A stretch of DNA of 64,000 nt from Streptomyces silvae (GTDB taxonomy: Bacteria; Actinomycetota; Actinomycetes; Streptomycetales; Streptomycetaceae), in NCBI RefSeq assembly GCF_016745505.1, contig NZ_JAERUC010000204.1, forward strand, positions 1 through 64,000, read 5' to 3'. The translations under genes were made by a program, and so were the position numbers. Numbering within the stretch: the stretch's first letter is position 1; each line of letters begins with the position of its first letter. A model generated the notes under the pieces. That model ran no database searches. It was given only the letters and a program-made list of their open reading frames with translations, and was not told the origin of the DNA. This document shows, piece by piece, positions 1 to 64,000 of the stretch.

Positions 1-40
<40 letters not shown>

Positions 41-244
41 GTGCCCGTCTGACCTGGGGTTTCCCCCTGGCTGAACGCGCATGAGAACAATACCGCACTT
101 ACCCGGGTGCTCACGAACCCGATTTCCACGAGCGGATCTCACCCCCGCTCGGCGCCGTCCTTCCACATATGCGGCGGACCAGGGATACGAGGAGGGTGGT
201 CCCGCCGCTCCCGGTGACAGGCGCGCCTCGTCCGGTGCGGCCCA

Positions 245-273
245 TTGACCCGGCATTGCCGCGTACCTACTCT
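245..273 (+). promoter_or_regulatory. Sigma70-type promoter of the ThuA/sugar dehydrogenase gene
   Basis: TTGACC (245-250) and TACTCT (268-273) are separated by exactly 17 bases. They match the -35 and -10 consensus of the housekeeping sigma factor well for a Streptomyces promoter. The predicted transcription start is near 280, just before the palindrome at 288-301. This is inference from sequence only. Confidence 0.5.
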
Positions 274-287
274 GAACCACGCACATC

Positions 288-301
288 AGAAAGCGCTTTC
301 T
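288..301. promoter_or_regulatory. LacI-family-type operator palindrome
   Basis: AGAAAGCGCTTTCT is a perfect 14-base palindrome with the central CG typical of LacI/GalR-family operators. It sits just downstream of the predicted transcription start and 39 bases before the start codon of a secreted carbohydrate-associated protein. That is where a repressor would block transcription. No LacI-family gene is present in the window, so the regulator would be encoded elsewhere. Confidence 0.55.
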
Positions 302-339
302 ATCCCTGCCCGGCCCCCCACCGCACCGGGAGCGCCCTC

Positions 340-3300
340 ATGAGCAGCCGCCCGTTACGCAGGAGTCCCGCGCCCCACGCCGCTCCCCCGGCGTCGATCA
401 TCCTCATGGCTCTCGTAGCCTTTCTCGCGCTGATCACCGGCTCGGTCACGGCCGCCTCGTTCCCGAGCGGTCCGGCGGAGCCTTTCCGCGTGCTGGTGTA
501 CTCCGGAGGGACACAGGCCTCCCCGGACACGGTCCGCGCCGGGGTCGACGCGGTGAGGACGCTCGGGGCCCTCAACGGGTTCGGGGTCGAGGCGACGGAC
601 GATCCGACCGTCTTCGACGACGACCGCCTGGCCCGGTTCCACGCGATCGTCTTCAACGGCGCCGCACCTTCGCCCCAGGACCAGGACCAGGACCAGGACC
701 AGGAGGGTGGCCGGGAGGGTGGCGGCCTCGACGCGCAGGCTCGCGCCGCCCTGCGGACGTACATCCGGGCGGGCGGTGGCTGGGTCGGGCTGCACGGCGC
801 GGCCGCAGGTGCACACGACTGGGACTGGTACGAGGGCCTGGTCGGCGCCACCGTCGACCGGGCCACACCTTTGCAGGCCGGAAGGGTCGAGGTCCTCGAC
901 CACGCGCACCCCTCGACGGTGACCCTTCCCGACCTCTGGGAGCGTACGGAGGAGTGGTACAACTGGCGCACCGATCCGGCCGGCACCGTGCACACCCTGG
1001 CCGGGATCAGGGTGCGCGACGGTATCGCGGGCCTGGACGAGGGCGCGGACCATCCCTGGTCGTGGTGCCAGGACTACGACGGCGGACGTTCGTGGTTCAC
1101 CGCGGGCGGTGGCACTGCCCAGGACTTCCGGGACGGCGCCTTCCTGTCCCATCTGCTGGGTGGCATCGAGTGGGCGGCGGGGGCGAAACCGGGCGACTGC
1201 ACCGCGACCCGCGCCGGCGCCTTCCAGCGGACCCCGCTCGCGGCCAGTGGTCTGACCGATCCGGTCGACGTGGCGGTCGCCTCCGACCGCCGGGTGTTCG
1301 TCGCCCAGCGCACCGGCCAGCTCAAGGTGGTCGACCAGCGGACCATGAAGGTCTCCACGGCCCTCGACCTCGCGTACGCCCCAGGCGGGGCCGGCCGTAC
1401 GGACGGGTTGACCGGTCTCGCCCTGGATCCGGACTTCGCCGAGAACCACTGGCTCTACCTGCTGCGTTCCGAAAGCCGGCGTGCCGAGACACCGCGTTCC
1501 GAGACACCGCATGCCGAGACACCGCGTCCCGGGAGCCTGCCTTCCGACACGCCGCGTCCCGGGACCGCCGGGCACCTACTCGCGCTCTCCCGCTTCACGG
1601 CCGACGGCGACACGGTCGATCCCGCCTCGGAGAAGCGCCTGCTCACCCTTCCGGTCCGGCGGCCGGCGGCCGGCAGTGGCCCCCCGCCCTCAGGGTCGCT
1701 GGCGTTCGACCGCGCCGGGCGCCTGTACGTGGGAACGGGAGGCATCGGCGTACCGCCGGCCTCGGGTGCGCCGGACGACGCTCAGGGCTCGGCCCTGCGG
1801 ATCACACCCCAGGACGACGGCACCTACACCGTGCCGGCGGGCAATCTCCTCGATCCGGGCACGGCCGGTGCCCGTCCGGAGATCTACGCGACGGGCCTTC
1901 GGGCCCCCTACCGCTTCACCGTGGACCCGGCGAACGGCACGCTGCTGGCCGCGGGCACCGGCGCCGACGGGGCGGTGGAGTACGTCCGGATCACCGAGGC
2001 GGGGCGCGTCGGCCGCCCGTACTGCTCGGGGGGCACCTCCCGTGGAGCGGCGGGCTGCGCCCCGCGGGGCAACGGCGGCGGCATCACCGGCCAGGTCGCC
2101 GGGCCCCCGGTGAGCGGCCCGGTGTACGCCTACGACCCGGCGAACCTCTACCGCACCAAGTTCCCCGAGTACTTCGCCGGAAAGTGGCTGACGTACGACC
2201 CGGCCGGCGGGCGCTTCACCGCACTCTCCTTCCAGCGGACGGACCAGAGCTTCTCCGATCCGCGGTTCGCCCCAGCCAGGGCCGGTGAACTCCAGTCCGT
2301 CAAGGGCGTGTTCGGGGACTTGAAGTGGCAACGCCCGGCAGCCGCCGCCTTCGGCCCGGACGGCGCCCTGTACGTCGTCGACTCGGGTCCGGTCAGCGGT
2401 CCGGGCCTCGACGGCGGCACCGGGGGCGCCGGGCTCTTCCGGGTCGACCACGTGGGTGACGGCCGGCTGCCCGGTGCGGCCGTCACCGCCGACCGCGACA
2501 ACGGCCCCGCCCCGCTGACCGTGTCCTTCACCGGCGCGGGCTCCGGGCTTCCCCCCGGCGTCCCGGTCACCTACGCCTGGGACTTCGACGGTGACGGCGC
2601 CACCGATTCGACCGAGGCGAACCCCTCGTACACCTACCGCACCGCAGGGCGGTTCACGGCGCGTCTCACGGTGACCGGTCCCGCAGGTACGACGGCCATG
2701 GCCGGCCAGGAGATCACCGTCGGCAACACCCGGCCCCGGATCACGGTCCGCCGGCCTCAGGACGGCGGCTTCTTCCGGCCGGGCGAGGCCCTCGCCCTCA
2801 CGGTGGATGTGGCGGACACCGAGGACGGGAAGGACACCCGGATCGACTGCTCCCGGATCGTCGTACGCTCCCAGGCCGGCGTCGCCGGTGCGCTGCGCCC
2901 CCTGACCGGCTCACCCGGGTGCCGGGGCTCGATCGTCATGGCGGCCGGGGACGAAGCGTCGCGGTCCGGCTCCCAGCGGGTCACAGTGCAGTACACGGAC
3001 AAGGGAGCGCCGGGCGCCCCGGAGCTCATGGGCTCCACCTCCCTCATCCTGCGCCCGGCCTTCCAGGAGGCGGAGCTGTTCACGTCGACCGGGGGTGCCC
3101 ACGGCGGAGTCGTGACCGGCAGCCGTCCGGCGGCCTCGGGCGGCAGGGCGCTGACGGAGATCGAGGACGGGGACTGGATCGCTCTCGACCCGGTGAACCT
3201 GCGGGACATCCGGTCGGTGACGGTCGGTGCCACGCCCTGCGGGACCGGTGGAACGATCGAGTTCAGGGCCGGCTCCCCCGACGGTCGGCTCCTGGGCTCG

Positions 3301-3519
3301 CTGGCCGTCCCCGGCGCCCAGGACGCGGCGGCGGGACGTACGACGGCAGGACGCGCGGCAGCCGTGTCACCGACGGCCGCACTGAAGAGCCGTACCGGCG
3401 GCATGACGCTGTACGTGGTGTTCACCAGCCCCGCGTGGAGCAGCGAGAAACCGGATCTGTTCACGGTGGACTGGCTGCGCTTCGACGGGCCGGGCATCGG
3501 AAGGGCCGCCGCGCGCTGA
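340..3519 (+). CDS. Secreted ThuA domain / PQQ-type sugar dehydrogenase / PKD domain protein
   Basis: This is a 1059-residue exported protein. The start at 340 is chosen because it follows GGGAG at good spacing and opens a signal peptide (basic residues, then a hydrophobic stretch around residues 20-40). Upstream in-frame codons show no such signal. Domains in order are a ThuA-like glutamine-amidotransferase fold (about 45-280, with GLHGAAAG), a soluble glucose-dehydrogenase beta-propeller (about 300-680), a PKD domain (about 720-800, with YAWDFDGDG) and a C-terminal carbohydrate-binding-like beta domain beginning FQEAELF. Such modular proteins act on sugars or polysaccharides outside the cell, but the substrate cannot be deduced. 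Low-complexity inserts occur at a DQ repeat and a SETP/AETP repeat. It is convergent with the following gene at 19 bases. Confidence 0.85.
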   Translation: MSSRPLRRSPAPHAAPPASIILMALVAFLALITGSVTAASFPSGPAEPFRVLVYSGGTQASPDTVRAGVDAVRTLGALNGFGVEATDDPTVFDDDRLARFHAIVFNGAAPSPQDQDQDQDQEGGREGGGLDAQARAALRTYIRAGGGWVGLHGAAAGAHDWDWYEGLVGATVDRATPLQAGRVEVLDHAHPSTVTLPDLWERTEEWYNWRTDPAGTVHTLAGIRVRDGIAGLDEGADHPWSWCQDYDGGRSWFTAGGGTAQDFRDGAFLSHLLGGIEWAAGAKPGDCTATRAGAFQRTPLAASGLTDPVDVAVASDRRVFVAQRTGQLKVVDQRTMKVSTALDLAYAPGGAGRTDGLTGLALDPDFAENHWLYLLRSESRRAETPRSETPHAETPRPGSLPSDTPRPGTAGHLLALSRFTADGDTVDPASEKRLLTLPVRRPAAGSGPPPSGSLAFDRAGRLYVGTGGIGVPPASGAPDDAQGSALRITPQDDGTYTVPAGNLLDPGTAGARPEIYATGLRAPYRFTVDPANGTLLAAGTGADGAVEYVRITEAGRVGRPYCSGGTSRGAAGCAPRGNGGGITGQVAGPPVSGPVYAYDPANLYRTKFPEYFAGKWLTYDPAGGRFTALSFQRTDQSFSDPRFAPARAGELQSVKGVFGDLKWQRPAAAAFGPDGALYVVDSGPVSGPGLDGGTGGAGLFRVDHVGDGRLPGAAVTADRDNGPAPLTVSFTGAGSGLPPGVPVTYAWDFDGDGATDSTEANPSYTYRTAGRFTARLTVTGPAGTTAMAGQEITVGNTRPRITVRRPQDGGFFRPGEALALTVDVADTEDGKDTRIDCSRIVVRSQAGVAGALRPLTGSPGCRGSIVMAAGDEASRSGSQRVTVQYTDKGAPGAPELMGSTSLILRPAFQEAELFTSTGGAHGGVVTGSRPAASGGRALTEIEDGDWIALDPVNLRDIRSVTVGATPCGTGGTIEFRAGSPDGRLLGSLAVPGAQDAAAGRTTAGRAAAVSPTAALKSRTGGMTLYVVFTSPAWSSEKPDLFTVDWLRFDGPGIGRAAAR
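674..702 (+). repeat. Hexanucleotide tandem repeat inside the ThuA domain gene
   Basis: About five copies of CCAGGA run head to tail and encode an alternating Asp-Gln tract in a loop of the ThuA domain. The six-base period keeps the reading frame, so copy number can vary without breaking the protein. Confidence 0.8.
1466..1555 (+). repeat. 15-bp tandem repeat inside the sugar dehydrogenase domain
   Basis: Six imperfect 15-base units are present, the clearest being GTGCCGAGACACCGC, GTTCCGAGACACCGC and ATGCCGAGACACCGC. They encode a Ser/Ala-Glu-Thr-Pro-Arg/His repeat inserted in a propeller loop. The period preserves frame and suggests a length-variable surface loop. Confidence 0.75.
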
Positions 3520-3538
3520 CCTGGCCGCCCCATGGCAC

Positions 3539-4486
3539 TCAGTGGGACGCGAGGAAGGCCCGGTACCAGGCGAGGGTGGCGTCCAGGGTGTCGGAGAGCG
3601 GGGTGGGCGACAGCCCGTAGGCCTTCTCGATGGCGGAGGAGTCGACGGTCTGACCTTCGGTGTGCTGGTAGAACATCTCGGCGTACGCCGCCATGAACAC
3701 CTCGTCGAAGGGTCCGAACGGGCGCGGCTCGGGGACGACCGTGAGGTCCAGGGGGCGGCCGACGCGTTCCTCGATCATCGCGAGGATCCGGCGTGTGGTG
3801 AGTGCGGGCGCCGTGGGGAGGTGCCAGACGCGGCCGTCGCCGTCCGGGTGCTCGCCGAGGGTGGCCAGCCCGGCCGCGACATCGCCGATGTACGTGTAGC
3901 TGTGCGGCAGATCGATGTCACCGAGGGCCGGGACCTGGCCTCCGGTGAGCGCGGCAGGGAAGACGGCGCCGCCCAGCGTGGAGTTGAGCACCCCGGGCCC
4001 GACGAAGTCGGCGGAGCGGCCCAGGACCACCCGGACCCGACCGTCCGCGTGCGCGGCGAGGTAGCGGGCGTCCAGCTCCGCGCGCATCACACCCTTGCTG
4101 CTGGTCGCGTTCCACGGGGTGTCCTCGGTCATCACGGCGCCGTGCGTCTCTCCGTACGGGTAGAGCGTGTCGAGGACGACCAGACGTGCGCCCGTCGCCC
4201 GGACCGCCGTGAGGACGGCCTCCTGGATGCGGGGCATCACCTCGACCTGCAGGTGATAGCCGACGTTGACGCAGTGGTAGACGACGGCCGCTCCCTCGAC
4301 GGCCTCGCGTGCGCCTTCGGGGGTGGACACGTCCGCCGCGAACCGGTCGACGCCCTCGATCCGGGGCCCCTGGCCCTTCCTGTCGACGAGGCGGACCCGG
4401 TGGCCGCGGGCGGCGAGCTCCCCGGCCAGCGTGGTACCGGCCGGTCCGGCGCCGAGGACGGTGTGGAGAGCGGGTGCGGTGGTCAT
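3539..4486 (-). CDS. NAD-dependent epimerase/dehydratase family protein
   Basis: The 315-residue protein starts MTTAPALH, 10 bases after AAGGGG. An upstream ATG-like extension is ignored because it lacks a ribosome site. An N-terminal Rossmann motif (GAGPAG, residues 7-12) is followed by an acidic residue in VRLVDRKG, as in the extended short-chain dehydrogenase superfamily. LDTLYPYGETHG supplies the tyrosine region typical of sugar-epimerase-like enzymes. The substrate is not predictable. It lies convergent to the ThuA gene and next to, but not coupled with, the aldo/keto reductase. Confidence 0.8.
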   Translation of the reverse strand: MTTAPALHTVLGAGPAGTTLAGELAARGHRVRLVDRKGQGPRIEGVDRFAADVSTPEGAREAVEGAAVVYHCVNVGYHLQVEVMPRIQEAVLTAVRATGARLVVLDTLYPYGETHGAVMTEDTPWNATSSKGVMRAELDARYLAAHADGRVRVVLGRSADFVGPGVLNSTLGGAVFPAALTGGQVPALGDIDLPHSYTYIGDVAAGLATLGEHPDGDGRVWHLPTAPALTTRRILAMIEERVGRPLDLTVVPEPRPFGPFDEVFMAAYAEMFYQHTEGQTVDSSAIEKAYGLSPTPLSDTLDATLAWYRAFLASH

Positions 4487-4591
4487 GGCGTACCCCTTCG
4501 ACTCATCGATAATTACGCACAATCACTTCTGTTAGAGACAGTAACTCTCGCGATGAGTCATAGCAACAGCGTCCCGCCGGCCTCCCCGGCC

Positions 4592-5638
4592 TCACTCCGG
4601 CACACGGCGGCGGCGCTTCGGGTCGGCCAGCACCGCGGCGCCGTAACCCGCGTCATCCGGGTTGAGGTCGGCGCCCGGCGCCACGAGGCGGTCGATGCGG
4701 TCCAGCACGGCGGGCTCCAGCACGACGTCCGCGGCGCTCAGCTGCCCCCGCAGATGGTCGGCGGTGCGCGGCCCGATGATCGCCGCGGAGACCGCGGGGT
4801 GCGTGGTGACGAACGCCAGCGCCAACTGGATCAGCGTCAGGCCCGCCTCGTCGGCGAGGGCGGCGAGTTCGGTGGCGGCGTCGAGCTTGGCCTGGTTGCC
4901 CGGTACGCCCAGGTCGTAGTGGGCGGCGGTGGCGCGGAAGGGCATCGTCCGCGTACGGCGACTGGAGAGGCCGGCCGCGTCACGGCGCCAGCGGCCGGAC
5001 AGCCAGCCTCCGGCGAGCGGACTCCAGGCGAGCACCCCCATCCGGTACGCCTCACAGGTGGGCAGCACATCGGCCTCCACCCCCCGGGCCAGGAGGGAGT
5101 AGGGCGGCTGTTCGCAGACGAAGCGCTCCCGCTGCCGCCGCTCGGCGGTCCACTGCGCCCGCACGATCGACGAAGGGGTGAACGTGGAGGATCCCGCGTA
5201 GCGGATCTTGCCGGAGCGGACGAGGTCGGAGAGCGCACCCAGCGTCTCGTCGAAGTCGGTGGCGGCATCGGGGCGGTGCACCTGGTACAGGTCGATGTGA
5301 TCCGTACCCAGCCGGCGCAGGCTCTCCTCGCAGGCCCGGACGATCCAGCGCCGGGAGGCACCCCGCTGGTTGAGGCCGGGGCCCATCGGGCTCGACACCT
5401 TGGTCGCCAGGACGACGTCGTCCCGCCGTCCGGCGATCGCCTTGCCGACGATGATCTCGGACTCGCCGCCCGAGTACACGTCGGCGGTGTCGATGATGTT
5501 GACGCCCGCGTCCAGCGCGGTGCGGATGATGCCGACCGAGTCCTCGTGGTCCGGGTTTCCCCACCCCCCGAACATCATCGAGCCCAGGCACAGCGAGCTG
5601 ACGTGGACTCCCGTACTGCCGAGCGTGCGGTACTGCAT
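4592..5638 (-). CDS. Aldo/keto reductase
   Basis: The 348-residue protein has the complete aldo/keto reductase tetrad: Asp50 and Tyr55 in the DTADVYSGG segment, Lys80 in VLATKVSSPMG, and His121 in DLYQVHRPD. Its length fits the Kv-beta/YghZ-like NADPH-dependent (AKR) group, which reduces aldehydes or ketones in the cytosol. AGGAGG precedes the ATG. It is divergent from a TetR gene at 5797. The shared 158-base region carries two matching operator-like sites, so the TetR protein probably represses both genes until a reactive carbonyl or drug appears. The inducer is unknown. Confidence 0.88.
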   Translation of the reverse strand: MQYRTLGSTGVHVSSLCLGSMMFGGWGNPDHEDSVGIIRTALDAGVNIIDTADVYSGGESEIIVGKAIAGRRDDVVLATKVSSPMGPGLNQRGASRRWIVRACEESLRRLGTDHIDLYQVHRPDAATDFDETLGALSDLVRSGKIRYAGSSTFTPSSIVRAQWTAERRQRERFVCEQPPYSLLARGVEADVLPTCEAYRMGVLAWSPLAGGWLSGRWRRDAAGLSSRRTRTMPFRATAAHYDLGVPGNQAKLDAATELAALADEAGLTLIQLALAFVTTHPAVSAAIIGPRTADHLRGQLSAADVVLEPAVLDRIDRLVAPGADLNPDDAGYGAAVLADPKRRRRVPE

Positions 5639-5703
5639 GAGCGGGACCTCCTGGGTCGGGACGGCGCGGCGGAACGGCCGACGGCGAGCTGCTACCGTCC
5701 GGG

Positions 5704-5754
5704 TAAACGGAGTCGGCTCCGGTTGTCCGCCACGCTAAGCGGAGCCGACTCCGG
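5704..5754. promoter_or_regulatory. Two TetR-type operator repeats between AKR and TetR
   Basis: Two near-identical elements, TAAACGGAGTCGGCTCCGG (5704-5722) and TAAGCGGAGCCGACTCCGG (5736-5754), repeat with a 32-base period, three helical turns. Each contains an interrupted palindrome CGGAG...CTCCG. The cores are exact reverse complements of each other. The position between two divergent genes, one encoding a TetR protein, makes them the likely autoregulatory operators. Confidence 0.75.
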
Positions 5755-5796
5755 ATCGCAAGCCCGCACGGAAGACGAGTCGAGAGGAAGAGCCGC

Positions 5797-6387
5797 ATGC
5801 CTGATCCGTCCGGCCGCCCGGTCCGGGCCGACGCCCGCGCCAATGAGGACAAACTGCTCGCCGCGGCCGCCCTGGCCTTCACACGGGACGGCGCCGGCGC
5901 GACCCTCAAGCAGATCGCGAAGGACGCAGGCGTCGGGATCGCCACCCTGTACCGGCGCTTCCCGACCCGCGAACAGCTCGTCGACGCCACCTACCGCTAC
6001 GAGACGGCCCGCCTCTCCGCCAGGACGTCGGCCCTCCTCGGCGAACTGCCCGCCGACCGGGCCCTGCGCGCGTGGATGTCCCAGGTGCTGGACTACATCG
6101 CCACCAAGCACGGCATGGCCGACACGCTCAAGACGCTCCTGCAGGACGACGAGCGGCTCGGCTCGCAGACGCGCGAGCAACTGACCGGCGCGATCGAGGA
6201 GTTCCGCGTCGCCGGGATCGGCCAGGGGGTGATCCGGCCGGACGTGCCGTCGGCGGACATCCTCATGAGCCTCGCGGGCGTCACGCTGGTGGCCGGGGCC
6301 GCTCCTCAGCGCGCACAGGCCGAGCGGCTGCTCGACCTGCTGATGGACGGCCTCACCCGCCCCCACGGGTGGCGCGGGCCTTGTTAG
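5797..6387 (+). CDS. TetR-family regulator, likely controls the divergent aldo/keto reductase
   Basis: This 196-residue protein has a classical N-terminal helix-turn-helix (about residues 17-60, with LKQIAKDAGVGIATLYRRFPTREQLV). A helical ligand-binding C-terminal domain follows, ending in RLLDLLMDGL. GAGGAA precedes the ATG. Its nearest partner is the divergent aldo/keto reductase, with paired operators in the gap. The ligand is unknown. The following TetR gene belongs to a different subfamily and starts about 100 bases downstream. Confidence 0.9.
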   Translation: MPDPSGRPVRADARANEDKLLAAAALAFTRDGAGATLKQIAKDAGVGIATLYRRFPTREQLVDATYRYETARLSARTSALLGELPADRALRAWMSQVLDYIATKHGMADTLKTLLQDDERLGSQTREQLTGAIEEFRVAGIGQGVIRPDVPSADILMSLAGVTLVAGAAPQRAQAERLLDLLMDGLTRPHGWRGPC

Positions 6388-6488
6388 GCTCCGTAACGGA
6401 AGTGAGCGCGTCTAGCGGCAGTCGCCGAGCGGACCCCGCCCGTCGGACAGAACGAACAGAACGAGCCCAGCGAGAGGTGGAGTCCGCG

Positions 6489-7202
6489 ATGGCCGCAGGC
6501 CAGGAAGGTCCCCGTGCCAGGTATCGGGAGCAGACCCGGTCCGAGATCAAGGACACGGCCCTGCGGCAGCTGGCCGAATCGGGAGCCGGAGCCCTCGCGC
6601 TGACCCGTGTCGCCAAGGAGATGGGCCTCTCGGGCCCGGCGCTCTACCGGTACTTCGCCGGCCGCGACGATCTGCTGAGCGCCCTGATCAGGGATGCCTA
6701 CGACGACGCGGCCGCGGCGGTCGCCGATGCGGCGGCCGGGGCGGAGGAGGCGGGGCAGAACCCACGCGCCCGGCTGCACGCGCTGGGTGGCGCCTACCGC
6801 ACCTGGGCGGCGGCGGAGCCGCACCGCTATCTGCTGATCCAGGGCGCCCCCGTGCCGGGCTATGTCGCCCCCGACGACACCCGGGACCGCGCCCGGGCGG
6901 TGCTCGGCCCGTTCCTGCCGCTGTTCACTGACGGATCACCGGGAGCGAGCGTGTCCGCGCTGGTGACCGAGATGGAGGCCTGGCTCGCGGCGGACGCGGG
7001 GGTCGCCGAATGGGTCGCCCGGTACGTCTCGGACACGCGTCGCTCGGCGTACGGACTGGCGGGCGCCGTGCTCGTATGGGCGCAGCTGCACGGCTCCGTC
7101 GGGCTCGAGACCGCAGGACAGTTCACCAGGATGGGACACCGGGGCGACACCCTGCTCGCCGCTCAACTGGACCTGCTCGCCGACGCGTTCACGCTGGACT
7201 GA
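6489..7202 (+). CDS. TetR/AcrR-family regulator with WHG-type C-terminal domain
   Basis: This 237-residue protein has a helix-turn-helix at about residues 17-62 (LTRVAKEMGLSGPALYRYFAGRDDLL). The C-terminal domain contains a YRTWAAAEPHRYLLIQG segment, typical of TetR proteins with the WHG-type domain. I chose the ATG at 6489 because GGTGGAG lies six bases upstream; an in-frame GTG at 6477 would add four residues. The target is unknown. It is 15 bases from the convergent GAF gene. Confidence 0.87.
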   Translation: MAAGQEGPRARYREQTRSEIKDTALRQLAESGAGALALTRVAKEMGLSGPALYRYFAGRDDLLSALIRDAYDDAAAAVADAAAGAEEAGQNPRARLHALGGAYRTWAAAEPHRYLLIQGAPVPGYVAPDDTRDRARAVLGPFLPLFTDGSPGASVSALVTEMEAWLAADAGVAEWVARYVSDTRRSAYGLAGAVLVWAQLHGSVGLETAGQFTRMGHRGDTLLAAQLDLLADAFTLD

Positions 7203-7217
7203 ACACCCGCCCCGAGG

Positions 7218-7793
7218 TCAGCGGTGCCCGCCCTCCCGGCACTCGATCTGTACGACGAACTCCCGGGCCAGCAGCTTGATCGTGTCGAGTCCGGCCCGGC
7301 CCCAGGCACGCGGCACGGTGTCCACGGCGCAGACGGTGCCGAGCGCGACGCCCGTACGGTCGATGAGCGGGGCTCCCAGGTAGGAGCGGATGCCCATGTC
7401 GTCGACCACCGGGTTACCGGCGAACCGCGGGTAGTCGCAGACGTCCTCCAGCACCAGGGCCTTGCGCCGTACGAGGACGTGCGGGCAGTAGCCGTGGTCC
7501 CGGGCCAGATGACGGCCGCCCCGGCCCGCCGCGGCCGCGCCGAGGGCGGATCCGCCCCGGATGCCCGCCGGGGTGTGCAGCCCCGCGAAGAACTGCCGGT
7601 TCTCGTCGATGAAGTTGACTATCGAGAACGGCGTCGCGGTCACTTCGGCCACCCGGTCGGCGAAGGCGTCGAAGCTGTCGAACGACGCGTCGGGCCGCTC
7701 CCCCAGGCCGAGCCTCCGCAGCCGTGCGGTCCGGCGGGAGCCGTCCCGGTCGACGGGGGTGAGCAGCGGCCGTCCCGTCCCGTACGGGATCAT
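7218..7793 (-). CDS. GAF-domain protein, last gene of the conservon operon
   Basis: This 191-residue protein is essentially a single GAF domain. It contains ATPFSIVNFIDENRQFFAG, then DHGYCPHVLVRRKALVLEDV and a SYLGAPLIDRTGVALGTVC strand-loop-strand. GAF domains bind small ligands or cyclic nucleotides, or act as redox and light sensors. The ligand cannot be told, although Cys in the HGYCPHV segment could be redox-relevant. Its ATG overlaps the GTPase stop codon (ATGA), so it is translationally coupled to the conservon and may provide its sensory input. Confidence 0.85.
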   Translation of the reverse strand: MIPYGTGRPLLTPVDRDGSRRTARLRRLGLGERPDASFDSFDAFADRVAEVTATPFSIVNFIDENRQFFAGLHTPAGIRGGSALGAAAAGRGGRHLARDHGYCPHVLVRRKALVLEDVCDYPRFAGNPVVDDMGIRSYLGAPLIDRTGVALGTVCAVDTVPRAWGRAGLDTIKLLAREFVVQIECREGGHR

Positions 7794-8410
7794 GGATGGG
7801 CTCCGAAACCCGAGAGCGGCGCCGGTGCCGTGGCGTTGATGAGGTGCTGGACGAGAGTGACCAGTGCCCCGGTGCCCGAGCTGGCGATCCTCGCGTCGCA
7901 GAGGACGACCGGGACCTCGGGCCCCAGGTCGAGGGCCGCCCGTACCTCTTCCGGTTCGTAGCGGTAGGCACCGTCGAACTCGTTGACCGCCACGACGAAT
8001 CCGATGCCACGGCGCTCGAAGAAGTCGACGGCCGCGAAGCATTCGGCCAGCCGGCGGGTGTCGGCCAGCACGACCGCCCCGAGGGCGCCCTTGGACAGCT
8101 CGTCCCACATGAACCAGAAGCGCTCCTGGCCGGGGGTGCCGAAGAGGTAGAGCACATGCTGCTCGGACAGTGTGATCCGGCCGAAGTCCATGGCCACAGT
8201 GGTGGCCGACTTGGACTCGATGCCTTCGAGGCTGTCGGTCGCCGCGCTGACCTGCGTCAGGAGCTCCTCGGTACTCAGCGGTGCGATCTCGCTGACGGCG
8301 CCCACGAACGTCGTCTTTCCGACGCCGAAACCGCCCGCGACCAGGACCTTGAGGGCCACGGGAAAGTATTCGGAGCTTCCGGAGCTGTCAGAGCTGTCGT
8401 CGTAGACCAT
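7790..8410 (-). CDS. cvnD: Conservon GTPase CvnD
   Basis: This 206-residue Ras-like GTPase has G1 GGFGVGKTT (residues 26-34), G3 FGTPGQERFWFMWDEL and a G4-like NEFD replacing NKxD. These are the characteristics of the CvnD proteins of Streptomyces conservons. The start at MVYDDSSDS is preferred over an upstream codon because it lies within the usual overlap with cvnC. It is the output GTPase of a membrane heterocomplex proposed to resemble eukaryotic G-protein-coupled signalling, with CvnA as sensor. Confidence 0.9.
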   Translation of the reverse strand: MVYDDSSDSSGSSEYFPVALKVLVAGGFGVGKTTFVGAVSEIAPLSTEELLTQVSAATDSLEGIESKSATTVAMDFGRITLSEQHVLYLFGTPGQERFWFMWDELSKGALGAVVLADTRRLAECFAAVDFFERRGIGFVVAVNEFDGAYRYEPEEVRAALDLGPEVPVVLCDARIASSGTGALVTLVQHLINATAPAPLSGFGAHP

Positions 8411-8765
8411 CGAGCACTGCCTCCAGCAGAGATCGGTCGGTTGGCATGTCATGGAACGCGGGGGCGTGCGCGGTGACCGCCCCGCAGTCGACCAGGTCGG
8501 ACAGGAGGACCTTGGTGATGACGGCGGGCAGTCGGAGATGGGCGGCGATCTCCGCCACGGACGTGGGTCCGCCGCAGAGCTCCAGGGCCACGGTGTGTTC
8601 CGGGCCGAGGTGGACCTGGGGCTCGCTCCCCGTGGCCATCACCAGGGAGAGCAGGTCGAGCACGGTGGTCGGCCTCGTCCGGCCGTTGCTCACGGTGTAC
8701 GGGCGGATGAGCCGGCCTGCCGCGTCGTCGAGCAACGGCCCGTCCTGCGGGGCCGGCATCCTCAC
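8388..8765 (-). CDS. cvnC: Conservon DUF742 protein CvnC
   Basis: This 125-residue DUF742 protein contains RLIRPYTVSNGRTRP near the N-terminus and a winged-helix-like C-terminal half (TSVAEIAAHLRLPAVITKVLLSDLVDCG). The GTG start overlaps the cvnB stop as GTGA, and the 3' end overlaps cvnD by 23 bases. DUF742 proteins always accompany the roadblock and GTPase partners and are thought to be regulatory adaptors of the GTPase. An ATG two codons later is an alternative start. Confidence 0.9.
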   Translation of the reverse strand: MRMPAPQDGPLLDDAAGRLIRPYTVSNGRTRPTTVLDLLSLVMATGSEPQVHLGPEHTVALELCGGPTSVAEIAAHLRLPAVITKVLLSDLVDCGAVTAHAPAFHDMPTDRSLLEAVLDGLRRQL

Positions 8766-9196
8766 AGCCCCGGGGTGAACGGCGCTCCGGCCGGCTGCCG
8801 GAGCGGCGTCATCAGGTAGGGGCGCACGCTCTTGACGAGCATGGCCATCTCGTAGCCCAGGACGGCGGCATCCGCCTCGCGGCCCGCGAGGACGGCGAGA
8901 CAGGTGCCGGATCCGGCGGTGGAGACGAACAGGAGGGTCGAGTCGAGCTCGACCACGACCTGCCGTACGTCGCCGTTGTCACCGAACCGGGCACCGGCAC
9001 TCCGGCCGAGCGAGTACAGGCCGGCGGCGAGGGCCGCCATGTGGTCGGCGCTGTCGGCGTCCATGCCGTGCACGGATTTCACCAGGCCGTCCGCCGAGAG
9101 GAGGACGGCGCTGCGCGTGTAGGGCACGCGTTGGACCAGGCCGCTGAGCAGCCAGTCGAGGTCCGAGACCTGACCGGACGGCATTTCGGTCGTCAT
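8762..9196 (-). CDS. cvnB: Conservon roadblock/LC7 protein CvnB
   Basis: This 144-residue protein carries the roadblock/LC7 fold (LDWLLSGLVQRVPYTRSAVLLSADGLV, then a central helix and a beta sheet). Roadblock proteins of this class act as GTPase co-regulators, similar to MglB for MglA. The gene follows cvnA by six bases and overlaps cvnC by four, so the operon order A-B-C-D is that of the classic conservon. Confidence 0.92.
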   Translation of the reverse strand: MTTEMPSGQVSDLDWLLSGLVQRVPYTRSAVLLSADGLVKSVHGMDADSADHMAALAAGLYSLGRSAGARFGDNGDVRQVVVELDSTLLFVSTAGSGTCLAVLAGREADAAVLGYEMAMLVKSVRPYLMTPLRQPAGAPFTPGL

Positions 9197-9202
9197 GGTG
9201 AT

Positions 9203-11176
9203 CTACTCCTTGAACATGTTCTCGGTTCGTGGATCCGGTTCGGGCGTCTGCGGTCCCGGGTGCCCCGGGTCCACCCGCTCGGTACCGGCTGTCGCGGTGG
9301 TGGTGGAGCCGCGGAAGGGCAGCGGGGCGAGACCGTGGGACCGCTGCGGCCCTACGGTCACGGCGGGGCCGGGGGCGGCCGGCTCGGCTGCCTCCGGTGC
9401 GGCGTACGCGTCCGGTGTCTCCGGCTCTTCGGCGGTCTGCGCCTCGGCGAGGTCGACCCCGCGCCGGAAGGCGGCCATCAGTCCCGGGTCGTGCAGGGCG
9501 TTCTCGTCCTCGGCGCGCGGGACCGGTGCCTCCCTGAGCTGCGGGACCAGGTGCTCCTGGTTGCTGCGCCTCGGGAGCTGGGGGCGCTCGGGGCCGGCCT
9601 CGGCGGCCGGGGGCGCCTCGGCGGGGGCTCCGGTGTCCACGGCGGACCGGACGAACGCGACGGACCCGGCGGCCGGGGCGGGTTCGACCGAGGGGGCGGC
9701 TCCGGCCGGCGGCGCGGGCTCGGCGGCGGGGAGGGGCCGGGCGCCGGGCGGGGACGCGGCGAGGTTCGGGCGGTCGACCCGTTCGGCACGGAGCGGGAGC
9801 GGCGGGGCCTCGCCCTGGGGCAGGTCCTGCCGGCTCTGCTGGGGCGGCCGGTCCAGCCGCAGCGGGGCCCCGGGCGGTGTGCCGTGGGCTCCGGCCGGCG
9901 GGGCCGAGTCCGCTGTGGGGGTCGTCGTGGCATCGATGTCGATGCCCAGCAGGATCTCGGGCAGCACCAGGACGGCCTGGGTGCCCCCGTAGATGTTGCT
10001 CTGCAGCCGTACGGCGATGCCATGTCTGCGGGCCAGGGAGGCGACCACGAACAGGCCGATCCGCCCGTCCTGCAGCAGATGGGCGACGTTGACCTGGTCG
10101 GGGTCGGCGAGCAGGGTGTTCATGCGCTTCTGCTCGGGGCCGGGCATGCCGAGCCCCCGGTCCTCCACCTCCAGGGCGAGCCCGGCGGTGACGCGCTGCG
10201 CGCGCAGCAGGACCTGGGTGTGCGGGGCGGAGAACACCGTGGCGTTCTCGACGAGTTCGGCGAGGAGGTGGATCACGTCGGCGACCGCGTGTCCGCGCAG
10301 GGTGCCGTCGATCGGCGGGACCAGCTTGACCCGGGGGTACTGCTCGACCTCGGCGATCGCCGAGCGCAGCACCTCGGTCATGGTGACGGGGTTGCTCCAC
10401 TGCCTCCGCGAGACGGCGCCGCCGAGCACGGCGAGGTTCTCGGCGTGTCTGCGGATGCGGGTGGCGAGGTGGTCCACGTGGAAGAGGCCCTTGAGCAGAT
10501 CGGGGTCCTCGACCTCGTGCTCCAGCTCGTCGAGGATCTGGATCTCGCGGTGCACGAGGGATTGCAGCCGCCGCGCGAGGTTGACGAAGACCTCGACCTT
10601 CTGTTCGTTGCCGTTGCCACGGAACAGCTGCGAGGCCTGGACGACGGCCGCCACCGCGTCGTCCTGCGAACGGGCCATCTCCTGGGCGAGGAGTTCGAAG
10701 GCGTCGGCGTCGGCGTCGGTGGCGGGTGCGGGTGCGGGCGGCCGGGCAGGCAGGGGCTCGCCGTCGCGGAGCTGCTCCACGACGCGCTGGAGCTCGGCCC
10801 GGTGCTGTGCGCCGGTGCGCCGGAGCGCGAGCGTGCGGTCGTGCACCCCGGTGGCGACCCGGCCGGCGCCGAGGAAGGCCGCCGCCACGGCGGCCACGGC
10901 CAGGGCGCCGGATCCGCCGAGCGCCGCGAGGAGACTGCCGGACGGGCGCACCCCGGAGGACCGGATGGTGAAGATGACGGCCGCGGCTCCGCTGAGCAGG
11001 GCCGCCACGGTCGGCAGGAGGGCGGTACGCAGCAGCTGTGGTCGCAGTCGGCTGTCGGGGGCGGGCTGCGCGGCGCGCGGCCGGCTCGCGGCCGAGTGCG
11101 AACGGCCACCCGGACGGCCGTGCCGCCCGCCTTCGCGGCGTTCCGGTCGCGCGGTGGGTGCGCGAAGTTGAGACAT
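9203..11176 (-). CDS. cvnA: Conservon sensor histidine-kinase-like protein CvnA
   Basis: This 657-residue membrane protein has two transmembrane helices near residues 40-90 separated by a very short loop, so it has no substantial extracellular sensor. A coiled helical region contains LVHREIQILDELE. The HATPase domain has N box LAELVENATVFS, G1 VEDRGLGMP and G2 RIGLFVVASLARRHG. The last 200 residues are a proline/alanine-rich disordered tail ending in ENMFKE. Two adjacent ATG codons open the gene; the second (11176) has the better GAGG spacing. CvnA starts the conservon signalling complex and is often catalytically degenerate as a kinase. Confidence 0.9.
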   Translation of the reverse strand: MSQLRAPTARPERREGGRHGRPGGRSHSAASRPRAAQPAPDSRLRPQLLRTALLPTVAALLSGAAAVIFTIRSSGVRPSGSLLAALGGSGALAVAAVAAAFLGAGRVATGVHDRTLALRRTGAQHRAELQRVVEQLRDGEPLPARPPAPAPATDADADAFELLAQEMARSQDDAVAAVVQASQLFRGNGNEQKVEVFVNLARRLQSLVHREIQILDELEHEVEDPDLLKGLFHVDHLATRIRRHAENLAVLGGAVSRRQWSNPVTMTEVLRSAIAEVEQYPRVKLVPPIDGTLRGHAVADVIHLLAELVENATVFSAPHTQVLLRAQRVTAGLALEVEDRGLGMPGPEQKRMNTLLADPDQVNVAHLLQDGRIGLFVVASLARRHGIAVRLQSNIYGGTQAVLVLPEILLGIDIDATTTPTADSAPPAGAHGTPPGAPLRLDRPPQQSRQDLPQGEAPPLPLRAERVDRPNLAASPPGARPLPAAEPAPPAGAAPSVEPAPAAGSVAFVRSAVDTGAPAEAPPAAEAGPERPQLPRRSNQEHLVPQLREAPVPRAEDENALHDPGLMAAFRRGVDLAEAQTAEEPETPDAYAAPEAAEPAAPGPAVTVGPQRSHGLAPLPFRGSTTTATAGTERVDPGHPGPQTPEPDPRTENMFKE

Positions 11177-11610
11177 CATCGTCCTCGGTACGTGGGGCAC
11201 CAGGAATCGGCATTCGTGTGGTGACACCTACGGTGGTCGGTCAGGCCCGGGTCAACGGTTGGAGCAGGCCCGACCGATATGAGCCCACCGTTGATCACCG
11301 GACACACACGGTAGTCGTCAATCGCCCGTGCTCGGCGTGCAGTTGTCGAAGTTGCCCGCCAGGCGTCCCGCTCTGGTATGAGGCCTCGCACGGGCAGCCG
11401 AATCCGTTCGTAGCCAACTCCGTACGCATGTCCGGGTACGACTCACGTGCTCGAATCAGCCGGGCGGGACAGCGGCTCACGCGACGGCCGCGCGTACGGA
11501 GCGAAGGAGCGAAGGAGCGATCAAGGAGGAACGGCGAGCGGGGAGCACCGGACGTTCCGGTACTCCCCGCTCCTTCTCCTCCCGGCCGCCCCGTCACGGG
11601 GCGGCCGAGG
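11177..11610. other. Intergenic region upstream of the conservon
   Basis: No convincing gene is seen. Short open frames here lack ribosome sites and recognisable motifs. The left half must contain the conservon promoter, which I cannot pick out. The right half holds repeated GAGCGAAG units (11501-11520) and the terminator hairpin at 11537-11571. Confidence 0.5.
11537..11571. terminator. Hairpin terminator downstream of the ABC exporter
   Basis: AGCGGGGAG-c-ACCGG pairs with CCGGT-a-CTCCCCGCT around the five-base loop ACGTT. The stem is strong and has no U tract, the usual form in Streptomyces. It lies 40 bases beyond the stop of the minus-strand ABC exporter gene. Confidence 0.75.
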
Positions 11611-13407
11611 TCACCTCGGGTGTGCGGGCTGGAGCCCCGCGTACACGCCGTCCGTGCTCAGCAGCTCCTCGTGCGTCCCCACCTCGGCGATCCTGCCGCC
11701 CTCCATGGCCACGATGCGGTCGGCGCCCTGGATCGTGGAGAGCCGGTGGGCGACGACGAAGACGGTCCGGCCGTGCACGAGCCGGGTGAGGGCCTCCTGC
11801 ACCAGCGCCTCGGAACGGTTGTCGAGCGCGGAGGTCGCCTCGTCCAGGACCAGCACCCTCGGATCGCGGATCAGCGCCCTGGCGATGGCGAGGCGCTGCT
11901 TCTGACCGCCCGACAGTTGCGCGCCGCGCTCCCCGATGACCGTGTCCAGTCCGCGCGGCAGACCGTTCACGAATTCCAGGGCGTTGGCGTCCCGGAGAGC
12001 GCGCATCAGCGTCTCCTCGTCCGTGTCCCCCATCCCGTACGTGACGTTGTCGCGGATGCTGCCCTCGAAGAGGATCGACTCCTGGGGCACCACCGACAGG
12101 AAGCGCCGGTAGGTCCGCAGATCGAGTCCGGCCATGTCGGTGCCGTCGAGCAGGATGCGGCCCGAGGTGGGCCGGATGAACCCGATGAGCAGGTTGAGCA
12201 CCGTGGACTTGCCGGCTCCCGAGGCTCCGACGAGCGCGATGGTCTCGCCCGGGCGTGCGGAGAGGGTGAACCCGTCGACGGCCGGCTCCCCGTCCTCGTA
12301 CGCGAATCCGACGTCCTCGAAGTCGATGCGGCCGACGACCTTCTCGACCCGCGCCTTGCCGGAGTTGTTCTCCAGGTCGGGCGCCTGGAGCACCTCGCCC
12401 GCCGAACGCACCGACTCCAGGCCCTTGGTGAGGACGGGCGCCAGGCCCAGCAGGGTCGTCACGGAGCCGGTCAGCACGGTGAAGAAGGCGCTGAGCATCA
12501 CGACGTCCCCGGCGGTGATGGGCATCCAGCCGTGGTACGCGACGAGCGCCGAGCCCGAGAGGCACAGGACGCCGAGCGTGTTGAGGATGACCCAGGCCAG
12601 CGACCCGAAACGGCCGTTGATCATGTCGAGCCGCAGTCCTGCCGCGAAGACCTGGCGCAGCGATCCGTCGACCCGGCCGAGCGCGGTCCGCTCCAGGCCG
12701 TGGGCCCGGGTGATGGGGATCAGGGTGGTCATCTCCCCGACGCGGGAGGAGAGATGCTCGACCTCGCGGCGGAAGGACTCGTTGTGGCTGCGGAGCCGGC
12801 TGCGCAGCTTCATCACGAGGAAGCCGGCCGCGGGCACCACGACGAGGAAGAGGGGCAGGAACTCGGGCACCCGTACGCCGATGACGACCAGTCCGCCGAC
12901 CAGGGTGACGACGGCTCCGAGCCCCATGTCGGAGCTCTGCTGGACCATCTGTTCCACGGCTTCGACGTCACGGACCACCTTGGCCTGGAGGACGCTCGAA
13001 CTGACCCGCGCGTGGTAGCCGATGGAGAGCTGCTGCATACGGCGGCAGAGCGCCGACCGCAGGGTCTTGCCCATACGCCGGATGCTGCCGCCGAGGAACC
13101 TCACGTACACCTGGTGGAGCGGGTAGTTGATCACGAGGATGAACAGCAGGACGCCGGTGGACTTCCAGATCCCCGATTCGGGACCGTGCTGGACGACCAC
13201 GTCGAGGACGGTGGCGGTGATCAGCGGCAGCAGCCAGATGGGGCTGTGCTTCACGACGAAGATGACGACCGCCAGGGCCAGCCGGCCACGGTCGGGGCGG
13301 AAGAGATGGCCGAGGGTGCGGACCGGGTTCTCGCCGCGGTAGCGGTGATCCAGGTGGTCGAAGGGCGCCAGGGGTTCGGCGGAGAGCGGTGAAAGCGCTT
13401 TCTTCAT
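11611..13407 (-). CDS. ABC exporter, fused permease-ATPase (MsbA/MDR type half-transporter)
   Basis: The 598-residue protein has an N-terminal six-helix transmembrane domain (about 40-320). The nucleotide-binding domain has Walker A GASGAGKST, Q loop VVPQESILF, signature LSGGQKQRLAIARA, Walker B RVLVLDEATSALD and switch VVAHRLST. It would work as a homodimer or with a partner half-transporter encoded elsewhere, exporting lipids, peptides or drugs. The ATG at 13407 has only a weak ribosome site. The first codons contain the palindrome GAAAGCGCTTTC, which may be a second LacI-type operator. It has no operon partner. Confidence 0.9.
   Translation of the reverse strand: MKKALSPLSAEPLAPFDHLDHRYRGENPVRTLGHLFRPDRGRLALAVVIFVVKHSPIWLLPLITATVLDVVVQHGPESGIWKSTGVLLFILVINYPLHQVYVRFLGGSIRRMGKTLRSALCRRMQQLSIGYHARVSSSVLQAKVVRDVEAVEQMVQQSSDMGLGAVVTLVGGLVVIGVRVPEFLPLFLVVVPAAGFLVMKLRSRLRSHNESFRREVEHLSSRVGEMTTLIPITRAHGLERTALGRVDGSLRQVFAAGLRLDMINGRFGSLAWVILNTLGVLCLSGSALVAYHGWMPITAGDVVMLSAFFTVLTGSVTTLLGLAPVLTKGLESVRSAGEVLQAPDLENNSGKARVEKVVGRIDFEDVGFAYEDGEPAVDGFTLSARPGETIALVGASGAGKSTVLNLLIGFIRPTSGRILLDGTDMAGLDLRTYRRFLSVVPQESILFEGSIRDNVTYGMGDTDEETLMRALRDANALEFVNGLPRGLDTVIGERGAQLSGGQKQRLAIARALIRDPRVLVLDEATSALDNRSEALVQEALTRLVHGRTVFVVAHRLSTIQGADRIVAMEGGRIAEVGTHEELLSTDGVYAGLQPAHPR
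13390..13403. promoter_or_regulatory. Second GAAAGCGCTTTC palindrome, inside the first codons of the ABC exporter
   Basis: TGAAAGCGCTTTCT overlaps codons 2-6 of the exporter gene (Lys-Lys-Ala-Leu-Ser). It shares the 12-base core of the site at 288-301. A roadblock operator inside the start of a gene is possible, but codon choice alone could produce it, so confidence is low. Confidence 0.3.
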
Positions 13408-13517
13408 GGGTTCATCCCACCTGCTCCCGGCACCGCCGACAACCCCCGTTCCACGGGCAGAGACAATCCTTCGGGATCACGCTGCGTAATCCCTCGTCGA
13501 CCGGGTACCGGGCGTGA

Positions 13518-13841
13518 ATGTTCAGGTATAGGCGTGTACGAGTTCTGACCGTGCTGCTCAGCGGCTGGGTGGTGCTGACCGCCGTCGAGCGATGGGCGGA
13601 GCAGGCACCGTGGCCGGGTGCGGTGCGGGGCGGACTCCTTTGGGCGTGCGTGGTGGCCGGCGTCTGGTGGTTCGCCGAGTGGACCCAGTCGCCGCTGCGC
13701 ACCGCACGCGAGGCGGCGGAAGCCCGCGCGGCGGACGCGTCGCCCGGTCCGCAGGACGTGGCCCCGTACGAACATGAGGCAGGCGCCGACGACGAGCCCG
13801 CCGAAGGCCGCCGCGGCACCTCCACGGCGTCACGGCGCTGA
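13518..13841 (+). CDS. Small membrane protein of unknown function
   Basis: This predicted 107-residue protein has two hydrophobic segments (about residues 9-26 and 36-54, the second with LLWACVVAGVWWFAEW). A charged, probably cytoplasmic tail rich in Ala/Asp/Glu follows. GC bias by codon position fits coding in this frame, and a strong shared terminator follows the stop. I do not recognise the family. No clear ribosome site precedes the ATG. Confidence 0.55.
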   Translation: MFRYRRVRVLTVLLSGWVVLTAVERWAEQAPWPGAVRGGLLWACVVAGVWWFAEWTQSPLRTAREAAEARAADASPGPQDVAPYEHEAGADDEPAEGRRGTSTASRR

Positions 13842-13873
13842 CGTCCCACCGGCCGCCCGACGGCGGCGGCAGA

Positions 13874-13920
13874 CGGGAACGGCCCGTACGCACCTCGGCG
13901 GTGCGTACGGGCCGTTCCCG
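13874..13920. terminator. Bidirectional terminator hairpin
   Basis: A perfect 20-base stem (13874-13893 with 13901-13920) closes the loop CTCGGCG. It lies between two convergent genes, the small membrane protein and the SRPBCC protein, and would stop transcription from both sides. Confidence 0.9.
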
Positions 13921-13958
13921 TGCACGGGGCTCGATCACCCCGGTGTACGAAGCCGCGG

Positions 13959-14402
13959 TCACAGCCCGCGAGGGCCGTCGCCTGCCGCCGTGGTCTCGGC
14001 CAGCTTCTGGAACTCGCCCAGGTCGTAGTTGGCCAGGGCCGAGTCGAGGTTGGTCAGGGCGCCCAGGCGCTCCACGAATCCGCTGGGGTCGTACTCGATC
14101 TGCAGGGCGACCCGGCTGGAGGTGTCGTCGAGCCGGTGGAAGGTGACCACGCCCGCGTGGTGCACGCCCTCGATCGTCTTCCAGGCGATCCGGTCCTGCG
14201 GGACGACCTCGGTGAGCTCCGCGACGAAGCTCTTGTCGGCACCCGGCAGGGACAGCTGCCAGGAGAACCGGCGCTCGTCCATCGGATCCACGCGCCGCAC
14301 ATGGCTCAGGAACTTCGGCCACTGCGTCACATCGCTCCACAGAGCCCAGGTGACACTGACCGGCGCCTTGATGTCGACGGTCTCGACGAGGGAGGAGGAC
14401 AT
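13959..14402 (-). CDS. SRPBCC-family (polyketide cyclase / START-like) protein
   Basis: This 147-residue protein fits the SRPBCC fold. It opens with VETVDIKAPVSVTWALWSDVTQWPKF, the usual first strand and helices, followed by a curved beta sheet and a C-terminal helix. These proteins bind hydrophobic ligands or act as cyclases or dehydratases. The ATG at 14402 is chosen because AAGGGG precedes it by about nine bases. The 5' region holds a strong hairpin at 14439-14469. It is divergent from the ECF41-linked genes, which often neighbour such proteins. Confidence 0.82.
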   Translation of the reverse strand: MSSSLVETVDIKAPVSVTWALWSDVTQWPKFLSHVRRVDPMDERRFSWQLSLPGADKSFVAELTEVVPQDRIAWKTIEGVHHAGVVTFHRLDDTSSRVALQIEYDPSGFVERLGALTNLDSALANYDLGEFQKLAETTAAGDGPRGL

Positions 14403-14438
14403 GGAGAACAACCCCTTCTTTTCGCTCGGTTACGCCTT

Positions 14439-14469
14439 GCGCTGCCGACTACCCGATAGTCGGCAGCGC
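14439..14469. promoter_or_regulatory. Perfect 13-bp inverted repeat in the leader of the SRPBCC gene
   Basis: GCGCTGCCGACTA (14439-14451) and TAGTCGGCAGCGC (14457-14469) flank the loop CCCGA. The element lies 37 bases upstream of the SRPBCC start codon and 227 bases before the divergent oxidoreductase. It could be an operator for a dimeric regulator or an RNA hairpin in the leader. It follows no gene end on either strand, so a simple terminator is unlikely. Confidence 0.6.
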
Positions 14470-14695
14470 ACGCACGCCCCTCCGCGGGCATCGGTCACGC
14501 ACGGCGCGACGCCAGGCATCGCGTGCCGCCTCGGGAAGCCGCCCGCCGCCCGGCCGCCCGGCGGCTCGGGGCGGGCGGGCGGAGCGTGTGCGGTCGGAGG
14601 ACGGCCGTGTTTCAGTGGATCGGTGAACTGCTCGTACCGGTGAACCGTGACGGGGACGAGTCCGTCGTCGTCCTCCGAGGGAAGGACCAGCCATC

Positions 14696-15445
14696 ATGAG
14701 GATCGCGGTGATCGGCGGCACAGGGCTGATCGGGTCGAAGGTCGTCGCGGAGTTGGACGCCGACGGACACGAGGCGGTGCCCCACTCGAAGTCGACCGGC
14801 GTGGACATCATCACCGGCGAGGGCCTGGAGGCCGCGGTGGCCGGTGTCGACGTCATCGTGGACCTGACCAACTCTCCGACCTTCGACGAGGCCTCACCCG
14901 CCTTCTTCCAGCAGTCGATGGACAACCTGGTGAACGCCGGACGGAAGGCGGGGGTGGGGCACTTCGTCGTCCTGTCCATCGTCGGCGTGGACCAGGTGCC
15001 CGAGCTGGACTACTACCGCGCCAAGGTTCTCCAGGAGCAGATCCTCGCCGCGGGGCCGATCCCGTACTCCATCGTCCGTGCCACACAGTTCATGGAGTTC
15101 ATCGACTCCGTCCTGAGCTGGACCACCGACGGTGACACCGTGCGGCTCCCCGCCACCCCGATCCAGCCCATCTCCGCCCAGGACGTCGCCGACGCGGTGG
15201 CCGAAGTCGCGGTGGGGCCTCCCCTCCAGGGGATCCACAACATCGCGGGCCCCGAGGTCTTCCCGCTGGACGAACTCGGCAGGATCACGCTCGCGGCCGG
15301 CTCCGACCGCCGTACGGTCGTCACGGACGACACCGCCGGCATGTTCGCCGTGGTGCGCGGAGACGCCCTCACCGGCAAGGACGACGCCTCGCTCGCCCCC
15401 ACCCGGTACGCGGACTGGCTGGCGGCACACCAGGACACCGCCTGA
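14696..15445 (+). CDS. NAD(P)-binding oxidoreductase (atypical SDR, NmrA-like)
   Basis: This 249-residue protein starts with a Rossmann motif MRIAVIGGTGLIGSKV. It contains VDVIVDLTNSP and a SIVRATQFMEF segment typical of NmrA/YwnB-like atypical short-chain dehydrogenases, which bind NAD(P)H and reduce quinones or sense redox state. It precedes a carboxymuconolactone decarboxylase and an ECF41 sigma factor. Oxidoreductases, epimerases and CMD proteins are the known genomic partners of ECF41, so it probably belongs to that regulon. Confidence 0.87.
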   Translation: MRIAVIGGTGLIGSKVVAELDADGHEAVPHSKSTGVDIITGEGLEAAVAGVDVIVDLTNSPTFDEASPAFFQQSMDNLVNAGRKAGVGHFVVLSIVGVDQVPELDYYRAKVLQEQILAAGPIPYSIVRATQFMEFIDSVLSWTTDGDTVRLPATPIQPISAQDVADAVAEVAVGPPLQGIHNIAGPEVFPLDELGRITLAAGSDRRTVVTDDTAGMFAVVRGDALTGKDDASLAPTRYADWLAAHQDTA

Positions 15446-15536
15446 CGCGCGGCGCGCCGCTTCCGTGCCTCGCCACGGCGCCGGACCGCCGTGCCCCCGG
15501 GCCGCCCGGCCGAGACGCACGTCACACCGCCCGCCC

Positions 15537-15563
15537 TGTCACATATCACCGGTCTTCCCGGTC
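15537..15563 (+). promoter_or_regulatory. Putative ECF41-type promoter of the CMD gene
   Basis: TGTCACA (15537-15543) is the published -35 signature of ECF41 sigma factors. CGGTC follows at 15559-15563, close to the expected CGTC -10 element at about 16 bases. The site ends 36 bases before the GTG of the AhpD-like gene, and the ECF41 sigma gene lies 0.7 kb downstream. The one-base departure in the -10 means it needs experimental mapping. Confidence 0.6.
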
Positions 15564-15599
15564 AGCAGTGTGTAACCGCAACACGGCTAGGAGACCATC

Positions 15600-16073
15600 G
15601 TGGAATCACGTCTCAACTACTTCGGCCACCCCCTCGCGGGCAAGGTCCTGAAGCACCTCAACTCGGCGAACAAAGCGGTGGCGGACTCGACCCTTCCGCC
15701 CGTGGTCCAGGAACTGGTGAAGATTCGCGCCAGCCAGATCAACGGCTGCGGGTTCTGCACCGACATGCACACCAAGGACGCCGCGAAGGCCGGGGAGACC
15801 GCACAGCGTCTCAACCTGGTGGCGGCCTGGCGTGAGGCCAAGGTGTTCACCGAGGCGGAGCGAGCCGCCCTGGAGCTCGCGGAGCAGGGCACCCGCATCG
15901 CCGACGCGGCGGGTGGCGTCACCGACGCGGCCTGGGAGGAGGCGGCCGAGCACTTCGACGAGGAGCAGCTGATCGCGCTGGTCTCCCTCATCGCCGTCAT
16001 CAACGCCTACAACCGCGTCAACGTCATCAATCAGCAGCCGGCCGGGGACTACCAGCCCGGTCAGTTCGGCTGA
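15600..16073 (+). CDS. Carboxymuconolactone decarboxylase family protein (AhpD-like)
   Basis: This 157-residue alpha-helical protein has the AhpD-type CXXC-containing motif: INGCGFCTDMHTKDA with Cys50, Cys53 and His57. This dithiol couples to peroxidase or other redox chemistry; true decarboxylase activity is unlikely. The GTG start follows AGGAG. An ECF41-type promoter lies upstream, and a 16-base-pair terminator hairpin follows the stop, so it is a monocistronic target of the adjacent sigma factor. Confidence 0.9.
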   Translation: MESRLNYFGHPLAGKVLKHLNSANKAVADSTLPPVVQELVKIRASQINGCGFCTDMHTKDAAKAGETAQRLNLVAAWREAKVFTEAERAALELAEQGTRIADAAGGVTDAAWEEAAEHFDEEQLIALVSLIAVINAYNRVNVINQQPAGDYQPGQFG

Positions 16074-16091
16074 CCCGCTGCCCGGACTCCA

Positions 16092-16137
16092 CCAGGTGCG
16101 GTCCGCCTCGCCATCCATGGCGGCGGACCGCACCTGG
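16092..16137. terminator. Terminator hairpin after the CMD gene
   Basis: CCAGGTGCGGTCCGCC (16092-16107) pairs perfectly with GGCGGACCGCACCTGG (16122-16137) around a 14-base loop. It lies 19 bases beyond the stop codon and separates the CMD gene from the sigma factor gene. Confidence 0.88.
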
Positions 16138-16296
16138 GCCGGGGACGGCCCGCCGGCGGAGTACGGCCACACCCCGGCGCCCGCGCGATCAGCGGGCGCC
16201 GCCCCCATGCTTCCGGCCCGGTGGGCGCCCGGTCCGAGGGCCGGGCGACCTGCCGGGGCGGCTTGTAGCATGGTGATCCGGAGCGGGAGGACCCCT

Positions 16297-17199
16297 ATGG
16301 GCGCGGTGGACGACGCGGACCCCCTCGGCCTCGAGCGGGCGACGAGGGACTTCACGGAGGCGCGTCCTCAGCTCTTCGGCATCGCGTACCGCATCCTCGG
16401 CAGTGCGGCGGAGGCCGAGGACATCGTCCAGGAGACATGGCTGCGGTGGCAGAAGGCGGACCGCACCGGCATCCGTGAACCGGCGGCGTTCCTGACGACG
16501 GTCGCCACGCGCCTCGCGATCAACCTCGCCCGTTCCGCCCGGGTCCGCCGTGAGTCCTACCTCGGGCCCTGGCTCCCCGAGCCGGTCGACACGAGCGCGG
16601 ATCCGCAGCTGGGCGCGGAGCGGGCGGAGGCGCTCGATCTGGCCGTCCTGTTCCTGCTGGAGAAGCTGAACCCGGTCGAGCGCGCCGCGTACGTCCTGCG
16701 GGAAGCCTTCGACTATCCGTACGGGCGGATCGCGGACATCCTGGAGACGAGTGAGGCCAACACCCGCCAACTGGTGAGCCGGGCACGGAAACACCTGGCC
16801 GCGGAGCGCAGGGAGCCGGTCAGCTCCGACGCCCACCGGCGGCTGCTGGAGGTGTTCCTCGCGGCGGCGCGGACGGGCAGCCTGTCGGTGCTCGAGGACG
16901 TGCTCACCGCGGACGTCGTCAGCCACTCCGACGGCGGAGGGGTGCGCGGCGCGTCCAGGATTCCGGTCATCGGGCGTACGCATGTGTCCAAGTACCTCGC
17001 GGCCTTCGCCCCGCGCTTCTGGCCCGAGGCGGAGATCCGCCGGGTCGAGGCGAACGGCAGGCCGGCCGTCCTCGTCTCGGCCGGCGGCGAAGCCGTGGCG
17101 CTGCTGTCGGTCGACGCGTCGGCCCGGGGCATCGAGCACATCATGTGGGTGATGAATCCCGCCAAGCTCGCTCCGTACGTGGATTCACTGGACAAGTGA
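16297..17199 (+). CDS. ECF41-type sigma factor (SigJ-like) with SnoaL-like C-terminal domain
   Basis: This 300-residue protein has sigma region 2 (FGIAYRILGSAAEAEDIVQETWLRW), sigma region 4 (LNPVERAAYVLREAFDYPYGRIADILETSEANTRQLVSRARKHL) and a fused SnoaL_2-like domain of about 110 residues ending HIMWVMNPAKLAPY. ECF41 proteins have no separate anti-sigma factor; the C-terminal domain controls activity. The ATG at 16297 follows GGGAGG. The AhpD-like gene and the oxidoreductase just upstream are its classical partners. Confidence 0.92.
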   Translation: MGAVDDADPLGLERATRDFTEARPQLFGIAYRILGSAAEAEDIVQETWLRWQKADRTGIREPAAFLTTVATRLAINLARSARVRRESYLGPWLPEPVDTSADPQLGAERAEALDLAVLFLLEKLNPVERAAYVLREAFDYPYGRIADILETSEANTRQLVSRARKHLAAERREPVSSDAHRRLLEVFLAAARTGSLSVLEDVLTADVVSHSDGGGVRGASRIPVIGRTHVSKYLAAFAPRFWPEAEIRRVEANGRPAVLVSAGGEAVALLSVDASARGIEHIMWVMNPAKLAPYVDSLDK

Positions 17200-17217
17200 G
17201 CGGCACGGCCGCCCTGT

Positions 17218-17862
17218 TCACCCCTTCCGCATGCTCTCCAGCAGCGCTTCGATCACCCGGTCCGTCGACGCCGCCATGTCCACGGCCCCCGGGTCCAGCA
17301 GCCACTGGACCTGCAGGCCGTCCATGACGGCGACGATCGCGCCGGCGGCCCCCCTGACGTCCAGTTCCTCGCTGGTCTCCCCCTGTGCGCAGGCCTCCGT
17401 CAGGGCTTCGGCCACGAGGTCGCGCAGACCGGCGTAGCGGTTGCGGAAGTACGACTGGGCGGGGTGGTCGTCGGTGACGCTCTCCGCCGACAGCACCGCG
17501 TAGAGCCTGATGATGCCCTCGCGCTCGGCGTTGCGGCGTGCCGTGTCCACCAGGTGCCGGAGGAACGCCAGGCCGCGGGGGCGCTCCGGGCCGAGGTCGG
17601 CGATGTCGGTGGCGTCGCGCAGGTCGAGGACCTCGGTCAGCAGGTTGGCCTTGGAGTGGAAGTAGTGCAGGACCCCGGCCTGGGTCAGGCCCGCGCGGTC
17701 GGCTATCTCGGCCAGGGACGCCTTGCCGTAGCCACGGGCCGCGAAGGTCTCCATGGCGATCCCGAGGATCTCGTCGTGGCGCTCCTGGGCGGCGGGGCTG
17801 CGTTCACGGCGGCCGGTGCGGCCGGCCCGGGGTGCGGTCGGTGCCGCCTTGTCGGTGCTCAC
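17218..17862 (-). CDS. TetR-family regulator
   Basis: This 214-residue protein has a helix-turn-helix at about 45-75 (LAEIADRAGLTQAGVLHYFHSKANLLTEVL) and a TetR C-terminal domain ending in RVIEALLESMRKG. I prefer the GTG at 17862, where the conserved STDKAAP sequence begins. An in-frame GTG at 17910 would add a poorly conserved extension and lies next to the operator-like palindrome. It is convergent with the sigma factor (18-base gap) and divergent from the secreted glycosidase gene, which it may control. Confidence 0.88.
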   Translation of the reverse strand: MSTDKAAPTAPRAGRTGRRERSPAAQERHDEILGIAMETFAARGYGKASLAEIADRAGLTQAGVLHYFHSKANLLTEVLDLRDATDIADLGPERPRGLAFLRHLVDTARRNAEREGIIRLYAVLSAESVTDDHPAQSYFRNRYAGLRDLVAEALTEACAQGETSEELDVRGAAGAIVAVMDGLQVQWLLDPGAVDMAASTDRVIEALLESMRKG

Positions 17863-17916
17863 CCGGCGGAGTCTAGGGCGGACCCGGTCCCCGTAGAAGA
17901 AGTTGTGCACACCTAC

Positions 17917-17934
17917 TTACTAAGTACTCAGTAA
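17917..17934. promoter_or_regulatory. TetR-type operator palindrome
   Basis: TTACTAAGTACTCAGTAA is an 18-base near-palindrome (TTACTnAGTACTnAGTAA). It is AT-rich in an otherwise GC-rich region and located 55-72 bases upstream of the TetR start and 195 bases before the divergent GH30 gene. Autoregulation by the adjacent TetR is the simplest reading. Confidence 0.7.
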
Positions 17935-18128
17935 GCGTGCTTACATGCCGCCCATGACGTCCCTGACTCGGCATGTACAGGACGAAGAATTGGCCCCGGG
18001 CGGGGCCCGTCCGGGACGTCACGCGCCCCACCGCGGAGATCGCGACCTCCGACGTCAACCACCCGTGAGATGAAAGGAGTTCGCGGCACAGCCCGTACGC
18101 GCCCCACCGCAGTCGAAGGAGCCGCACC

Positions 18129-19571
18129 ATGAGAGCACACGCACGCACCCGTACCCGTACGAGAGCCATGAGGACGGCGGTCACCGCGGCCGCCCTCGCC
18201 CTCACCGGCACGGGCCTGACCTACGCCGCCCACGGCGCTCCCCCCACCCCGGCGGCCGCCGACACCGCCCATGTGTGGATCACCACGCCGGACGGCAGCA
18301 GCAGGCTCGCGGACGCCGGAACCACGCCGTTCACCGGCAGCCCGCAGTCGACGGACATCACGATCGACCCGTCCGCCACCGGCCAGCGGTTCACCGGTGC
18401 GGGTGCCTCGGTGACGGAGGCCTCGGCCCATCTGATCCAGCAGCTTCCGGCCGGGACGAGGGACTCCCTGCTCGCCTCGCTCTTCTCCCGGGACGGCGAC
18501 GGCATCGGCCTGAACTACCTGCGCCAGCCGCTCGGCAGCAGCGACTTCAACGCCGACGGGCCCTTCACGACGTACGAGGACACCCAAGGGGCGTTCTCCA
18601 TCGACCGCGACAAGCAGGAGACCATCCCCGTCGTCAAGCAGGCCCAGGCGGTCAACCCCTCGATCCGCTTCATGGGAACGCCCTGGTCCGCCCCGGCCTG
18701 GATGAAGACCGGCAACGACCTCAAGGGCGGCAAGCTCGACCCCGCGCACTACCAGGACTACGCCGACTACCTGGTCAAGGCGGTCAAGGCGTACGACGCG
18801 GAGGGGATCGAGCTCACCGACCTCACCACGCAGAACGAGCCGGAGCTGGAGACGAGTTACCCCTCCATGTCGATGTCCTCCTCCGAGCAGGCGGACATCC
18901 TGAAGGTCCTGGACCGGACCCTCACGGCGAACGGTCTGGACACCAACCTCCTGGCCTACGACCACAACTGGGACCACCCGGACTACCCCCTGGACGTCTT
19001 CGGCCGGACGTCCGGCATGTCCCGGCTGATCGGCGCCGCCTTCCACTGCTACGGGGGCACCCCGGAGGCCCAGCAGCAGATCCGCGACGCGGGTAAGCGC
19101 GTCTTCTTCACGGAGTGCTCGGGCACCGACTCGGAGAACCCCGCCGACACCTTCAAGGACACCCTGAAGTGGCACGCCGAGAACCTGGTCGTGCGGAACA
19201 TGCGCTCCGGCGGCGAGACCGTCGTGGACTGGAACCTGGCGCTCGACCCGAACGGCGGCCCGCACCAAGGCAATTGCTCGACCCGCTGCAACGGCGTGGT
19301 CGAGATCGCGGGCGGTGACGTCACACTCAACGCCGAGTACTACACCCTCGGCCACCTGTCGAAGTTCGTGGACGTGGGCGCGAGCCGCATCGGCTCCACG
19401 GGCGACGGCACGATCCAGAACGTCGCCTTCCAGAACCCGGACGGCGAACGCGTCCTGTACGCCGTGAACACGGGCTCCTCCGCCCAGCCGTTCTCGGTCA
19501 CGGACGACGGCCGCTCACTGACGTACACCCTGCCCGCGGGCGCGGTGGCCACGTTCACCTGGCAGCCCTGA
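18129..19571 (+). CDS. Secreted glycoside hydrolase family 30 (glucosylceramidase-like)
   Basis: This 480-residue protein has an export signal (Arg-rich start, hydrophobic AVTAAALALTGTGLTYAAHGA). The catalytic domain is a (beta/alpha)8 barrel with acid/base Glu237 in TTQNEPEL and nucleophile Glu329 in VFFTECSG, the clan A signature of GH30. A C-terminal beta domain ends in VATFTWQP. GH30 enzymes remove beta-linked glucose, xylose or related sugars from glycolipids or polysaccharides. Which one applies here is not visible. AAGGAG precedes the ATG. A secreted esterase follows, suggesting joint attack on plant or fungal polymers. Confidence 0.9.
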   Translation: MRAHARTRTRTRAMRTAVTAAALALTGTGLTYAAHGAPPTPAAADTAHVWITTPDGSSRLADAGTTPFTGSPQSTDITIDPSATGQRFTGAGASVTEASAHLIQQLPAGTRDSLLASLFSRDGDGIGLNYLRQPLGSSDFNADGPFTTYEDTQGAFSIDRDKQETIPVVKQAQAVNPSIRFMGTPWSAPAWMKTGNDLKGGKLDPAHYQDYADYLVKAVKAYDAEGIELTDLTTQNEPELETSYPSMSMSSSEQADILKVLDRTLTANGLDTNLLAYDHNWDHPDYPLDVFGRTSGMSRLIGAAFHCYGGTPEAQQQIRDAGKRVFFTECSGTDSENPADTFKDTLKWHAENLVVRNMRSGGETVVDWNLALDPNGGPHQGNCSTRCNGVVEIAGGDVTLNAEYYTLGHLSKFVDVGASRIGSTGDGTIQNVAFQNPDGERVLYAVNTGSSAQPFSVTDDGRSLTYTLPAGAVATFTWQP

Positions 19572-19582
19572 CCCACCCGATC

Positions 19583-19639
19583 GGGGCCCGCCCGTCCCGA
19601 CGCCGCCCGGTAGGCCGCTCCGCCGGGCGGGCGGGCCCC
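19583..19639. terminator. Terminator after the GH30 gene
   Basis: GGGGCCCGCCCG (19583-19594) pairs exactly with CGGGCGGGCCCC (19628-19639). Further GC-rich pairing is possible inside the loop. It begins 12 bases after the stop codon, so most GH30 transcripts should end before the esterase gene. Confidence 0.7.
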
Positions 19640-19673
19640 ACCGTCCGCCCCACCCCACCCCGAAGGAGCACCC

Positions 19674-20945
19674 ATGTCCCGAGCCCCGTGGGCACTGATC
19701 CTCGCCGCCGCTCTGACCTGCACCGCGACCGCCGCAGCAGCCGGGGCGCAGGAATCCCGCGCACCTCACACCTCTCCCCGCACCGCCTGGCACACCTCGT
19801 GGGCCAACCCTCCGCACGGCCTGGCCCCCACTCCCCTGCGCGATCAGTCGGTCCGGATGATCAGCCATCTCAGCCAGGGCGGGGACGCTCTGCGGATCCG
19901 GGTGCAGAACACCTTCGGCACGAGCCCGCTGACCCTGGACGCGGCCACGGTCGCGCCGAGCAGCGGCAAGGACGCGGCGCTGGCGGGCGAACCCAGAACG
20001 GTCACCTTCGACGGGCGGAGAAAGGTGACCGTCCCGGCGGGAGGTGAGGTCTGGAGCGACACGGTGGCCATGACGACCCGGGCGCAGGGGGATGTGGCGG
20101 TGTCGCTCGCGGTGTCGGGCGAGGCGGGCGCGGGCCGCCACGAGGCGGCCTTCCGCACCAACTACCTCTCCGCGCCGGGGTCCGGCGACCGCACCGCCGA
20201 CGAGAGCGGAACGGCGTACACCGAGAAGGTCGAGTCGACCTATCTGGTCAGCGCGGTGGACGTACGCAACAAGAAGCTCGCGGGCACACTCGTCGCCTAC
20301 GGCAGCTCCGTGGTGGACGGCACCGGAAGCACGGACTGCGGGCCCGGCTGCACCGAGCTGGGCAACAACCGGCGCTGGACCGACGACCTGGCCCGGCGGG
20401 CCGACCAGGAGCTGCCCAGTGACCGGCGGTTCGCCGTCGCCAACGCCGGCATCATCGGCACCACCAGTTACGCGGACTGCCCCGGCACCCCCGAGCAGTT
20501 CCGCGGCCTGGACTCGCTGGCCCGCCTCGAACGGGACGTGCTGTCCCTGCACGGGGTGCGTGGCGTGCTCTTCTACTACGGGACCAACGACCTCGCCGCG
20601 GGATGCGACGCCACGCAGATCCTCGGCAGCTACCGCGAGACGTTCGCACGCCTGCACGCGGCCGGGATCAAGGTGTACGTCACTCCGATAACCCCGCGCC
20701 CCGGCTACAGCGACACCGCGAACCGGGAACGGCACACGGTGGCCGGCTTCGTGAGGAAGGGGAGCGACTGCTCCGGCACCTGCGACGGCGTACTCGACTT
20801 CGACCAGGTGCTGAAGGATCCGGTGAAGCCCAACAGCATCGACCCGGCCTACGACACCGGTGACGGGGTGCACGTCAACGTGGCCGGCCAGCAGGCGCTC
20901 GCGGACTTCGTCTCGCTGCCCATGGTCACGGGGCAGACCCACTGA
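19674..20945 (+). CDS. Secreted SGNH/GDSL hydrolase (esterase)
   Basis: This 423-residue protein has a signal peptide (MSRAPWALILAAALTCTATAAAAGA) and an N-terminal beta domain (about 35-195). The SGNH hydrolase domain follows. Block I reads YGSSVVDG with nucleophile Ser212, block III YYGTND (Gly303, Asn305) and block V DGVHVN (Asp397, His400). The usual GDS of block I is GSS here, so only the nucleophile is retained. Several cysteines (for example STDCGPGC) suit an extracellular disulphide-bonded enzyme. Deacetylation of polysaccharide or acyl-ester hydrolysis is likely. Confidence 0.87.
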   Translation: MSRAPWALILAAALTCTATAAAAGAQESRAPHTSPRTAWHTSWANPPHGLAPTPLRDQSVRMISHLSQGGDALRIRVQNTFGTSPLTLDAATVAPSSGKDAALAGEPRTVTFDGRRKVTVPAGGEVWSDTVAMTTRAQGDVAVSLAVSGEAGAGRHEAAFRTNYLSAPGSGDRTADESGTAYTEKVESTYLVSAVDVRNKKLAGTLVAYGSSVVDGTGSTDCGPGCTELGNNRRWTDDLARRADQELPSDRRFAVANAGIIGTTSYADCPGTPEQFRGLDSLARLERDVLSLHGVRGVLFYYGTNDLAAGCDATQILGSYRETFARLHAAGIKVYVTPITPRPGYSDTANRERHTVAGFVRKGSDCSGTCDGVLDFDQVLKDPVKPNSIDPAYDTGDGVHVNVAGQQALADFVSLPMVTGQTH

Positions 20946-21006
20946 GCCGAGGGCGTGTTCGGGTAATGCCTCGACACCGGCTCCGCGCTGGGTGAAACTA
21001 CCGGCG

Positions 21007-21522
21007 ATGACTCGACGAACCGACACGCCTCCCACGTGGGACGAGCGTACGCAGCTGGCCACCTTCCTGGACTACGCCCGTGACACGGCACGAGCCAAGT
21101 GTGAGGGTGTGTCCGCGGAGGACGCCCGCAAGGCCCCCCTGCCCGACTCCCCCCTGATGACCCTGTGCGGGCTGATCAACCATCTGCGCTGGGTCGAGAA
21201 CTACTGGCTCCAGGTGATGTTCCTGGGAGAGAAGCAGGTGGGGCCGCTCACGGAGGCGACCGACAACGACCCCGACCCCGAGATGCGGCTGGCCACCGAG
21301 ATCCCGTTGCCGCAGCTCCTCGCGGAGTACGAGGAGCAGTGCGCCCGCTACCGCCGCCTGGTGGCCGAGACCGACCTGGACACCAAGGCGGTGCACCCCC
21401 TCGGCGACGGCCGCCACGTGGACCTCCGCTGGGTGATCCTCCACCTCATCGAGGAGACGTCGCGCCACAACGGCCACCTGGACATCGTCCGTGAGCTCGT
21501 CGACGGGCGCACCGGCGTCTGA
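21007..21522 (+). CDS. DinB-family protein (DUF664, metal-dependent four-helix bundle)
   Basis: This 171-residue protein matches the actinobacterial DinB/DUF664 pattern. A first His in GLINHLRWVENYW and a late HLIEETSRHNGHLDIVREL supply three histidines for a divalent metal. Relatives include mycothiol-dependent enzymes and stress-induced proteins of unknown reaction. The start at 21007 is the first codon that begins the conserved domain. It lies 61 bases after the esterase gene, with no obvious functional link. Confidence 0.85.
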   Translation: MTRRTDTPPTWDERTQLATFLDYARDTARAKCEGVSAEDARKAPLPDSPLMTLCGLINHLRWVENYWLQVMFLGEKQVGPLTEATDNDPDPEMRLATEIPLPQLLAEYEEQCARYRRLVAETDLDTKAVHPLGDGRHVDLRWVILHLIEETSRHNGHLDIVRELVDGRTGV

Positions 21523-21619
21523 ACGGAACCGGCACAAGCATCCCGCCCCGGGAGCGCACGGGTCCCTCACCGGACCGGCGCTGCCGGGGCGCTCGTGCGG
21601 GACGGCCGCACTCCGCCGC

Positions 21620-23182
21620 TCAGCGGACCTCCCTGACCGCACCCCGGCCGTCGAACGCCGCTCCGCTCCCGGATCCGAGTCCCAGCCACAGCTCGGTGAA
21701 CCGGTCGAGCAGTCCGGCCGCCGCCGTCACATCGTCCGTCAACGGCCGGTCGGCCAGCTCCGCTTCGAGCACCGCGTCCGCCAGTTCGAAGGCGCGGCCG
21801 ACGGGCAGCCCGGGGTCGAGCCGCATGTCGCGCTGGCGCAGCGCACGGACCGCGGCGACGAGTTCACAGCCCACGACGAGCCGGTAGGCCTCGCAGGCCC
21901 GCAGGGTCTGGCGCGCCGCCAGCGAGGCGAAGCTGGCCTGCTCCTCGACGCCCCGCGAGAGCACGGCGTGGCCGAGCGACGCGGGCGCGGAGAAGGCCCG
22001 CAGGTCGCCGAGCGCCGCCCCGGCCGCGTATTCGAGGATCATCACGCCCGAGGACGCCGGTTCGCCGTCCGCGAGGAAGGGCCGCAGACGGGTGAAGCCC
22101 GGTTCGTTCAGCGACGAGAGGCGCGAGGTCGACAGGCGCGCCACCTGCGAGACGGCGAGCCTGAAGTGGTCGAGGGAGAGGGCGAGTTGGGCGAGGTAGA
22201 AACCGCCGTGATGGTAGGCGGCCATGTCGTCCGCCGAGATCAGCGGATTCTCGGCCGCCGCGTTCATCTCGACCGTGAGGACGTCCTCCAGCGCGTCCGC
22301 CGCGTCGTGCGCGGGCCCGTGGATCTGCGGAAGGCAGCGGAAGCCGTACGGGTCCTGGATCCGGCCGAGCGGCGGCGTGGGGCGGTCGGGCGCGCCGAGC
22401 AGCAGCCGCATGCGTTCCGCGACGGCATACGAACCGGCGTGCCGTCGCGCCTGGTGCACGGGCAGCGCGTACGCCTCGTACGAACCGTCGATCGCCATGA
22501 GGGAGAGCGCGGCCACGACCTGGGTGGCGGCGATCAGCCCACGGAGCTCGTGCACCGCAAGCGCCGACTGGCCGAGGGTGAGGGCGTTGCTGCTGATCAG
22601 GGCGAGCGCGTCGTTGTTGTCGAGGGGCTGGGGATCCGGCGCGGCCCCGGCCCCCTGCCAGGGGTGTTCGCCCGCCAGCGCGAGGCCCATCTGCGCGAGC
22701 GCGGCGATGTCGCCGGTGCCCACCGATCCGAACTCGTGGACCTTCGGGTAGGCGCCCGTCTCCAGGGCCTCGCAGAGCGCCGTGACGACGGTCGGGCGCA
22801 GGCCGGCCCCGCCCGCGAGCAGCTGGTTGGCGCGGACCGCGAGCATGGCCCGCACCTGCCGCGCGGGCAGCTCCTCGCCGATCGCTCCGGCGTGGCTGCG
22901 GAGCAGCCGAAGGCCGTGGTCGGCGGCCGCCTCCGTCGGCACGGACTCATTCCGGTTAGCACCCACGCCGGTGGATCGGCCGTAGACGCGGCCCCATGAG
23001 GCGATCTCCCGCGCGGCGACCCAGGAGGCCTCCACGCGCTTCATCCCGTCTGCCGCCGGAACGGGCCTGGCGGCGGATTCGGCCATGCGTACGACATCTG
23101 CGACCATCAGTCCGCGACCGTCGAGGGCGACGACCGCGCCGTTGTCGTCGACCACCGTGTTCACCATACGAGACGACATCAC
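21620..23182 (-). CDS. Aromatic amino acid lyase family protein (HAL/PAL fold) with unusual cofactor triad
   Basis: The 520-residue protein aligns along its length with histidine/phenylalanine ammonia-lyases: VYGRSTGVGANRNE (the YGxxTGxG tyrosine loop, Tyr67), NNDALALISSNALTLG, QDPYGFRCLPQIHGP and NAAAENPLIS. The segment that normally reads GSVGASGD and forms the MIO electrophile reads GSVGTGDIAALAQ here, giving Gly155-Thr156-Gly157 and one residue fewer. So it may not make normal MIO. The GTG start follows AGGAGG; an ATG three bases later is possible. It is divergent from an OpuC-type quaternary-amine transporter, which suggests a betaine-type substrate. Confidence 0.85.
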   Translation of the reverse strand: MMSSRMVNTVVDDNGAVVALDGRGLMVADVVRMAESAARPVPAADGMKRVEASWVAAREIASWGRVYGRSTGVGANRNESVPTEAAADHGLRLLRSHAGAIGEELPARQVRAMLAVRANQLLAGGAGLRPTVVTALCEALETGAYPKVHEFGSVGTGDIAALAQMGLALAGEHPWQGAGAAPDPQPLDNNDALALISSNALTLGQSALAVHELRGLIAATQVVAALSLMAIDGSYEAYALPVHQARRHAGSYAVAERMRLLLGAPDRPTPPLGRIQDPYGFRCLPQIHGPAHDAADALEDVLTVEMNAAAENPLISADDMAAYHHGGFYLAQLALSLDHFRLAVSQVARLSTSRLSSLNEPGFTRLRPFLADGEPASSGVMILEYAAGAALGDLRAFSAPASLGHAVLSRGVEEQASFASLAARQTLRACEAYRLVVGCELVAAVRALRQRDMRLDPGLPVGRAFELADAVLEAELADRPLTDDVTAAAGLLDRFTELWLGLGSGSGAAFDGRGAVREVR

Positions 23183-23183
23183 T

Positions 23184-23247
23184 CGTAAATCCTCCTCAAT
23201 CAGGCGCCTCGTCTTGCCCTGCGACCGCTCGTAACCAGGGATTTACG
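23184..23247. promoter_or_regulatory. Spaced inverted repeat between the lyase and the ABC transporter
   Basis: CGTAAATCC (23184-23192) and GGATTTACG (23239-23247) are exact reverse complements 46 bases apart, in the only AT-rich part of the divergent promoter region. Each is followed or preceded by CAGGCG/CGCCTG. They could be paired half-operators of one regulator of both transcripts. The left copy overlaps the ribosome-binding leader of the lyase gene. Confidence 0.45.
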
Positions 23248-23330
23248 CCTGAGCGGCGACCACCTATTGACAACCTATTCAGTCACCGAGAACTCTGCAT
23301 GATGATATGCAGCCGGGCAAGGGACTCCTC

Positions 23331-24464
23331 ATGATCCAATTCGATACGGTCCACAAGCGCTTCCCGAACGGCACAACCGCGGTGCACGACCTGACCCTTG
23401 AGATGCCGGAAGGAGGCGTGACCGTCCTCGTCGGATCTTCCGGTTGCGGCAAGACGACGACGCTCCGCATGATCAACCGGATGGTCGACCCCACCTCCGG
23501 GACGATCAGGGTCAACGGCCGGGACGTCCTGGAACAGGACGCGGCCGAGCTGCGCCGCTCCATCGGCTATGTGATCCAGCAGTCCGGACTCTTCCCGCAC
23601 CGCACCGTCCTGGACAACATCGCGACCGTTCCGCTTCTGCTCGGCTGGGGCCGCAGGAAGGCGCGGGCGCGGGCGTCGGAACTCCTGGAGACGGTCGGCC
23701 TCTCCGCCGACGCCGGGAAGCGCTACCCCCATCAGCTCTCCGGCGGCCAGCAGCAGCGCGTCGGCGTGGCCCGGGCGCTCGCCGCGGACCCGCCCGTGCT
23801 CCTGATGGACGAGCCCTTCGGCGCCGTCGACCCGGTCGTCCGCACCCAGCTCCAGGACGAACTACTCCGCCTCCAGCGGGAGTTGAACAAGACCATCGTC
23901 TTCGTCACGCATGACATCGACGAGGCCGTACGGCTGGGCGACCGCATAGCCGTCTTCCGCACCGGCGGCCATCTCGTCCAGTGCGACGGCCCCGCCGAAC
24001 TCCTGGCCCGCCCCGCCGACGCGTTCGTGGCCGACTTCCTCGGCGCGGAGCGCGGACTGAAGCTGCTGTCCCTGACGACGCTCGCGGAGGTCCCCCAGGG
24101 GCCCGCACCCGAGGGCACCCGCTGGGAGCTGACCCTCGACGCCGCCCGCAAGCCGCTGGCCTGGCGCGACACGGAGACCGACGCGGAGACCCCGGTCCGG
24201 GCGCTGCGGGACACGGACTCGCTGCTCTCCGCGCTCAACGAGTCCATAGCCGCGCCGAGCGGACTGGTCGCGCGGGTCGACGCGGACGGCCACCTCACGG
24301 GCGTGACGTCACGCGAGGACATCCACGACCGCGCGGGACACGTACACGCGGGACACCTGCACGCCGGACAGGCAGACGCAGGACCCACAGACGCAGGAAC
24401 CGCAGACACAGGAACCGCGGACGCAGGGCACCCGCACGGCGAGGAAAGCACGGTGACCGCATGA
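23331..24464 (+). CDS. Quaternary-amine ABC transporter ATP-binding protein (OpuCA/ProV type)
   Basis: This 377-residue ATPase has Walker A GSSGCGKTT (35-43), signature LSGGQQQRVGVARAL, Walker B VLLMDEPFGAVDP and switch FVTHDIDEA. These are closest to glycine-betaine/choline OpuCA proteins. Instead of two clear CBS domains it has a short regulatory region, and it ends in a His/Asp/Ala-rich tail (HVHAGHLHAGQADAG...). I choose ATG 23331 because GGGA precedes it and the domain begins there; ATG 23307 would add eight residues. It is coupled by ATGA overlap to the permease. Confidence 0.9.
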   Translation: MIQFDTVHKRFPNGTTAVHDLTLEMPEGGVTVLVGSSGCGKTTTLRMINRMVDPTSGTIRVNGRDVLEQDAAELRRSIGYVIQQSGLFPHRTVLDNIATVPLLLGWGRRKARARASELLETVGLSADAGKRYPHQLSGGQQQRVGVARALAADPPVLLMDEPFGAVDPVVRTQLQDELLRLQRELNKTIVFVTHDIDEAVRLGDRIAVFRTGGHLVQCDGPAELLARPADAFVADFLGAERGLKLLSLTTLAEVPQGPAPEGTRWELTLDAARKPLAWRDTETDAETPVRALRDTDSLLSALNESIAAPSGLVARVDADGHLTGVTSREDIHDRAGHVHAGHLHAGQADAGPTDAGTADTGTADAGHPHGEESTVTA

Positions 24465-25111
24465 CCGTCGAATGGTCGTGGATATCCGACCACACCGGTG
24501 ATCTCACCGCCCTGTCCCTCTCCCACCTCCAGGCCGCCCTCACCGCCGTACTCCTCGGCCTGGTGATCTCACTTCCCCTGGCGGTGGTCGCGCACCGTGT
24601 ACGACCGCTGCGCGGACTCCTCCTCGGCCTGTCGAACGTCCTGTTCACCATCCCGTCCATCGCGGTGTTCGTACTCCTCCTTCCGGTCAGCGGACTCACC
24701 CGCACCACCACCGTCATCGGGCTGACGATCTACACGCTCGTCGTGCTCCTGCGGAACACCGTCGAGGGCCTGGACTCGGTCCCCGCCAGGACCAAGGAAG
24801 CCGCGAAGGCCATGGGCACCCGGCCGCTGCGCACCCTGCTCACCGTCGAACTGCCCCTCGCCCTCCCCGTGATCATGGCGGGCGTACGGATCGCGACGGT
24901 GATGGCCATCTCGCTCGTCTCCGTGGCCACGTACATCGGCGACGGCGGGCTGGGTCAGCTCTTCACCGACGGGTTCCAGCGCAACTTCCCCACCCCCGTC
25001 ATCGTCGGCGTCGTCCTGACCCTGCTCCTCGCGCTCGTCGCGGACGCCCTGCTCGTCACCCTCCAGTACGTCCTGACGCCCTGGACCCGCCGGCAGAAGC
25101 AGGGGGCCTGA
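24461..25111 (+). CDS. OpuC-type ABC transporter permease 1
   Basis: This 216-residue permease has five to six transmembrane helices and the conserved cytoplasmic EAA loop (TKEAAKAMGTRPLRTLLTVELPLALPVIMAGVR). Its size and sequence fit OpuCB/ProW-type permeases of the betaine/choline family. It overlaps the ATPase gene by four bases and precedes a second permease by three, so the transporter would be an ATPase dimer with two different permeases. Confidence 0.9.
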   Translation: MTVEWSWISDHTGDLTALSLSHLQAALTAVLLGLVISLPLAVVAHRVRPLRGLLLGLSNVLFTIPSIAVFVLLLPVSGLTRTTTVIGLTIYTLVVLLRNTVEGLDSVPARTKEAAKAMGTRPLRTLLTVELPLALPVIMAGVRIATVMAISLVSVATYIGDGGLGQLFTDGFQRNFPTPVIVGVVLTLLLALVADALLVTLQYVLTPWTRRQKQGA

Positions 25112-25114
25112 ACC

Positions 25115-25801
25115 ATGTACGAACTCTTCAAGGGCCTCGGCGCCTGGCTGGTCAGCGGTGAGCAGTGGGCCGGACCCGACGGCATCGGACACCGTCTCGC
25201 CGAGCACCTCCAGTACTCGCTGCTCGCCACCCTCGTCGCCGCGGCCATCGCACTGCCGGTCGGCCTGCTCATCGGGCACACCGGGCGCGGCGCGTTCCTC
25301 GCGATCAACCTCTCCAGTTTCGGGCGGGCGCTGCCCACGGTCGGGCTCGTCGTGCTGGTCTTCCTCGTGAGCGGCCTGTCGATGTGGCCCGTCTACATCG
25401 CCCTCGTGGCGCTGGCCGTGCCCTCCGTCGTCACCAACACGTACGCCGGGATGACCGCCGTCGACCCGGAGGTGCGGGACGCGGCCCGGGGCCAGGGGAT
25501 GCGCTGGCACCAGGTCCTCTTCCAGGTCGAACTGCCCCTGGCACTCCCCCTGATCATGACCGGGCTGCGGCTCGCGCTCATCCAGGTCGTCGCGACGGCC
25601 ACCATCGCCGCGTACGTCTCCTTCGGAGGGCTCGGCCGGTACGTCTTCGACGGCCTCGCCCAGCGCGACCTCGTGCAGGTACTCGGCGGCGCCGTGCTCG
25701 TGGCGGTCGTCGCCGTCGTCCTCGACCTCGCACTCTCCGCACTCCAGCGCGTCCTCTTCCGGAACCGCCCCACCGAGCAAGTCCAGGAGCAAGCACGATG
25801 A
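25115..25801 (+). CDS. OpuC-type ABC transporter permease 2
   Basis: This 228-residue permease is a paralogue of the preceding gene product. Its EAA loop reads DPEVRDAARGQGMRWHQVLFQVELPLALPLIMTGLR and it has several hydrophobic helices (LLATLVAAAIALPVGLLIG and others). The stop codon overlaps the start of the binding-protein gene (ATGA). It belongs to the quaternary-amine uptake operon. Confidence 0.9.
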   Translation: MYELFKGLGAWLVSGEQWAGPDGIGHRLAEHLQYSLLATLVAAAIALPVGLLIGHTGRGAFLAINLSSFGRALPTVGLVVLVFLVSGLSMWPVYIALVALAVPSVVTNTYAGMTAVDPEVRDAARGQGMRWHQVLFQVELPLALPLIMTGLRLALIQVVATATIAAYVSFGGLGRYVFDGLAQRDLVQVLGGAVLVAVVAVVLDLALSALQRVLFRNRPTEQVQEQAR

Positions 25802-26733
25802 ACCGCAGAAATCTCCTCGGCGGACTCCTCGCCGCCGCGACCGTCCCGGCCCTCGCCTCCTGCAGCAGCGGCATCACCTCCCTGGACGGGCAGGGGGCCG
25901 GCGCCGGGGGCGGAGGTTCCAGCGAGGGCGGTGTCACCATCGGCACCGCCAACTTCACCGAGAACCAGGTGCTGGGATACCTCTACGCCGCCGCGCTCGA
26001 AGCGGCCGGGGTGAAGACCACGGTCCGTCCCAACCTCGGCACCCGCGAGATCCTGATCCCCGCCCTCAAGGGCGGCGACATCGACCTCCTGCCCGAATAC
26101 CAGGGCGCCCTGCTGCACTACCTCGACGCCGACGCCACGGCCACCGAGGAGGGCGCGATGCAGAACGCCCTCGCCATGGCCCTGCCGCGCGGGCTCCAGA
26201 TCCTCCCCTACGGCGAGGCCGAGGACTCCGACGCCTTCGTCGTCACCCGGAAGACCGCCGACGCGTACGGCCTGAAGTCCCTCGCCGACCTGGCGGGGCA
26301 CAACGGCAAGCTGGTCATCGGCGCGGCGCCCGAGGTCAAGAAGCGGGCGGTGGGCGCGGTGGGACTCAAGGACGTGTACGGCGTGGAGTTCAAGGAGTTC
26401 AAGTCGCTCGACTCCTCCGGGCCGCTGGTGAAGGGCGCACTGAAGAAGGGCGACGTCGACGTCGCGAACCTCTTCACCACCGACACCGACATCGTCGCCG
26501 AGGGCTGGGTCGTGCTCACCGACCCCAAGAACCTGATCCCCGGCCAGCACGTCGTCCCCCTCATCGCCGACCGCAAGGCCGACTCGACGGTCCGCAAGGC
26601 GCTGGCGGGGCTCGGCAACGCGCTGACGACGAAGGACCTCACCGAGCTCAACCGCCTGGTGGACAAGGACCGCAAGGACCCCGAGGACGTCGCGTACGAC
26701 TGGGCGGCGGAGCACGGGATCAAGAAGAAGTAG
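25798..26733 (+). CDS. Substrate-binding lipoprotein of the quaternary-amine ABC transporter (OpuCC type)
   Basis: This 311-residue protein has a lipoprotein signal ending ALASC (Cys22), a Gly/Ser linker and an OpuAC/glycine-betaine-type periplasmic binding fold. Typical segments are VTIGTANFTENQVLGYLYAAALEAAG, LLPEYQGALLHYLD and GDVDVANLFTTDTDI. Tyr-rich loops such as LPEYQGALLHY commonly build the aromatic cage for quaternary ammonium. The ligand may be betaine, choline, or another trimethylammonium compound such as ergothioneine, given the neighbouring lyase. Confidence 0.9.
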   Translation: MNRRNLLGGLLAAATVPALASCSSGITSLDGQGAGAGGGGSSEGGVTIGTANFTENQVLGYLYAAALEAAGVKTTVRPNLGTREILIPALKGGDIDLLPEYQGALLHYLDADATATEEGAMQNALAMALPRGLQILPYGEAEDSDAFVVTRKTADAYGLKSLADLAGHNGKLVIGAAPEVKKRAVGAVGLKDVYGVEFKEFKSLDSSGPLVKGALKKGDVDVANLFTTDTDIVAEGWVVLTDPKNLIPGQHVVPLIADRKADSTVRKALAGLGNALTTKDLTELNRLVDKDRKDPEDVAYDWAAEHGIKKK

Positions 26734-26787
26734 CCACCGCAGGACCGCACGGCACGACACACCACCGAGAGGCCGGGTAACCGAGTC

Positions 26788-28197
26788 ATGGCAGCTGAAG
26801 ACCTGGTGGAGCGGCGCTCCATCGATGTCGTCCCGGACGACGAACGGCACGGGACCGCGTTCAGTCAGTTCACCCTCTGGCTCGGCGCCAACCTCCAGAT
26901 CACCGCGGTCGTCACGGGCGCCCTCGCCGTCGTCTTCGGCGGTGACGTGGTGTGGTCGGTGGTGGGCCTCCTGCTGGGCAATCTGCTCGGCGGCGCCGTC
27001 ATGGCCCTGCACTCCGCGCAGGGCCCGAAGCTCGGCCTGCCCCAGATGATCCAGTCCCGCGCCCAGTTCGGGGTGCGCGGCGCGGTCGTCCCCCTCCTCC
27101 TGGTCATCCTCATGTACGTGGGCTTCTTCGCGAGCGGCAGCGTGCTCGCCGGCCAGGCGACCGCGCGGCTCACGCACACGGACGACACCACCGGCATCAT
27201 CGCCTTCGCCCTGATCACCGCCGTGGCGGCGGCCGTCGGCTACCGCGTGATCCACGTCCTGGGGCGGGTGGCCAGCGTGGTCTGCGCGCTCGCCTTCGTC
27301 TACCTGGGCATCCGCCTCCTGGACCGCGTGGACCTGTCGGCGCTGCTCGGCGACGCCCACTTCGACCTGCCGATGTTCCTGCTCGCGGTGTCGCTCTCGG
27401 CGTCCTGGCAGCTCGCCTTCGGGCCGTACGTCGCGGACTACTCGCGCTATCTGCCGCGTACGACGTCGGGACGCGCCACGTTCTGGTGGACCCTCTCGGG
27501 ATCGGCCGTCGGCTCGCAGTGGTCGATGACGTTCGGGGTGCTCGTGGCGGCGAGTTCGGGGGAGGCGTTCCTCGCGGACCAGGTCGGGTACGTGGTCGGT
27601 CTGGGCGGCGCGGGGCTGATCGCCTCGTTCCTCTATTTCTCGATCGCGCTCGGCAAGCTGACCATCAACGTGCTGAACACGTACGGCGGCTTCATGTCGA
27701 TGGTGACCGGCATCAGTGGATTCCGGGGCCAGAGGACGCTGTCGCAGCGCGGCAGGGCGGCGTACATCGCGCTGATCATGGTGGCGGGGACGGCGGTGGC
27801 GCTCCTGGGCAAGGACAGCTTCCTGACGTCCTTCAAGGACTTCCTGCTGTTCCTGCTGACGTTCTTCACGCCGTGGTCGGCGATCAACCTGGTCGACTAC
27901 TACCTGATCTCACGGGAGCGGTACGACATCCCCGCGCTCTCTGACCCCCGGGGCCGCTACGGCGCCTGGCGCTGGGACGCGCTCCTCGTCTACGGGGTGG
28001 GCGTCCTCGCCCAGCTCCCGTTCCTCGTGACGCACTTCTACACGGGCCCGCTGGCGGCACCGCTCGGCGGCGCGGACATCTCCTGGATCGTGGGCCTCGC
28101 GGTCCCCGCGGCGCTGTACTGGCTGCTGGCCCGCCGCGACACCTCCCACATCCCGGAGGAGACCCGGTACACCCTGGCGTCCGGCCCGGCGCACTGA
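26788..28197 (+). CDS. NCS1-family permease (cytosine/purine/hydantoin type)
   Basis: This 469-residue integral membrane protein has about 12 hydrophobic helices. Motifs of the nucleobase:cation symporter-1 family include FTLWLGANLQITAVVTGALAV near the N-terminus, SWQLAFGPYVADYSRYLPRTTS in the middle and FLLTFFTPWSAINLVDYYLISR late. Substrates in the family include cytosine, purines, allantoin, hydantoins and thiamine precursors. It follows the binding-protein gene by 54 bases on the same strand, so it may be cotranscribed and bring in a related heterocyclic substrate. Confidence 0.88.
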   Translation: MAAEDLVERRSIDVVPDDERHGTAFSQFTLWLGANLQITAVVTGALAVVFGGDVVWSVVGLLLGNLLGGAVMALHSAQGPKLGLPQMIQSRAQFGVRGAVVPLLLVILMYVGFFASGSVLAGQATARLTHTDDTTGIIAFALITAVAAAVGYRVIHVLGRVASVVCALAFVYLGIRLLDRVDLSALLGDAHFDLPMFLLAVSLSASWQLAFGPYVADYSRYLPRTTSGRATFWWTLSGSAVGSQWSMTFGVLVAASSGEAFLADQVGYVVGLGGAGLIASFLYFSIALGKLTINVLNTYGGFMSMVTGISGFRGQRTLSQRGRAAYIALIMVAGTAVALLGKDSFLTSFKDFLLFLLTFFTPWSAINLVDYYLISRERYDIPALSDPRGRYGAWRWDALLVYGVGVLAQLPFLVTHFYTGPLAAPLGGADISWIVGLAVPAALYWLLARRDTSHIPEETRYTLASGPAH

Positions 28198-28208
28198 CAG
28201 CCGGGATC

Positions 28209-28259
28209 CCGCGGCGGGGGCGGCCGACCCAGGTACGAGGCGCGGCCGCTCCCCCGCGG
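28209..28259. terminator. Bidirectional terminator hairpin
   Basis: CCGCGG-c-GGGGG-CGGCCG (28209-28226) pairs with CGGCCG-ct-CCCCCGCGG (28243-28259) with small bulges around a 16-base loop. It lies between the convergent NCS1 permease and MarR genes. Confidence 0.8.
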
Positions 28260-28269
28260 CGAGGGCCGC

Positions 28270-28695
28270 TCAGGTCAGTGACGTGTCGCCGTGGGATTCG
28301 AGGAGCTTGCGCAGCAGCCGGGCGAGCTCGTCGGACTCCTCCCGGCTGAGGGCCGACAGCATCCGCACCTCGTTCTCCAGGTGCTGCGGGAAGAGCGCGT
28401 CGGCCTCCTGCTTCCCCTTCTCCGTGAGCTGGATCTGCACCGAGCGCCGGTCACCGCCCTGCGGACGTACGCGCTCCACCAGCCCCCTGGCCTCCATACG
28501 GTCGATGCGCCGGGTGACCGCGCCCGAGGTGATCATCGAGGCCTTCAGGAAGGCTCCCGCCGTCATCCGGTAGGGCGGCCCCGACCTGCGCAGGGTCGTC
28601 AGCACGTCGAACTCCCCCGCCTCCAGGCCGTGCCGGGTGTCGAACTGCCGCAGCTCCCGCTCCAGGGTCCGGCTCAGCCGCTGCACCCGGCCCAC
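28270..28695 (-). CDS. MarR-family regulator, probably truncated at its N-terminus
   Basis: The frame encodes 141 residues of a winged-helix MarR protein: FDVLTTLRRSGPPYRMTAGAF, SGAVTRRIDRMEARGLVERV, wing GGDRRSVQIQLTEKGK, and a C-terminal dimerisation helix. The reading frame upstream of the GTG at 28695 still encodes LDTWPAGIV, the end of the usual N-terminal helix. Similarity then stops abruptly at about 28719, where an FMN reductase fragment begins on the other strand. So the first 20-25 residues appear lost by deletion. No ribosome site supports 28695, and the gene may be dead. Confidence 0.75.
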   Translation of the reverse strand: MGRVQRLSRTLERELRQFDTRHGLEAGEFDVLTTLRRSGPPYRMTAGAFLKASMITSGAVTRRIDRMEARGLVERVRPQGGDRRSVQIQLTEKGKQEADALFPQHLENEVRMLSALSREESDELARLLRKLLESHGDTSLT

Positions 28696-28721
28696 GATGC
28701 CCGCCGGCCAGGTGTCGAGGC

Positions 28722-28820
28722 ACCGTCCTCGCCCTGTCGGGCAGCCTGCGGGCGGAGTCGTACAACGCGGCCCTGCTGAGGGCGGCGGGGGAGCACAGTT
28801 CCGGCGAGGTGGACATCGCT
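28722..28820 (+). pseudogene. N-terminal fragment of an NADPH-dependent FMN reductase
   Basis: Translated from 28722, this stretch reads TVLALSGSLRAESYNAALL followed by RAAGEHSSGEVDIAHA. The SGSLRxxSxN motif is the phosphate-binding signature of NADPH-dependent FMN reductases (flavodoxin fold). Only about 33 of about 190 residues remain. A GTG at 28713 is in the wrong frame by one base. The remainder is replaced by a transporter fragment. It is a remnant, not a gene. Confidence 0.75.
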
Positions 28821-28821
28821 C

Positions 28822-29783
28822 ATGCCGCAGCTCAGCCGGGACTGGGGCGTGCCCCAGGAGTCGGCGGCCCGGGCCACGACGGTCTTCGCCGTCGCCTACG
28901 CGTGGGGCTCCCTGGCCGGCGGCCCGCTCTCCGACCGTTACGGCCGCCGCACCATCCTGGCGGGGACCGTGGCCGCCATGGCCGTGGCGACCGCCCTCGT
29001 ACCGCTCGCCACCGGCCTCCCCTGGGCCTCGGCGGCGCGGGCCCTCCAGGGGCTCACGGCCGGGTCATTCGTCCCGATGTCGTACGCCTCTCTGTCGGAA
29101 CGGGTCCCGGAGCGGCTGCCCCTGGCGCTGACCACCGTCAACGCCGCCGGAGGCGCCAGCGCGGTGATCAGCCAGATCGAGGGACAGGTGCTCGGCTCCG
29201 CGCTCGGCTGGCGGGCGGTCTTCCTCGTCTCCGCACCGCTGCTGGCCGTGGGGGCCCTGGCGCTCCGGCGGATCCTGCTGCCCGGCACGGTCGGCACCCC
29301 CGGACGCGACGCCGCCGGCGAGGGCGGTCTGCGGGTCCTGCGTTCGGCGCGTCTGCTGCGCCTGCTCGTCATCGTCGTACCCCTGCTCGGCAGTCTCACC
29401 GCCATCTACACAGTCGTACAGCTGTACGGGCCCGCCGACCTGGTCGGGGATCCCGGCGCGATGCTGCGGGCTGCGGGCCAGCGCCCTGCCCGCCATGGTG
29501 CTCGCCGTCCTCGCCGCCCCCGCGCTCGGCCGTTTCCCCCCGCTGCGGCGGGCCGCCGCCTCACTCACTCGGCGCCCAACTCCCGCTGGTGGTCGGCAGC
29601 GTGGCCGGGGTGGCGCTGATCCTCGCGGCCCTGCTCGCGGCCTGCACCGGACTGCTCGCCCTCGCCCACCGCGCGGCCGTACGGCACGGACGTACAGCAC
29701 CGGCGGACGCGTCCGCGCCGGCCCGGACCGCCGGCCGTCTCGCGCCCCCGGCGGCGGATCCGCAAGCGGCGCACGCCGACTGA
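28822..29783 (+). pseudogene. Decayed MFS transporter (DHA1-like), truncated and frameshifted
   Basis: The frame from 28822 encodes MPQLSRDWGVPQESAARAT followed by the MFS motif A region GGPLSDRYGRRTILAG and further helices. The first transmembrane helix is missing. Near 29475 the homology moves to another frame (ALPAMVLAVLAAPALGRF), consistent with one extra G. Near 29573 it moves again (SLGAQLPLVVGSVAGVALIL), consistent with one extra A. The last frame ends at 29783. Two frameshifts plus the missing start make a functional product unlikely. Joined, the parts resemble a chloramphenicol/arabinose-type drug efflux protein. Confidence 0.8.
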
Positions 29784-29895
29784 GAGGCCGTACGCACGGA
29801 TTCCTCCCGATATGCGCACTCGTGCGGGGCGTCTTAGCCTACTGACATTGATCAGGTAGTCGAGGGCCGGTTCGGCCGGCGGAGGGCGAGCTCCC

Positions 29896-30741
29896 ATGGC
29901 TGAGAAGCGTGTGAGGTCCGGACTGATCGGCGAGTTGTCGGCGGAGTTCCTGGGCACGATGATCCTCATCCTGTTCGGGTGCGGTGTCGTGGCCCAGGTG
30001 GCCGCGGGCGGGGCATTGACCGATCCACCCGGTGGACTCGGGGACCACGACAGCATCGCGTGGGCGTGGGGGCTGGGTGTCACCCTGGGCGTCTACGTGG
30101 CGGCGCGGCTGAGCGGCGCCCACCTCAATCCCGCGGTGACCCTCGCACTCGCCACGTTCAGGGGCTTCCCCTGGCGCAAGGTGGCTCCCTACGCACTGGC
30201 GCAGACGGCCGGCGCGTTCGTGGCCGCCCTCCTCGTCCGCTGGAACTACAGCGAGGCGCTGGCGAAGGCCGACCCCGGACACACCGTCAAGACACAGACG
30301 GTGTTCTCCACCCTCCCCGCCAACGGCAATCCGGCTCTGCCGGTCCACGAGTGGGGCGCGTTCCGCGACCAGGTCATCGGCACCGCCATCCTGCTGCTGC
30401 TGATCATGGCCGTCACCGACGTGCTCAACACGGCTCCGGGCGCGAACCTGGGCCCGTTCATCACCGGTCTGATCGTGGTCGCCATCGGCATGGCCTGGGG
30501 AACCAACGCGGGCTACGCGATCAACCCGGCCCGTGACTTCGGCCCCCGGCTGGCGAGCTTCATCACCGGCTACAACGGGGCGTGGCGAGATCAGTACGGA
30601 AATCTCTACTTCTGGGTACCCATCCTGGGTCCGCTGGTCGGCGGCCTGCTCGGCGCGGGGATGTACAAGGCATTCGTCGGCCGGTTCCTGCCGACGGCGG
30701 AACCCGAGCCGCCGGGACGCGCCCCGGCATCCAAGGCCTGA
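29896..30741 (+). CDS. glpF: Glycerol facilitator / aquaporin (MIP family)
   Basis: This 281-residue membrane protein has both NPA boxes: SGAHLNPAVTLALATF (78-80) and GYAINPARDFGPR (210-212). The Asp directly after the second NPAR is the glycerol-facilitator signature and distinguishes it from water-only channels. Six transmembrane helices are apparent. Glycerol kinase follows 27 bases downstream, so the pair imports and traps glycerol as glycerol 3-phosphate. The gene begins 113 bases after the decayed MFS gene. Confidence 0.93.
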   Translation: MAEKRVRSGLIGELSAEFLGTMILILFGCGVVAQVAAGGALTDPPGGLGDHDSIAWAWGLGVTLGVYVAARLSGAHLNPAVTLALATFRGFPWRKVAPYALAQTAGAFVAALLVRWNYSEALAKADPGHTVKTQTVFSTLPANGNPALPVHEWGAFRDQVIGTAILLLLIMAVTDVLNTAPGANLGPFITGLIVVAIGMAWGTNAGYAINPARDFGPRLASFITGYNGAWRDQYGNLYFWVPILGPLVGGLLGAGMYKAFVGRFLPTAEPEPPGRAPASKA

Positions 30742-30768
30742 CGGCACCGTCCGGAGAGGTGACACATC

Positions 30769-32286
30769 ATGGCGGACTTCATCGGCGCGGTGGACCAAGG
30801 GACCACCAGCACCCGATTCATGATCTTCGATCACGGCGGCAACGAGGTTGCCCGGCATCAGCTGGAACACGCCCAGGTCCTCCCCCGCTCCGGCTGGGTG
30901 GAGCACGACCCGGTCGAGATCTGGGAGCGCACCAACTCGGTGATGCAGAACGCCCTGCGCTTCGGGGGGCTGTCGGCGGACGATCTGGCGGCCATCGGCA
31001 TCACCAACCAGCGTGAGACGACGGTGGTCTGGGACCCGCGCAACGGACGGCCGTACTACAACGCCATCGTGTGGCAGGACACCCGGACCGACGCCATCGC
31101 GGCGAACCTCGAACGTTCGGGGCGCGGCGACGTCATCCGGCGTAAGGCCGGGCTTCCGCCGGCCACCTACTTCTCCGCCGGCAAGATCCAGTGGATCCTG
31201 GAGAACGTCGACGGCGTACGGGAAGCGGCGGAGGCGGGCCACGCCCTCTTCGGCAACACCGACGCCTGGGTCCTGTGGAACCTGACCGGCGGCCCCGACG
31301 GCGGCATCCACGCCACCGACGTGACCAACGCCAGCCGCACCATGCTGATGGATCTGGAGACCCTCGACTGGGACGACGAGCTCCTGGGCTTCTTCGGCAT
31401 CCCCCGGGCCATGCTCCCCACCATCAACCCGTCGTCGGACGCGGAAGCCTTCGGTGTCACCCGCAGCTCCCGGCCGCTGCGCGGCGCCGTCCCCATCACC
31501 GGGGTCCTCGGCGACCAGCACGCGGCCACCGTGGGGCAGGTCTGCTTCGCGCCCGGCGAGGCCAAGAACACCTACGGCACGGGCAACTTCCTGGTGCTGA
31601 ACACCGGTACGGAGCTGGTCCGTTCGCAGCACGGGCTGCTCACGACGGTGGCGTACAAGTTCGGTGACAGTCCGGTGGTGTACGCGCTGGAGGGCTCCAT
31701 CGCCGTGACGGGGTCCGCGGTGCAGTGGCTGCGCGACCAGATGAAGATCATCAAGTCCGCCCCCGAGAGCGAGGAACTCGCCCGTACGGTCGAGGACAAC
31801 GGCGGCATCTACTTCGTCCCCGCGTTCTCGGGGCTCTTCGCCCCGTACTGGCGCTCCGACGCCCGAGGGGCGATCGTCGGCCTGGCCAGGTACAACGACA
31901 ACGCCCATCTGGCGCGGGCGACGCTGGAGTCCATCTGCTACCAGAGCCGCGATGTCGTCGAGGCCATGGAACGCGACTCCGGTGTCCATCTCGACGTGCT
32001 CAAGGTCGACGGCGGCGTCACCGCCAACGACCTCTGCATGCAGATCCAGGCCGATGTCCTCGGTGTTCCGGTCAGCCGTCCGGTGGTCGCCGAGACGACC
32101 GCTCTCGGCGCCGCGTACGCGGCCGGCCTCGCCGTCGGATTCTGGCGGGACACCGACGAGCTGCGCACCCACTGGAACGAGTCCAAGCGGTGGCAGCCCC
32201 AGTGGACCGAGGAGCAGCGCGCGGAGGGTTACGCGGGCTGGAAGCGGGCCGTGGAACGCACGCTGGACTGGGTCCAGGTCCCCTGA
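30769..32286 (+). CDS. glpK: Glycerol kinase
   Basis: This 505-residue FGGY-family kinase contains [16 protein letters not shown] at the N-terminus (phosphate loop), [41 protein letters not shown] and [20 protein letters not shown]. It has the full family length. It phosphorylates glycerol taken up by the neighbouring facilitator, feeding glycolysis and phospholipid synthesis. GAGAGG precedes the ATG. No glycerol-3-phosphate dehydrogenase gene or GylR-type regulator follows, unlike the usual Streptomyces gyl operon. Confidence 0.95.
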
Positions 32287-32385
32287 CCCCCACCCCCGCC
32301 GGGGCCCGTCCGGTTCATGGGGCGCGCCCGGCGAGGCCTGGCTATGCTCGATGAGGGGCCGCGGAACCGATCCCTGGAGGTTCGC

Positions 32386-32865
32386 ATGACCATGGCGTAC
32401 GAGCCACGCGATGTGGCCCCGCGTCTCGCCACCGGCGCATTCATCCTGAACTCCGGCCTGAGCAAGCTGAAGGCGGACGAGGCCACCGCGCAGGGCCTGC
32501 ACGGCATGGCCTGCACGGCGTACCCGTTCCTGGAGAAGCTGGACGCGGGGCGCTTCACCCGGCTGCTGGCCTGCACGGAGATCGCGGTCGGCGGAGCGCT
32601 GCTCACCCCGTTCGTACCCACCCGGCTGGCGGGCCTGGCGCTGACCGGCTTCTCCGGAGGTCTCGTCGGCCTGTATCTGCGGGTCCCGGGAATGCGGCAG
32701 GAGGGCAGCCTGCGCCCCACCCAGGACGGCATCGCCCTGGCGAAGGACACCTGGATGCTCGGTATCGGACTCGGCTTCCTGGGCGCGGGACCACGCCGCA
32801 CGTGCGCAACGGCGTCCCACCGCTCCCTCCGCTCAGCCCGCTCCCACAGCCGGTGCGGGTGCTGA
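32386..32865 (+). CDS. DoxX-like membrane protein
   Basis: This 159-residue protein begins YEPRDVAPRLATGAFILNSGLSKLKADE and contains hydrophobic helices (VGGALLTPFVPTRLAGLALTGFSGGLVGLYL) of the DoxX-like family of four-helix membrane proteins. CTGGAGG precedes the ATG at 32386. The conserved part ends near WMLGIGLGFLGAG. The last 25 residues are Arg/Ser/Cys-rich and unlike the family, which suggests a frameshift near the 3' end. It is convergent with the HxlR gene at seven bases. Confidence 0.8.
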   Translation: MTMAYEPRDVAPRLATGAFILNSGLSKLKADEATAQGLHGMACTAYPFLEKLDAGRFTRLLACTEIAVGGALLTPFVPTRLAGLALTGFSGGLVGLYLRVPGMRQEGSLRPTQDGIALAKDTWMLGIGLGFLGAGPRRTCATASHRSLRSARSHSRCGC

Positions 32866-32872
32866 CTACTCG

Positions 32873-33388
32873 TCAGGTATCTGCCTGCGATCGCCGCTGT
32901 CGCTCGAGTTCGGCGTAGCGCTCCCGCATGGCCTCGCCGGCGGCCGGGCCGGCGGCGAACACGTACGCGTCGCTGTCGTCGAGGCTCTTCCCGGTCCGGG
33001 CGTCGACCACGACCGGCTCGGCCTCCCGGCCGGTCTCGGCGTCGACGAGGACCATGGACCGGTCCTGCGGCGCAAGGTGCCGGTTGCCCCATGCGGCCAG
33101 GGCGACGATCACGGGCCGCAGGGAGTGCCCGCGCTCGGTGAGTACGTACTCGTGGCGGACCGGGTGTGTCCGGTACGGCCGCCGCTCCAACAGGCCGTCG
33201 GCGACCAAGGCCTTCAGCCGCGCGGTGAGCATGCTGGTGGAGATGCCCAGGCTCTGCTGGAACTGGTCGAAGCGCGTATAGCCGTCGAAGGCGTCATGGA
33301 GGATCAGCAGCGTCCACCACTCGCCGACGTGCTGCACCGTGGTCGACAGCGGGCACTCGCGATCCTCCAGCCGGACCCTGCTCGACAT
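32873..33388 (-). CDS. HxlR-family winged-helix regulator
   Basis: This 171-residue protein has the HxlR hallmark: an N-terminal Cys in LEDRECPLSTTVQHVGEWWTLLILHDAFDGYTRFDQFQ, followed by the wing (RPYRTHPVRHEYVLTERG). The GGAGG five bases before the ATG sets the start; a longer upstream reading would run through the operator. HxlR regulators often sense aldehydes, quinones or redox state. It is divergent from a SnoaL-like gene, and inverted repeats lie in the shared region. Confidence 0.9.
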   Translation of the reverse strand: MSSRVRLEDRECPLSTTVQHVGEWWTLLILHDAFDGYTRFDQFQQSLGISTSMLTARLKALVADGLLERRPYRTHPVRHEYVLTERGHSLRPVIVALAAWGNRHLAPQDRSMVLVDAETGREAEPVVVDARTGKSLDDSDAYVFAAGPAAGEAMRERYAELERQRRSQADT

Positions 33389-33403
33389 GACACCTCCGGA
33401 GTT

Positions 33404-33442
33404 ACTGCTAAAGTCGAAGTTACTGGCTTCTATTTTAGCAGT
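33404..33442. promoter_or_regulatory. HxlR operator candidate
   Basis: ACTGCTAAA (33404-33412) and TTTAGCAGT (33434-33442) are exact reverse complements 21 bases apart. A partial extra copy, GTTACTGGCT, lies between them. The AT-rich block lies 16 bases upstream of the HxlR start codon and 95 bases before the divergent gene. This matches an autoregulated divergent promoter. Confidence 0.65.
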
Positions 33443-33536
33443 TGCCCGTGGTGCGCCCCGCATCCGCATGTCCGCGCGGGCGCCCGATATCCCTGTATCC
33501 CTGTACCCCTGTATTCAGCACGCACGTGAGGCAGCC

Positions 33537-33896
33537 ATGACCGAACACCCAGGCCAGGTCGACGTCGCCGACCTGCCAGAGGTCGTCCGAAATTTCCTGC
33601 GGGCCCATGAGAAGCGGGACTTCACCACAGCAACCGCCTCGTTCGCACCGGAGGCCACCGTCACGGACGACGGCCGCACCTACCGGGGGACGGACGCCAT
33701 CAGGGGCTGGCTGGAGCAGGCCGGCACCCAGTACACCTACACCGCCACGCCCGTCGGAGCCGAGCGCGACGATCCGGGCAGGTACACCGTCGTCCAGCAT
33801 CTCGAAGGCGACTTCCCCGGCGCCGTGGTCGATCTGCACTACCGCTTCGTCCTTGACGGGCACGAGCTGATCAGCGAACTCACCATCGCTCCCTGA
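33537..33896 (+). CDS. SnoaL-like / NTF2-fold protein
   Basis: This 119-residue protein matches small SnoaL-like domains: FLRAHEKRDFTTATASFAPEATVTDDGRTYRGTDAIRGWL, then VVQHLEGDFPGAVVDLHYRFVLDGHELISELTIAP. This NTF2-like cone fold serves as isomerase, cyclase or ligand-binding protein, so its reaction is unknown. GAGG precedes the ATG. It is the divergent partner and likely target of the HxlR regulator. Three imperfect CCTGTATC repeats (33490-33515) sit in its leader. Confidence 0.85.
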   Translation: MTEHPGQVDVADLPEVVRNFLRAHEKRDFTTATASFAPEATVTDDGRTYRGTDAIRGWLEQAGTQYTYTATPVGAERDDPGRYTVVQHLEGDFPGAVVDLHYRFVLDGHELISELTIAP

Positions 33897-34070
33897 GGGC
33901 CGCGGAGCTGTTCTCCCCGGGGCTGCGGGCGGGCTGCAGGAGGAACGTAAGCCTGTCGGTTCCGGGAGTGGACCGTTCAGCCCTTGCCGCCGCCGCGCGT
34001 GCGTCGGAGGGTGGTGGTGCGGTGCCCCTCCCCCGGACGGGCACCGGGCCGTCCAGGAAGGTGGCGAGCG

Positions 34071-34676
34071 ATGAGGCACCGCAGCGTCGCGGATCTGATG
34101 ACACCCGCGGCGGTCAGCGTCATGCGGGGCACGACGTTCAAGGAGATTGCACGGCTCCTGGACGAGTTCGACATCACCGCGGTATGCGTGGTGGACGAGT
34201 CGAACCGGCCGCTGGGCGTGGTCTCGGAGGCGGACCTGGTACGCCGTCGTGCCGCCGGGGCCGGACTCGACACCGCCGGCGCACTCATGTCGAGTCCCGC
34301 CGTCGTCGCCCGGCCCGGGTGGAGCGTGGTGCGGGCCGCCCGTGTGATGGACCGGGCCGGCATCAAACGCCTGCCCGTGGTCGACGACGACCGGCAGCTC
34401 GTGGGCGTGATCAGCCGGAGCGACCTCGTGCAGCTCTTCCTCCGCAGGGACCGGGCCATCCAGGAGGAGATCGTCGAGGACGTGGTCACCCACACCCTGG
34501 GGCTGAGCCCGGCCGCCCTGTCGGTCGAGGTGATGGACGGCCGCGTCACCCTCAGTGGAACGGTCAGCCGCCGCAGCCTCGTTCCGGTGCTCCTCAGGCT
34601 CTGCAACAGCGTCGACGGTGTCGTGGGGGTCATCGACCGGCTCACCTACGAGGACGACGACCTGCCGAGGGACTGA
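34071..34676 (+). CDS. CBS-domain pair plus BON domain protein
   Basis: This 201-residue protein has two CBS domains (about 5-60, VADLMTPAAVSV; about 70-125, ALMSSPAVVARPGWSV...LPVVDDDRQLVGVISRSDLV). A BON domain follows (about 135-190, LSVEVMDGRVTLSGTVSRR). CBS pairs bind adenosyl ligands such as AMP or ATP, and BON domains contact membranes or phospholipids. In actinobacteria this combination is common among hypoxia/dormancy-linked genes. The zinc alcohol dehydrogenase and universal stress protein downstream support that context. Confidence 0.88.
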   Translation: MRHRSVADLMTPAAVSVMRGTTFKEIARLLDEFDITAVCVVDESNRPLGVVSEADLVRRRAAGAGLDTAGALMSSPAVVARPGWSVVRAARVMDRAGIKRLPVVDDDRQLVGVISRSDLVQLFLRRDRAIQEEIVEDVVTHTLGLSPAALSVEVMDGRVTLSGTVSRRSLVPVLLRLCNSVDGVVGVIDRLTYEDDDLPRD

Positions 34677-34815
34677 CGATCACGGTCACCCCTGGCGCGC
34701 ACTGTTCCTATCGCCATCGCCATCGCCATCGCCCGGAGCGGGGCGGTGTGGTGCTCGGTCCGCCGGTCCGTTGTGACCGTTTGCCAGACCTGATGGCCGG
34801 CGCCAGGCTGGAACC

Positions 34816-35844
34816 ATGGAGCAGGAGCAGGCTTCCAAAACGCTGGCCGGCTGGGCAGTGGGGACTCCCGGTCCGATCGTGGAGGGTCCGCTGGTGCGCG
34901 TGCAGCGCGCGGTGCCCTCGCCAGGGCCGGGTGACCTTCTGCTGAGTGTGGAGGCGTGCGGTGTGTGCCGCACCGATCTGCACCTTGCCGAGGGAGACCT
35001 GCGCCCGCACAGTCCCTCGACCGTTCCCGGCCACGAGATCGTCGGCCGGGTCGCAGCCGTCGGCGAGTCCGTCACGGGCTTCCAGGTGGGTGACCGGGCG
35101 GGTGGGGCGTGGCTGCGCAGCACCTGCGGCCACTGCCGCAACTGCCGGACCGGTCGCGAGAACCTCTGCCCGGCCTCCCGGTACACCGGCTGGGACGCGG
35201 ACGGCGGGTTCGCCGACACCGCCCTCGTACCGGCCGACTACGCATACCGGCTCCCGGAGGATCAGGACGCCGCACTGCTGGCGCCGCTTCTGTGTGCCGG
35301 GATCATCGGCTACCGCGCTCTGCGCCGCAGTGCTCTCCCGCCCGGCGGCCGGCTGGGGATCTACGGCTTCGGGGCCTCGGCCCATCTGGCCGCGCAGATC
35401 GCCCTGGCGGAAGGGGCGACCGTGCACGTGCTGACCCGTTCGGCACGCGCACGTGAACTCGCCACCGACCTGGGAGCCTCCTCGGTGGCCGGTGCCTACG
35501 ACCGCCCGCCCGAGCCGCTGGATTCGGCGATCCTGTTCGCACCGGTGGGAGATCTGGTGCCCGTGGCGCTTGAGGCGTTGGACAGTTCGGGGACGCTCGC
35601 CATCGCGGGCATCCATCTCACCGACATCCCCGTACTCAACTACCGGCGGCACCTCTTCGAGGAACGGAACCTGCGCAGCGTCACCTCCAACACCAGGCAG
35701 GACGGCCGCGAATTCCTGGACACGGCCGCACGGATCGGCATGCGGGTCACCGTCAGCCCCTATCCACTGAGCCGCGCCGACCAGGCTCTGAGGGATCTGG
35801 CCGCCGACCGGGTGAGCGGCGCCGCCGTCCTCGTGCCGGGGTGA
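34816..35844 (+). CDS. Zinc-dependent alcohol dehydrogenase
   Basis: This 342-residue medium-chain dehydrogenase has the catalytic-zinc Cys in [20 protein letters not shown] in [11 protein letters not shown] and the structural zinc cluster [16 protein letters not shown] Rossmann domain ([21 protein letters not shown]) follows. It oxidises alcohols or reduces aldehydes with NAD(P). It resembles the AdhP-type dehydrogenases often found next to universal stress genes in actinobacteria. The start at 34816 begins just before the conserved domain. Confidence 0.9.
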
Positions 35845-35856
35845 CGGCGTTCCTGG

Positions 35857-35887
35857 TCGTGAGCCTGGTGCGTCGTGAGCCTGGTGC
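35857..35887 (+). repeat. 15-bp direct duplication after the dehydrogenase gene
   Basis: TCGTGAGCCTGGTGC occurs twice (35857-35871, 35873-35887), one base apart, in the gap between convergent genes. It is probably a replication slippage product; no function is suggested. Confidence 0.7.
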
Positions 35888-35918
35888 TGGGATGGCGGCC
35901 GGATCTCGGGGCGCCGGC

Positions 35919-36776
35919 TCACACCAGGGGCACCACCGCGACGGGAGCGGGGCTGTGGTGGATGACGGCGTGGGCGACGTGACCGAGACTCACGCCGGGG
36001 AGCCTGCGTGTCCGTCGTCCCACAACCACGAGTTCCGCGTCCCGTGACGCCTCCGCGATCTCGTACGCGGAGGATCCCATCGCCAAGCGGGCTCCGACGT
36101 CCACACCGGGGTACCGTCGCCGCCATGGCGCCAGCAGATCGTCGAGGCCGCCGAGCGCGTGGCTCTCCAGGGTTTCGCGGCCCCCGTGATCCGCGAAGGC
36201 CACGTAGCCGCCGTAGGAGGTGGGCGGTTTCCAGACGTGCAGGAAGTGAAGGGGGAGGCGCCGCCTGGCCGCCTCCGTGAACGAGAACGCCAGCAGGGGT
36301 TCACACGGGTGGTGGATGTCCACGCCCGCCACGATCCCGCCGTGGGCAACCGCCTCCTCGTCCTTGGCGCGCACGAGTACGACCGGCCGCTGTGCCGCGC
36401 CGGCGACCGCGAGGGAGACCGATCCGATGACGAAGCCGAGGACTCCGCCCAGACCTCGTGACCCGAGCACCATGAGGTCTGCCTCGTTCGCTGCGGCGGT
36501 CAGTTCCTCGGCCGCCCGGCCACGCACCCGGTCGACGAGCACATTCAGACCGGGGTGCTCCCTCCGCGCACGGTCCGCCTCGCTCTCCAGCAGGGCTTCG
36601 GCACGTGCGTCGAGTTGCCCGGAGTCCGGGAGGGGCGCCTCCGGCGTGCTCGGCCACTCCTCGACGTGCACCAGCCGGAGCGGTACCTCACGCAGTACCG
36701 CCTCTCCCGCGGCCCAGCGTGTCGCGGCGAGGCTCTCGTCCGAACCGTCCAGACCCACGGTGACCTGTGCTGTCAT
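35919..36776 (-). CDS. Tandem-domain universal stress protein
   Basis: This 285-residue protein has two UspA domains. The first (about 1-145) keeps the ATP-binding pattern GSRGLGGVLGFVIGSVS (G-2X-G-9X-GS). The second (about 150-285) has a weakened version, VVGRRTRRLPGVSLGHV, and may not bind ATP. Tandem universal stress proteins of this type belong to hypoxia and dormancy (DevR/DosR-like) regulons in actinobacteria. It is convergent with the zinc dehydrogenase gene. Confidence 0.9.
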   Translation of the reverse strand: MTAQVTVGLDGSDESLAATRWAAGEAVLREVPLRLVHVEEWPSTPEAPLPDSGQLDARAEALLESEADRARREHPGLNVLVDRVRGRAAEELTAAANEADLMVLGSRGLGGVLGFVIGSVSLAVAGAAQRPVVLVRAKDEEAVAHGGIVAGVDIHHPCEPLLAFSFTEAARRRLPLHFLHVWKPPTSYGGYVAFADHGGRETLESHALGGLDDLLAPWRRRYPGVDVGARLAMGSSAYEIAEASRDAELVVVGRRTRRLPGVSLGHVAHAVIHHSPAPVAVVPLV

Positions 36777-36954
36777 CGCAGCCGCCTCCTCCGCAGTGCT
36801 TCCCGGGACTCCAGGCTCCTACGTGACACGCCTGGAGCGGAGGGCCGTGCAGGTCCCGATCGGGGCCGAACGGCCCCTGCTGACGAATCCGGCTCCCCTG
36901 ACCGTGCGGACACCTCCCAGGGGCGTTCGGTCCGCACTGCCGTACGGCCCCTCC

Positions 36955-37479
36955 CTATGCCTTCAGCACCTCATCGAACCGGGCGTACGCCTCCTGATCG
37001 AACAGCACGAACCGGACCTCGGCGAGGGGAGCGAGCGCCGCCTCGCGGACCGTACGCAGGGCGATCCGGGCGCCGTCGTCGAGCGGCCAGCCGTAGATGC
37101 CCGTCGAGATCGCCGGAAAGGCGACCGTCCGTGCTTCCAGCTCCGACGCCACCCGCAGGGACTCCCGGTAGCAGGAGGCCAGCAGCGCAGAGCGGTCCTC
37201 GGCGCGCGACCACACGGGGCCCACCGTATGAACTACGTACTGCGCAGGCAGACGGCCGGCCGTCGTCGCCACCGCCTGGCCGGTCGGCAGTCCCTTGCCG
37301 TAGTGGGAGGCCCGCAGGTCGCGGCAGGCGGCGAGGATCTCGGGGCCGCCACGCCGGTGGATCGCGCCGTCCACCCCACCGCCGCCGAGGAGTGAGGAGT
37401 TGGCGGCGTTGACCAGGACATCACAGTGCTGTTCGGTGATGTCCCCGTGTACGAGGGTGATCGTCGGTCGTGTCGTCAT
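36955..37479 (-). CDS. Macrodomain protein (O-acetyl-ADP-ribose deacetylase family)
   Basis: This 174-residue single macrodomain protein contains VHGDITEQHCDVLVNAANSSLLGGGGVDGAIHRRGG (adenine and catalytic loop). PAISTGIYGWP (diphosphate loop) follows, the signature of MacroD-type/YmdB hydrolases. These remove ADP-ribose from proteins or hydrolyse O-acetyl-ADP-ribose. It stands alone on the minus strand. Confidence 0.92.
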   Translation of the reverse strand: MTTRPTITLVHGDITEQHCDVLVNAANSSLLGGGGVDGAIHRRGGPEILAACRDLRASHYGKGLPTGQAVATTAGRLPAQYVVHTVGPVWSRAEDRSALLASCYRESLRVASELEARTVAFPAISTGIYGWPLDDGARIALRTVREAALAPLAEVRFVLFDQEAYARFDEVLKA

Positions 37480-37621
37480 GCGGCCATACTGCCGCCCGTC
37501 AGCGGGGCATGCGGGCCAGGTCGTCTGTCCGTCACACGTGCAGCCGGTCAGGTCGGCGATGACTTTGCTCCGGTGGGAGAGTCTGTTCTCCGCACACCCT
37601 TCCGGACAACCACACGGTCCG

Positions 37622-37647
37622 GTCCAGGTGCAATGTCCAGGTGCAAT
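37622..37647 (+). repeat. 13-bp tandem duplication in the leader of the following gene
   Basis: GTCCAGGTGCAAT occurs twice head to tail (37622-37634 and 37635-37647), 37 bases before the start codon at 37684. It could be an operator pair or a slippage product. Confidence 0.65.
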
Positions 37648-37683
37648 GCGGACAGACCACGACTCGTGACAGGAGACTCCCCT

Positions 37684-38349
37684 ATGCCCGGCTCGGAACC
37701 GGCAGCGGATCGCAGTTCAGGGACCACCGTCTGGTCACTGATCCGTAGTGAGCGAGCGGCACTGGCCGCCGATCTTGCGGACCTGTCCGACGATCAGTGG
37801 ACGACTCCGTCACTGTGCGCCGGGTTGACGGTGCGTGAGGTGCTGGCACACCTCACTGCGGGGGCGAGCCTCAACACCGTGCGCTGGCTGGCGGGCGTGA
37901 TCCGCTGCCGATTCGACTTCGACAAACAGGTGGCGATGCGGCTGGCCGAACAGCTCGGCGCGAGCCCGGCCGAGACACTTGACCGGTTTCGGCGCGTTGT
38001 CCCCAGCACAACCAAGCCGCCCCTCCCTGCCGTGGCCATGCTCGGCGAGACGATCGTGCACGCGGAGGACATCCGGCGTCCGCTGGGCATGCGTCGCGAC
38101 TACCCGCTGGAAACCCTCACACGGGTGGCCGAGTACTACCAGGGCTCGGATCTGGTCGTCCTTGCCAGGGGACGCATCCGTGACCTGCGACTCGTCGCAC
38201 ATGACGGCCCGTTCGAGACAGGATCCGGGGCACTCGTGTCCGGCACGACCTTGGCCCTGACGATGGCGATGACCGGGCGCACCGCGTATCTCGACGACTT
38301 GGAGGGCGACGGTGTCGAGTGCCTCCGCGAGCGCTGCGGAACGGCGTGA
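37684..38349 (+). CDS. Maleylpyruvate isomerase / mycothiol-dependent fold protein
   Basis: This 221-residue protein starts with the helical metal-binding domain shared by actinobacterial maleylpyruvate isomerase and DinB proteins (IRSERAALAADLADLSDDQWTTPSLCAGLTVREVLAHLTAG). A late HAEDIRRPLG supplies a further His. Such proteins are mycothiol-dependent isomerases or S-transferases; the substrate is unknown. The ATG at 37684 is chosen as the first start before the conserved domain. Confidence 0.82.
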   Translation: MPGSEPAADRSSGTTVWSLIRSERAALAADLADLSDDQWTTPSLCAGLTVREVLAHLTAGASLNTVRWLAGVIRCRFDFDKQVAMRLAEQLGASPAETLDRFRRVVPSTTKPPLPAVAMLGETIVHAEDIRRPLGMRRDYPLETLTRVAEYYQGSDLVVLARGRIRDLRLVAHDGPFETGSGALVSGTTLALTMAMTGRTAYLDDLEGDGVECLRERCGTA

Positions 38350-38581
38350 CGGTGAAGGCGGCGGGCCCGGCCGAGGGAGGTCGGGCGCGCCTGCCGACAT
38401 GAAGGCTGTTTCAGCGTGACGCAGCGCGCATTCGGTTCACTCGTCGTGGTGGACTCCCGGAGATACGGCGCCGGGCCGGCTCCCGCCATCCCCGCGGGCA
38501 CTCTTCGTTCGGGCGCCTTCAGCCGTGCGATGGCCCATCGGTCCGCAGACAGCCCCTCCCCTCTCAGTCCTCTCAGTCCAC

Positions 38582-39616
38582 TCAGTCCTCGCCCTCCCCT
38601 TCATCCTCCTCGTCGTCTCCCTCGAAGAAGTCACCGACCTCGTCGACGACCTCGGCCGCCACCATTCCGCCGACGACTCCGACGGCCAGGCCCGCCGCCC
38701 CGGCGGCGACGGCGGTGCCCATTCCGGGCCCGGACCGGCCGTGGCCACCGTCGTGGTGGTGTGAGTCGTGACGGTGATCGTCCTTGTGCGCGTAGCCGCC
38801 GTACGGCTCGCCATGGCCGTACGGACTGTGCGCCGCGTAGGAGGACCGGCTCTCGACGAGTTGACGGATCCAGCCGTCGACCTCGGCGTTCCAGTCGTGC
38901 TGCTCGACCCCGTGGTGGCTGACGGTGAAGCGGGTGAGGACATCCTGACCGGCGGAGAAGAGGCCGCCGCGCTTGTCCGCCTCCAGAACGACCTCCATTC
39001 CCCCGGGATGGGCGAGGAAGGTCACCTCGATCTCGTTGACGGTGTGCGCGTACTGCGCGGGCGGGGCGAGCTCGATCTCCTGGAAGAACGGCAACTGCTG
39101 GCCGGTCCCGCCGATATGGCCCAGCTCCAGATCCGCGGTCCTGAAGCCGAAGCCGAGTTGCCCCAGGGCTTCCAGAATCGCCTCCTGGACCGCCAGGGGC
39201 TGCACCGCGAGCGGGTCGAGGTCGCCCTTGTCCCTGGCTCCGGCCACCTCGAGTTCGGTGCGCACCCCGAGCACGACGCCCAGCGGTTGGCCGCGCAGCT
39301 CGGTGACCGGGGTCTCCCACGGCAGCATCACGGAGAACGGGATGCTGCGCTGCTCACCTTCGGCGAGACTGAAGCCCCCGCCGACGGTGAACCGGTCGAA
39401 GACGAGAGCTCCCTCGCTCTCACCGTCCTCATGCTCCGCTTCCACCCTCGCGACCAGCTCCAGAGTGATCCGCTCGATGTCGAAGCCGGCGCCGCCGCCC
39501 GTGAGATGGACGTGCCCGCCGAGGCTGCCGCCCGGCACGGCCGGACCCGGATCGAGGACCGTGTCCACCGAGGGGCCGCCCACACCGAGCGATCCGAGCA
39601 GTCGTTTGAACACCAT
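38582..39616 (-). CDS. Spo0M-like sporulation-control protein
   Basis: This 344-residue protein has the arrestin-like Spo0M domain (about 1-240: VFKRLLGSLGVGGPSVDTVLDPGPAVPGGSLGGHVHL...). A His/Gly/Tyr-rich linker (KDDHRHDSHHHDGGHG), a hydrophobic alanine/glycine stretch and a strongly acidic C-terminus (FFEGDDEEDEGEGED) follow. Bacillus Spo0M influences entry into sporulation; a developmental or stress role in Streptomyces is inferred. I choose ATG 39616; a GTG at 39628 overlaps the ribosome site GGAG. Confidence 0.88.
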   Translation of the reverse strand: MVFKRLLGSLGVGGPSVDTVLDPGPAVPGGSLGGHVHLTGGGAGFDIERITLELVARVEAEHEDGESEGALVFDRFTVGGGFSLAEGEQRSIPFSVMLPWETPVTELRGQPLGVVLGVRTELEVAGARDKGDLDPLAVQPLAVQEAILEALGQLGFGFRTADLELGHIGGTGQQLPFFQEIELAPPAQYAHTVNEIEVTFLAHPGGMEVVLEADKRGGLFSAGQDVLTRFTVSHHGVEQHDWNAEVDGWIRQLVESRSSYAAHSPYGHGEPYGGYAHKDDHRHDSHHHDGGHGRSGPGMGTAVAAGAAGLAVGVVGGMVAAEVVDEVGDFFEGDDEEDEGEGED

Positions 39617-39738
39617 CGCGGCGCTCACTCCTTACATGTACGAATGATTGCGAAAGGCGGCAGAGTTGCGAATGACGGTGGGGTGCCGAGGCCGGACGTC
39701 CCGGTCCACAGCACCCCGCCGGTCGTGCTTACTTGGCC

Positions 39739-39960
39739 TTACTTGGCCGAGGCGTCCAGTGCGGCCAGCGCCTGCGCCCAGCGGACGTACTTCAGCTCGG
39801 CGAGGTCGGCGACCGTCTTGATGCCGAACGCCTGGTCCAGCAGCTCGCCGTCATGGTCCGACACCCCCTTGAGAGCCCCGACAGGCGCCGCGAGAATCTC
39901 GGGCAGGCTCTTGTCGGCCCACGCCTTGTCGAGCACCTTCTCCAGGTCGATCGAAGCCAT
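39739..39960 (-). CDS. Small helical protein of unknown function, next to Spo0M
   Basis: This 73-residue protein (MASIDLEKVLDKAWADKSL...) is predicted to be mostly helical and ends LAALDASAK. The second half, LDQAFGIKTVADLAELKYVRWAQAL, resembles a helix-hairpin-helix style repeat found in DNA- or protein-binding small proteins. AGGAGG lies seven bases before the ATG, strong support for a real gene. It lies 122 bases upstream of Spo0M on the same strand and has a palindromic operator candidate upstream. Confidence 0.75.
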   Translation of the reverse strand: MASIDLEKVLDKAWADKSLPEILAAPVGALKGVSDHDGELLDQAFGIKTVADLAELKYVRWAQALAALDASAK

Positions 39961-40021
39961 GAGAGTCCTCCTGTGGTCGCAGTGAAGGGACCCCCCGGGG
40001 ACCCCCTCAGAGGCGTCTTAT

Positions 40022-40039
40022 TTCTACAAGCATGTAGAA
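40022..40039. promoter_or_regulatory. Operator-like palindrome upstream of the 73-residue gene
   Basis: TTCTACA (40022-40028) and TGTAGAA (40033-40039) form a perfect inverted repeat with a four-base spacer, in an AT-rich patch 62 bases upstream of the start codon. The form suits a TetR- or GntR-type operator. No regulator gene is adjacent. Confidence 0.55.
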
Positions 40040-40518
40040 GCATAGAGGCGGTTCGGCCCGTAGGACCGCCCTCCTGGGGCGCTCGCGGGGGAAAGGCCGA
40101 AAAAAGCCTCACGGGACGTCAACAGGCCCTCTGACAAGGTGATTTTGTGATCCCTTTGCCACGACACCAGGCAGGCCGCGCTCCCCCGCAGCCACACCGG
40201 CTCCACCTGATCCCCCATGCCGAGAAGGAGCAGCAGTCCCTCGGAAGGAGTGGTCCTCGCGGCAGTCGCCGCGCCCCTGCCGGCCCGCAGATTTTGAGCC
40301 AGGCGACGCGGGACAGGCCGCAGAAGGCCGGTGCGTGGAGGTATCGCCGAAGCACGCCGGGCCACCGATCGAGACAGCCACCCGGATCCGCCGCCAGGTG
40401 AGAGCGGCGGTGAGCGGCTACGAGGTGCTGCGGGCCCCGGGGCGGGACGACAGCGCCGCGTCCACATCGCCCTGGGGACCCTGAACCTTGCGGACCTGCA
40501 TGCGGGGCCACACGCGGC
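40040..40518. other. 479 bases without a supported gene
   Basis: Both strands contain open frames of 80-150 codons, but none has a ribosome site or recognisable motif. The DNA may hold remains of an old gene and the 3' untranslated region of the SWIM gene. I see no terminator, RNA gene or repeat. Confidence 0.4.
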
Positions 40519-42435
40519 TCACCCCATGACCGCGGGTTCCGGACAAGGTTCCCAGGCGGCCGCGCACAGGGACTCGGATACGGCGGACGCGTAACGGGCG
40601 GCGGCCAGCCAGTGGGTGGCGAAACCGTCGGTGTCGGCGGGAAGGAGGCGGCCGAAGGCGTCCCGTTCGCGTCGGGCGGCCGAGGCGCACAGGGCGGCGA
40701 GAAGGCCGGCGGCCGTGGGGAGGCCCGCCCGGCGGAGGCGGCGGGCCTCGGCGGAGACATCACCGAGCATGCCGAGGGCGGCGCGGCCTGCCGGGACCGT
40801 CTGCTCGACCCGTCGCTCCAGGAGGTGCAGGGGTGAGTGTGCGCCGGAGTCGCCGGACCCGGGCGGGGCGGGGTGCACAGGGGCGTCCGGGACGGGCAGG
40901 TCCGCGCGGCGCAGACGGTCGAAGCCGAGGTCGATCGTGCCCTCACCCGTGGGGTGCGAGCAGGCAAGGAGGGCGAGCCTGGGATGGAGCGCGGGCAGCA
41001 GGCGGCCGATGATCCGCAGCCGTGTCCCCGGTGCCGTGGCCAGGAGCATCAGGTTGTCGCGGTGGGCCAGCGCGGGGTCGTCGTCGGCGACCGTGAGCCG
41101 GACGGCGGTGCCGCCGTCGCACGACGCGAGCAGGCTGACGCCGCCCGGGTCCCGTACGGCGCCGCGAAGTTCGACGTCCAGGAAGAGCAGGTCACTGCCG
41201 CCGGCGTCCGGGTCCGCGTACCGGGATATGGCGCGTAGAGCCCGTACGGCCTGCTGAAGCGGTGGTGTCTCCCACAGGGCGGCGAGCGGCGGCTCGGTCC
41301 ATGCCGCGCCTCGGGCGGTGACGGCCTTGACTCCCTTCCCGGCGCCCAGCCTGCCGTCCGGTGAGACGGTCGCCCCCGAAACCGCCAGCCCGGCACGGCC
41401 CAGCTCCCGGTGGGTGAGCGCGCTCTCCCCGAGGCGTACGGCACGGTCGGCCACGCCCAGGGCGCGTCCGACACCGCCGGGGGCCACGTCGCCGACCGTG
41501 TACAGGCGGCCGTCGGGTCCGGCGACCCAGGTGCGGGCGCCGCCGTGCCCCGAGTCGGTGACCACGGGTTCGGTGAACAGGCCGTACAGGCGCAGTGAGC
41601 CGTCCGGGCTGTACGGGCGGCGCGCCCGGCCTCTGACGGCAGCCAGCTCCGCACCGGACGCGGTTCCCAACCGGTGTGCGGTCCCCAGGAGTTCGGCCAG
41701 GGCGGTGACGAGGTCCGGGGTGCGGTAGGACGGGTCGCCGGCGCGGGCTGCGCGCAGCAGCGTGACGACGGAGAGCGCGGCGCCCGCGGCGCGCGGCAGG
41801 TGCTGGAGCCGGGCGGTGTGCGCCGCACGGAGAAGCGCCGCCTGGGCGACGGCACCGGCCCCCTCGACTCCGGCTTCCAGCACGGCGGCAGCCGCCGACC
41901 ACACGGCGTCGGCCGCGACACGCTGGGCCGGACTCGCCACGTCGGGCGCGGGGGTGGTGTCGGGCGGCGTGCAGGCGGTGGCGTCGGCCGCGGGGGTGGT
42001 GCTGTCGGGCGCGGAGGCGGTGCCGTACGGCGCGGGGGTGGTGCTCTCGGGGGCGGGGCCGGTGCTCTCGGAAGCGGTGCCGTCGGCGTGCGGTGCGGAT
42101 CCGGCTTCAGCCGGGGCCTCTTGCCCGGTGGGCTCAGGGGCCGGGTCCGCCGCGGGAGCGGCGCAGGCCGCGGCTGCCCGGTGGACGCAGGCCGGGGCGA
42201 GGAGACAGCCGCAGGTGATGGCGTCCGCAGTCGCGACCACGCCGCCCGGGGCGTGCATGCGCAGATCGGTCTCCTCGTCGACCGCGATCGTCACCGTGTC
42301 CCCGTCGCGGTGCGTCGGGCTCGCGCCGAGTTTGGTGACCGCCGCGTCCAGCCGCTTGCGCAGCCGGGGCGAGAGCTCCTCCACCAGCGTGGCCGTGACC
42401 TCCGGCGCGACAGGTGGCAACTGGGCAGCGGTCAT
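40519..42435 (-). CDS. SWIM zinc-finger protein (YehQ-like), last gene of the DUF4132/MoxR/VWA operon
   Basis: This 638-residue protein has a SWIM-type zinc motif CGCLLAPACVH (Cys75, Cys77, Cys83, His85) close to the N-terminus. A Ser/Thr/Pro/Ala-rich linker of about 80 residues follows. The remaining 450 residues form a conserved but unnamed helical/beta region. SWIM motifs bind DNA or proteins. The ATG overlaps the stop of the VWA gene (ATGA). E. coli YehQ, a SWIM protein, is likewise the terminal gene of a DUF4132/MoxR/VWA operon, so the role is probably as an effector or adaptor. Confidence 0.85.
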   Translation of the reverse strand: MTAAQLPPVAPEVTATLVEELSPRLRKRLDAAVTKLGASPTHRDGDTVTIAVDEETDLRMHAPGGVVATADAITCGCLLAPACVHRAAAACAAPAADPAPEPTGQEAPAEAGSAPHADGTASESTGPAPESTTPAPYGTASAPDSTTPAADATACTPPDTTPAPDVASPAQRVAADAVWSAAAAVLEAGVEGAGAVAQAALLRAAHTARLQHLPRAAGAALSVVTLLRAARAGDPSYRTPDLVTALAELLGTAHRLGTASGAELAAVRGRARRPYSPDGSLRLYGLFTEPVVTDSGHGGARTWVAGPDGRLYTVGDVAPGGVGRALGVADRAVRLGESALTHRELGRAGLAVSGATVSPDGRLGAGKGVKAVTARGAAWTEPPLAALWETPPLQQAVRALRAISRYADPDAGGSDLLFLDVELRGAVRDPGGVSLLASCDGGTAVRLTVADDDPALAHRDNLMLLATAPGTRLRIIGRLLPALHPRLALLACSHPTGEGTIDLGFDRLRRADLPVPDAPVHPAPPGSGDSGAHSPLHLLERRVEQTVPAGRAALGMLGDVSAEARRLRRAGLPTAAGLLAALCASAARRERDAFGRLLPADTDGFATHWLAAARYASAVSESLCAAAWEPCPEPAVMG

Positions 42436-45400
42436 GCGGTCTTCTCCCCTATCCAGCGGGCCAGTTCGAGTGGGCTGAGTGCTGCGACGGGCATACCGGC
42501 GGCCACGAGCTGGCCGGCGACGCCCGTCGAGTAGCGGGGCCGGCCCCCGTCGTCGAGACTCGCGCACCCGAGGACGTGGGCCCCGGTCGCGACGAGGGCC
42601 CGTACCTCGGCCAGCAGTCCGCCGAGCGGAGCGCCCTCCTCGAAGTCGCTGATGACGACGACGAGGGTGCGGGTGGGCACCGTGATGAGGCTGCGCGCGT
42701 GCCGCAGCCCGGCGGCGATGTGGGTGCCGCCGCCCACGCTCACCTCCAGCAGGAGGGAGAGGGGATCGTGCACATGGCCGGTGAGGTCGACGACCTCCGT
42801 GGAGAAGGCGAGGAAGTGGGTGCTCAGAGTTGGCACCCCGGCCAGCACGGAGGCGGTCAGCGCGGACCAGATCGTGGATGCCTCCATGGATCCGGAGACG
42901 TCGGTGACGAGGATCAGGCGCCAGTCGGCCGACCGGCGGGCGCGGCTGCGGAACACCGGCTTCTCGGGGATCACCTGGACCGTTCCGTCTGCCGTCCGGC
43001 GGGCGGTGGCCAGGTTGGCGCGCAGGGTGCGGGCCAGGTCCAGCCGGCCGCCGGGGCGGCGGGTGGGCCGTGCCTGCATGGTGCCGGTGAGGGCGGGCCG
43101 CAGCCGGGTGGTGAGCTGCCGGGTCAGTTCGTCGACCAGACGGCGGACCAGGGGCCGGAGCGCGGCCAGACGCGCCTCGGGGAGGCCTCCGGCGTAGCGC
43201 AGGACCGTACGGAGAAGCTCCACGGAGGGGGTGGCGGCCGCCGGGTCGATCTCAGCGAGGACGTCCGGCCGCCCGGTCGCGGCCGCGGCCGCGAGCACCT
43301 CCTCGCGGACACCGGGGCCGAACAGCGCGGCCAGTTCCTCGGACCACTCGCGGACGCCGGGAAACGACGCCTCACGGCCGCCACCCCGGCCGCTACCGGG
43401 ACCGGGCATGCCGCCTCGTGATCCCTCGCCGCGTCCTTCCCCGTACAGCTCGTCCAGTGCGGTCGCCAGCCGTGCGGCACCGGCCGGCAGCCGGTCGGGA
43501 CGCCGGCCGAGGACGAGCCGCCACCGGTCGGCGGGCGCGAGGGTCCGCGCGGGGGCGGGTGCGGGGGTGGCTCCGGCGAAGCGTGCCGGCGCCGGCACGG
43601 GGGCAGCGGAGGCGCTCGCTCCGGTGGGAGGTGTGCCGGTGGGAGAGGTCGCAGATGACGGGAGCGCGGCGGCCTGGTCCGGCACCGGGGCAGCGGAGGC
43701 GCTCGCTCCGGTGGGAGATGTGCTGGTGAGAGAGGTCGCGGGTGACGGGAGCGCGGCGGCCTGGTCCGGCTGCGGTGGGAACCGGCCGTCGTGCGCGGGG
43801 AGCGGTACGGGCAGGCCCAGCACGGTGAGGAGTTCGCGGGCCGAGAGGTCGGCGGCCGTCCGGGCCGCCAGGTCCGCCGGGTCGTCGGCGCCGAGGTCGT
43901 CCACCCGTTCGCCGAGCCTGTCCTCGACGGCCTCCAGCAGCCGGTCACGTGCGGCCGGGCTGAGTGTGTCGAAGCCGCCGCGCAGGGCGGGCAGCCGTGT
44001 CAGGAACGCGGCGTCGTCCAGTTCGACGACACGGTGCAGCAGCGGATCCAGGGTGCCGGCAGCCACCGTCAGGAGCGGGCCCGCCGCCGTCAGGACGCCG
44101 GTGAGGCGGGCGGTGAGCGCGGCCCTGGAGGTGCTGTCGACAGCACCGTCCACCCAGGAGGCGACGCGCACGCCGAATGCCTCGGTCTCCTCGTGGCCCG
44201 TGAGCACCCGGACGGCCCCGGCAGCCGCAGCGATCATCGGGGTGCCGTCGGCTGCCAGCCGGGCGAGAGCGTCGGTGAGCCGGATTCCGCCCAGCCGGTC
44301 GGCCCGCTGGGCGAGTTCGAGCAGGGCGCGGGCGTCCTCGGGCTCCTCGGAGCCGGTCAGGCCGTCGACCTGACGGACCGCAGCCGAGGTCAGGAGTTCC
44401 GTCGCCTGTGCGATGCGGGCGGCTCGGGCGGAGACGGCGGTGAGGGGAGCGGGGGCGGCCGGGTCTTCGGTGGCCCCGGAATCTGCCGGAGCGTGGGGGC
44501 CGGCCAGGGCGGGCAGATGGCCGGCGGCAATGCGGTCCAGGAGGTCGAGCCCCGTGAGGAGTTCGGGAAGGGTGCCGCTGGAGGGGAGCACGGCCGCGAG
44601 CTCCGTGAGCCGTTCGTCGGCCAGGGCGGGGAGCCCGCACTCGGCGGCCTCCGTGAGACCCCTCACGACCTGCGCGGCCGTGGGGCCGCCTTGCGCGCAC
44701 TCGGCCGTGTGCCGCTGCCGCAGCACCCCTTCGGCCGCCTGGGCCGGGGTGACGCCGCGGGCCCCGGCCGCGGTGAGCATCGCAGCCGTCGCCGGGGTCC
44801 ACCGCACCTGCCACCGGGTCGTCAGTCCTTCCGAGCCCGCGGCACCCGTCACCGCTTGCTCCTGCGCGTAAGGGATGCCGCACACCGTCAGCCTGCGCAG
44901 CAGCAGTTCACGCCGCCCGTCCAGGGTGGAGCGGGCCGGGTCGAGCCGGAGGTCACGCGGCGTCTTCTCATGGGCATCCCCCGGGCCGGGGAGCGAGAGC
45001 GCCGCGGTGTCGGCCTCGACGGCCGGGCCCAGGCCGCTGCGCGGAGCGGCGGGGGCGGGCCGTCCGGTGCGACCTCCGACGAGTACGTGTTCGAGTGCCT
45101 GGGCGACGGCCCGGCCGGTGCCGTACGTCTCGCCGCGTCCGAGCACCGTCTGCACGGCCTCCAGGAATTCACCGCGGCCGGGGGCGGGCAGCTCACGCAG
45201 GCGCGCCAGGTCCCCGGCGACCCGGACGACCTCCCGGCCGTCCGCCGGGCCGTAGGGGTGCCCCTGCTCGCGCAGGGCCGCACAGAGACGGACCGTGGTG
45301 CGGATCAGCGCCTCGTGCAGCGCGGTCGGGGACCCGGCGGCGTCCAGGACGGTGTGCTGCCACTCCGGATCCCGGATACCCGCCGGGTAACCGGACCGAG

Positions 45401-46406
45401 AGTCGAGGAGTGGGTACGTGTACGGGATCAGCGAGACCGTGCACGTCTCCGCCCCGGAAGCGCCGGTCACCTGGCCGTCCGTAACCGGTGCGCGTGGAAC
45501 AGTTGACGAGGCGTCCTCCGGCGAAGCGGACGTCTCGGGGCCCCCGGAGGCGGACGGCAGCAGGGCCGGGGTGTGGAAGGCTCCCACCACCACGGCGGGC
45601 CGCCGCCCGCTCGCCAGTGCCTCGGTGACATGCCCGCGCATGCATGCCTCGCGCACCAGGTCGCTGCCGTCCACACCGCCCCGTGCCTCGGCCTCGTACC
45701 GCAGCGCCCAGCCGGTGAGGAGGGCGGCACGGCGGAGTGCCTCGGGTGTCGAACCGGGCGCCGGGGCCTCCACCAGCCGGTCCCACAGGTCGTCCCCCTC
45801 ACGGCCGGTGAGCCGGGACCGCAGTGCGGAGGACAGCCCGCGCCCCTCCCCCGGCCCGGGCGCGGAGTCGGCACCCGGGACAGGGGCAGGGGTACCGGGA
45901 CCGCCCCTCGCCCAGGCCCGGTCGGCCAGCGGCAGGTCGCAGGCCACGGCCGGGACGCCGTTCCTGGCCGCCCAGCGCAGAGCGACCAGCTCGGGAGAGA
46001 AGTCCGCGAACGGATAGAAGGCGGGGCCCCGTTCACCACCCGCCCCCGTCCCGTCCGAGGGAACGGCGGCGAGTGCCACCGGGGCCTCGGTCTCCTCGTG
46101 GGCGAGCCAGCCCAGCCACGGCTGGAACTCGGCGGGCAGCTCGACGAGGAGTACGTCGGGCGCCGCCGCGTCCAGCATCGCCGGCAGGGCGGCCGCCAGC
46201 GAGGGCGCGTGGTGGCGCACCCCGATCAGGAACGGCAGCCCGGGCCCGGCCGCCGCGAGGGCCTCGACCGCGGCCTCCGGAGTGGAGGGCCCGGCGCACG
46301 GGCCCTGCGGCGCGTCCGCGGTCGATGCCTCCGTTACGGGCGATGTCTCGGCGGTGGCCCGTGAGTGCGGGGTGGCCCACATGTCGGGGTTGGTCGGCTC
46401 GCTCAT
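42432..46406 (-). CDS. DUF5682-VWA fusion protein (YehM plus YehP equivalent)
   Basis: This very large protein (1324 residues) starts with a DUF5682-type domain: LPFLIGVRHHAPSLAAAL and DVLLVELPAEFQPWLGWL, with a later VVGAFHTPALLPS. It ends with a von Willebrand A domain whose metal site is intact (LVTDVSGSMEAS, DxSxS). The middle is helical and contains a variable Pro/Ala/Ser stretch with an 87-base tandem duplication. In E. coli the two functions are the separate proteins YehM and YehP; here they are fused. VWA domains partner with MoxR ATPases as substrate adaptors. It begins three bases after the MoxR gene. Confidence 0.85.
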   Translation of the reverse strand: MSEPTNPDMWATPHSRATAETSPVTEASTADAPQGPCAGPSTPEAAVEALAAAGPGLPFLIGVRHHAPSLAAALPAMLDAAAPDVLLVELPAEFQPWLGWLAHEETEAPVALAAVPSDGTGAGGERGPAFYPFADFSPELVALRWAARNGVPAVACDLPLADRAWARGGPGTPAPVPGADSAPGPGEGRGLSSALRSRLTGREGDDLWDRLVEAPAPGSTPEALRRAALLTGWALRYEAEARGGVDGSDLVREACMRGHVTEALASGRRPAVVVGAFHTPALLPSASGGPETSASPEDASSTVPRAPVTDGQVTGASGAETCTVSLIPYTYPLLDSRSGYPAGIRDPEWQHTVLDAAGSPTALHEALIRTTVRLCAALREQGHPYGPADGREVVRVAGDLARLRELPAPGRGEFLEAVQTVLGRGETYGTGRAVAQALEHVLVGGRTGRPAPAAPRSGLGPAVEADTAALSLPGPGDAHEKTPRDLRLDPARSTLDGRRELLLRRLTVCGIPYAQEQAVTGAAGSEGLTTRWQVRWTPATAAMLTAAGARGVTPAQAAEGVLRQRHTAECAQGGPTAAQVVRGLTEAAECGLPALADERLTELAAVLPSSGTLPELLTGLDLLDRIAAGHLPALAGPHAPADSGATEDPAAPAPLTAVSARAARIAQATELLTSAAVRQVDGLTGSEEPEDARALLELAQRADRLGGIRLTDALARLAADGTPMIAAAAGAVRVLTGHEETEAFGVRVASWVDGAVDSTSRAALTARLTGVLTAAGPLLTVAAGTLDPLLHRVVELDDAAFLTRLPALRGGFDTLSPAARDRLLEAVEDRLGERVDDLGADDPADLAARTAADLSARELLTVLGLPVPLPAHDGRFPPQPDQAAALPSPATSLTSTSPTGASASAAPVPDQAAALPSSATSPTGTPPTGASASAAPVPAPARFAGATPAPAPARTLAPADRWRLVLGRRPDRLPAGAARLATALDELYGEGRGEGSRGGMPGPGSGRGGGREASFPGVREWSEELAALFGPGVREEVLAAAAATGRPDVLAEIDPAAATPSVELLRTVLRYAGGLPEARLAALRPLVRRLVDELTRQLTTRLRPALTGTMQARPTRRPGGRLDLARTLRANLATARRTADGTVQVIPEKPVFRSRARRSADWRLILVTDVSGSMEASTIWSALTASVLAGVPTLSTHFLAFSTEVVDLTGHVHDPLSLLLEVSVGGGTHIAAGLRHARSLITVPTRTLVVVISDFEEGAPLGGLLAEVRALVATGAHVLGCASLDDGGRPRYSTGVAGQLVAAGMPVAALSPLELARWIGEKTA
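43594..43767 (-). repeat. 87-bp tandem duplication in the linker of the VWA fusion gene
   Basis: Two 87-base units (43594-43680 and 43681-43767) encode two copies of a 29-residue linker that begins DQAAALPS and ends GASASAAPVP. They differ by a handful of bases. The in-frame duplication lengthens a disordered linker between the DUF5682 and VWA halves and looks recent. Confidence 0.85.
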
Positions 46407-46409
46407 CCG

Positions 46410-47639
46410 TCAGCTCTCCAGTACCGCGCGAAGCTCCCACAGGGCACGCCAGGTGGCCGACCCCTGCTCCGCGCGCCTGCGTACCGGACCGTCCCAGTAC
46501 CCCAGCAGCCGTGCCGCGTCGGCGGGATCGTCCTTGCGTACGACGCCGAGGAGATGGCCGGGCAGGAGCGAGAGCACGTCCCGGTCGCCGGGGAAGTAGG
46601 CGGTGGCCAGGGCCAGGGAGCCCGCGACGGAGACCGCCTCCGCCGTGCTCATCACCGTGGAGGGGCGTTCGACCTCCCAGCCCTCCACGGAGCGGCCGTC
46701 ACGCAGGTCCCGGAAAGCGGTGACGAGGGCTTCGAGGACCGCGTCGTCCACCTGGTAGGCGGCGCCCGCCCGTTCGACGGCGGCTCGCGACTGGCGCCGT
46801 ACGAGCGCGGTCTCGGCGTCCACATCCCCGATCGGGCCCACCGTCTCGAAGTTGAAGCGGCGCTTCAGCGCGGCTGACATCTCCGAGACACCCTTGTCCC
46901 GCAGGTTGGCGGTGGCGATCAGGGTGAATCCGGGGGCCGCGTGCACCTGGGCGCTCCGGCTTCCCGCGAGCTCGGGCACCGCGATCCGCCGTTCGGACAG
47001 CAGGGACACGAGCGCGTCCTGGACCTCGGGCAGGCAACGCGTGACCTCCTCGACACGGGCGACGGCGCCCCGGGTCATGGCGGTGAGCACCGGGGAGGGC
47101 ACCAGGGCTTCCTCGGTGGGGCCTTGGGCGAGCAGCAGGGCGTAGTTCCAGCCGTACTTGAGCTGGTCCTCGGTGGTGCCCGCGGTGCCCTGCACGGTGA
47201 GCCCGCTGGTTCCGCAGACGGCGGCCGACAGGAGCTCGGAGAGCATGGACTTGGCGGTGCCGGGTTCGCCCACCAACAGCAGTCCGCGCTCCCCGGCGAG
47301 GGTGACCACGCAGCGTTCGACCAGGGCGCGTTCGCCGACGAACTTCTGCTCGATCACAAGGCGGCGCGGTACGCCGGCACCGGGCTGCGCGGACTTCGGC
47401 AGGCCGAGCGGCTCGCCCGCGCTGCCCATCACGAAGGTGACGACCGCGCGCGGGGTGAGCAGCCAGCCGGGCGGGCGCGGCCCCGGGTCGTGGGCGGCGA
47501 GGAAGGCCAGCTCCGTGCCGTACCGGTCCTCCGGCGGGGTGACCTGGCGGTCCGCCCGGCCGGAACCACCGGCAGGGGGCGTCGCCTGGTCCGGGATCCC
47601 GCCGGTGCTCTCAGGGGCGGTCGTGGTGTCGCTCGTCAT
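46410..47639 (-). CDS. MoxR-family AAA+ ATPase (YehL-like)
   Basis: This 409-residue protein has a MoxR-type ATPase domain: Walker A GEPGTAKS (124-131), a Walker B region in which VARVEEVTRC replaces the usual hhhhDE, and sensor 1 IATANLRDKGV. An Arg finger region ALKRRFNFETVGP follows. The ATG overlaps the stop of the DUF4132 gene (ATGA). MoxR ATPases remodel proteins together with VWA partners. The product is probably the motor of the complex formed with the downstream DUF5682-VWA fusion. Confidence 0.9.
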   Translation of the reverse strand: MTSDTTTAPESTGGIPDQATPPAGGSGRADRQVTPPEDRYGTELAFLAAHDPGPRPPGWLLTPRAVVTFVMGSAGEPLGLPKSAQPGAGVPRRLVIEQKFVGERALVERCVVTLAGERGLLLVGEPGTAKSMLSELLSAAVCGTSGLTVQGTAGTTEDQLKYGWNYALLLAQGPTEEALVPSPVLTAMTRGAVARVEEVTRCLPEVQDALVSLLSERRIAVPELAGSRSAQVHAAPGFTLIATANLRDKGVSEMSAALKRRFNFETVGPIGDVDAETALVRRQSRAAVERAGAAYQVDDAVLEALVTAFRDLRDGRSVEGWEVERPSTVMSTAEAVSVAGSLALATAYFPGDRDVLSLLPGHLLGVVRKDDPADAARLLGYWDGPVRRRAEQGSATWRALWELRAVLES

Positions 47640-50600
47640 CGGCGGCGGTCCTTCTGGGGTGCGCGGGTGTCCAGTTCTTCGAAGGCGGGGGCGTCGCCGC
47701 CCCGGGCCCGTGTCCAGGCCGTGGCGAACAGCTCGGGCACGGGGATGTCCGGCAGGGTCCGGGTGGCACCTTCCACGGGGTAGAGCCGTTCCTTCCAGGT
47801 CTCCAGCGGCAGGCCGGGCGCGCCGCGTTCGAGCCAGCCGCAGGGGAGGAACAGGGTGCGGCCGGCGCGGGAGCGCTTGGCCTCCAGTACGAGGTCGGTG
47901 GCGCCGAGCTCCGCCCGGGCCTTCTTGATCCGTGCGGGCTTCCACTCGGTCCAGCGGGCGCAGTTGCGGTCCGTCGGGTCCGGCAGGGCGAGCAGCATCA
48001 GATACAGGGCGGCGGCGTCGACGCTCAGGCCGAGGGCCCCGGCGGCCTCGGCCACAAGGTCGGGCACGGTGCGCGTCGGGTCCTGGACCGGGTGGGGCGG
48101 TGCGCCGTCGGGCGCGCCCGCCGAGACCAGGGCGTCGATCTCCTTGCCCAGCAGGGTGCGCAGGGCGCGGACTTCACCCATCCGGTACTGCGCGACGGTC
48201 CCCTCGACCAGGCCGAACGCCGGGTCCTCGGAGCCTTCCAGGCCGGCCGGGCGGATCAGGAGTTTCTCGTTGCTGCCGTGACCGGCTGCAAGGAGCAGCG
48301 CCGTACCGGCCCGGACCAGTCCGTCGGGCCCCGCGCCGCCGGTCTCCGGAAGCTGGTGGGCGGCCCGGACCACGGCGCCGATCGAGCCGCCCGCCTCGGT
48401 CCAGTCCAGCCCGAGGTCCAGCACCAGGTCCGGGTCGGCGAGGGTACGGCGCAGGGCCGCCAGCCCCACGGGCAGGTGCGCCCGCAGGGGGTGGCCGTAC
48501 GGCAGGGTGTAGGCGAGGGTCCGCAGCGCGGTCACCGCGGAGGAGAACGAGCCGTACGCACCGACCCGGCGCAGACCGGGCCGGCCGGTGCCGTCCTCGA
48601 CCGGGGACCCGTGGCCCAGCCATGTACGGGAGGCCGAGTTGAGGATCAGGTCGACGGCGCCGGGGGTGGTGCCCGACAGGTCGAGATCCAGTTCCTCGGG
48701 GACGCGGACGAGGGAGGCCAGGCGCTGCTGCCAGACCTCGGCGGCGGCCTGGATGTCCGGGCCCGTGGACCACAGCTCGGCCGGGTCGGCGGGCAAGAGC
48801 GCCTGGAACAGGGCGTGGCAGTCGGCACGGGGCAGGGCGTTCAGCCTGGCCTGGGCCGCCTCGAAGGCGCGGGTCTTCGCCCCGAGCAGTCCGAGCGCCT
48901 CGGCGCCCGGCTCGTCCACGGCGGCCGACACCAGGGCGGCGGACTGGAGCGGCCCGATCCCGGTCGCCGCGTGGAAGGCCTCGACGGCCTCGGGGCGCCA
49001 GGGCGCCGGGCCCTGCTCACGTACCAGTGCGGTGAGCCGGTGGAGCCGGCTGCGGGTGATGCCCTGGTGGAAGCGCTCGTGGTCCAGGGTGAAGCCGGGA
49101 ACAGGACCGAAGGCGCCGGTGGGATCGTGGTCCACAGCCAGCCAGCGTGCCGCGTCGTTACGGGAGTTCCGGCCGCGCTCGGCGAGGACCACGACGGTGC
49201 GGGGACCCTTGCGCAGCACCTGGCCGAGCCGGTGGACGACCTCGATGCGTCCCTGCCCGGGCGTTCCGCCGCACGGCTCGATGAGCTCCACCAGCCGGAC
49301 CGTGCCTGCCGGGTCCGCCAGCGGGCCCTCGGCGAGCGTGTCGAGCAGGACGACGAGACCTGCGCGGTGTTCGGGCGAGGTGGTCGCCGAGGCGGCCCGG
49401 TAGGCCAGTTCCGGCAGCTTGTCGAGCAGGGAGGTCCAGTTCAGGTGCTGACCGGGGACGGTGTACTCGTCCCGCTGCCAGCCGTCCACGGGGGCGAACG
49501 GAACCTTGGAGGGTACGGGCAGGCCGAAGGCAGGCTCGCCACCGAGGACGTGATTGACGGCGAGGATCTGCCGGACCACGGTCCAGCGGCTCTCCGTTCC
49601 CCACCAGCCGTTGTGCATCCGCTCGGAACCCCAGACGGTGGCGTGCAGCAGGGTCACGTCGTCGGCGTGCTCGGGCGAACGGTCGGAGAACATGTCCTGG
49701 GTGTGCGCGGTGTTCCGGGGGGTGACGGGCTGAGGCGGGTCCAGGTAACGGGCGGCCGCGACGGCCCTGTCCACCGCGTCGTGGACGAGTGCGGTGACGC
49801 CGTCGAGGAGCCGCGCGTCGGTCACCTCGGGCAGCACCCGGGCGACGGCTTCCCGGCTCAGTTCGTGCGACGAGGGCCCGGTGTAGTCCTCCACGGCCCG
49901 GAAGGCCTCCAGGTGCCGGGCGACCGCGGTGGCGACCTCCTCGAAGAGCTCTGCAGCCCGGGAATCGGTCAGGTTCCGCAGGGCGATGGAGCCCCGCTCG
50001 TCCCTGGGGCGCATGGCGTGCCAGTAGGTGACGGGAGGGACGTAGGGGGTGCCTGCGGCGTCGCAGTCCCTCACGGAGCCGGGGGTGACGGACCACAAGC
50101 TTCCGCCTGCGCCCGGTGTGTCCGCCGGATGAGCCTCGACGGACCGTCCGGCGAGGGCCATGACGGGGCGTGATCCGCCGGGCAGGGTGAGGGCACCGAG
50201 CGGCACCAGGGAGCCACCGTGGGGTGTCAGGGTCACGGTGTGGCCGTCGGGGGTACCCGCGACGATCCGGTGCCCGTCCGCGGGAGCGGGCATGCCCGGC
50301 TCGGTGGCGGTGCGGCGGACCCAGCGGCCGAGGACCGTGCCGTCCGTGCCGAACGGGGTGCCTTCGAGACCGGGCTGGAGGGGCAGCACCTGGCAGTGTT
50401 CGGTGAGCAGCCGGGTGCCGTCCTGCACCCCGGAGTGGAGGAAGGCGGGCAGGGAGGCTCGTCCGTGCGTCCCGCTGGCCGGGTCGTACTCCAGCCAGAC
50501 CCGCGCCGTGCCCTGGTGGCCGTCCCGCCAGTGACCGGTGCCGTCGGAGAGAACGGCGCGCTGCGGCGGAAGGGAGGTGTCGCCCGCGTGCAGGGCCTTG

Positions 50601-52834
50601 CCACCGGTGGCGCGGCCACCGCCGGGCAGGGGCACGCAGACGTCGTCGGAGGGGCTGGAAGCACCCCAGCGAGGGATCTGCTCGCCTCCGACGGTGAACA
50701 CATCGGCGGGGCGGTGCGACCAGTAGCCGCGCTGCTTCCCGTCCTCCCACCAGATGACCAGCAACTCCCCGTCGACGTAACGGAAGGCGAGTGTCCGCCA
50801 GTGGTCGACGGTGGCCGGCAGCCTCAGGGTGTGCCGCAGCAGGACGCCTTCCGGGCCGACGACGACGGCCCGTTCGAGGGTGTTGAGGATGAGCGCGGGC
50901 CAGGCGCCGGTGATGCCGACGCCCTCCGACCGGTTACGCCGCTGACGCGCCGCGGCCGCCTCCTCGGACAGTTCGGCGTACGTCTCGTCCAGTGCGGGCC
51001 AGCCCAGTTCGTCGAGGACGCCGGTGCGCAGGGTCGAGGCGAGCAGCGGGACGACGTCGTGGTCCTCGAGGATCCGCACGGCCTCGGGGGCGACCTCCGC
51101 GACCACGGAGCGGTATGCCGAGAGCTTGTTGAGGGCCCTCCTCAGTCCGGGGAGCCCTTGGGATGCCGTGTACTCCTCGGCGCAGGCGGTCAGCCATTCC
51201 CTCAGAATCCCGGACAGCACCGGATGCGCGGCCAGTTTCGCCATGCCGGTCTCGCCCAGCCGCTGACCGTGTCCGCTGCCGAGGTCACCGACGGTCCGGC
51301 TCAGCAGGGCGCGGAAGACCGGCTGTTCGGCGACAGCCGTGAGGTCCCGCTCTCCGGGCGCGGTGTCGGTGAGCCAGGAGCCGAGCGCGACGGCGGGGCC
51401 CTGCGAGGTGCCCTTGCCCTGGTCGTCCGGCTCGGCGACGGGGATGCCGGAGGCCAGGCAGAGGTCGAGGAGATCCAGGTCGGCGGTGCGCAGCCAGCGG
51501 CCCTGGAACAGCTCGACGGGGCGCCCGTCGGCGCGCAGCCGGTTCGCCATCCGGGCGGCCAGGTCGAGGGTCTGCGGGCTGCGGCCCGGCGTGGCGCTGT
51601 TACGCCTGCGGTGGGCCTCCCAGCGGGACAGCCAGTCGGCCGGGGAGACGGAGAGGTCACTGGGGGCGACGGAGTCGGCGTCCGGAAGGGCGGTCAGCAG
51701 GTCCTCGGCACCGGATTCGGTCAGCAGTGCGAGCCAGCCGTGCTCGCCCTCGGTGTCCCGGGCGCTCTCGCTGAAGGTCTCCGGGAAGAAGGCGAGGAGC
51801 CGGGCACGTACGGCCGCCTCCCCTCGGGCGAGGGTGACGAGTGCGGGGCGGTAGGCGGTCCAGAACGAGGCGGGAGCGCGGACGATTCCCGGGGAACCGA
51901 TCAGGTCGGCCATCAGCTCGCGTTCGGCGGTCTCGCGGTCCAGTCCGGCGGCCTTGACCAGCGCGCGCACATCCTGCGGCAGTGCCGCGTAGGGGGGCAT
52001 GCCCGCACCGCAGCGCTCGACCAGCAGGCGACGGAACTGCACCCAGGCGTCCGCCGGTTCGAGCCGGGCCACCAGGTCGCGTACGTACTGCCGCAGGGCC
52101 TTGACGGTCAGCGCCCCGGCGAAGGCGAACTCCAGGAAGACCGCTCGCTGCCGGTCCTCGTCCACGACCAGCCCGTGCACCCGCTCGGCCTCACGGGCCT
52201 TGCCGAAGAAGGAGGCGGCGTAGCTGGTGTTCTCCGCCTGGAGGAAGAGTCGGGCCACCTGCTCGTAGTAGGTGGGGAGGAAATGGGGCACGGCCCGGCC
52301 GAGCCGGGTGCCGAGGGCGTCGAAGCCTTCCTTGGCCGCTCCCGCGCGGCCCTTGGCCTGGCGGCCCAGCCGCTCGATGTCCTTGACCAGGGCCAGGGCG
52401 TGGTGCCCGTTGGCCGGGTCGTTGACCAGGGCCCAGGCCGGGAAGCCCAGCGTTTCGCGGCGCACCTGGCCCACGACGGGGGTCTCCGCGCTCCGGGCCA
52501 GCCCGAGGAACTCCAGGGCCAGATCCTCGGCTTCGCCGAGCGTGCCGGGCACGAGCCGGACCACGGGTCGGTCGCCGAGGGCGGTGTGCGTATAGGTGCG
52601 GGCGGTCAGCGCGTCGGCGTCGTCCCGGTCGCTGATGCCGGCGGGGAGGATCGCGCCCGCGTCCAGCAGGGCGGCCGCGCGGGCCTCGGTGGCGGGGCCG
52701 GCGGCACCCTTGCCCGAGTTCTGGGCGGGGAGGGACACCGTTCCCGCCGGCGTCGTGCCTGCTTCGGTCGTGCCTGGTGCAGTCGTGTTCACGTTCGTGT
52801 TCGCCGTCGTCGCATTCGTCGTCGTGGTGTTCAT
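47636..52834 (-). CDS. Giant DUF4132 protein (MolR/YehI-like)
   Basis: At 1732 residues this protein is one of the longest in the window. The N-terminus is a Thr/Asn tract (MNTTTTNATTANTN) and probably disordered. Helical repeat-rich regions and a C-terminal DUF4132-type region (RIKKARAELGATDLVLEAKRSRAGRTLFLPCGW; WKERLYPV) follow. DUF4132 proteins such as E. coli MolR/YehI have no established biochemical function and sit in MoxR/VWA loci. The ATG at 52834 is chosen because it overlaps the stop of the upstream gene (ATGA). It probably acts as scaffold or sensor. Confidence 0.85.
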   Translation of the reverse strand: MNTTTTNATTANTNVNTTAPGTTEAGTTPAGTVSLPAQNSGKGAAGPATEARAAALLDAGAILPAGISDRDDADALTARTYTHTALGDRPVVRLVPGTLGEAEDLALEFLGLARSAETPVVGQVRRETLGFPAWALVNDPANGHHALALVKDIERLGRQAKGRAGAAKEGFDALGTRLGRAVPHFLPTYYEQVARLFLQAENTSYAASFFGKAREAERVHGLVVDEDRQRAVFLEFAFAGALTVKALRQYVRDLVARLEPADAWVQFRRLLVERCGAGMPPYAALPQDVRALVKAAGLDRETAERELMADLIGSPGIVRAPASFWTAYRPALVTLARGEAAVRARLLAFFPETFSESARDTEGEHGWLALLTESGAEDLLTALPDADSVAPSDLSVSPADWLSRWEAHRRRNSATPGRSPQTLDLAARMANRLRADGRPVELFQGRWLRTADLDLLDLCLASGIPVAEPDDQGKGTSQGPAVALGSWLTDTAPGERDLTAVAEQPVFRALLSRTVGDLGSGHGQRLGETGMAKLAAHPVLSGILREWLTACAEEYTASQGLPGLRRALNKLSAYRSVVAEVAPEAVRILEDHDVVPLLASTLRTGVLDELGWPALDETYAELSEEAAAARQRRNRSEGVGITGAWPALILNTLERAVVVGPEGVLLRHTLRLPATVDHWRTLAFRYVDGELLVIWWEDGKQRGYWSHRPADVFTVGGEQIPRWGASSPSDDVCVPLPGGGRATGGKALHAGDTSLPPQRAVLSDGTGHWRDGHQGTARVWLEYDPASGTHGRASLPAFLHSGVQDGTRLLTEHCQVLPLQPGLEGTPFGTDGTVLGRWVRRTATEPGMPAPADGHRIVAGTPDGHTVTLTPHGGSLVPLGALTLPGGSRPVMALAGRSVEAHPADTPGAGGSLWSVTPGSVRDCDAAGTPYVPPVTYWHAMRPRDERGSIALRNLTDSRAAELFEEVATAVARHLEAFRAVEDYTGPSSHELSREAVARVLPEVTDARLLDGVTALVHDAVDRAVAAARYLDPPQPVTPRNTAHTQDMFSDRSPEHADDVTLLHATVWGSERMHNGWWGTESRWTVVRQILAVNHVLGGEPAFGLPVPSKVPFAPVDGWQRDEYTVPGQHLNWTSLLDKLPELAYRAASATTSPEHRAGLVVLLDTLAEGPLADPAGTVRLVELIEPCGGTPGQGRIEVVHRLGQVLRKGPRTVVVLAERGRNSRNDAARWLAVDHDPTGAFGPVPGFTLDHERFHQGITRSRLHRLTALVREQGPAPWRPEAVEAFHAATGIGPLQSAALVSAAVDEPGAEALGLLGAKTRAFEAAQARLNALPRADCHALFQALLPADPAELWSTGPDIQAAAEVWQQRLASLVRVPEELDLDLSGTTPGAVDLILNSASRTWLGHGSPVEDGTGRPGLRRVGAYGSFSSAVTALRTLAYTLPYGHPLRAHLPVGLAALRRTLADPDLVLDLGLDWTEAGGSIGAVVRAAHQLPETGGAGPDGLVRAGTALLLAAGHGSNEKLLIRPAGLEGSEDPAFGLVEGTVAQYRMGEVRALRTLLGKEIDALVSAGAPDGAPPHPVQDPTRTVPDLVAEAAGALGLSVDAAALYLMLLALPDPTDRNCARWTEWKPARIKKARAELGATDLVLEAKRSRAGRTLFLPCGWLERGAPGLPLETWKERLYPVEGATRTLPDIPVPELFATAWTRARGGDAPAFEELDTRAPQKDRRR

Positions 52835-53691
52835 GCCGCCCGCTCCTCGTCCTCCACGTCGCGGCCGGCATACAGCGCCGCCGCCATGCGCATGCCCTCG
52901 GACCAGGTGACGGGTCCGACCTCGGCCGCCTTCAACGCACGCCCCGCGGGGTCGGTCCAGCCCAGGGGGCCCGTCTCCGTGCCGTACTCGTCGTATCCGT
53001 CGTGCTCGCCGATCCAGATGCGCGCCTCGGCGGTGGCGCCGTCCTCGACGACGGGGCAGACCGCGTACCCGCCGCGCGAGCGATACCCCAGCTGGGTGAC
53101 ACGGCCGTGCAGGAAACGCAGTTCCTTGAAGACCCCGCCGGCGTAGTCGTCGACGGACGTGGAGTCCGGGGCGAGGCCCTGCGGCCGATGCCACACCTCG
53201 CGGAACAGCTGCTCCACGTTCTGGCGCATCCCGAGTTCGACCGCGAACTCCCTCAGCTCGTCGAGGTCGTCGAGAAGGACGGGGTGAGGCACTCGGACGA
53301 CGTCAGGGGTGATGCGGACCGTGTCTCCGTCCAGGTCGACGAGGCCGAGACCGCGCGCGGGGTCGACATCGCGCAGGAACCCGGCGACCCCGCCGTCCGC
53401 GCCGGTCACCACCACGTCCCGCAGGGCCGCCTGCCACGCCGGGTCGGGCCAGACCTGGGCGAGAACAGCCGTGGGGACGGGCAGCGAACGCACCATCCAC
53501 TGCTCGACGTCGGTCAGGCACCGGCGTTCGTGCCGCTCCAGCCACTCGGTCAGCTGCCGGAGCCCGACGACCGCCGGATCGTCCTTCAGCTTGGCCGGAA
53601 CGGACTTCAGCCGCCGGCCCTTTCCGTTGCGGGCCACCACCTTGCCCGCCTCCAGGGCGACTTCGTAGTCGCCCGCCTGCACCCACCCCAT
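52831..53691 (-). CDS. Short DUF4132-type protein, first gene of the operon
   Basis: This 286-residue protein is related to the C-terminal part of DUF4132 proteins (LRQLTEWLERHERRCLTDVEQWMV; GFLRDVDPARGLGLVDLDGDTVRI; QNVEQLFREVW; RVTQLGYRSRGGYAVCPVV). It precedes the giant DUF4132 gene with an ATGA overlap. The region upstream is a 446-base gap that must contain the promoter of the 13.2-kb operon. How it differs in function from the long paralogue is unknown. Confidence 0.8.
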   Translation of the reverse strand: MGWVQAGDYEVALEAGKVVARNGKGRRLKSVPAKLKDDPAVVGLRQLTEWLERHERRCLTDVEQWMVRSLPVPTAVLAQVWPDPAWQAALRDVVVTGADGGVAGFLRDVDPARGLGLVDLDGDTVRITPDVVRVPHPVLLDDLDELREFAVELGMRQNVEQLFREVWHRPQGLAPDSTSVDDYAGGVFKELRFLHGRVTQLGYRSRGGYAVCPVVEDGATAEARIWIGEHDGYDEYGTETGPLGWTDPAGRALKAAEVGPVTWSEGMRMAAALYAGRDVEDEERAA

Positions 53692-54101
53692 GCGCTGTTC
53701 TCCCCGTTGTTCCGGACGTGCCGGTCTGGCGGCACGCTGATGAGACCCATCGACGGCGACGCACCGTGACGATTGAGAGGAACTCTAGGTGTAGCCACTG
53801 ACAATGAGTTCGGCGTCCGTGCGCCTGGTCGTACCGGCACGCAGCAGGCAGGTCGCCGAACTTCGGGCGCGGGCACGGGTGGAGCCACCGGCCTCCACGA
53901 ACAGGGTGGGGGCGGGCCCGTCGATCCCGGCCTCGGTGAAGGACGACGTTCTGGCGGGCGGTCGGCCGCCTCTCGGTCGAGGCCGTCGTGAGCCCGGTCG
54001 CCAATCACCGACGGATCTGTTGGATTCGCGCTGCCAACGGGCCCCGAAAGTCGGGGTTCCATCGGACGTCGCGGCTCCCCTCACCAAGATCCCAGAAACC
54101 A
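53692..54101. other. Intergenic region, promoter for the DUF4132/MoxR/VWA operon
   Basis: No supported gene is seen; open frames here look like random GC-rich shadows. A less GC-rich block at 53760-53820 is the best place for a minus-strand promoter (a possible -10 of TAGAGT at 53783-53788 on that strand), but I find no well-spaced -35. Confidence 0.4.
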
Positions 54102-54138
54102 TAGACACTGTCTACTCAATCATGGTAGACACTGTCTA
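54102..54138. promoter_or_regulatory. Paired TetR operators reaching the TetR start codon
   Basis: TAGACACTGTCTA occurs twice, at 54102-54114 and 54126-54138, 24 bases apart centre to centre. Each is a perfect palindrome apart from its central base. The second copy's last base is the A of the TetR start codon at 54138. TAGACA at 54102 resembles a -35 and TAGACA at 54126 sits at -10 distance from that A. So the sites would both cover the promoter and lie next to a leaderless transcript start. Confidence 0.8.
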
Positions 54139-54791
54139 TGGAACGCGAGAACTCTCTCAGGGAACGGTTGATCGACGTCGGGGTGGACCTCGTGATGACC
54201 GACGGAACGACCTCGCTCGGACTGCGTGAGATCGCCCGCCGGGCGGGGGTGTCACACGGGGCTCCGCGTCGGTACTTCCCTACTCATCACTCCCTGCTCT
54301 CCGCGATCGCCCGCCGCGGTTTCACCGACCTCGAGGTCCGGTTCGCGGCCGCGACCGACAGCGCGATGTCGGCACGCGCCCAGTTGCAGGGGATCGGGCG
54401 GGCGCATGTCAGGTACGCGCTGGAGCACCGCGGCATGTTCGAGCTGATGTTCCGGCATGACCTGCTCGACAGCGAGAAACATCCGCCGGACCAGTCACAG
54501 CTCCGCGATTCGACTCTGCCCATGTTCGAGCTCATGGTCGAACTCGTCGTCCGGCTGCGGACGGAACAGGCTGCCGAGCGCCGCCCCGGTGCACCGAGCG
54601 ATCCCCCGCCGCCGGCCGTGACGGCAGCCGCCCTCTGGTCCAACCTCCACGGCCTCGCCCAACTGTGGGCCTGGGGCAGCCTCCAGCTCGCCCTCAACGC
54701 CGTACCACCCGGCGGAGCGTCTGACGACAGCCATCTCGACCAGCTCGTCGCGGCGGTCCTGGACGCACATCTCGGCCCGGTGACGTCGTGA
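54138..54791 (+). CDS. TetR-family repressor of the adjacent MFS exporter
   Basis: This 217-residue protein has an N-terminal helix-turn-helix (LREIARRAGVSHGAPRRYFPTHHSLLSAIARRGF) and a TetR_C_13-like ligand domain with YALEHRGMFELMFRH. There is no ribosome site before the ATG, and the operator pair abuts it, so the mRNA is probably leaderless. Its stop overlaps the GTG of the exporter gene (GTGA). Repression of its own operon, relieved by an exported compound, is the standard model. Confidence 0.9.
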   Translation: MERENSLRERLIDVGVDLVMTDGTTSLGLREIARRAGVSHGAPRRYFPTHHSLLSAIARRGFTDLEVRFAAATDSAMSARAQLQGIGRAHVRYALEHRGMFELMFRHDLLDSEKHPPDQSQLRDSTLPMFELMVELVVRLRTEQAAERRPGAPSDPPPPAVTAAALWSNLHGLAQLWAWGSLQLALNAVPPGGASDDSHLDQLVAAVLDAHLGPVTS

Positions 54792-56308
54792 CCGCGACAT
54801 TACGGCGGCGGCTCGCACTCCTGGCCAGTGTGACCGGCGCAATGATCGTCGCATTGGACGGCACGGTGCTCATGGTGGCGCAGCCCAGCCTGCAGCGTGA
54901 CCTCGATGCGAGCATGAAGCAGGTCCAATGGACCAGTACCGCCTACCTGCTCGCCGTGGCCGCGCTTCTCGTCACCGCCGGGCGCTTGGGCGACCGGTAC
55001 GGGCACTCGCGGATGCTGTTCACCGGTGTGCTCGGCTTCGCGGCGGCCTCAGCCGGTGTCGCGCTCGCTCCCGGCGCCGGGTGGGTGATTGCCCTACGCG
55101 CCGCCCAAGGCCTGTTCGGTGCACTCCTCCAGCCGGCGACACTCGCGCTTCTGAGGCTGGCGTACCCGGCGGATCGGCTCGGCACGCCGGTCGCCTTCCG
55201 TACCAGCGCGATCGGGGTGGCCGCGGCGGCCGGCCCGGTGCTCGGGGGCGTTCTCGTCGCGCACCTGGGCTGGCGTGCGGTGTTCTGGATCAACGTCCCC
55301 GTTGCGCTCGCGATCGCCGCCCTCACCCTCGCCGTGTGGGCACCGGCGCCCTCACGTACCGGGGCCCAGCGACTCAACCTCACCGGCGCGGCCTTGCTCG
55401 CAACTGCGCTCGCGGTCCTGGTGCACACCCTGTCCGGCATACCGGCCCACGGGTGGACCACCGCGCCGACATGGACCGGCCTTGTCGCAGCGGCGGGCGT
55501 CACCGTGGCGTTCGTCGGGCACGAACGCCGCACCGAGCACCCGCTCGTGGCCCCGGCAGTGGCACGATCCGTACCGGTGGCGGCATCGGTGACGATCCTG
55601 CTGGTCACCACTGGCGGCATGTTCGGCGCACTGTTCGTGGCCACCTTCTCCCTCCAAGACATACGTGGGCTCGACCCCCTTGCCAGTGGCCTGAGCGCGC
55701 TCCCGCTGACGGCGCTCATGGTCCTCGGCGCGCCTGTCGCCGGCGCCGCGCTGCGCAGGTACAGCCCACGCCGTACCGCGATCGTCGGTGCGGTCCTCGT
55801 CATCCTCGGCATTGGAGGTCTTGCGGTAAGCGGTCTTGGCACCGGCGATCTTGGCACCGGCGGCCTGTACCAGCCCGCCTCGGTCGGAACGTGGGCGGTG
55901 ACCGGCACGGCCTTCGCCTTCGCCGCCCTCGGCGTGGGCTTCGCCACCGTCATGGTCACCGCCACGGCAACCGTCGTGGGTGAGGCGCCGCCCGGATACG
56001 CCGGGGTGATCGGTGGACTCAAGCAGACGGCTATGAACGTAGGCCCGGCCCTGGGAATCGCCATAGCCGCCGGCATGATGACGCCGAGACCGTCGGCCGT
56101 CGCCGCCCAGGCGGCGGGCATGACCCCGGAAATGTCGGCGTCGGCGACGACCCCCACCCTGATGGTCCTCGCGGGACTCGCCGCCCTGGCCCTGCTGCCG
56201 GCATCGCTGCTACCGACGCAGTCGCCCCGCAGCACAGGACCTCGCACGACCACCCCGGACACTCACGGCATCCACGCCGGTGCCGAACCGGAGCGAAGCG
56301 TCAGGTGA
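54788..56308 (+). CDS. MFS drug exporter, DHA2/EmrB-QacA type (14 transmembrane helices)
   Basis: The 506-residue protein begins LALLASVTGAMIVALDGTVLMVAQPSLQRDL, the DHA2 signature helix 1. It has motif A (GRLGDRYGHSRMLFTGVLGF) and motif C (AAGPVLGGVLVAHLGWRAVFWINVP), plus about 14 helices. Members export antibiotics, dyes and own secondary metabolites by proton antiport. The GTG start overlaps the repressor stop codon, so exporter and regulator form one operon under the paired operators. Confidence 0.92.
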   Translation: MTATLRRRLALLASVTGAMIVALDGTVLMVAQPSLQRDLDASMKQVQWTSTAYLLAVAALLVTAGRLGDRYGHSRMLFTGVLGFAAASAGVALAPGAGWVIALRAAQGLFGALLQPATLALLRLAYPADRLGTPVAFRTSAIGVAAAAGPVLGGVLVAHLGWRAVFWINVPVALAIAALTLAVWAPAPSRTGAQRLNLTGAALLATALAVLVHTLSGIPAHGWTTAPTWTGLVAAAGVTVAFVGHERRTEHPLVAPAVARSVPVAASVTILLVTTGGMFGALFVATFSLQDIRGLDPLASGLSALPLTALMVLGAPVAGAALRRYSPRRTAIVGAVLVILGIGGLAVSGLGTGDLGTGGLYQPASVGTWAVTGTAFAFAALGVGFATVMVTATATVVGEAPPGYAGVIGGLKQTAMNVGPALGIAIAAGMMTPRPSAVAAQAAGMTPEMSASATTPTLMVLAGLAALALLPASLLPTQSPRSTGPRTTTPDTHGIHAGAEPERSVR

Positions 56309-56413
56309 CCGGCTGACACCGCGGCCGCTCGCTCACCGGTAGCGGTGTCGTTCATGTCGAGCATATCGAGGGGGCGATCTCTTCCACGGCACTACGAGCG
56401 AAGTCCATCCGTT

Positions 56414-56854
56414 TCAAAGCGACTTGGGGAAGGCGCCGCGCAGTGCGGAGCCCCGGATGACGAACGCGACGCGAATGACAGGCAGCATGCACACGACTTG
56501 CATCACCGCGTACCACGGAGGGCAGACACCCGGGATCAGGTCGACACCGATGATCGCGATCGGCATGATCACCACCAGGGCACTCACGCGCTCGAAAGCC
56601 CGTCGGGATCCCCGGGAAGCGGACACGGTCAGCCGGTGGATCAGCACGGCGACCACAGGCAGCAGAACTGCCCGGACCCACATGAACGAGTTCACCGTAT
56701 GACCGCTGCTCGCCACCACGATGACTGCCAGGAGAGCGGCGGCGCCGAGTGCGCCGCAGACCTTGATGCCGCTCCTCGCCGTGCTGAAGGCTCGCCGGGC
56801 GTGAGGAGCGGCGTGGTGGGCGGCCGAGGACGGGGGGTGAATGTTCGATTCCAT
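56414..56854 (-). CDS. Small four-helix membrane protein
   Basis: This 146-residue protein has hydrophobic segments at about residues 33-50 (VCGALGAAALLAVIVVASSG), 57-73, 88-108 and 114-135, and ends RGSALRGAFPKSL. I do not recognise a named family. The ATG at 56854 leads directly into the protein; longer upstream frames look non-coding. It is divergent from a two-component system that may control it, as small transporters or sensors often adjoin such systems. Confidence 0.65.
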   Translation of the reverse strand: MESNIHPPSSAAHHAAPHARRAFSTARSGIKVCGALGAAALLAVIVVASSGHTVNSFMWVRAVLLPVVAVLIHRLTVSASRGSRRAFERVSALVVIMPIAIIGVDLIPGVCPPWYAVMQVVCMLPVIRVAFVIRGSALRGAFPKSL

Positions 56855-57005
56855 GCTCACCGACGCTACGAAGCGCTCGACAGGCGCGGTATCCGTCTGG
56901 ACGCACGACTGGGTGGGGCCAGCCCTACTCCCTGACCGACCAGGGCGGTAGCGGGCTCCGCGCAGTGCACAGTGGAAGCACAGACCGGCAAGCGAAGGAC
57001 GAAAC

Positions 57006-58265
57006 ATGAGACCGCTGGGTTCGTGGCTGGCGCGCGCCGGCGTGGGGTGGATACGGGCGTGCGTCGTGGCGGCCGTCTGCATGTCGGCCCCGGCCTTGTG
57101 GGCAGCCGCCGTGGCGTTGGGGATCCGGTGGGGGGCGGGAAACCCGTGGTCGTGGGTCGCGCCCGTCGTGCTGGTGTGCGGGGGCACGCTCGCTCTGTCC
57201 CGTCCGGTCTGCCGGATGGTCCGCTTCCTCGTGGCGGAATGGATGGCCACCGTCATCCCCGCCGGATACCGGGAGGCCGGGTCGGTGACGCGGATGTCCA
57301 CCGGGTACTGGTGGAACGGCTTCGGTTACGAGCGCACCCGCCGCGACGCCCTCCTGGACCAGAAGTGGCGCGTCCGGTGGAGGGATCCCGCCAACTGGCG
57401 CGACCTGAGGTTCACGGTCATCGCACCGCTCACCGCGGGCGGGGTCGCTTCCCTCCCGCCGGCCGGGGTGGCGGCGGCAGTCCTCGGGATCGGTCGGCCG
57501 GAGTCCGCGGTTCGCATCGTCGGGGCGCTCGGCCTGGTGGTGGCCTTCGCCGGTGCGCCGTACGCCTGGCGGTGTCTCGAGCCGGTGGCCGTCCGCTTCC
57601 TGCGCCCGTCACGCGCCATGGCGTTGGCGGACCGGGTGGACGAACTCACCGCCCAGCGCGCGGACGCGACGGTCGCCCAGGCCGCCGAGATCCGCCGCAT
57701 CGAACGGGACCTGCACGATGGGGCACAGGCCCGCCTGGTCGGGCTCGGGCTCTCCCTGGCAACGGCGGAGAAGCTGATGGAGACCGATCCTGCCCGGGCC
57801 AGGACGCTGATGCGCGAAGCGCGGGCCGGTGCCACCGCTTCACTGACCGAGCTCCGCGAACTGGTCCAGGGAATCAACCCGCCCGTGCTGAACGACCGCG
57901 GGCTCATCGACGCCGTCCGCGCTCTCGCCCTGGACAGCCCGCTCGAAACGGCAGTCAGCGCCGACCTTCAGCTCCGCCTGGACCCGCCGGTCGAGTCTGC
58001 CCTGTACTTCGCCGTCGCCGAACTGCTGGCCAACGCGGTCAAGCACGCCCGTGCGGCACTGGCCCGGATCTCCATCACCCAGGACGACGCAGGAATCGTC
58101 ATCGAGGTCGAGGACGACGGCCGCGGCGGAGCCGGGGTGCCAACCGACGGCGGGCTTGCGGGGCTGCGTCACCGGCTCGCGGCCTTCGACGGCACCCTGG
58201 AGATCACCAGCCCGGCCGGCGGCCCGACCCGGGTGAGGATGATGGTGCCATGCGAATCGTCGTAG
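57006..58265 (+). CDS. Two-component sensor histidine kinase (NarL/DesK type)
   Basis: This 419-residue protein has four hydrophobic N-terminal segments and an HPK7-type HisKA_3 domain with phospho-accepting His237 in RRIERDLHDGAQARLVGLGL. The HATPase has N box VAELLANAVKHARA and G box EVEDDGRGGAG. AAGGA precedes the ATG. It overlaps the response regulator by 16 bases. The signal is membrane-related but unknown. Confidence 0.92.
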   Translation: MRPLGSWLARAGVGWIRACVVAAVCMSAPALWAAAVALGIRWGAGNPWSWVAPVVLVCGGTLALSRPVCRMVRFLVAEWMATVIPAGYREAGSVTRMSTGYWWNGFGYERTRRDALLDQKWRVRWRDPANWRDLRFTVIAPLTAGGVASLPPAGVAAAVLGIGRPESAVRIVGALGLVVAFAGAPYAWRCLEPVAVRFLRPSRAMALADRVDELTAQRADATVAQAAEIRRIERDLHDGAQARLVGLGLSLATAEKLMETDPARARTLMREARAGATASLTELRELVQGINPPVLNDRGLIDAVRALALDSPLETAVSADLQLRLDPPVESALYFAVAELLANAVKHARAALARISITQDDAGIVIEVEDDGRGGAGVPTDGGLAGLRHRLAAFDGTLEITSPAGGPTRVRMMVPCESS

Positions 58266-58897
58266 CCGAAGACCTCTATCTCCTGCGTGACGGCATGGTC
58301 CGCCTCATCGAAGCGTACGGACACCAGGTGGTGGCGACGGCAGCCACCGGACCCGAAACGCTCGAGGCACTGCTGAGGTGGCGGCCGGACGTCGCCGTCA
58401 TCGACGTACGCATGCCGCCGACCCGGTCGGATGAGGGCCTGCGCGCCGCTCTCGCCGCCCGCTGCGAACTGCCGGGACTGCCGGTCCTCATTCTCTCCCA
58501 GTACGTCGAGCAGCTCTACGCCCGTGAGCTCCTGGCCGACGGCGCCGGTGGCATCGGCTATGTGCTCAAGGAGAGCGTCTTCGACGCCGATCAGTTCCTC
58601 GACGCCCTGGAACGGGTCGCCGGTGGCGGGACCGCCATGGACCCAGCCGTCATCGCCAAGTTGCTGTCCAGCGGGTCCTCGAACCGGCGGCTCGAACGGC
58701 TCACCGAGCGCGAACGCTCCGTGCTCGGCCTCATGGCCGAAGGACTGTCCAATCAGGCCATCGGCCGGCGCCTCTTCCTCAGCGAAAGCTCCATCAGCAA
58801 GTACACGACCTCCATGTTCGGCAAGCTCGGCATCACCGATGACGACACCAATCACCGCCGCGTCCTCGCCGTCCTCGCCTACCTGAACAACCCGTGA
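58250..58897 (+). CDS. Response regulator, NarL/LuxR type
   Basis: This 215-residue protein has a receiver domain with phospho-acceptor Asp52 (VAVIDVRMPP) and Lys in YVLKES. A LuxR-type helix-turn-helix follows (LTERERSVLGLMAEGLSNQAIGRRLFLSESSISKYTTSMFGKLGI). The start at 58250 overlaps the kinase gene. It is a DNA-binding activator whose likely targets include the divergent small membrane protein gene, although no binding site can be assigned. Confidence 0.93.
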   Translation: MRIVVAEDLYLLRDGMVRLIEAYGHQVVATAATGPETLEALLRWRPDVAVIDVRMPPTRSDEGLRAALAARCELPGLPVLILSQYVEQLYARELLADGAGGIGYVLKESVFDADQFLDALERVAGGGTAMDPAVIAKLLSSGSSNRRLERLTERERSVLGLMAEGLSNQAIGRRLFLSESSISKYTTSMFGKLGITDDDTNHRRVLAVLAYLNNP

Positions 58898-59025
58898 GCC
58901 CCCTCGGCTCCACCGCGGTCGGCGATCACACATGGCCCAGCTCCGGCACCGGCCGCCTGCGGCACGGTCGCAAGCTCGCCCCGCTGCACCGCCCCTGGTC
59001 AGCCCGATGATCCCCGGGAAATCGG

Positions 59026-59847
59026 TCAGCCCCAGGTGAGCGGATCGAGATGAAGGTAGAAGCGCAGGCGGTCGTGGTCGAGGTCGATGCCGTACCTCTC
59101 GGCGAAGGCCGTGTCCGCAGCCCGGGCCTGTTCCTCGCCCGTCCATGTCTCCCGCGCGTTGGCGAGCAGTAGTGCCAGGTCGGCGTAGCGGTCGGCCAGG
59201 CCGAGGCGGCCCAGGTCGATGAAGCCCGACACCTCCAGGGTCTGCGGGTCGAGGATGATGTTCGGCAGGCACAGGTCCCCGTGGCAGACGACCATGTCTG
59301 CGGCTTCCTGCTCCAGTCGCTGGGGGACCTGCCGGGTGAGGCGTCCCAGCAACTCCGTGGTGAGCGTGTGCTGTTGGTCGACGGGGAGGAACTCGGCGTT
59401 GACAGCATCACGGGCCACGACGTCGCGCGCCACGGCGACCATGGCGTCCAGCCCTCGGCGGAAGGGGCACAGTGGCACGGGTGTCCCGTGCAGTCGGCGG
59501 ACGGCGTCCGCGATGTGGTCCCAGGCGACCCGGAGGTCGCCAGCAGGCACCTGATCAGCGGGGATGCCGGAGACAGCGCCCGTCACCAGACAGGCTCCGG
59601 CGTCACCGGACTGCCAGTGGAGCAACTGGGGACCAGGTACACCCTGCCCGCTCAGCCACACGACCCGGTCGCGTTCGGCCTCCAGCTCGGCCGCATCCGC
59701 CGCGGGCACGCACTTGGCATACCGCGTGGCGTCCGCGCTGCGCAAGACCGTGGCTCCCGACTCCCCCGCGGTGACAGGCACCCAGCCGCTGTCATCCACG
59801 CCGAGCAGCACCGGCGATACGGCCTGAGTTCCGCGACGATCGCGCAT
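59026..59847 (-). CDS. APH(3'')-type aminoglycoside (streptomycin) phosphotransferase
   Basis: This 273-residue protein kinase-like enzyme has ATP-binding Lys45 and the catalytic motif VVCHGDLCLPNIILD (Asp191, Asn196). The metal motif is GFIDLGRLGLADRYADLALL (Asp211). The ends TAGESG and FYLHLDPLTWG, and the ERDRVVWLSGQGVPGPQLLHWQ and NAVNAEFLP segments, are the pattern I know from APH(3'') enzymes (StrA/APH(3'')-Ib). It should phosphorylate the 3''-hydroxyl of streptomycin, giving intrinsic resistance. It stands alone on the chromosome, with no mobile element nearby. Confidence 0.85.
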   Translation of the reverse strand: MRDRRGTQAVSPVLLGVDDSGWVPVTAGESGATVLRSADATRYAKCVPAADAAELEAERDRVVWLSGQGVPGPQLLHWQSGDAGACLVTGAVSGIPADQVPAGDLRVAWDHIADAVRRLHGTPVPLCPFRRGLDAMVAVARDVVARDAVNAEFLPVDQQHTLTTELLGRLTRQVPQRLEQEAADMVVCHGDLCLPNIILDPQTLEVSGFIDLGRLGLADRYADLALLLANARETWTGEEQARAADTAFAERYGIDLDHDRLRFYLHLDPLTWG

Positions 59848-60017
59848 GCGACCAGCCTAGCCAGCCCGGTGGCCCGGTCGGTGCGGCCGGGTCAGCCGGC
59901 AGCACCGGGGAGGCGTGCGCTTGCCCGGGCCCGGACGGCACCACGCGGATCGGAGCATCCGGCCGGCATCCGCACGACCGCGCCCCACACCGACACCGTC
60001 GCCGTCGCCGGCTCCCG

Positions 60018-60893
60018 TCAGTCGCTCCCTGGGCGGAGAAGGAGACCGATGGCTCCCACGGGGACGCCCTCAGGGTCGTCCGTGACGTCGAACTGGGCGA
60101 TCTCGACAGCCGTGAACGTTCCAGGCTCCAGCCCTTCCGTCAGATCGCCCCGCAGGTGCACCCGCCGTTGCTCGCCGCCGTCCAGGTCGATGACCAGGCG
60201 AGGCCCGTCGCCCTCCTCGATGGTCAGAGCCATGTCGGGCATGGCCGACGGTCGGGCCTCCAGAACCTCGGTGAGCCTCCCCAGCGCGTCCGCGTCGGCC
60301 GGGCGGACCCTCAACTCGTACCGGGCGCCGGTCCTTCCCGGGTTGCCGGCCAGCCAGCTGAAGGCGAAGCCTGTCTCGCCCGGTGCGACGGTGTGGGCCA
60401 TCAGGTTGAACTGGGCCCAGTGCGGTTCGTTGATGGGGTCGGGCGTGGTGTCGGGAGGGAGCGAGGACGACAGGGCGGTCGCCCGGGCCAGAAGGCACAC
60501 GTGGTTCGGTGCGCCGGCCGGGATGGTTCCGGTGATCGGCCGGGTGCGGGCGACATAGGCACCGTGCGAGGGAACGGCGACCACCTCCTGCCCGAACCAG
60601 TTCAGCGTGGCGAATCCTGTCGTGGGCTCCGCCCACCACACCACCACGCTCGTGGCTGCGACCGACGTACCGGCACCGTGGTTCACGACGTCGACCGTGA
60701 CGTCCATGGGCTGACCCGGTGTGAATTCGAAGCGGCTGGGGGTCCCGCTCACCACGATCGACGGGCAGTAGTAGAAGACGCCGGTCAGCGGACGGTCCGG
60801 CAGCCCGCGGTCACCGTCGAAGTACGGGATGACCAGGAGTGTGCTCGGCGTCGACGGGCCGTGCGGCTCACCGGGTTCCTGCGGCTGGTTCAT
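60018..60893 (-). CDS. Uncharacterised protein with immunoglobulin/CARDB-like strands
   Basis: I do not recognise this 291-residue protein. It has no signal peptide. The part from residue 45 (YYCPSIVVSGTPSRFEFTPGQPMDVTVDVVNHGAGTSVAATSVVVWWAEP) looks like a CARDB-type beta sandwich. The C-terminal third has a second beta-rich unit (RVHLRGDLTEGLEPGTFTAVEIAQFD). AGGAG lies seven bases before the ATG. It follows the unknown membrane protein gene by 30 bases on the same strand, so both may work together. Confidence 0.7.
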   Translation of the reverse strand: MNQPQEPGEPHGPSTPSTLLVIPYFDGDRGLPDRPLTGVFYYCPSIVVSGTPSRFEFTPGQPMDVTVDVVNHGAGTSVAATSVVVWWAEPTTGFATLNWFGQEVVAVPSHGAYVARTRPITGTIPAGAPNHVCLLARATALSSSLPPDTTPDPINEPHWAQFNLMAHTVAPGETGFAFSWLAGNPGRTGARYELRVRPADADALGRLTEVLEARPSAMPDMALTIEEGDGPRLVIDLDGGEQRRVHLRGDLTEGLEPGTFTAVEIAQFDVTDDPEGVPVGAIGLLLRPGSD

Positions 60894-60923
60894 GGTTCGG
60901 CTCCTGCGTGAACGTCTCGTCGC

Positions 60924-62711
60924 TTACGTCTCGTGGTAGGCGAGCACCTGCACGGGCACGGGGTCGTCGTGCACGGAGCCGTACGGGTCCGTGGTCCAGC
61001 AGCGGTGGCGATACCCGCGGTCGGCGTCGGCATCGAGGTTCTCGGACCGCTGCTCCCCACGGAGGATCTGGAGCAGCAGGTTCAGCGCCTGCTCGGGTGC
61101 TGCCCCCTCGACGAACACCGACGGGTCGGCGCCCGGCGGGTACGGGGAGGGGCGCGTGGGCGGGTTCTCATGGGCGGTGACCGGATCGAACGCGTACGTC
61201 TTCTCCGCCGCCGGCTCTTCCCTCAGGGGGTAGAGCTCGCGTACGGGCAAGGAGAGGAACTGCCTGTGGAGCGGCGAGGTGAGCAGGAGGTCGTCCGGCG
61301 GGACCAGACCGACCAGGGCCAGGTAGTTGAAGGCTTCGTCGGCTGCCTGCCACAGGCCGGTGTGCATCTCGAACAGGCGCTGTGCGATCTGTGGCCCCGC
61401 CGGGGAGGCGGCGACCGCGACCAGGGCGTCCCCCGTGACTGACGTGGGCTGCTCCGGTTCGTCGTCACCGCTGAGTCCGTCGAAGAAGTCCGAGACCCCC
61501 TCCTTGCAGCTTCCGCTGGCGACGAGCCCGACGATGCACGAGATACCGAGGCACATCAGGAAGACCAGAGTGCCGATGATGGTGTAGGCCCACCAGGGGC
61601 AGCCGCCGCCGTTGTCGCCGGCCTGGCCCGTGGTGTCGGCACCCGAGACCTCGTCGACCGTGCCCGGAGCCGCGCCCTGGTCGGAATGGGGATACTCGAA
61701 ACCCTGGTCGTCGTACGTCTCCGGCAGACCGCCGCCCGCCGTCGTGTGCAGACGGACCGCGATGGATGCGACAACCGGCCTGGGCAGCGGAGGCCGACGG
61801 ATGACGTCGTACAGCTCGAGTTGTCGCAGTGTGCGGCGCAGCCCGAGGTCGATGTCCGGCAGTGGCGGGGTGAGTGCCGGGTCGTACGTCTCCGAGAGAG
61901 CCTGGGCGAGGACCTGTGCCACAGCGGACGGCGTGGCATCGCCCGGGGCGGGCACCAGGGGGCGCAGCTTGTCCGCCAGCTCACGGGGCTTCGCCACGGT
62001 GTAGTGCCTGGCGCACCAGCTTCCCACGGCGTTACGGGCCAGGCGGTTGCGGAAGCGATGGCTGCGGCGAGGTCCGCCGACTCCCTGTCCGAGGTAGGCG
62101 GAGCCGGTGACGTTTCCCGCGTAGGAGGCCAGTACGCCGAACGCCAGCGCACGGGCGGTGGGGTCTCCGCCGGCTCGGGAGAACACGGTGCGGGTGAAGG
62201 CGTCCTGTCGGCGTGCCAGGAAAACGTCACCGTATCCCCAGTCGGACAGCGGAAGGCCGGCCTGGCGCGGATGCGGCGGGAGGTGCTTCAGCGGGCGCAG
62301 GTCCTTGCGCAGCTGCCGGACGCCCGCCGAGAGCTTCTTGGCCTTCCGGAGCAGGACGACCATGCGCGCCATGGCCTGGTTGAAGGAGTCCGCCGCATCC
62401 GGCTCGTCGGGCGTCTGCAGGGCCTTCTCGACCTCCTGGCGGACCTCGCCGATGCCTTCGTAGAGGTCCATCCCTGTCTTCCACAGGTCCCCCGCTCTTT
62501 CGAGCAGGTCGGCCTCGGTGCCGTCCGCGGACGCATGCGTGAGCACGTGGTCGGTGAACAGCCCGACCAGGGCGGCCCCCTCCTCGGCGGCCGCCGCGTC
62601 GGCGAACTCCTGCAGCTGGGCGAGTTCGGCGGGGCCCGCACCGCCCCCGGCCACCGGGACCTGGGCGCGCAACTGCTCCAGAACGGCAACGTGGGCGTAG
62701 TAGTCGATCAC
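60924..62711 (-). CDS. Uncharacterised membrane-anchored protein
   Basis: This 595-residue protein of no recognised family starts at GTG 62711, directly after AGGAGG. The N-terminal half is helical (ALQTPDEPDAADSFNQAMARMVVLLRKAKKLSAGVRQLRKDL) and has a Cys/Tyr-rich middle. One transmembrane helix (about 400-425, WWAYTIIGTLVFLMCLGISCIVGLV) is followed by a 170-residue C-terminal domain with FFDGLSGDDEPEQP. It precedes a beta-sandwich protein gene by 30 bases. No function can be assigned. Confidence 0.7.
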   Translation of the reverse strand: MIDYYAHVAVLEQLRAQVPVAGGGAGPAELAQLQEFADAAAAEEGAALVGLFTDHVLTHASADGTEADLLERAGDLWKTGMDLYEGIGEVRQEVEKALQTPDEPDAADSFNQAMARMVVLLRKAKKLSAGVRQLRKDLRPLKHLPPHPRQAGLPLSDWGYGDVFLARRQDAFTRTVFSRAGGDPTARALAFGVLASYAGNVTGSAYLGQGVGGPRRSHRFRNRLARNAVGSWCARHYTVAKPRELADKLRPLVPAPGDATPSAVAQVLAQALSETYDPALTPPLPDIDLGLRRTLRQLELYDVIRRPPLPRPVVASIAVRLHTTAGGGLPETYDDQGFEYPHSDQGAAPGTVDEVSGADTTGQAGDNGGGCPWWAYTIIGTLVFLMCLGISCIVGLVASGSCKEGVSDFFDGLSGDDEPEQPTSVTGDALVAVAASPAGPQIAQRLFEMHTGLWQAADEAFNYLALVGLVPPDDLLLTSPLHRQFLSLPVRELYPLREEPAAEKTYAFDPVTAHENPPTRPSPYPPGADPSVFVEGAAPEQALNLLLQILRGEQRSENLDADADRGYRHRCWTTDPYGSVHDDPVPVQVLAYHET

Positions 62712-63036
62712 AAGACCTCCTCGGCGCAGCCGCGCGGAGCAATACCAGTTCGACCAGGACGATTCGCAACAGAACAGTCTGGAGCGACAGTAGAGCGCAG
62801 ACACCGCAAGTCGCCTGATATGCGCGCACATGGGGCCATACGGCGCTCTCGCCCGCACCCCGACTCCACTCGACTCGGCAAGCAGGTGTGTGAGCCGGAC
62901 CTGGCCCGCCCCAGGCCACGCCGGTCAGGGCACGGCCTGCGTCCGTGCTGTACGGGCGGGCCGTGGGCAGGACGGTCAGCTCGCTGATGTTGACGTGCTG
63001 GGGAAGCGCGGCGATGAGGGCAACGGCCTCTGACGG
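62712..63036. other. 325-base gap between the unknown operon and the SDR gene
   Basis: I see no gene. The right side follows the SDR stop and the left side must hold the promoter of the membrane-protein gene. No clear hairpin or operator stands out. Confidence 0.4.
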
Positions 63037-63876
63037 TCAGGCCGCGTCGTCGCAGGCGGTGGCGGCGGACCTGTCCTGCCAGGCCGCGAGGTCGTCCTGG
63101 AGGCTGCGGATCGTGACCAGCCGGCGTTCGATCGCGTCACGGCCGAGAGCCAGATGCCCGGGGAGCTTCTCCCCACTGGTGACCTCGTGGATCAGGGCGG
63201 CTCCCTTGACCGGGTCACCGAGCTGGGTGTGGTTGGCCGTGCCGATCCAGTCGAGAGTGGTGTGGGCCGGTGTGCCGTCGTAGGCGGGGATGCGCCGGGC
63301 CGCGGTCGACAGCGAACTGGTGTCGAGGAAGTCGGTGCGGAAGACACCTGGCTCCACGACCATGCTCTGGATCCCGAACGGCTCCAGCTCTGCCGCGAGC
63401 GCCTCGCCGATGCCGGCCACCGCGAACTTCGAGGCGCTGTACATGCTCACCCCGGGCTCCCCCTCGAACCCCGAGCGGGAGCCGATGTGCACGATCTTGC
63501 CGCCTCCGGCTGCCCGCATGACGGGCAGGACGGCGCGCGTCATGTTGATCAGCCCGAAGACGTTGAGGTCGAACAGGGAGCGTGCTTCGGCGTCGGTGAT
63601 CTCCTCCAGCGCTCCGAGCAGGCCACGGCCCGCGTTGTTGACGAGGACGTCGATGCCGCCGAAGCGTTGCACGGCCCTGTCGACGGCATCAGTGATCTCC
63701 TCGCTCCGGGTGACATCGGCAGCGACGCCGAGGACCCGGTCGGAGCGGCGCAGGTCCTCCGGCAGCTTCTGGGGGTTGCGGGCGGCCGCCACGACTGTGT
63801 CGCCGCCCCGGAGTGCGGCCCGTGCGATCTCCAGACCCAGTCCGCGGGATGCGCCGGTGACGAACCACGTCGACAT
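63037..63876 (-). CDS. Short-chain dehydrogenase/reductase (classical SDR)
   Basis: This 279-residue enzyme has the cofactor loop TGASRGLG (residues 7-14), NNAG (80-83), catalytic Ser133, and YxxxK (Tyr146, Lys150) in SMYSASKFAVAG. The extended C-terminus with GTANHTQLGDPVKGAALIHEV matches the group often annotated as oxidoreductases of fatty or secondary-metabolite-like substrates. The ATG at 63876 sits inside a perfect 12-base palindrome CATGTCGACATG. It is the last gene of the window. Confidence 0.9.
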   Translation of the reverse strand: MSTWFVTGASRGLGLEIARAALRGGDTVVAAARNPQKLPEDLRRSDRVLGVAADVTRSEEITDAVDRAVQRFGGIDVLVNNAGRGLLGALEEITDAEARSLFDLNVFGLINMTRAVLPVMRAAGGGKIVHIGSRSGFEGEPGVSMYSASKFAVAGIGEALAAELEPFGIQSMVVEPGVFRTDFLDTSSLSTAARRIPAYDGTPAHTTLDWIGTANHTQLGDPVKGAALIHEVTSGEKLPGHLALGRDAIERRLVTIRSLQDDLAAWQDRSAATACDDAA

Positions 63877-63885
63877 GTCGACATG
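63874..63885. promoter_or_regulatory. 12-bp palindrome on the SDR start codon
   Basis: CATGTCGACATG is a perfect palindrome whose left end is the start codon of the minus-strand SDR gene. GGAGG lies 14 bases upstream of that ATG, so a real ribosome site could instead serve a nearer codon. It may act as an operator or simply be coincidence. Confidence 0.3.
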
Positions 63886-64000
63886 AGGTACCTCCACGTT
63901 GTCTGTTCGGACAGTGCCCCGGCCGCCCATCCGGCGGCGGGGCCCGGCTTCCACTGAACCGGATCCGGAGAGGCCGAAGAGGCCGTAAAAGGGCCCGCCC

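Follow-up and report, generated by a model that had tools for sequence, protein, structure and literature searches.

A deletion scar holding the remains of a MarR regulator, an FMN reductase and an MFS transporter in a variable slot of Streptomyces silvae

Pseudogenes and deletion scars of the ordinary kind in Streptomyces consist of gene fragments that are fused by deletions, interrupted by frameshifts and lodged in variable slots between conserved genes. A second point of reference is provided by the clusters for nybomycin and streptonigrin, which carry PhzC/D/E, a ligase, a KASIII-like enzyme and monooxygenases (PMC6265801, PMC11206028). With these 3-hydroxyanthranilate-type clusters (nyb and stn), the clusters that house relatives of the genes described below have in common PhzC/D/E-type enzymes, an acyl/AMP-ligase, a KASIII-like enzyme, an FAD monooxygenase and an MFS (PMC6265801, PMC11206028); the likeness is one of gene lists that match no named product, and the locus reported here differs from stn and nyb in that it contains no biosynthetic gene at all. 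Streptophenazine clusters were also considered as the parent type and set aside, as their description includes an alkyl chain made by a PKS and the stn/nyb-like gene lists fit better.

Here we analyse a locus at positions 28270-29783 of a 64,000-nucleotide stretch of S. silvae DNA (contig NZ_JAERUC010000204.1, positions 1 to 64,000; hereafter, the window), which lies between genes for an NCS1-type permease and glpF and holds the remains of three genes, encoding a MarR regulator, an FMN reductase and an MFS transporter. Sequence comparison with intact relatives resolves it into three broken gene fragments, three deletion junctions and one 1-bp insertion. A reading made from the window alone (the sequence-only reading) had already called this a deletion scar in which three genes are broken, and alignment to two genomes with intact counterparts, G215 and G290, upholds that view. 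We regard the locus, with high confidence, as a dead gene remnant made by deletion. It is an ordinary pseudogene scar, a case of gene decay with no new system or mechanism, and it falls entirely inside the usual range of Streptomyces scars. No function is expected of it; at most, an N-terminally truncated MarR open reading frame without its own upstream region is left. The explanation that we favour as a whole, and consider probable, is that an inserted segment left this non-functional remnant, which probably represents both ends of a biosynthetic cluster specific to the lineage.

A variable slot between conserved flanks

Both flanks of the scar are conserved. To the left lie an intact NCS1-type permease gene (26788..28197, plus strand) and OpuC-like transporter genes, all named by sequence resemblance; to the right, where conservation with relatives sets in from about 29799, are intact glpF-like (29896-30741) and glpK-like (30769-32286) genes, both on the plus strand. 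Three relatives (G126, G178 and G203) have these flanks in the order seen here, separated by 1.8-3.5 kb, and in each the NCS1-type permease is collinear and adjoins the slot. The slot content in these genomes is an AEC-permease-like gene and a PRC-barrel-like gene, joined in G126 by a further large gene, and the window insert has no similarity to the slot content of any of the three. Given the same flanks with unrelated content in three relatives, the insert is lineage-specific among the genomes seen and the slot, which in the window spans 28197-29800 from the permease to glpF and contains the scar, is variable. S. silvae carries relatives of these AEC-like (77%) and PRC-barrel-like (83%) genes elsewhere, on two other contigs.

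The same scar is absent from all searched genomes of the genus, family and order. Orthologues in exactly this arrangement, which the sequence-only reading had named as evidence that would count against decay, were looked for and none were found in the searched genomes. An Rfam scan of the window returned no matches. A plasmid origin was also considered and rejected, with only distant matches of <60% identity.

Loss of a shared divergent start region

The leftmost piece is a fragment of a MarR-family regulator on the minus strand (28270..28719), with a reading frame that runs from 28719 to a stop at 28270 and corresponds to residues 19-167 of a 167-aa orthologue in G215, plus the stop. Over 28719-28273 it shares 79.9% amino acid identity with the intact G215 protein, and it matches Pfam MarR_2 across the full domain (E=1.3e-12); the fragment thus has the MarR winged helix-turn-helix domain. 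Relative to G215, the N terminus is incomplete: 18 codons, the start codon and the upstream region are missing, and the longest MarR open reading frame that is left begins with a GTG at 28695 and encodes 141 amino acids.

Directly beside this piece, on the plus strand, is a fragment of an FMN reductase (PF03358; 28722..28810, about residues 6-35 of 187); the sequence from 28722 encodes TVLALSGSLRAESYNAALLRAAGEHSSGEVDIA. Positions 28716-28805 match residues 6-35 of the intact 187-aa G215 protein at 44.3 bits (E=4e-8), with about 70% amino acid identity, compared with a best score of 28.5 bits among 20 codon-shuffled windows that served as a chance control. This difference, together with the G215-like orientation beside the same regulator, indicates that the match is not due to chance. 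About 30 of 187 residues are kept, well short of a full-length domain, and because the piece is so short its Pfam FMN_red score (E=4.6e-4) is slightly below the gathering cut-off. The minus-strand MarR homology that ends at about 28719 and the plus-strand FMN reductase start (SGSLRAESYN) that is cut short, now down to about 30 codons, had both been recognized from the window alone, and both identifications hold.

In G215 (contig C81, locus L026), the MarR gene (167 aa; 9347-9847, minus strand) and the gene for an NADPH-dependent FMN reductase (187 aa; 10011-10574, plus strand) are intact and divergent, 163 bp apart. The window has the same genes in the same order, at 80% and about 70% amino acid identity, but there the pair is truncated and fused. 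The two sequences are collinear up to 28720 of the window, where one clean block of 236 bp is missing according to the alignment, after which the FMN reductase resumes (junction 1, 28717..28721). In G215 this block consists of MarR codons 1-18, the 163-bp divergent intergenic region and FMN-reductase codons 1 to about 6. The deletion took the two start codons and, with the intergenic region between them, any promoters located there, so that neither the MarR regulator nor the FMN reductase can be expressed normally. The motif CAGG is present at both edges of the block in G215, a candidate microhomology that would be compatible with a microhomology-mediated deletion, although G215 is not the ancestor.

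The MarR fragment could be read differently: the shortened protein of 141 amino acids, starting from the GTG at 28695, might be a still-working regulator that found a new use once its first helix was lost, with the rest of the locus being debris. Its open reading frame is free of stops, its winged-helix domain is complete, its dN/dS is 0.22 against G215 (Nei-Gojobori) and its dN to outgroups reveals no excess of amino acid changes. A very recent loss is expected to leave an identical substitution pattern, however, and the original start and the upstream region are deleted. The N-terminal helix contributes to formation of the MarR dimer, and it has been lost; the neighbouring gene that such a regulator would control is itself broken. 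We therefore consider a working regulator highly improbable, and treat the fragment as part of a dead remnant.

A transporter gene broken in three places

At junction 2 (28806..28819), codon ~35 of the FMN reductase is fused to codon ~36 of an MFS transporter gene. The closest intact copy of this gene (PF07690, as in the window) is from Streptomyces sp. B-S-A12 (G290; NZ_JASCIS010000044.1, 49-1878), where it lies at a contig end beside an AMP-ligase gene. The first frame of the window copy (28817..29469, plus strand) shares 71% amino acid identity with the G290 protein over 216 residues and contains an MFS_1 domain (Pfam E=6.5e-30, profile positions 18-228 of 347). It lacks the N-terminal ~35 residues, including transmembrane helix 1, as the sequence-only reading had held. 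For every other MFS relative, too, the alignment begins at 28817, which makes junction 2 a true break.

Downstream, the gene no longer occupies a single frame. Alignment to G290 places one extra base near 29466-29470 (a 1-bp insertion and +1 frameshift, 29463..29472), followed on the plus strand by a second-frame fragment (LRASALPAMV...; 29470..29568). At junction 3 (29562..29575), about 200 bp (~65 codons) are missing relative to G290 and the frame changes again, to a C-terminal fragment in the third frame (LGAQLPLVVG...; 29569..29783, plus strand). With a missing start, a 1-bp insertion and an internal deletion, the window copy contrasts with the intact G290 gene. Of the two +1 frameshifts proposed earlier for this gene, the first is thus confirmed; the second, at about 29568, is not a simple indel, as the DNA for ~65 codons is missing there. 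A tandem duplication (GCTGCGG twice) was also weighed as the cause of the first frameshift, and the G290 alignment supports a single extra base instead.

The assembly is a draft of 207 contigs, and a lone 1-bp frameshift of this kind could be a sequencing error, which raises the question of whether the genes are in fact intact and the contig is wrong at the scar. Three independent deletion junctions argue against such an artefact, and these deletions are unlikely to be sequencing errors; in addition, the repeat search listed no long exact repeat that joins the junctions, neither the MFS nor this FMN reductase has another, better copy in the genome, and the flanks are collinear with relatives. 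The alignment with related Streptomyces that had been proposed as a check shows intact genes in G215 and G290 and deletions in the window. An artefact of assembly or sequencing is accordingly very unlikely, and decay by deletion is the reading that we retain.

The decay looks recent in evolutionary terms. Third-position GC is 0.95 in the MarR fragment, 0.94 in the FMN-reductase fragment and 0.92 in the first MFS frame, and the MFS has a dN/dS of 0.31 against G290 (Nei-Gojobori), with a dN to outgroups that is somewhat larger than that of the G290 MFS. From third-position GC of 92-95% and dN/dS values of 0.22-0.31 against the nearest relatives, we conclude that the genes were under selection until recently.

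Gene neighbourhoods of the intact relatives

The FMN reductase is found at E<=1e-60 in only 1 of 393 genomes of the genus, namely G215. Beyond the MarR/FMN-reductase pair, G215 encodes a KASIII-type synthase, an aromatic-ring FAD monooxygenase and a carboxylesterase; on the other side of the pair are a TetR regulator, an MFS, a transposase and an AMP-ligase. G215 has no close relative of the window MFS at E<=1e-30. The transposase gene is of the DDE type, lies between the AMP-ligase and MFS genes (L026, 5722-7134) and could drive rearrangements there.

Homologues of the cluster genes are present in G290 on contigs C53, C54 and C78, and the cluster genes of G215 and G290 are mutually homologous (AMP-ligase, 71%; KASIII, 72%). 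In G108, G368 and G554, the MFS orthologue is accompanied by a KASIII, an FAD monooxygenase, an Rrf2 regulator, a second MFS, WrbA-like enzymes, a SnoaL-like protein and an AMP-ligase; in G108 and G368, enzymes of the PhzD and PhzE types are also nearby. G428 and G440 have a subset of these neighbourhood genes in the stretch that was read, which includes the AMP-ligase, WrbA-like enzymes and a second MFS. Relatives of the window pieces therefore occur inside KASIII/AMP-ligase clusters, often with PhzD/E, and with FAD monooxygenases (neighbourhoods in G215, G108, G368 and G554). A 'redox/drug response cluster', as the sequence-only reading had described the lost locus, fits less well with these biosynthetic surroundings.

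Candidate parents of the scar

The window locus itself has none of the cluster core genes (KASIII, AMP-ligase or PhzC/D/E), its neighbours being the NCS1-type permease and glpF/glpK genes. Elsewhere in the S. silvae genome there is no close KASIII (best match, 36%) and no AMP-ligase match at E<=1e-60, and it is on this ground that the scar would best be read as the ends of a cluster with its middle lost. One PhzE-like gene (55%) on another contig (C91) speaks against a lost cluster. Judged from sequence comparison, the proposal that the scar represents the ends of one lost biosynthetic cluster is about evenly balanced. We advance slightly more tentatively its specific form, in which a whole cluster, otherwise unseen in exact form, would have entered the NCS1-glpF slot in place of PRC-barrel/AEC-type genes and then been lost except for its edges, with MarR/FMN reductase marking one end and the MFS the other.

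The events are as follows, in no set order. Comparison with G215 shows a 236-bp deletion that fused MarR to the FMN reductase. A second deletion, evident at its junction and of a size that we infer, joined the FMN reductase at codon ~35 to the MFS exporter gene at codon ~36; its loss may amount to up to most of a gene cluster, and, for a parent cluster of the G215/G290 type, it would have removed the biosynthetic genes in between. Against G290, the MFS gene was hit further by the 1-bp insertion and the ~200-bp internal deletion. A single parent cluster for all of the pieces, with its middle removed by the second deletion, is a deduction from these comparisons.

Alternatively, a small operon of MarR, FMN reductase and MFS genes, serving a redox or drug stress response, could have been truncated where it stood, without the loss of any larger cluster. 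The order and orientation of the pieces suit such an operon, the MarR-FMN reductase pair is present in G215, and weak MFS matches adjoin MarR relatives of this clade at three loci (L015, L020 and L023). The ancestral order MarR - FMN reductase - MFS that had been suggested earlier is accordingly seen directly in its first half, in G215; its second half is not, as the FMN reductase adjoins this MFS at no locus examined, and the MFS orthologues that we examined sit in biosynthetic-type clusters. Nor did any genome turn up in which a single cluster contains both this MFS and this FMN reductase. Because the full arrangement of either kind was found in no genome, a small-operon ancestor keeps some probability, although we consider it unlikely.

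Under the favoured reading, as the remnant of an inserted segment, the scar is a clear example of the loss of an accessory, probably biosynthetic, segment from a Streptomyces chromosome, by deletions that removed the shared divergent start region of a regulator and a reductase and by erosion of an exporter gene. For annotation it calls for caution, as any automatic 'MarR regulator' and 'MFS transporter' calls at this locus would refer to genes that are probably not working.

Among the relatives' clusters, an AMP-ligase, two MFS, an Rrf2 regulator, WrbA-like enzymes and a SnoaL-like protein form a conserved set in two genera (L032, L033, L075, L073 and L074). In G108, the MFS orthologue with its PhzD/PhzE-KASIII-AMP-ligase neighbourhood (L032, G108:C1:80000-98000) is found near both chromosome ends on opposite strands (matches at 88768 and 11238285), and the two copies are probably inside terminal inverted repeats.
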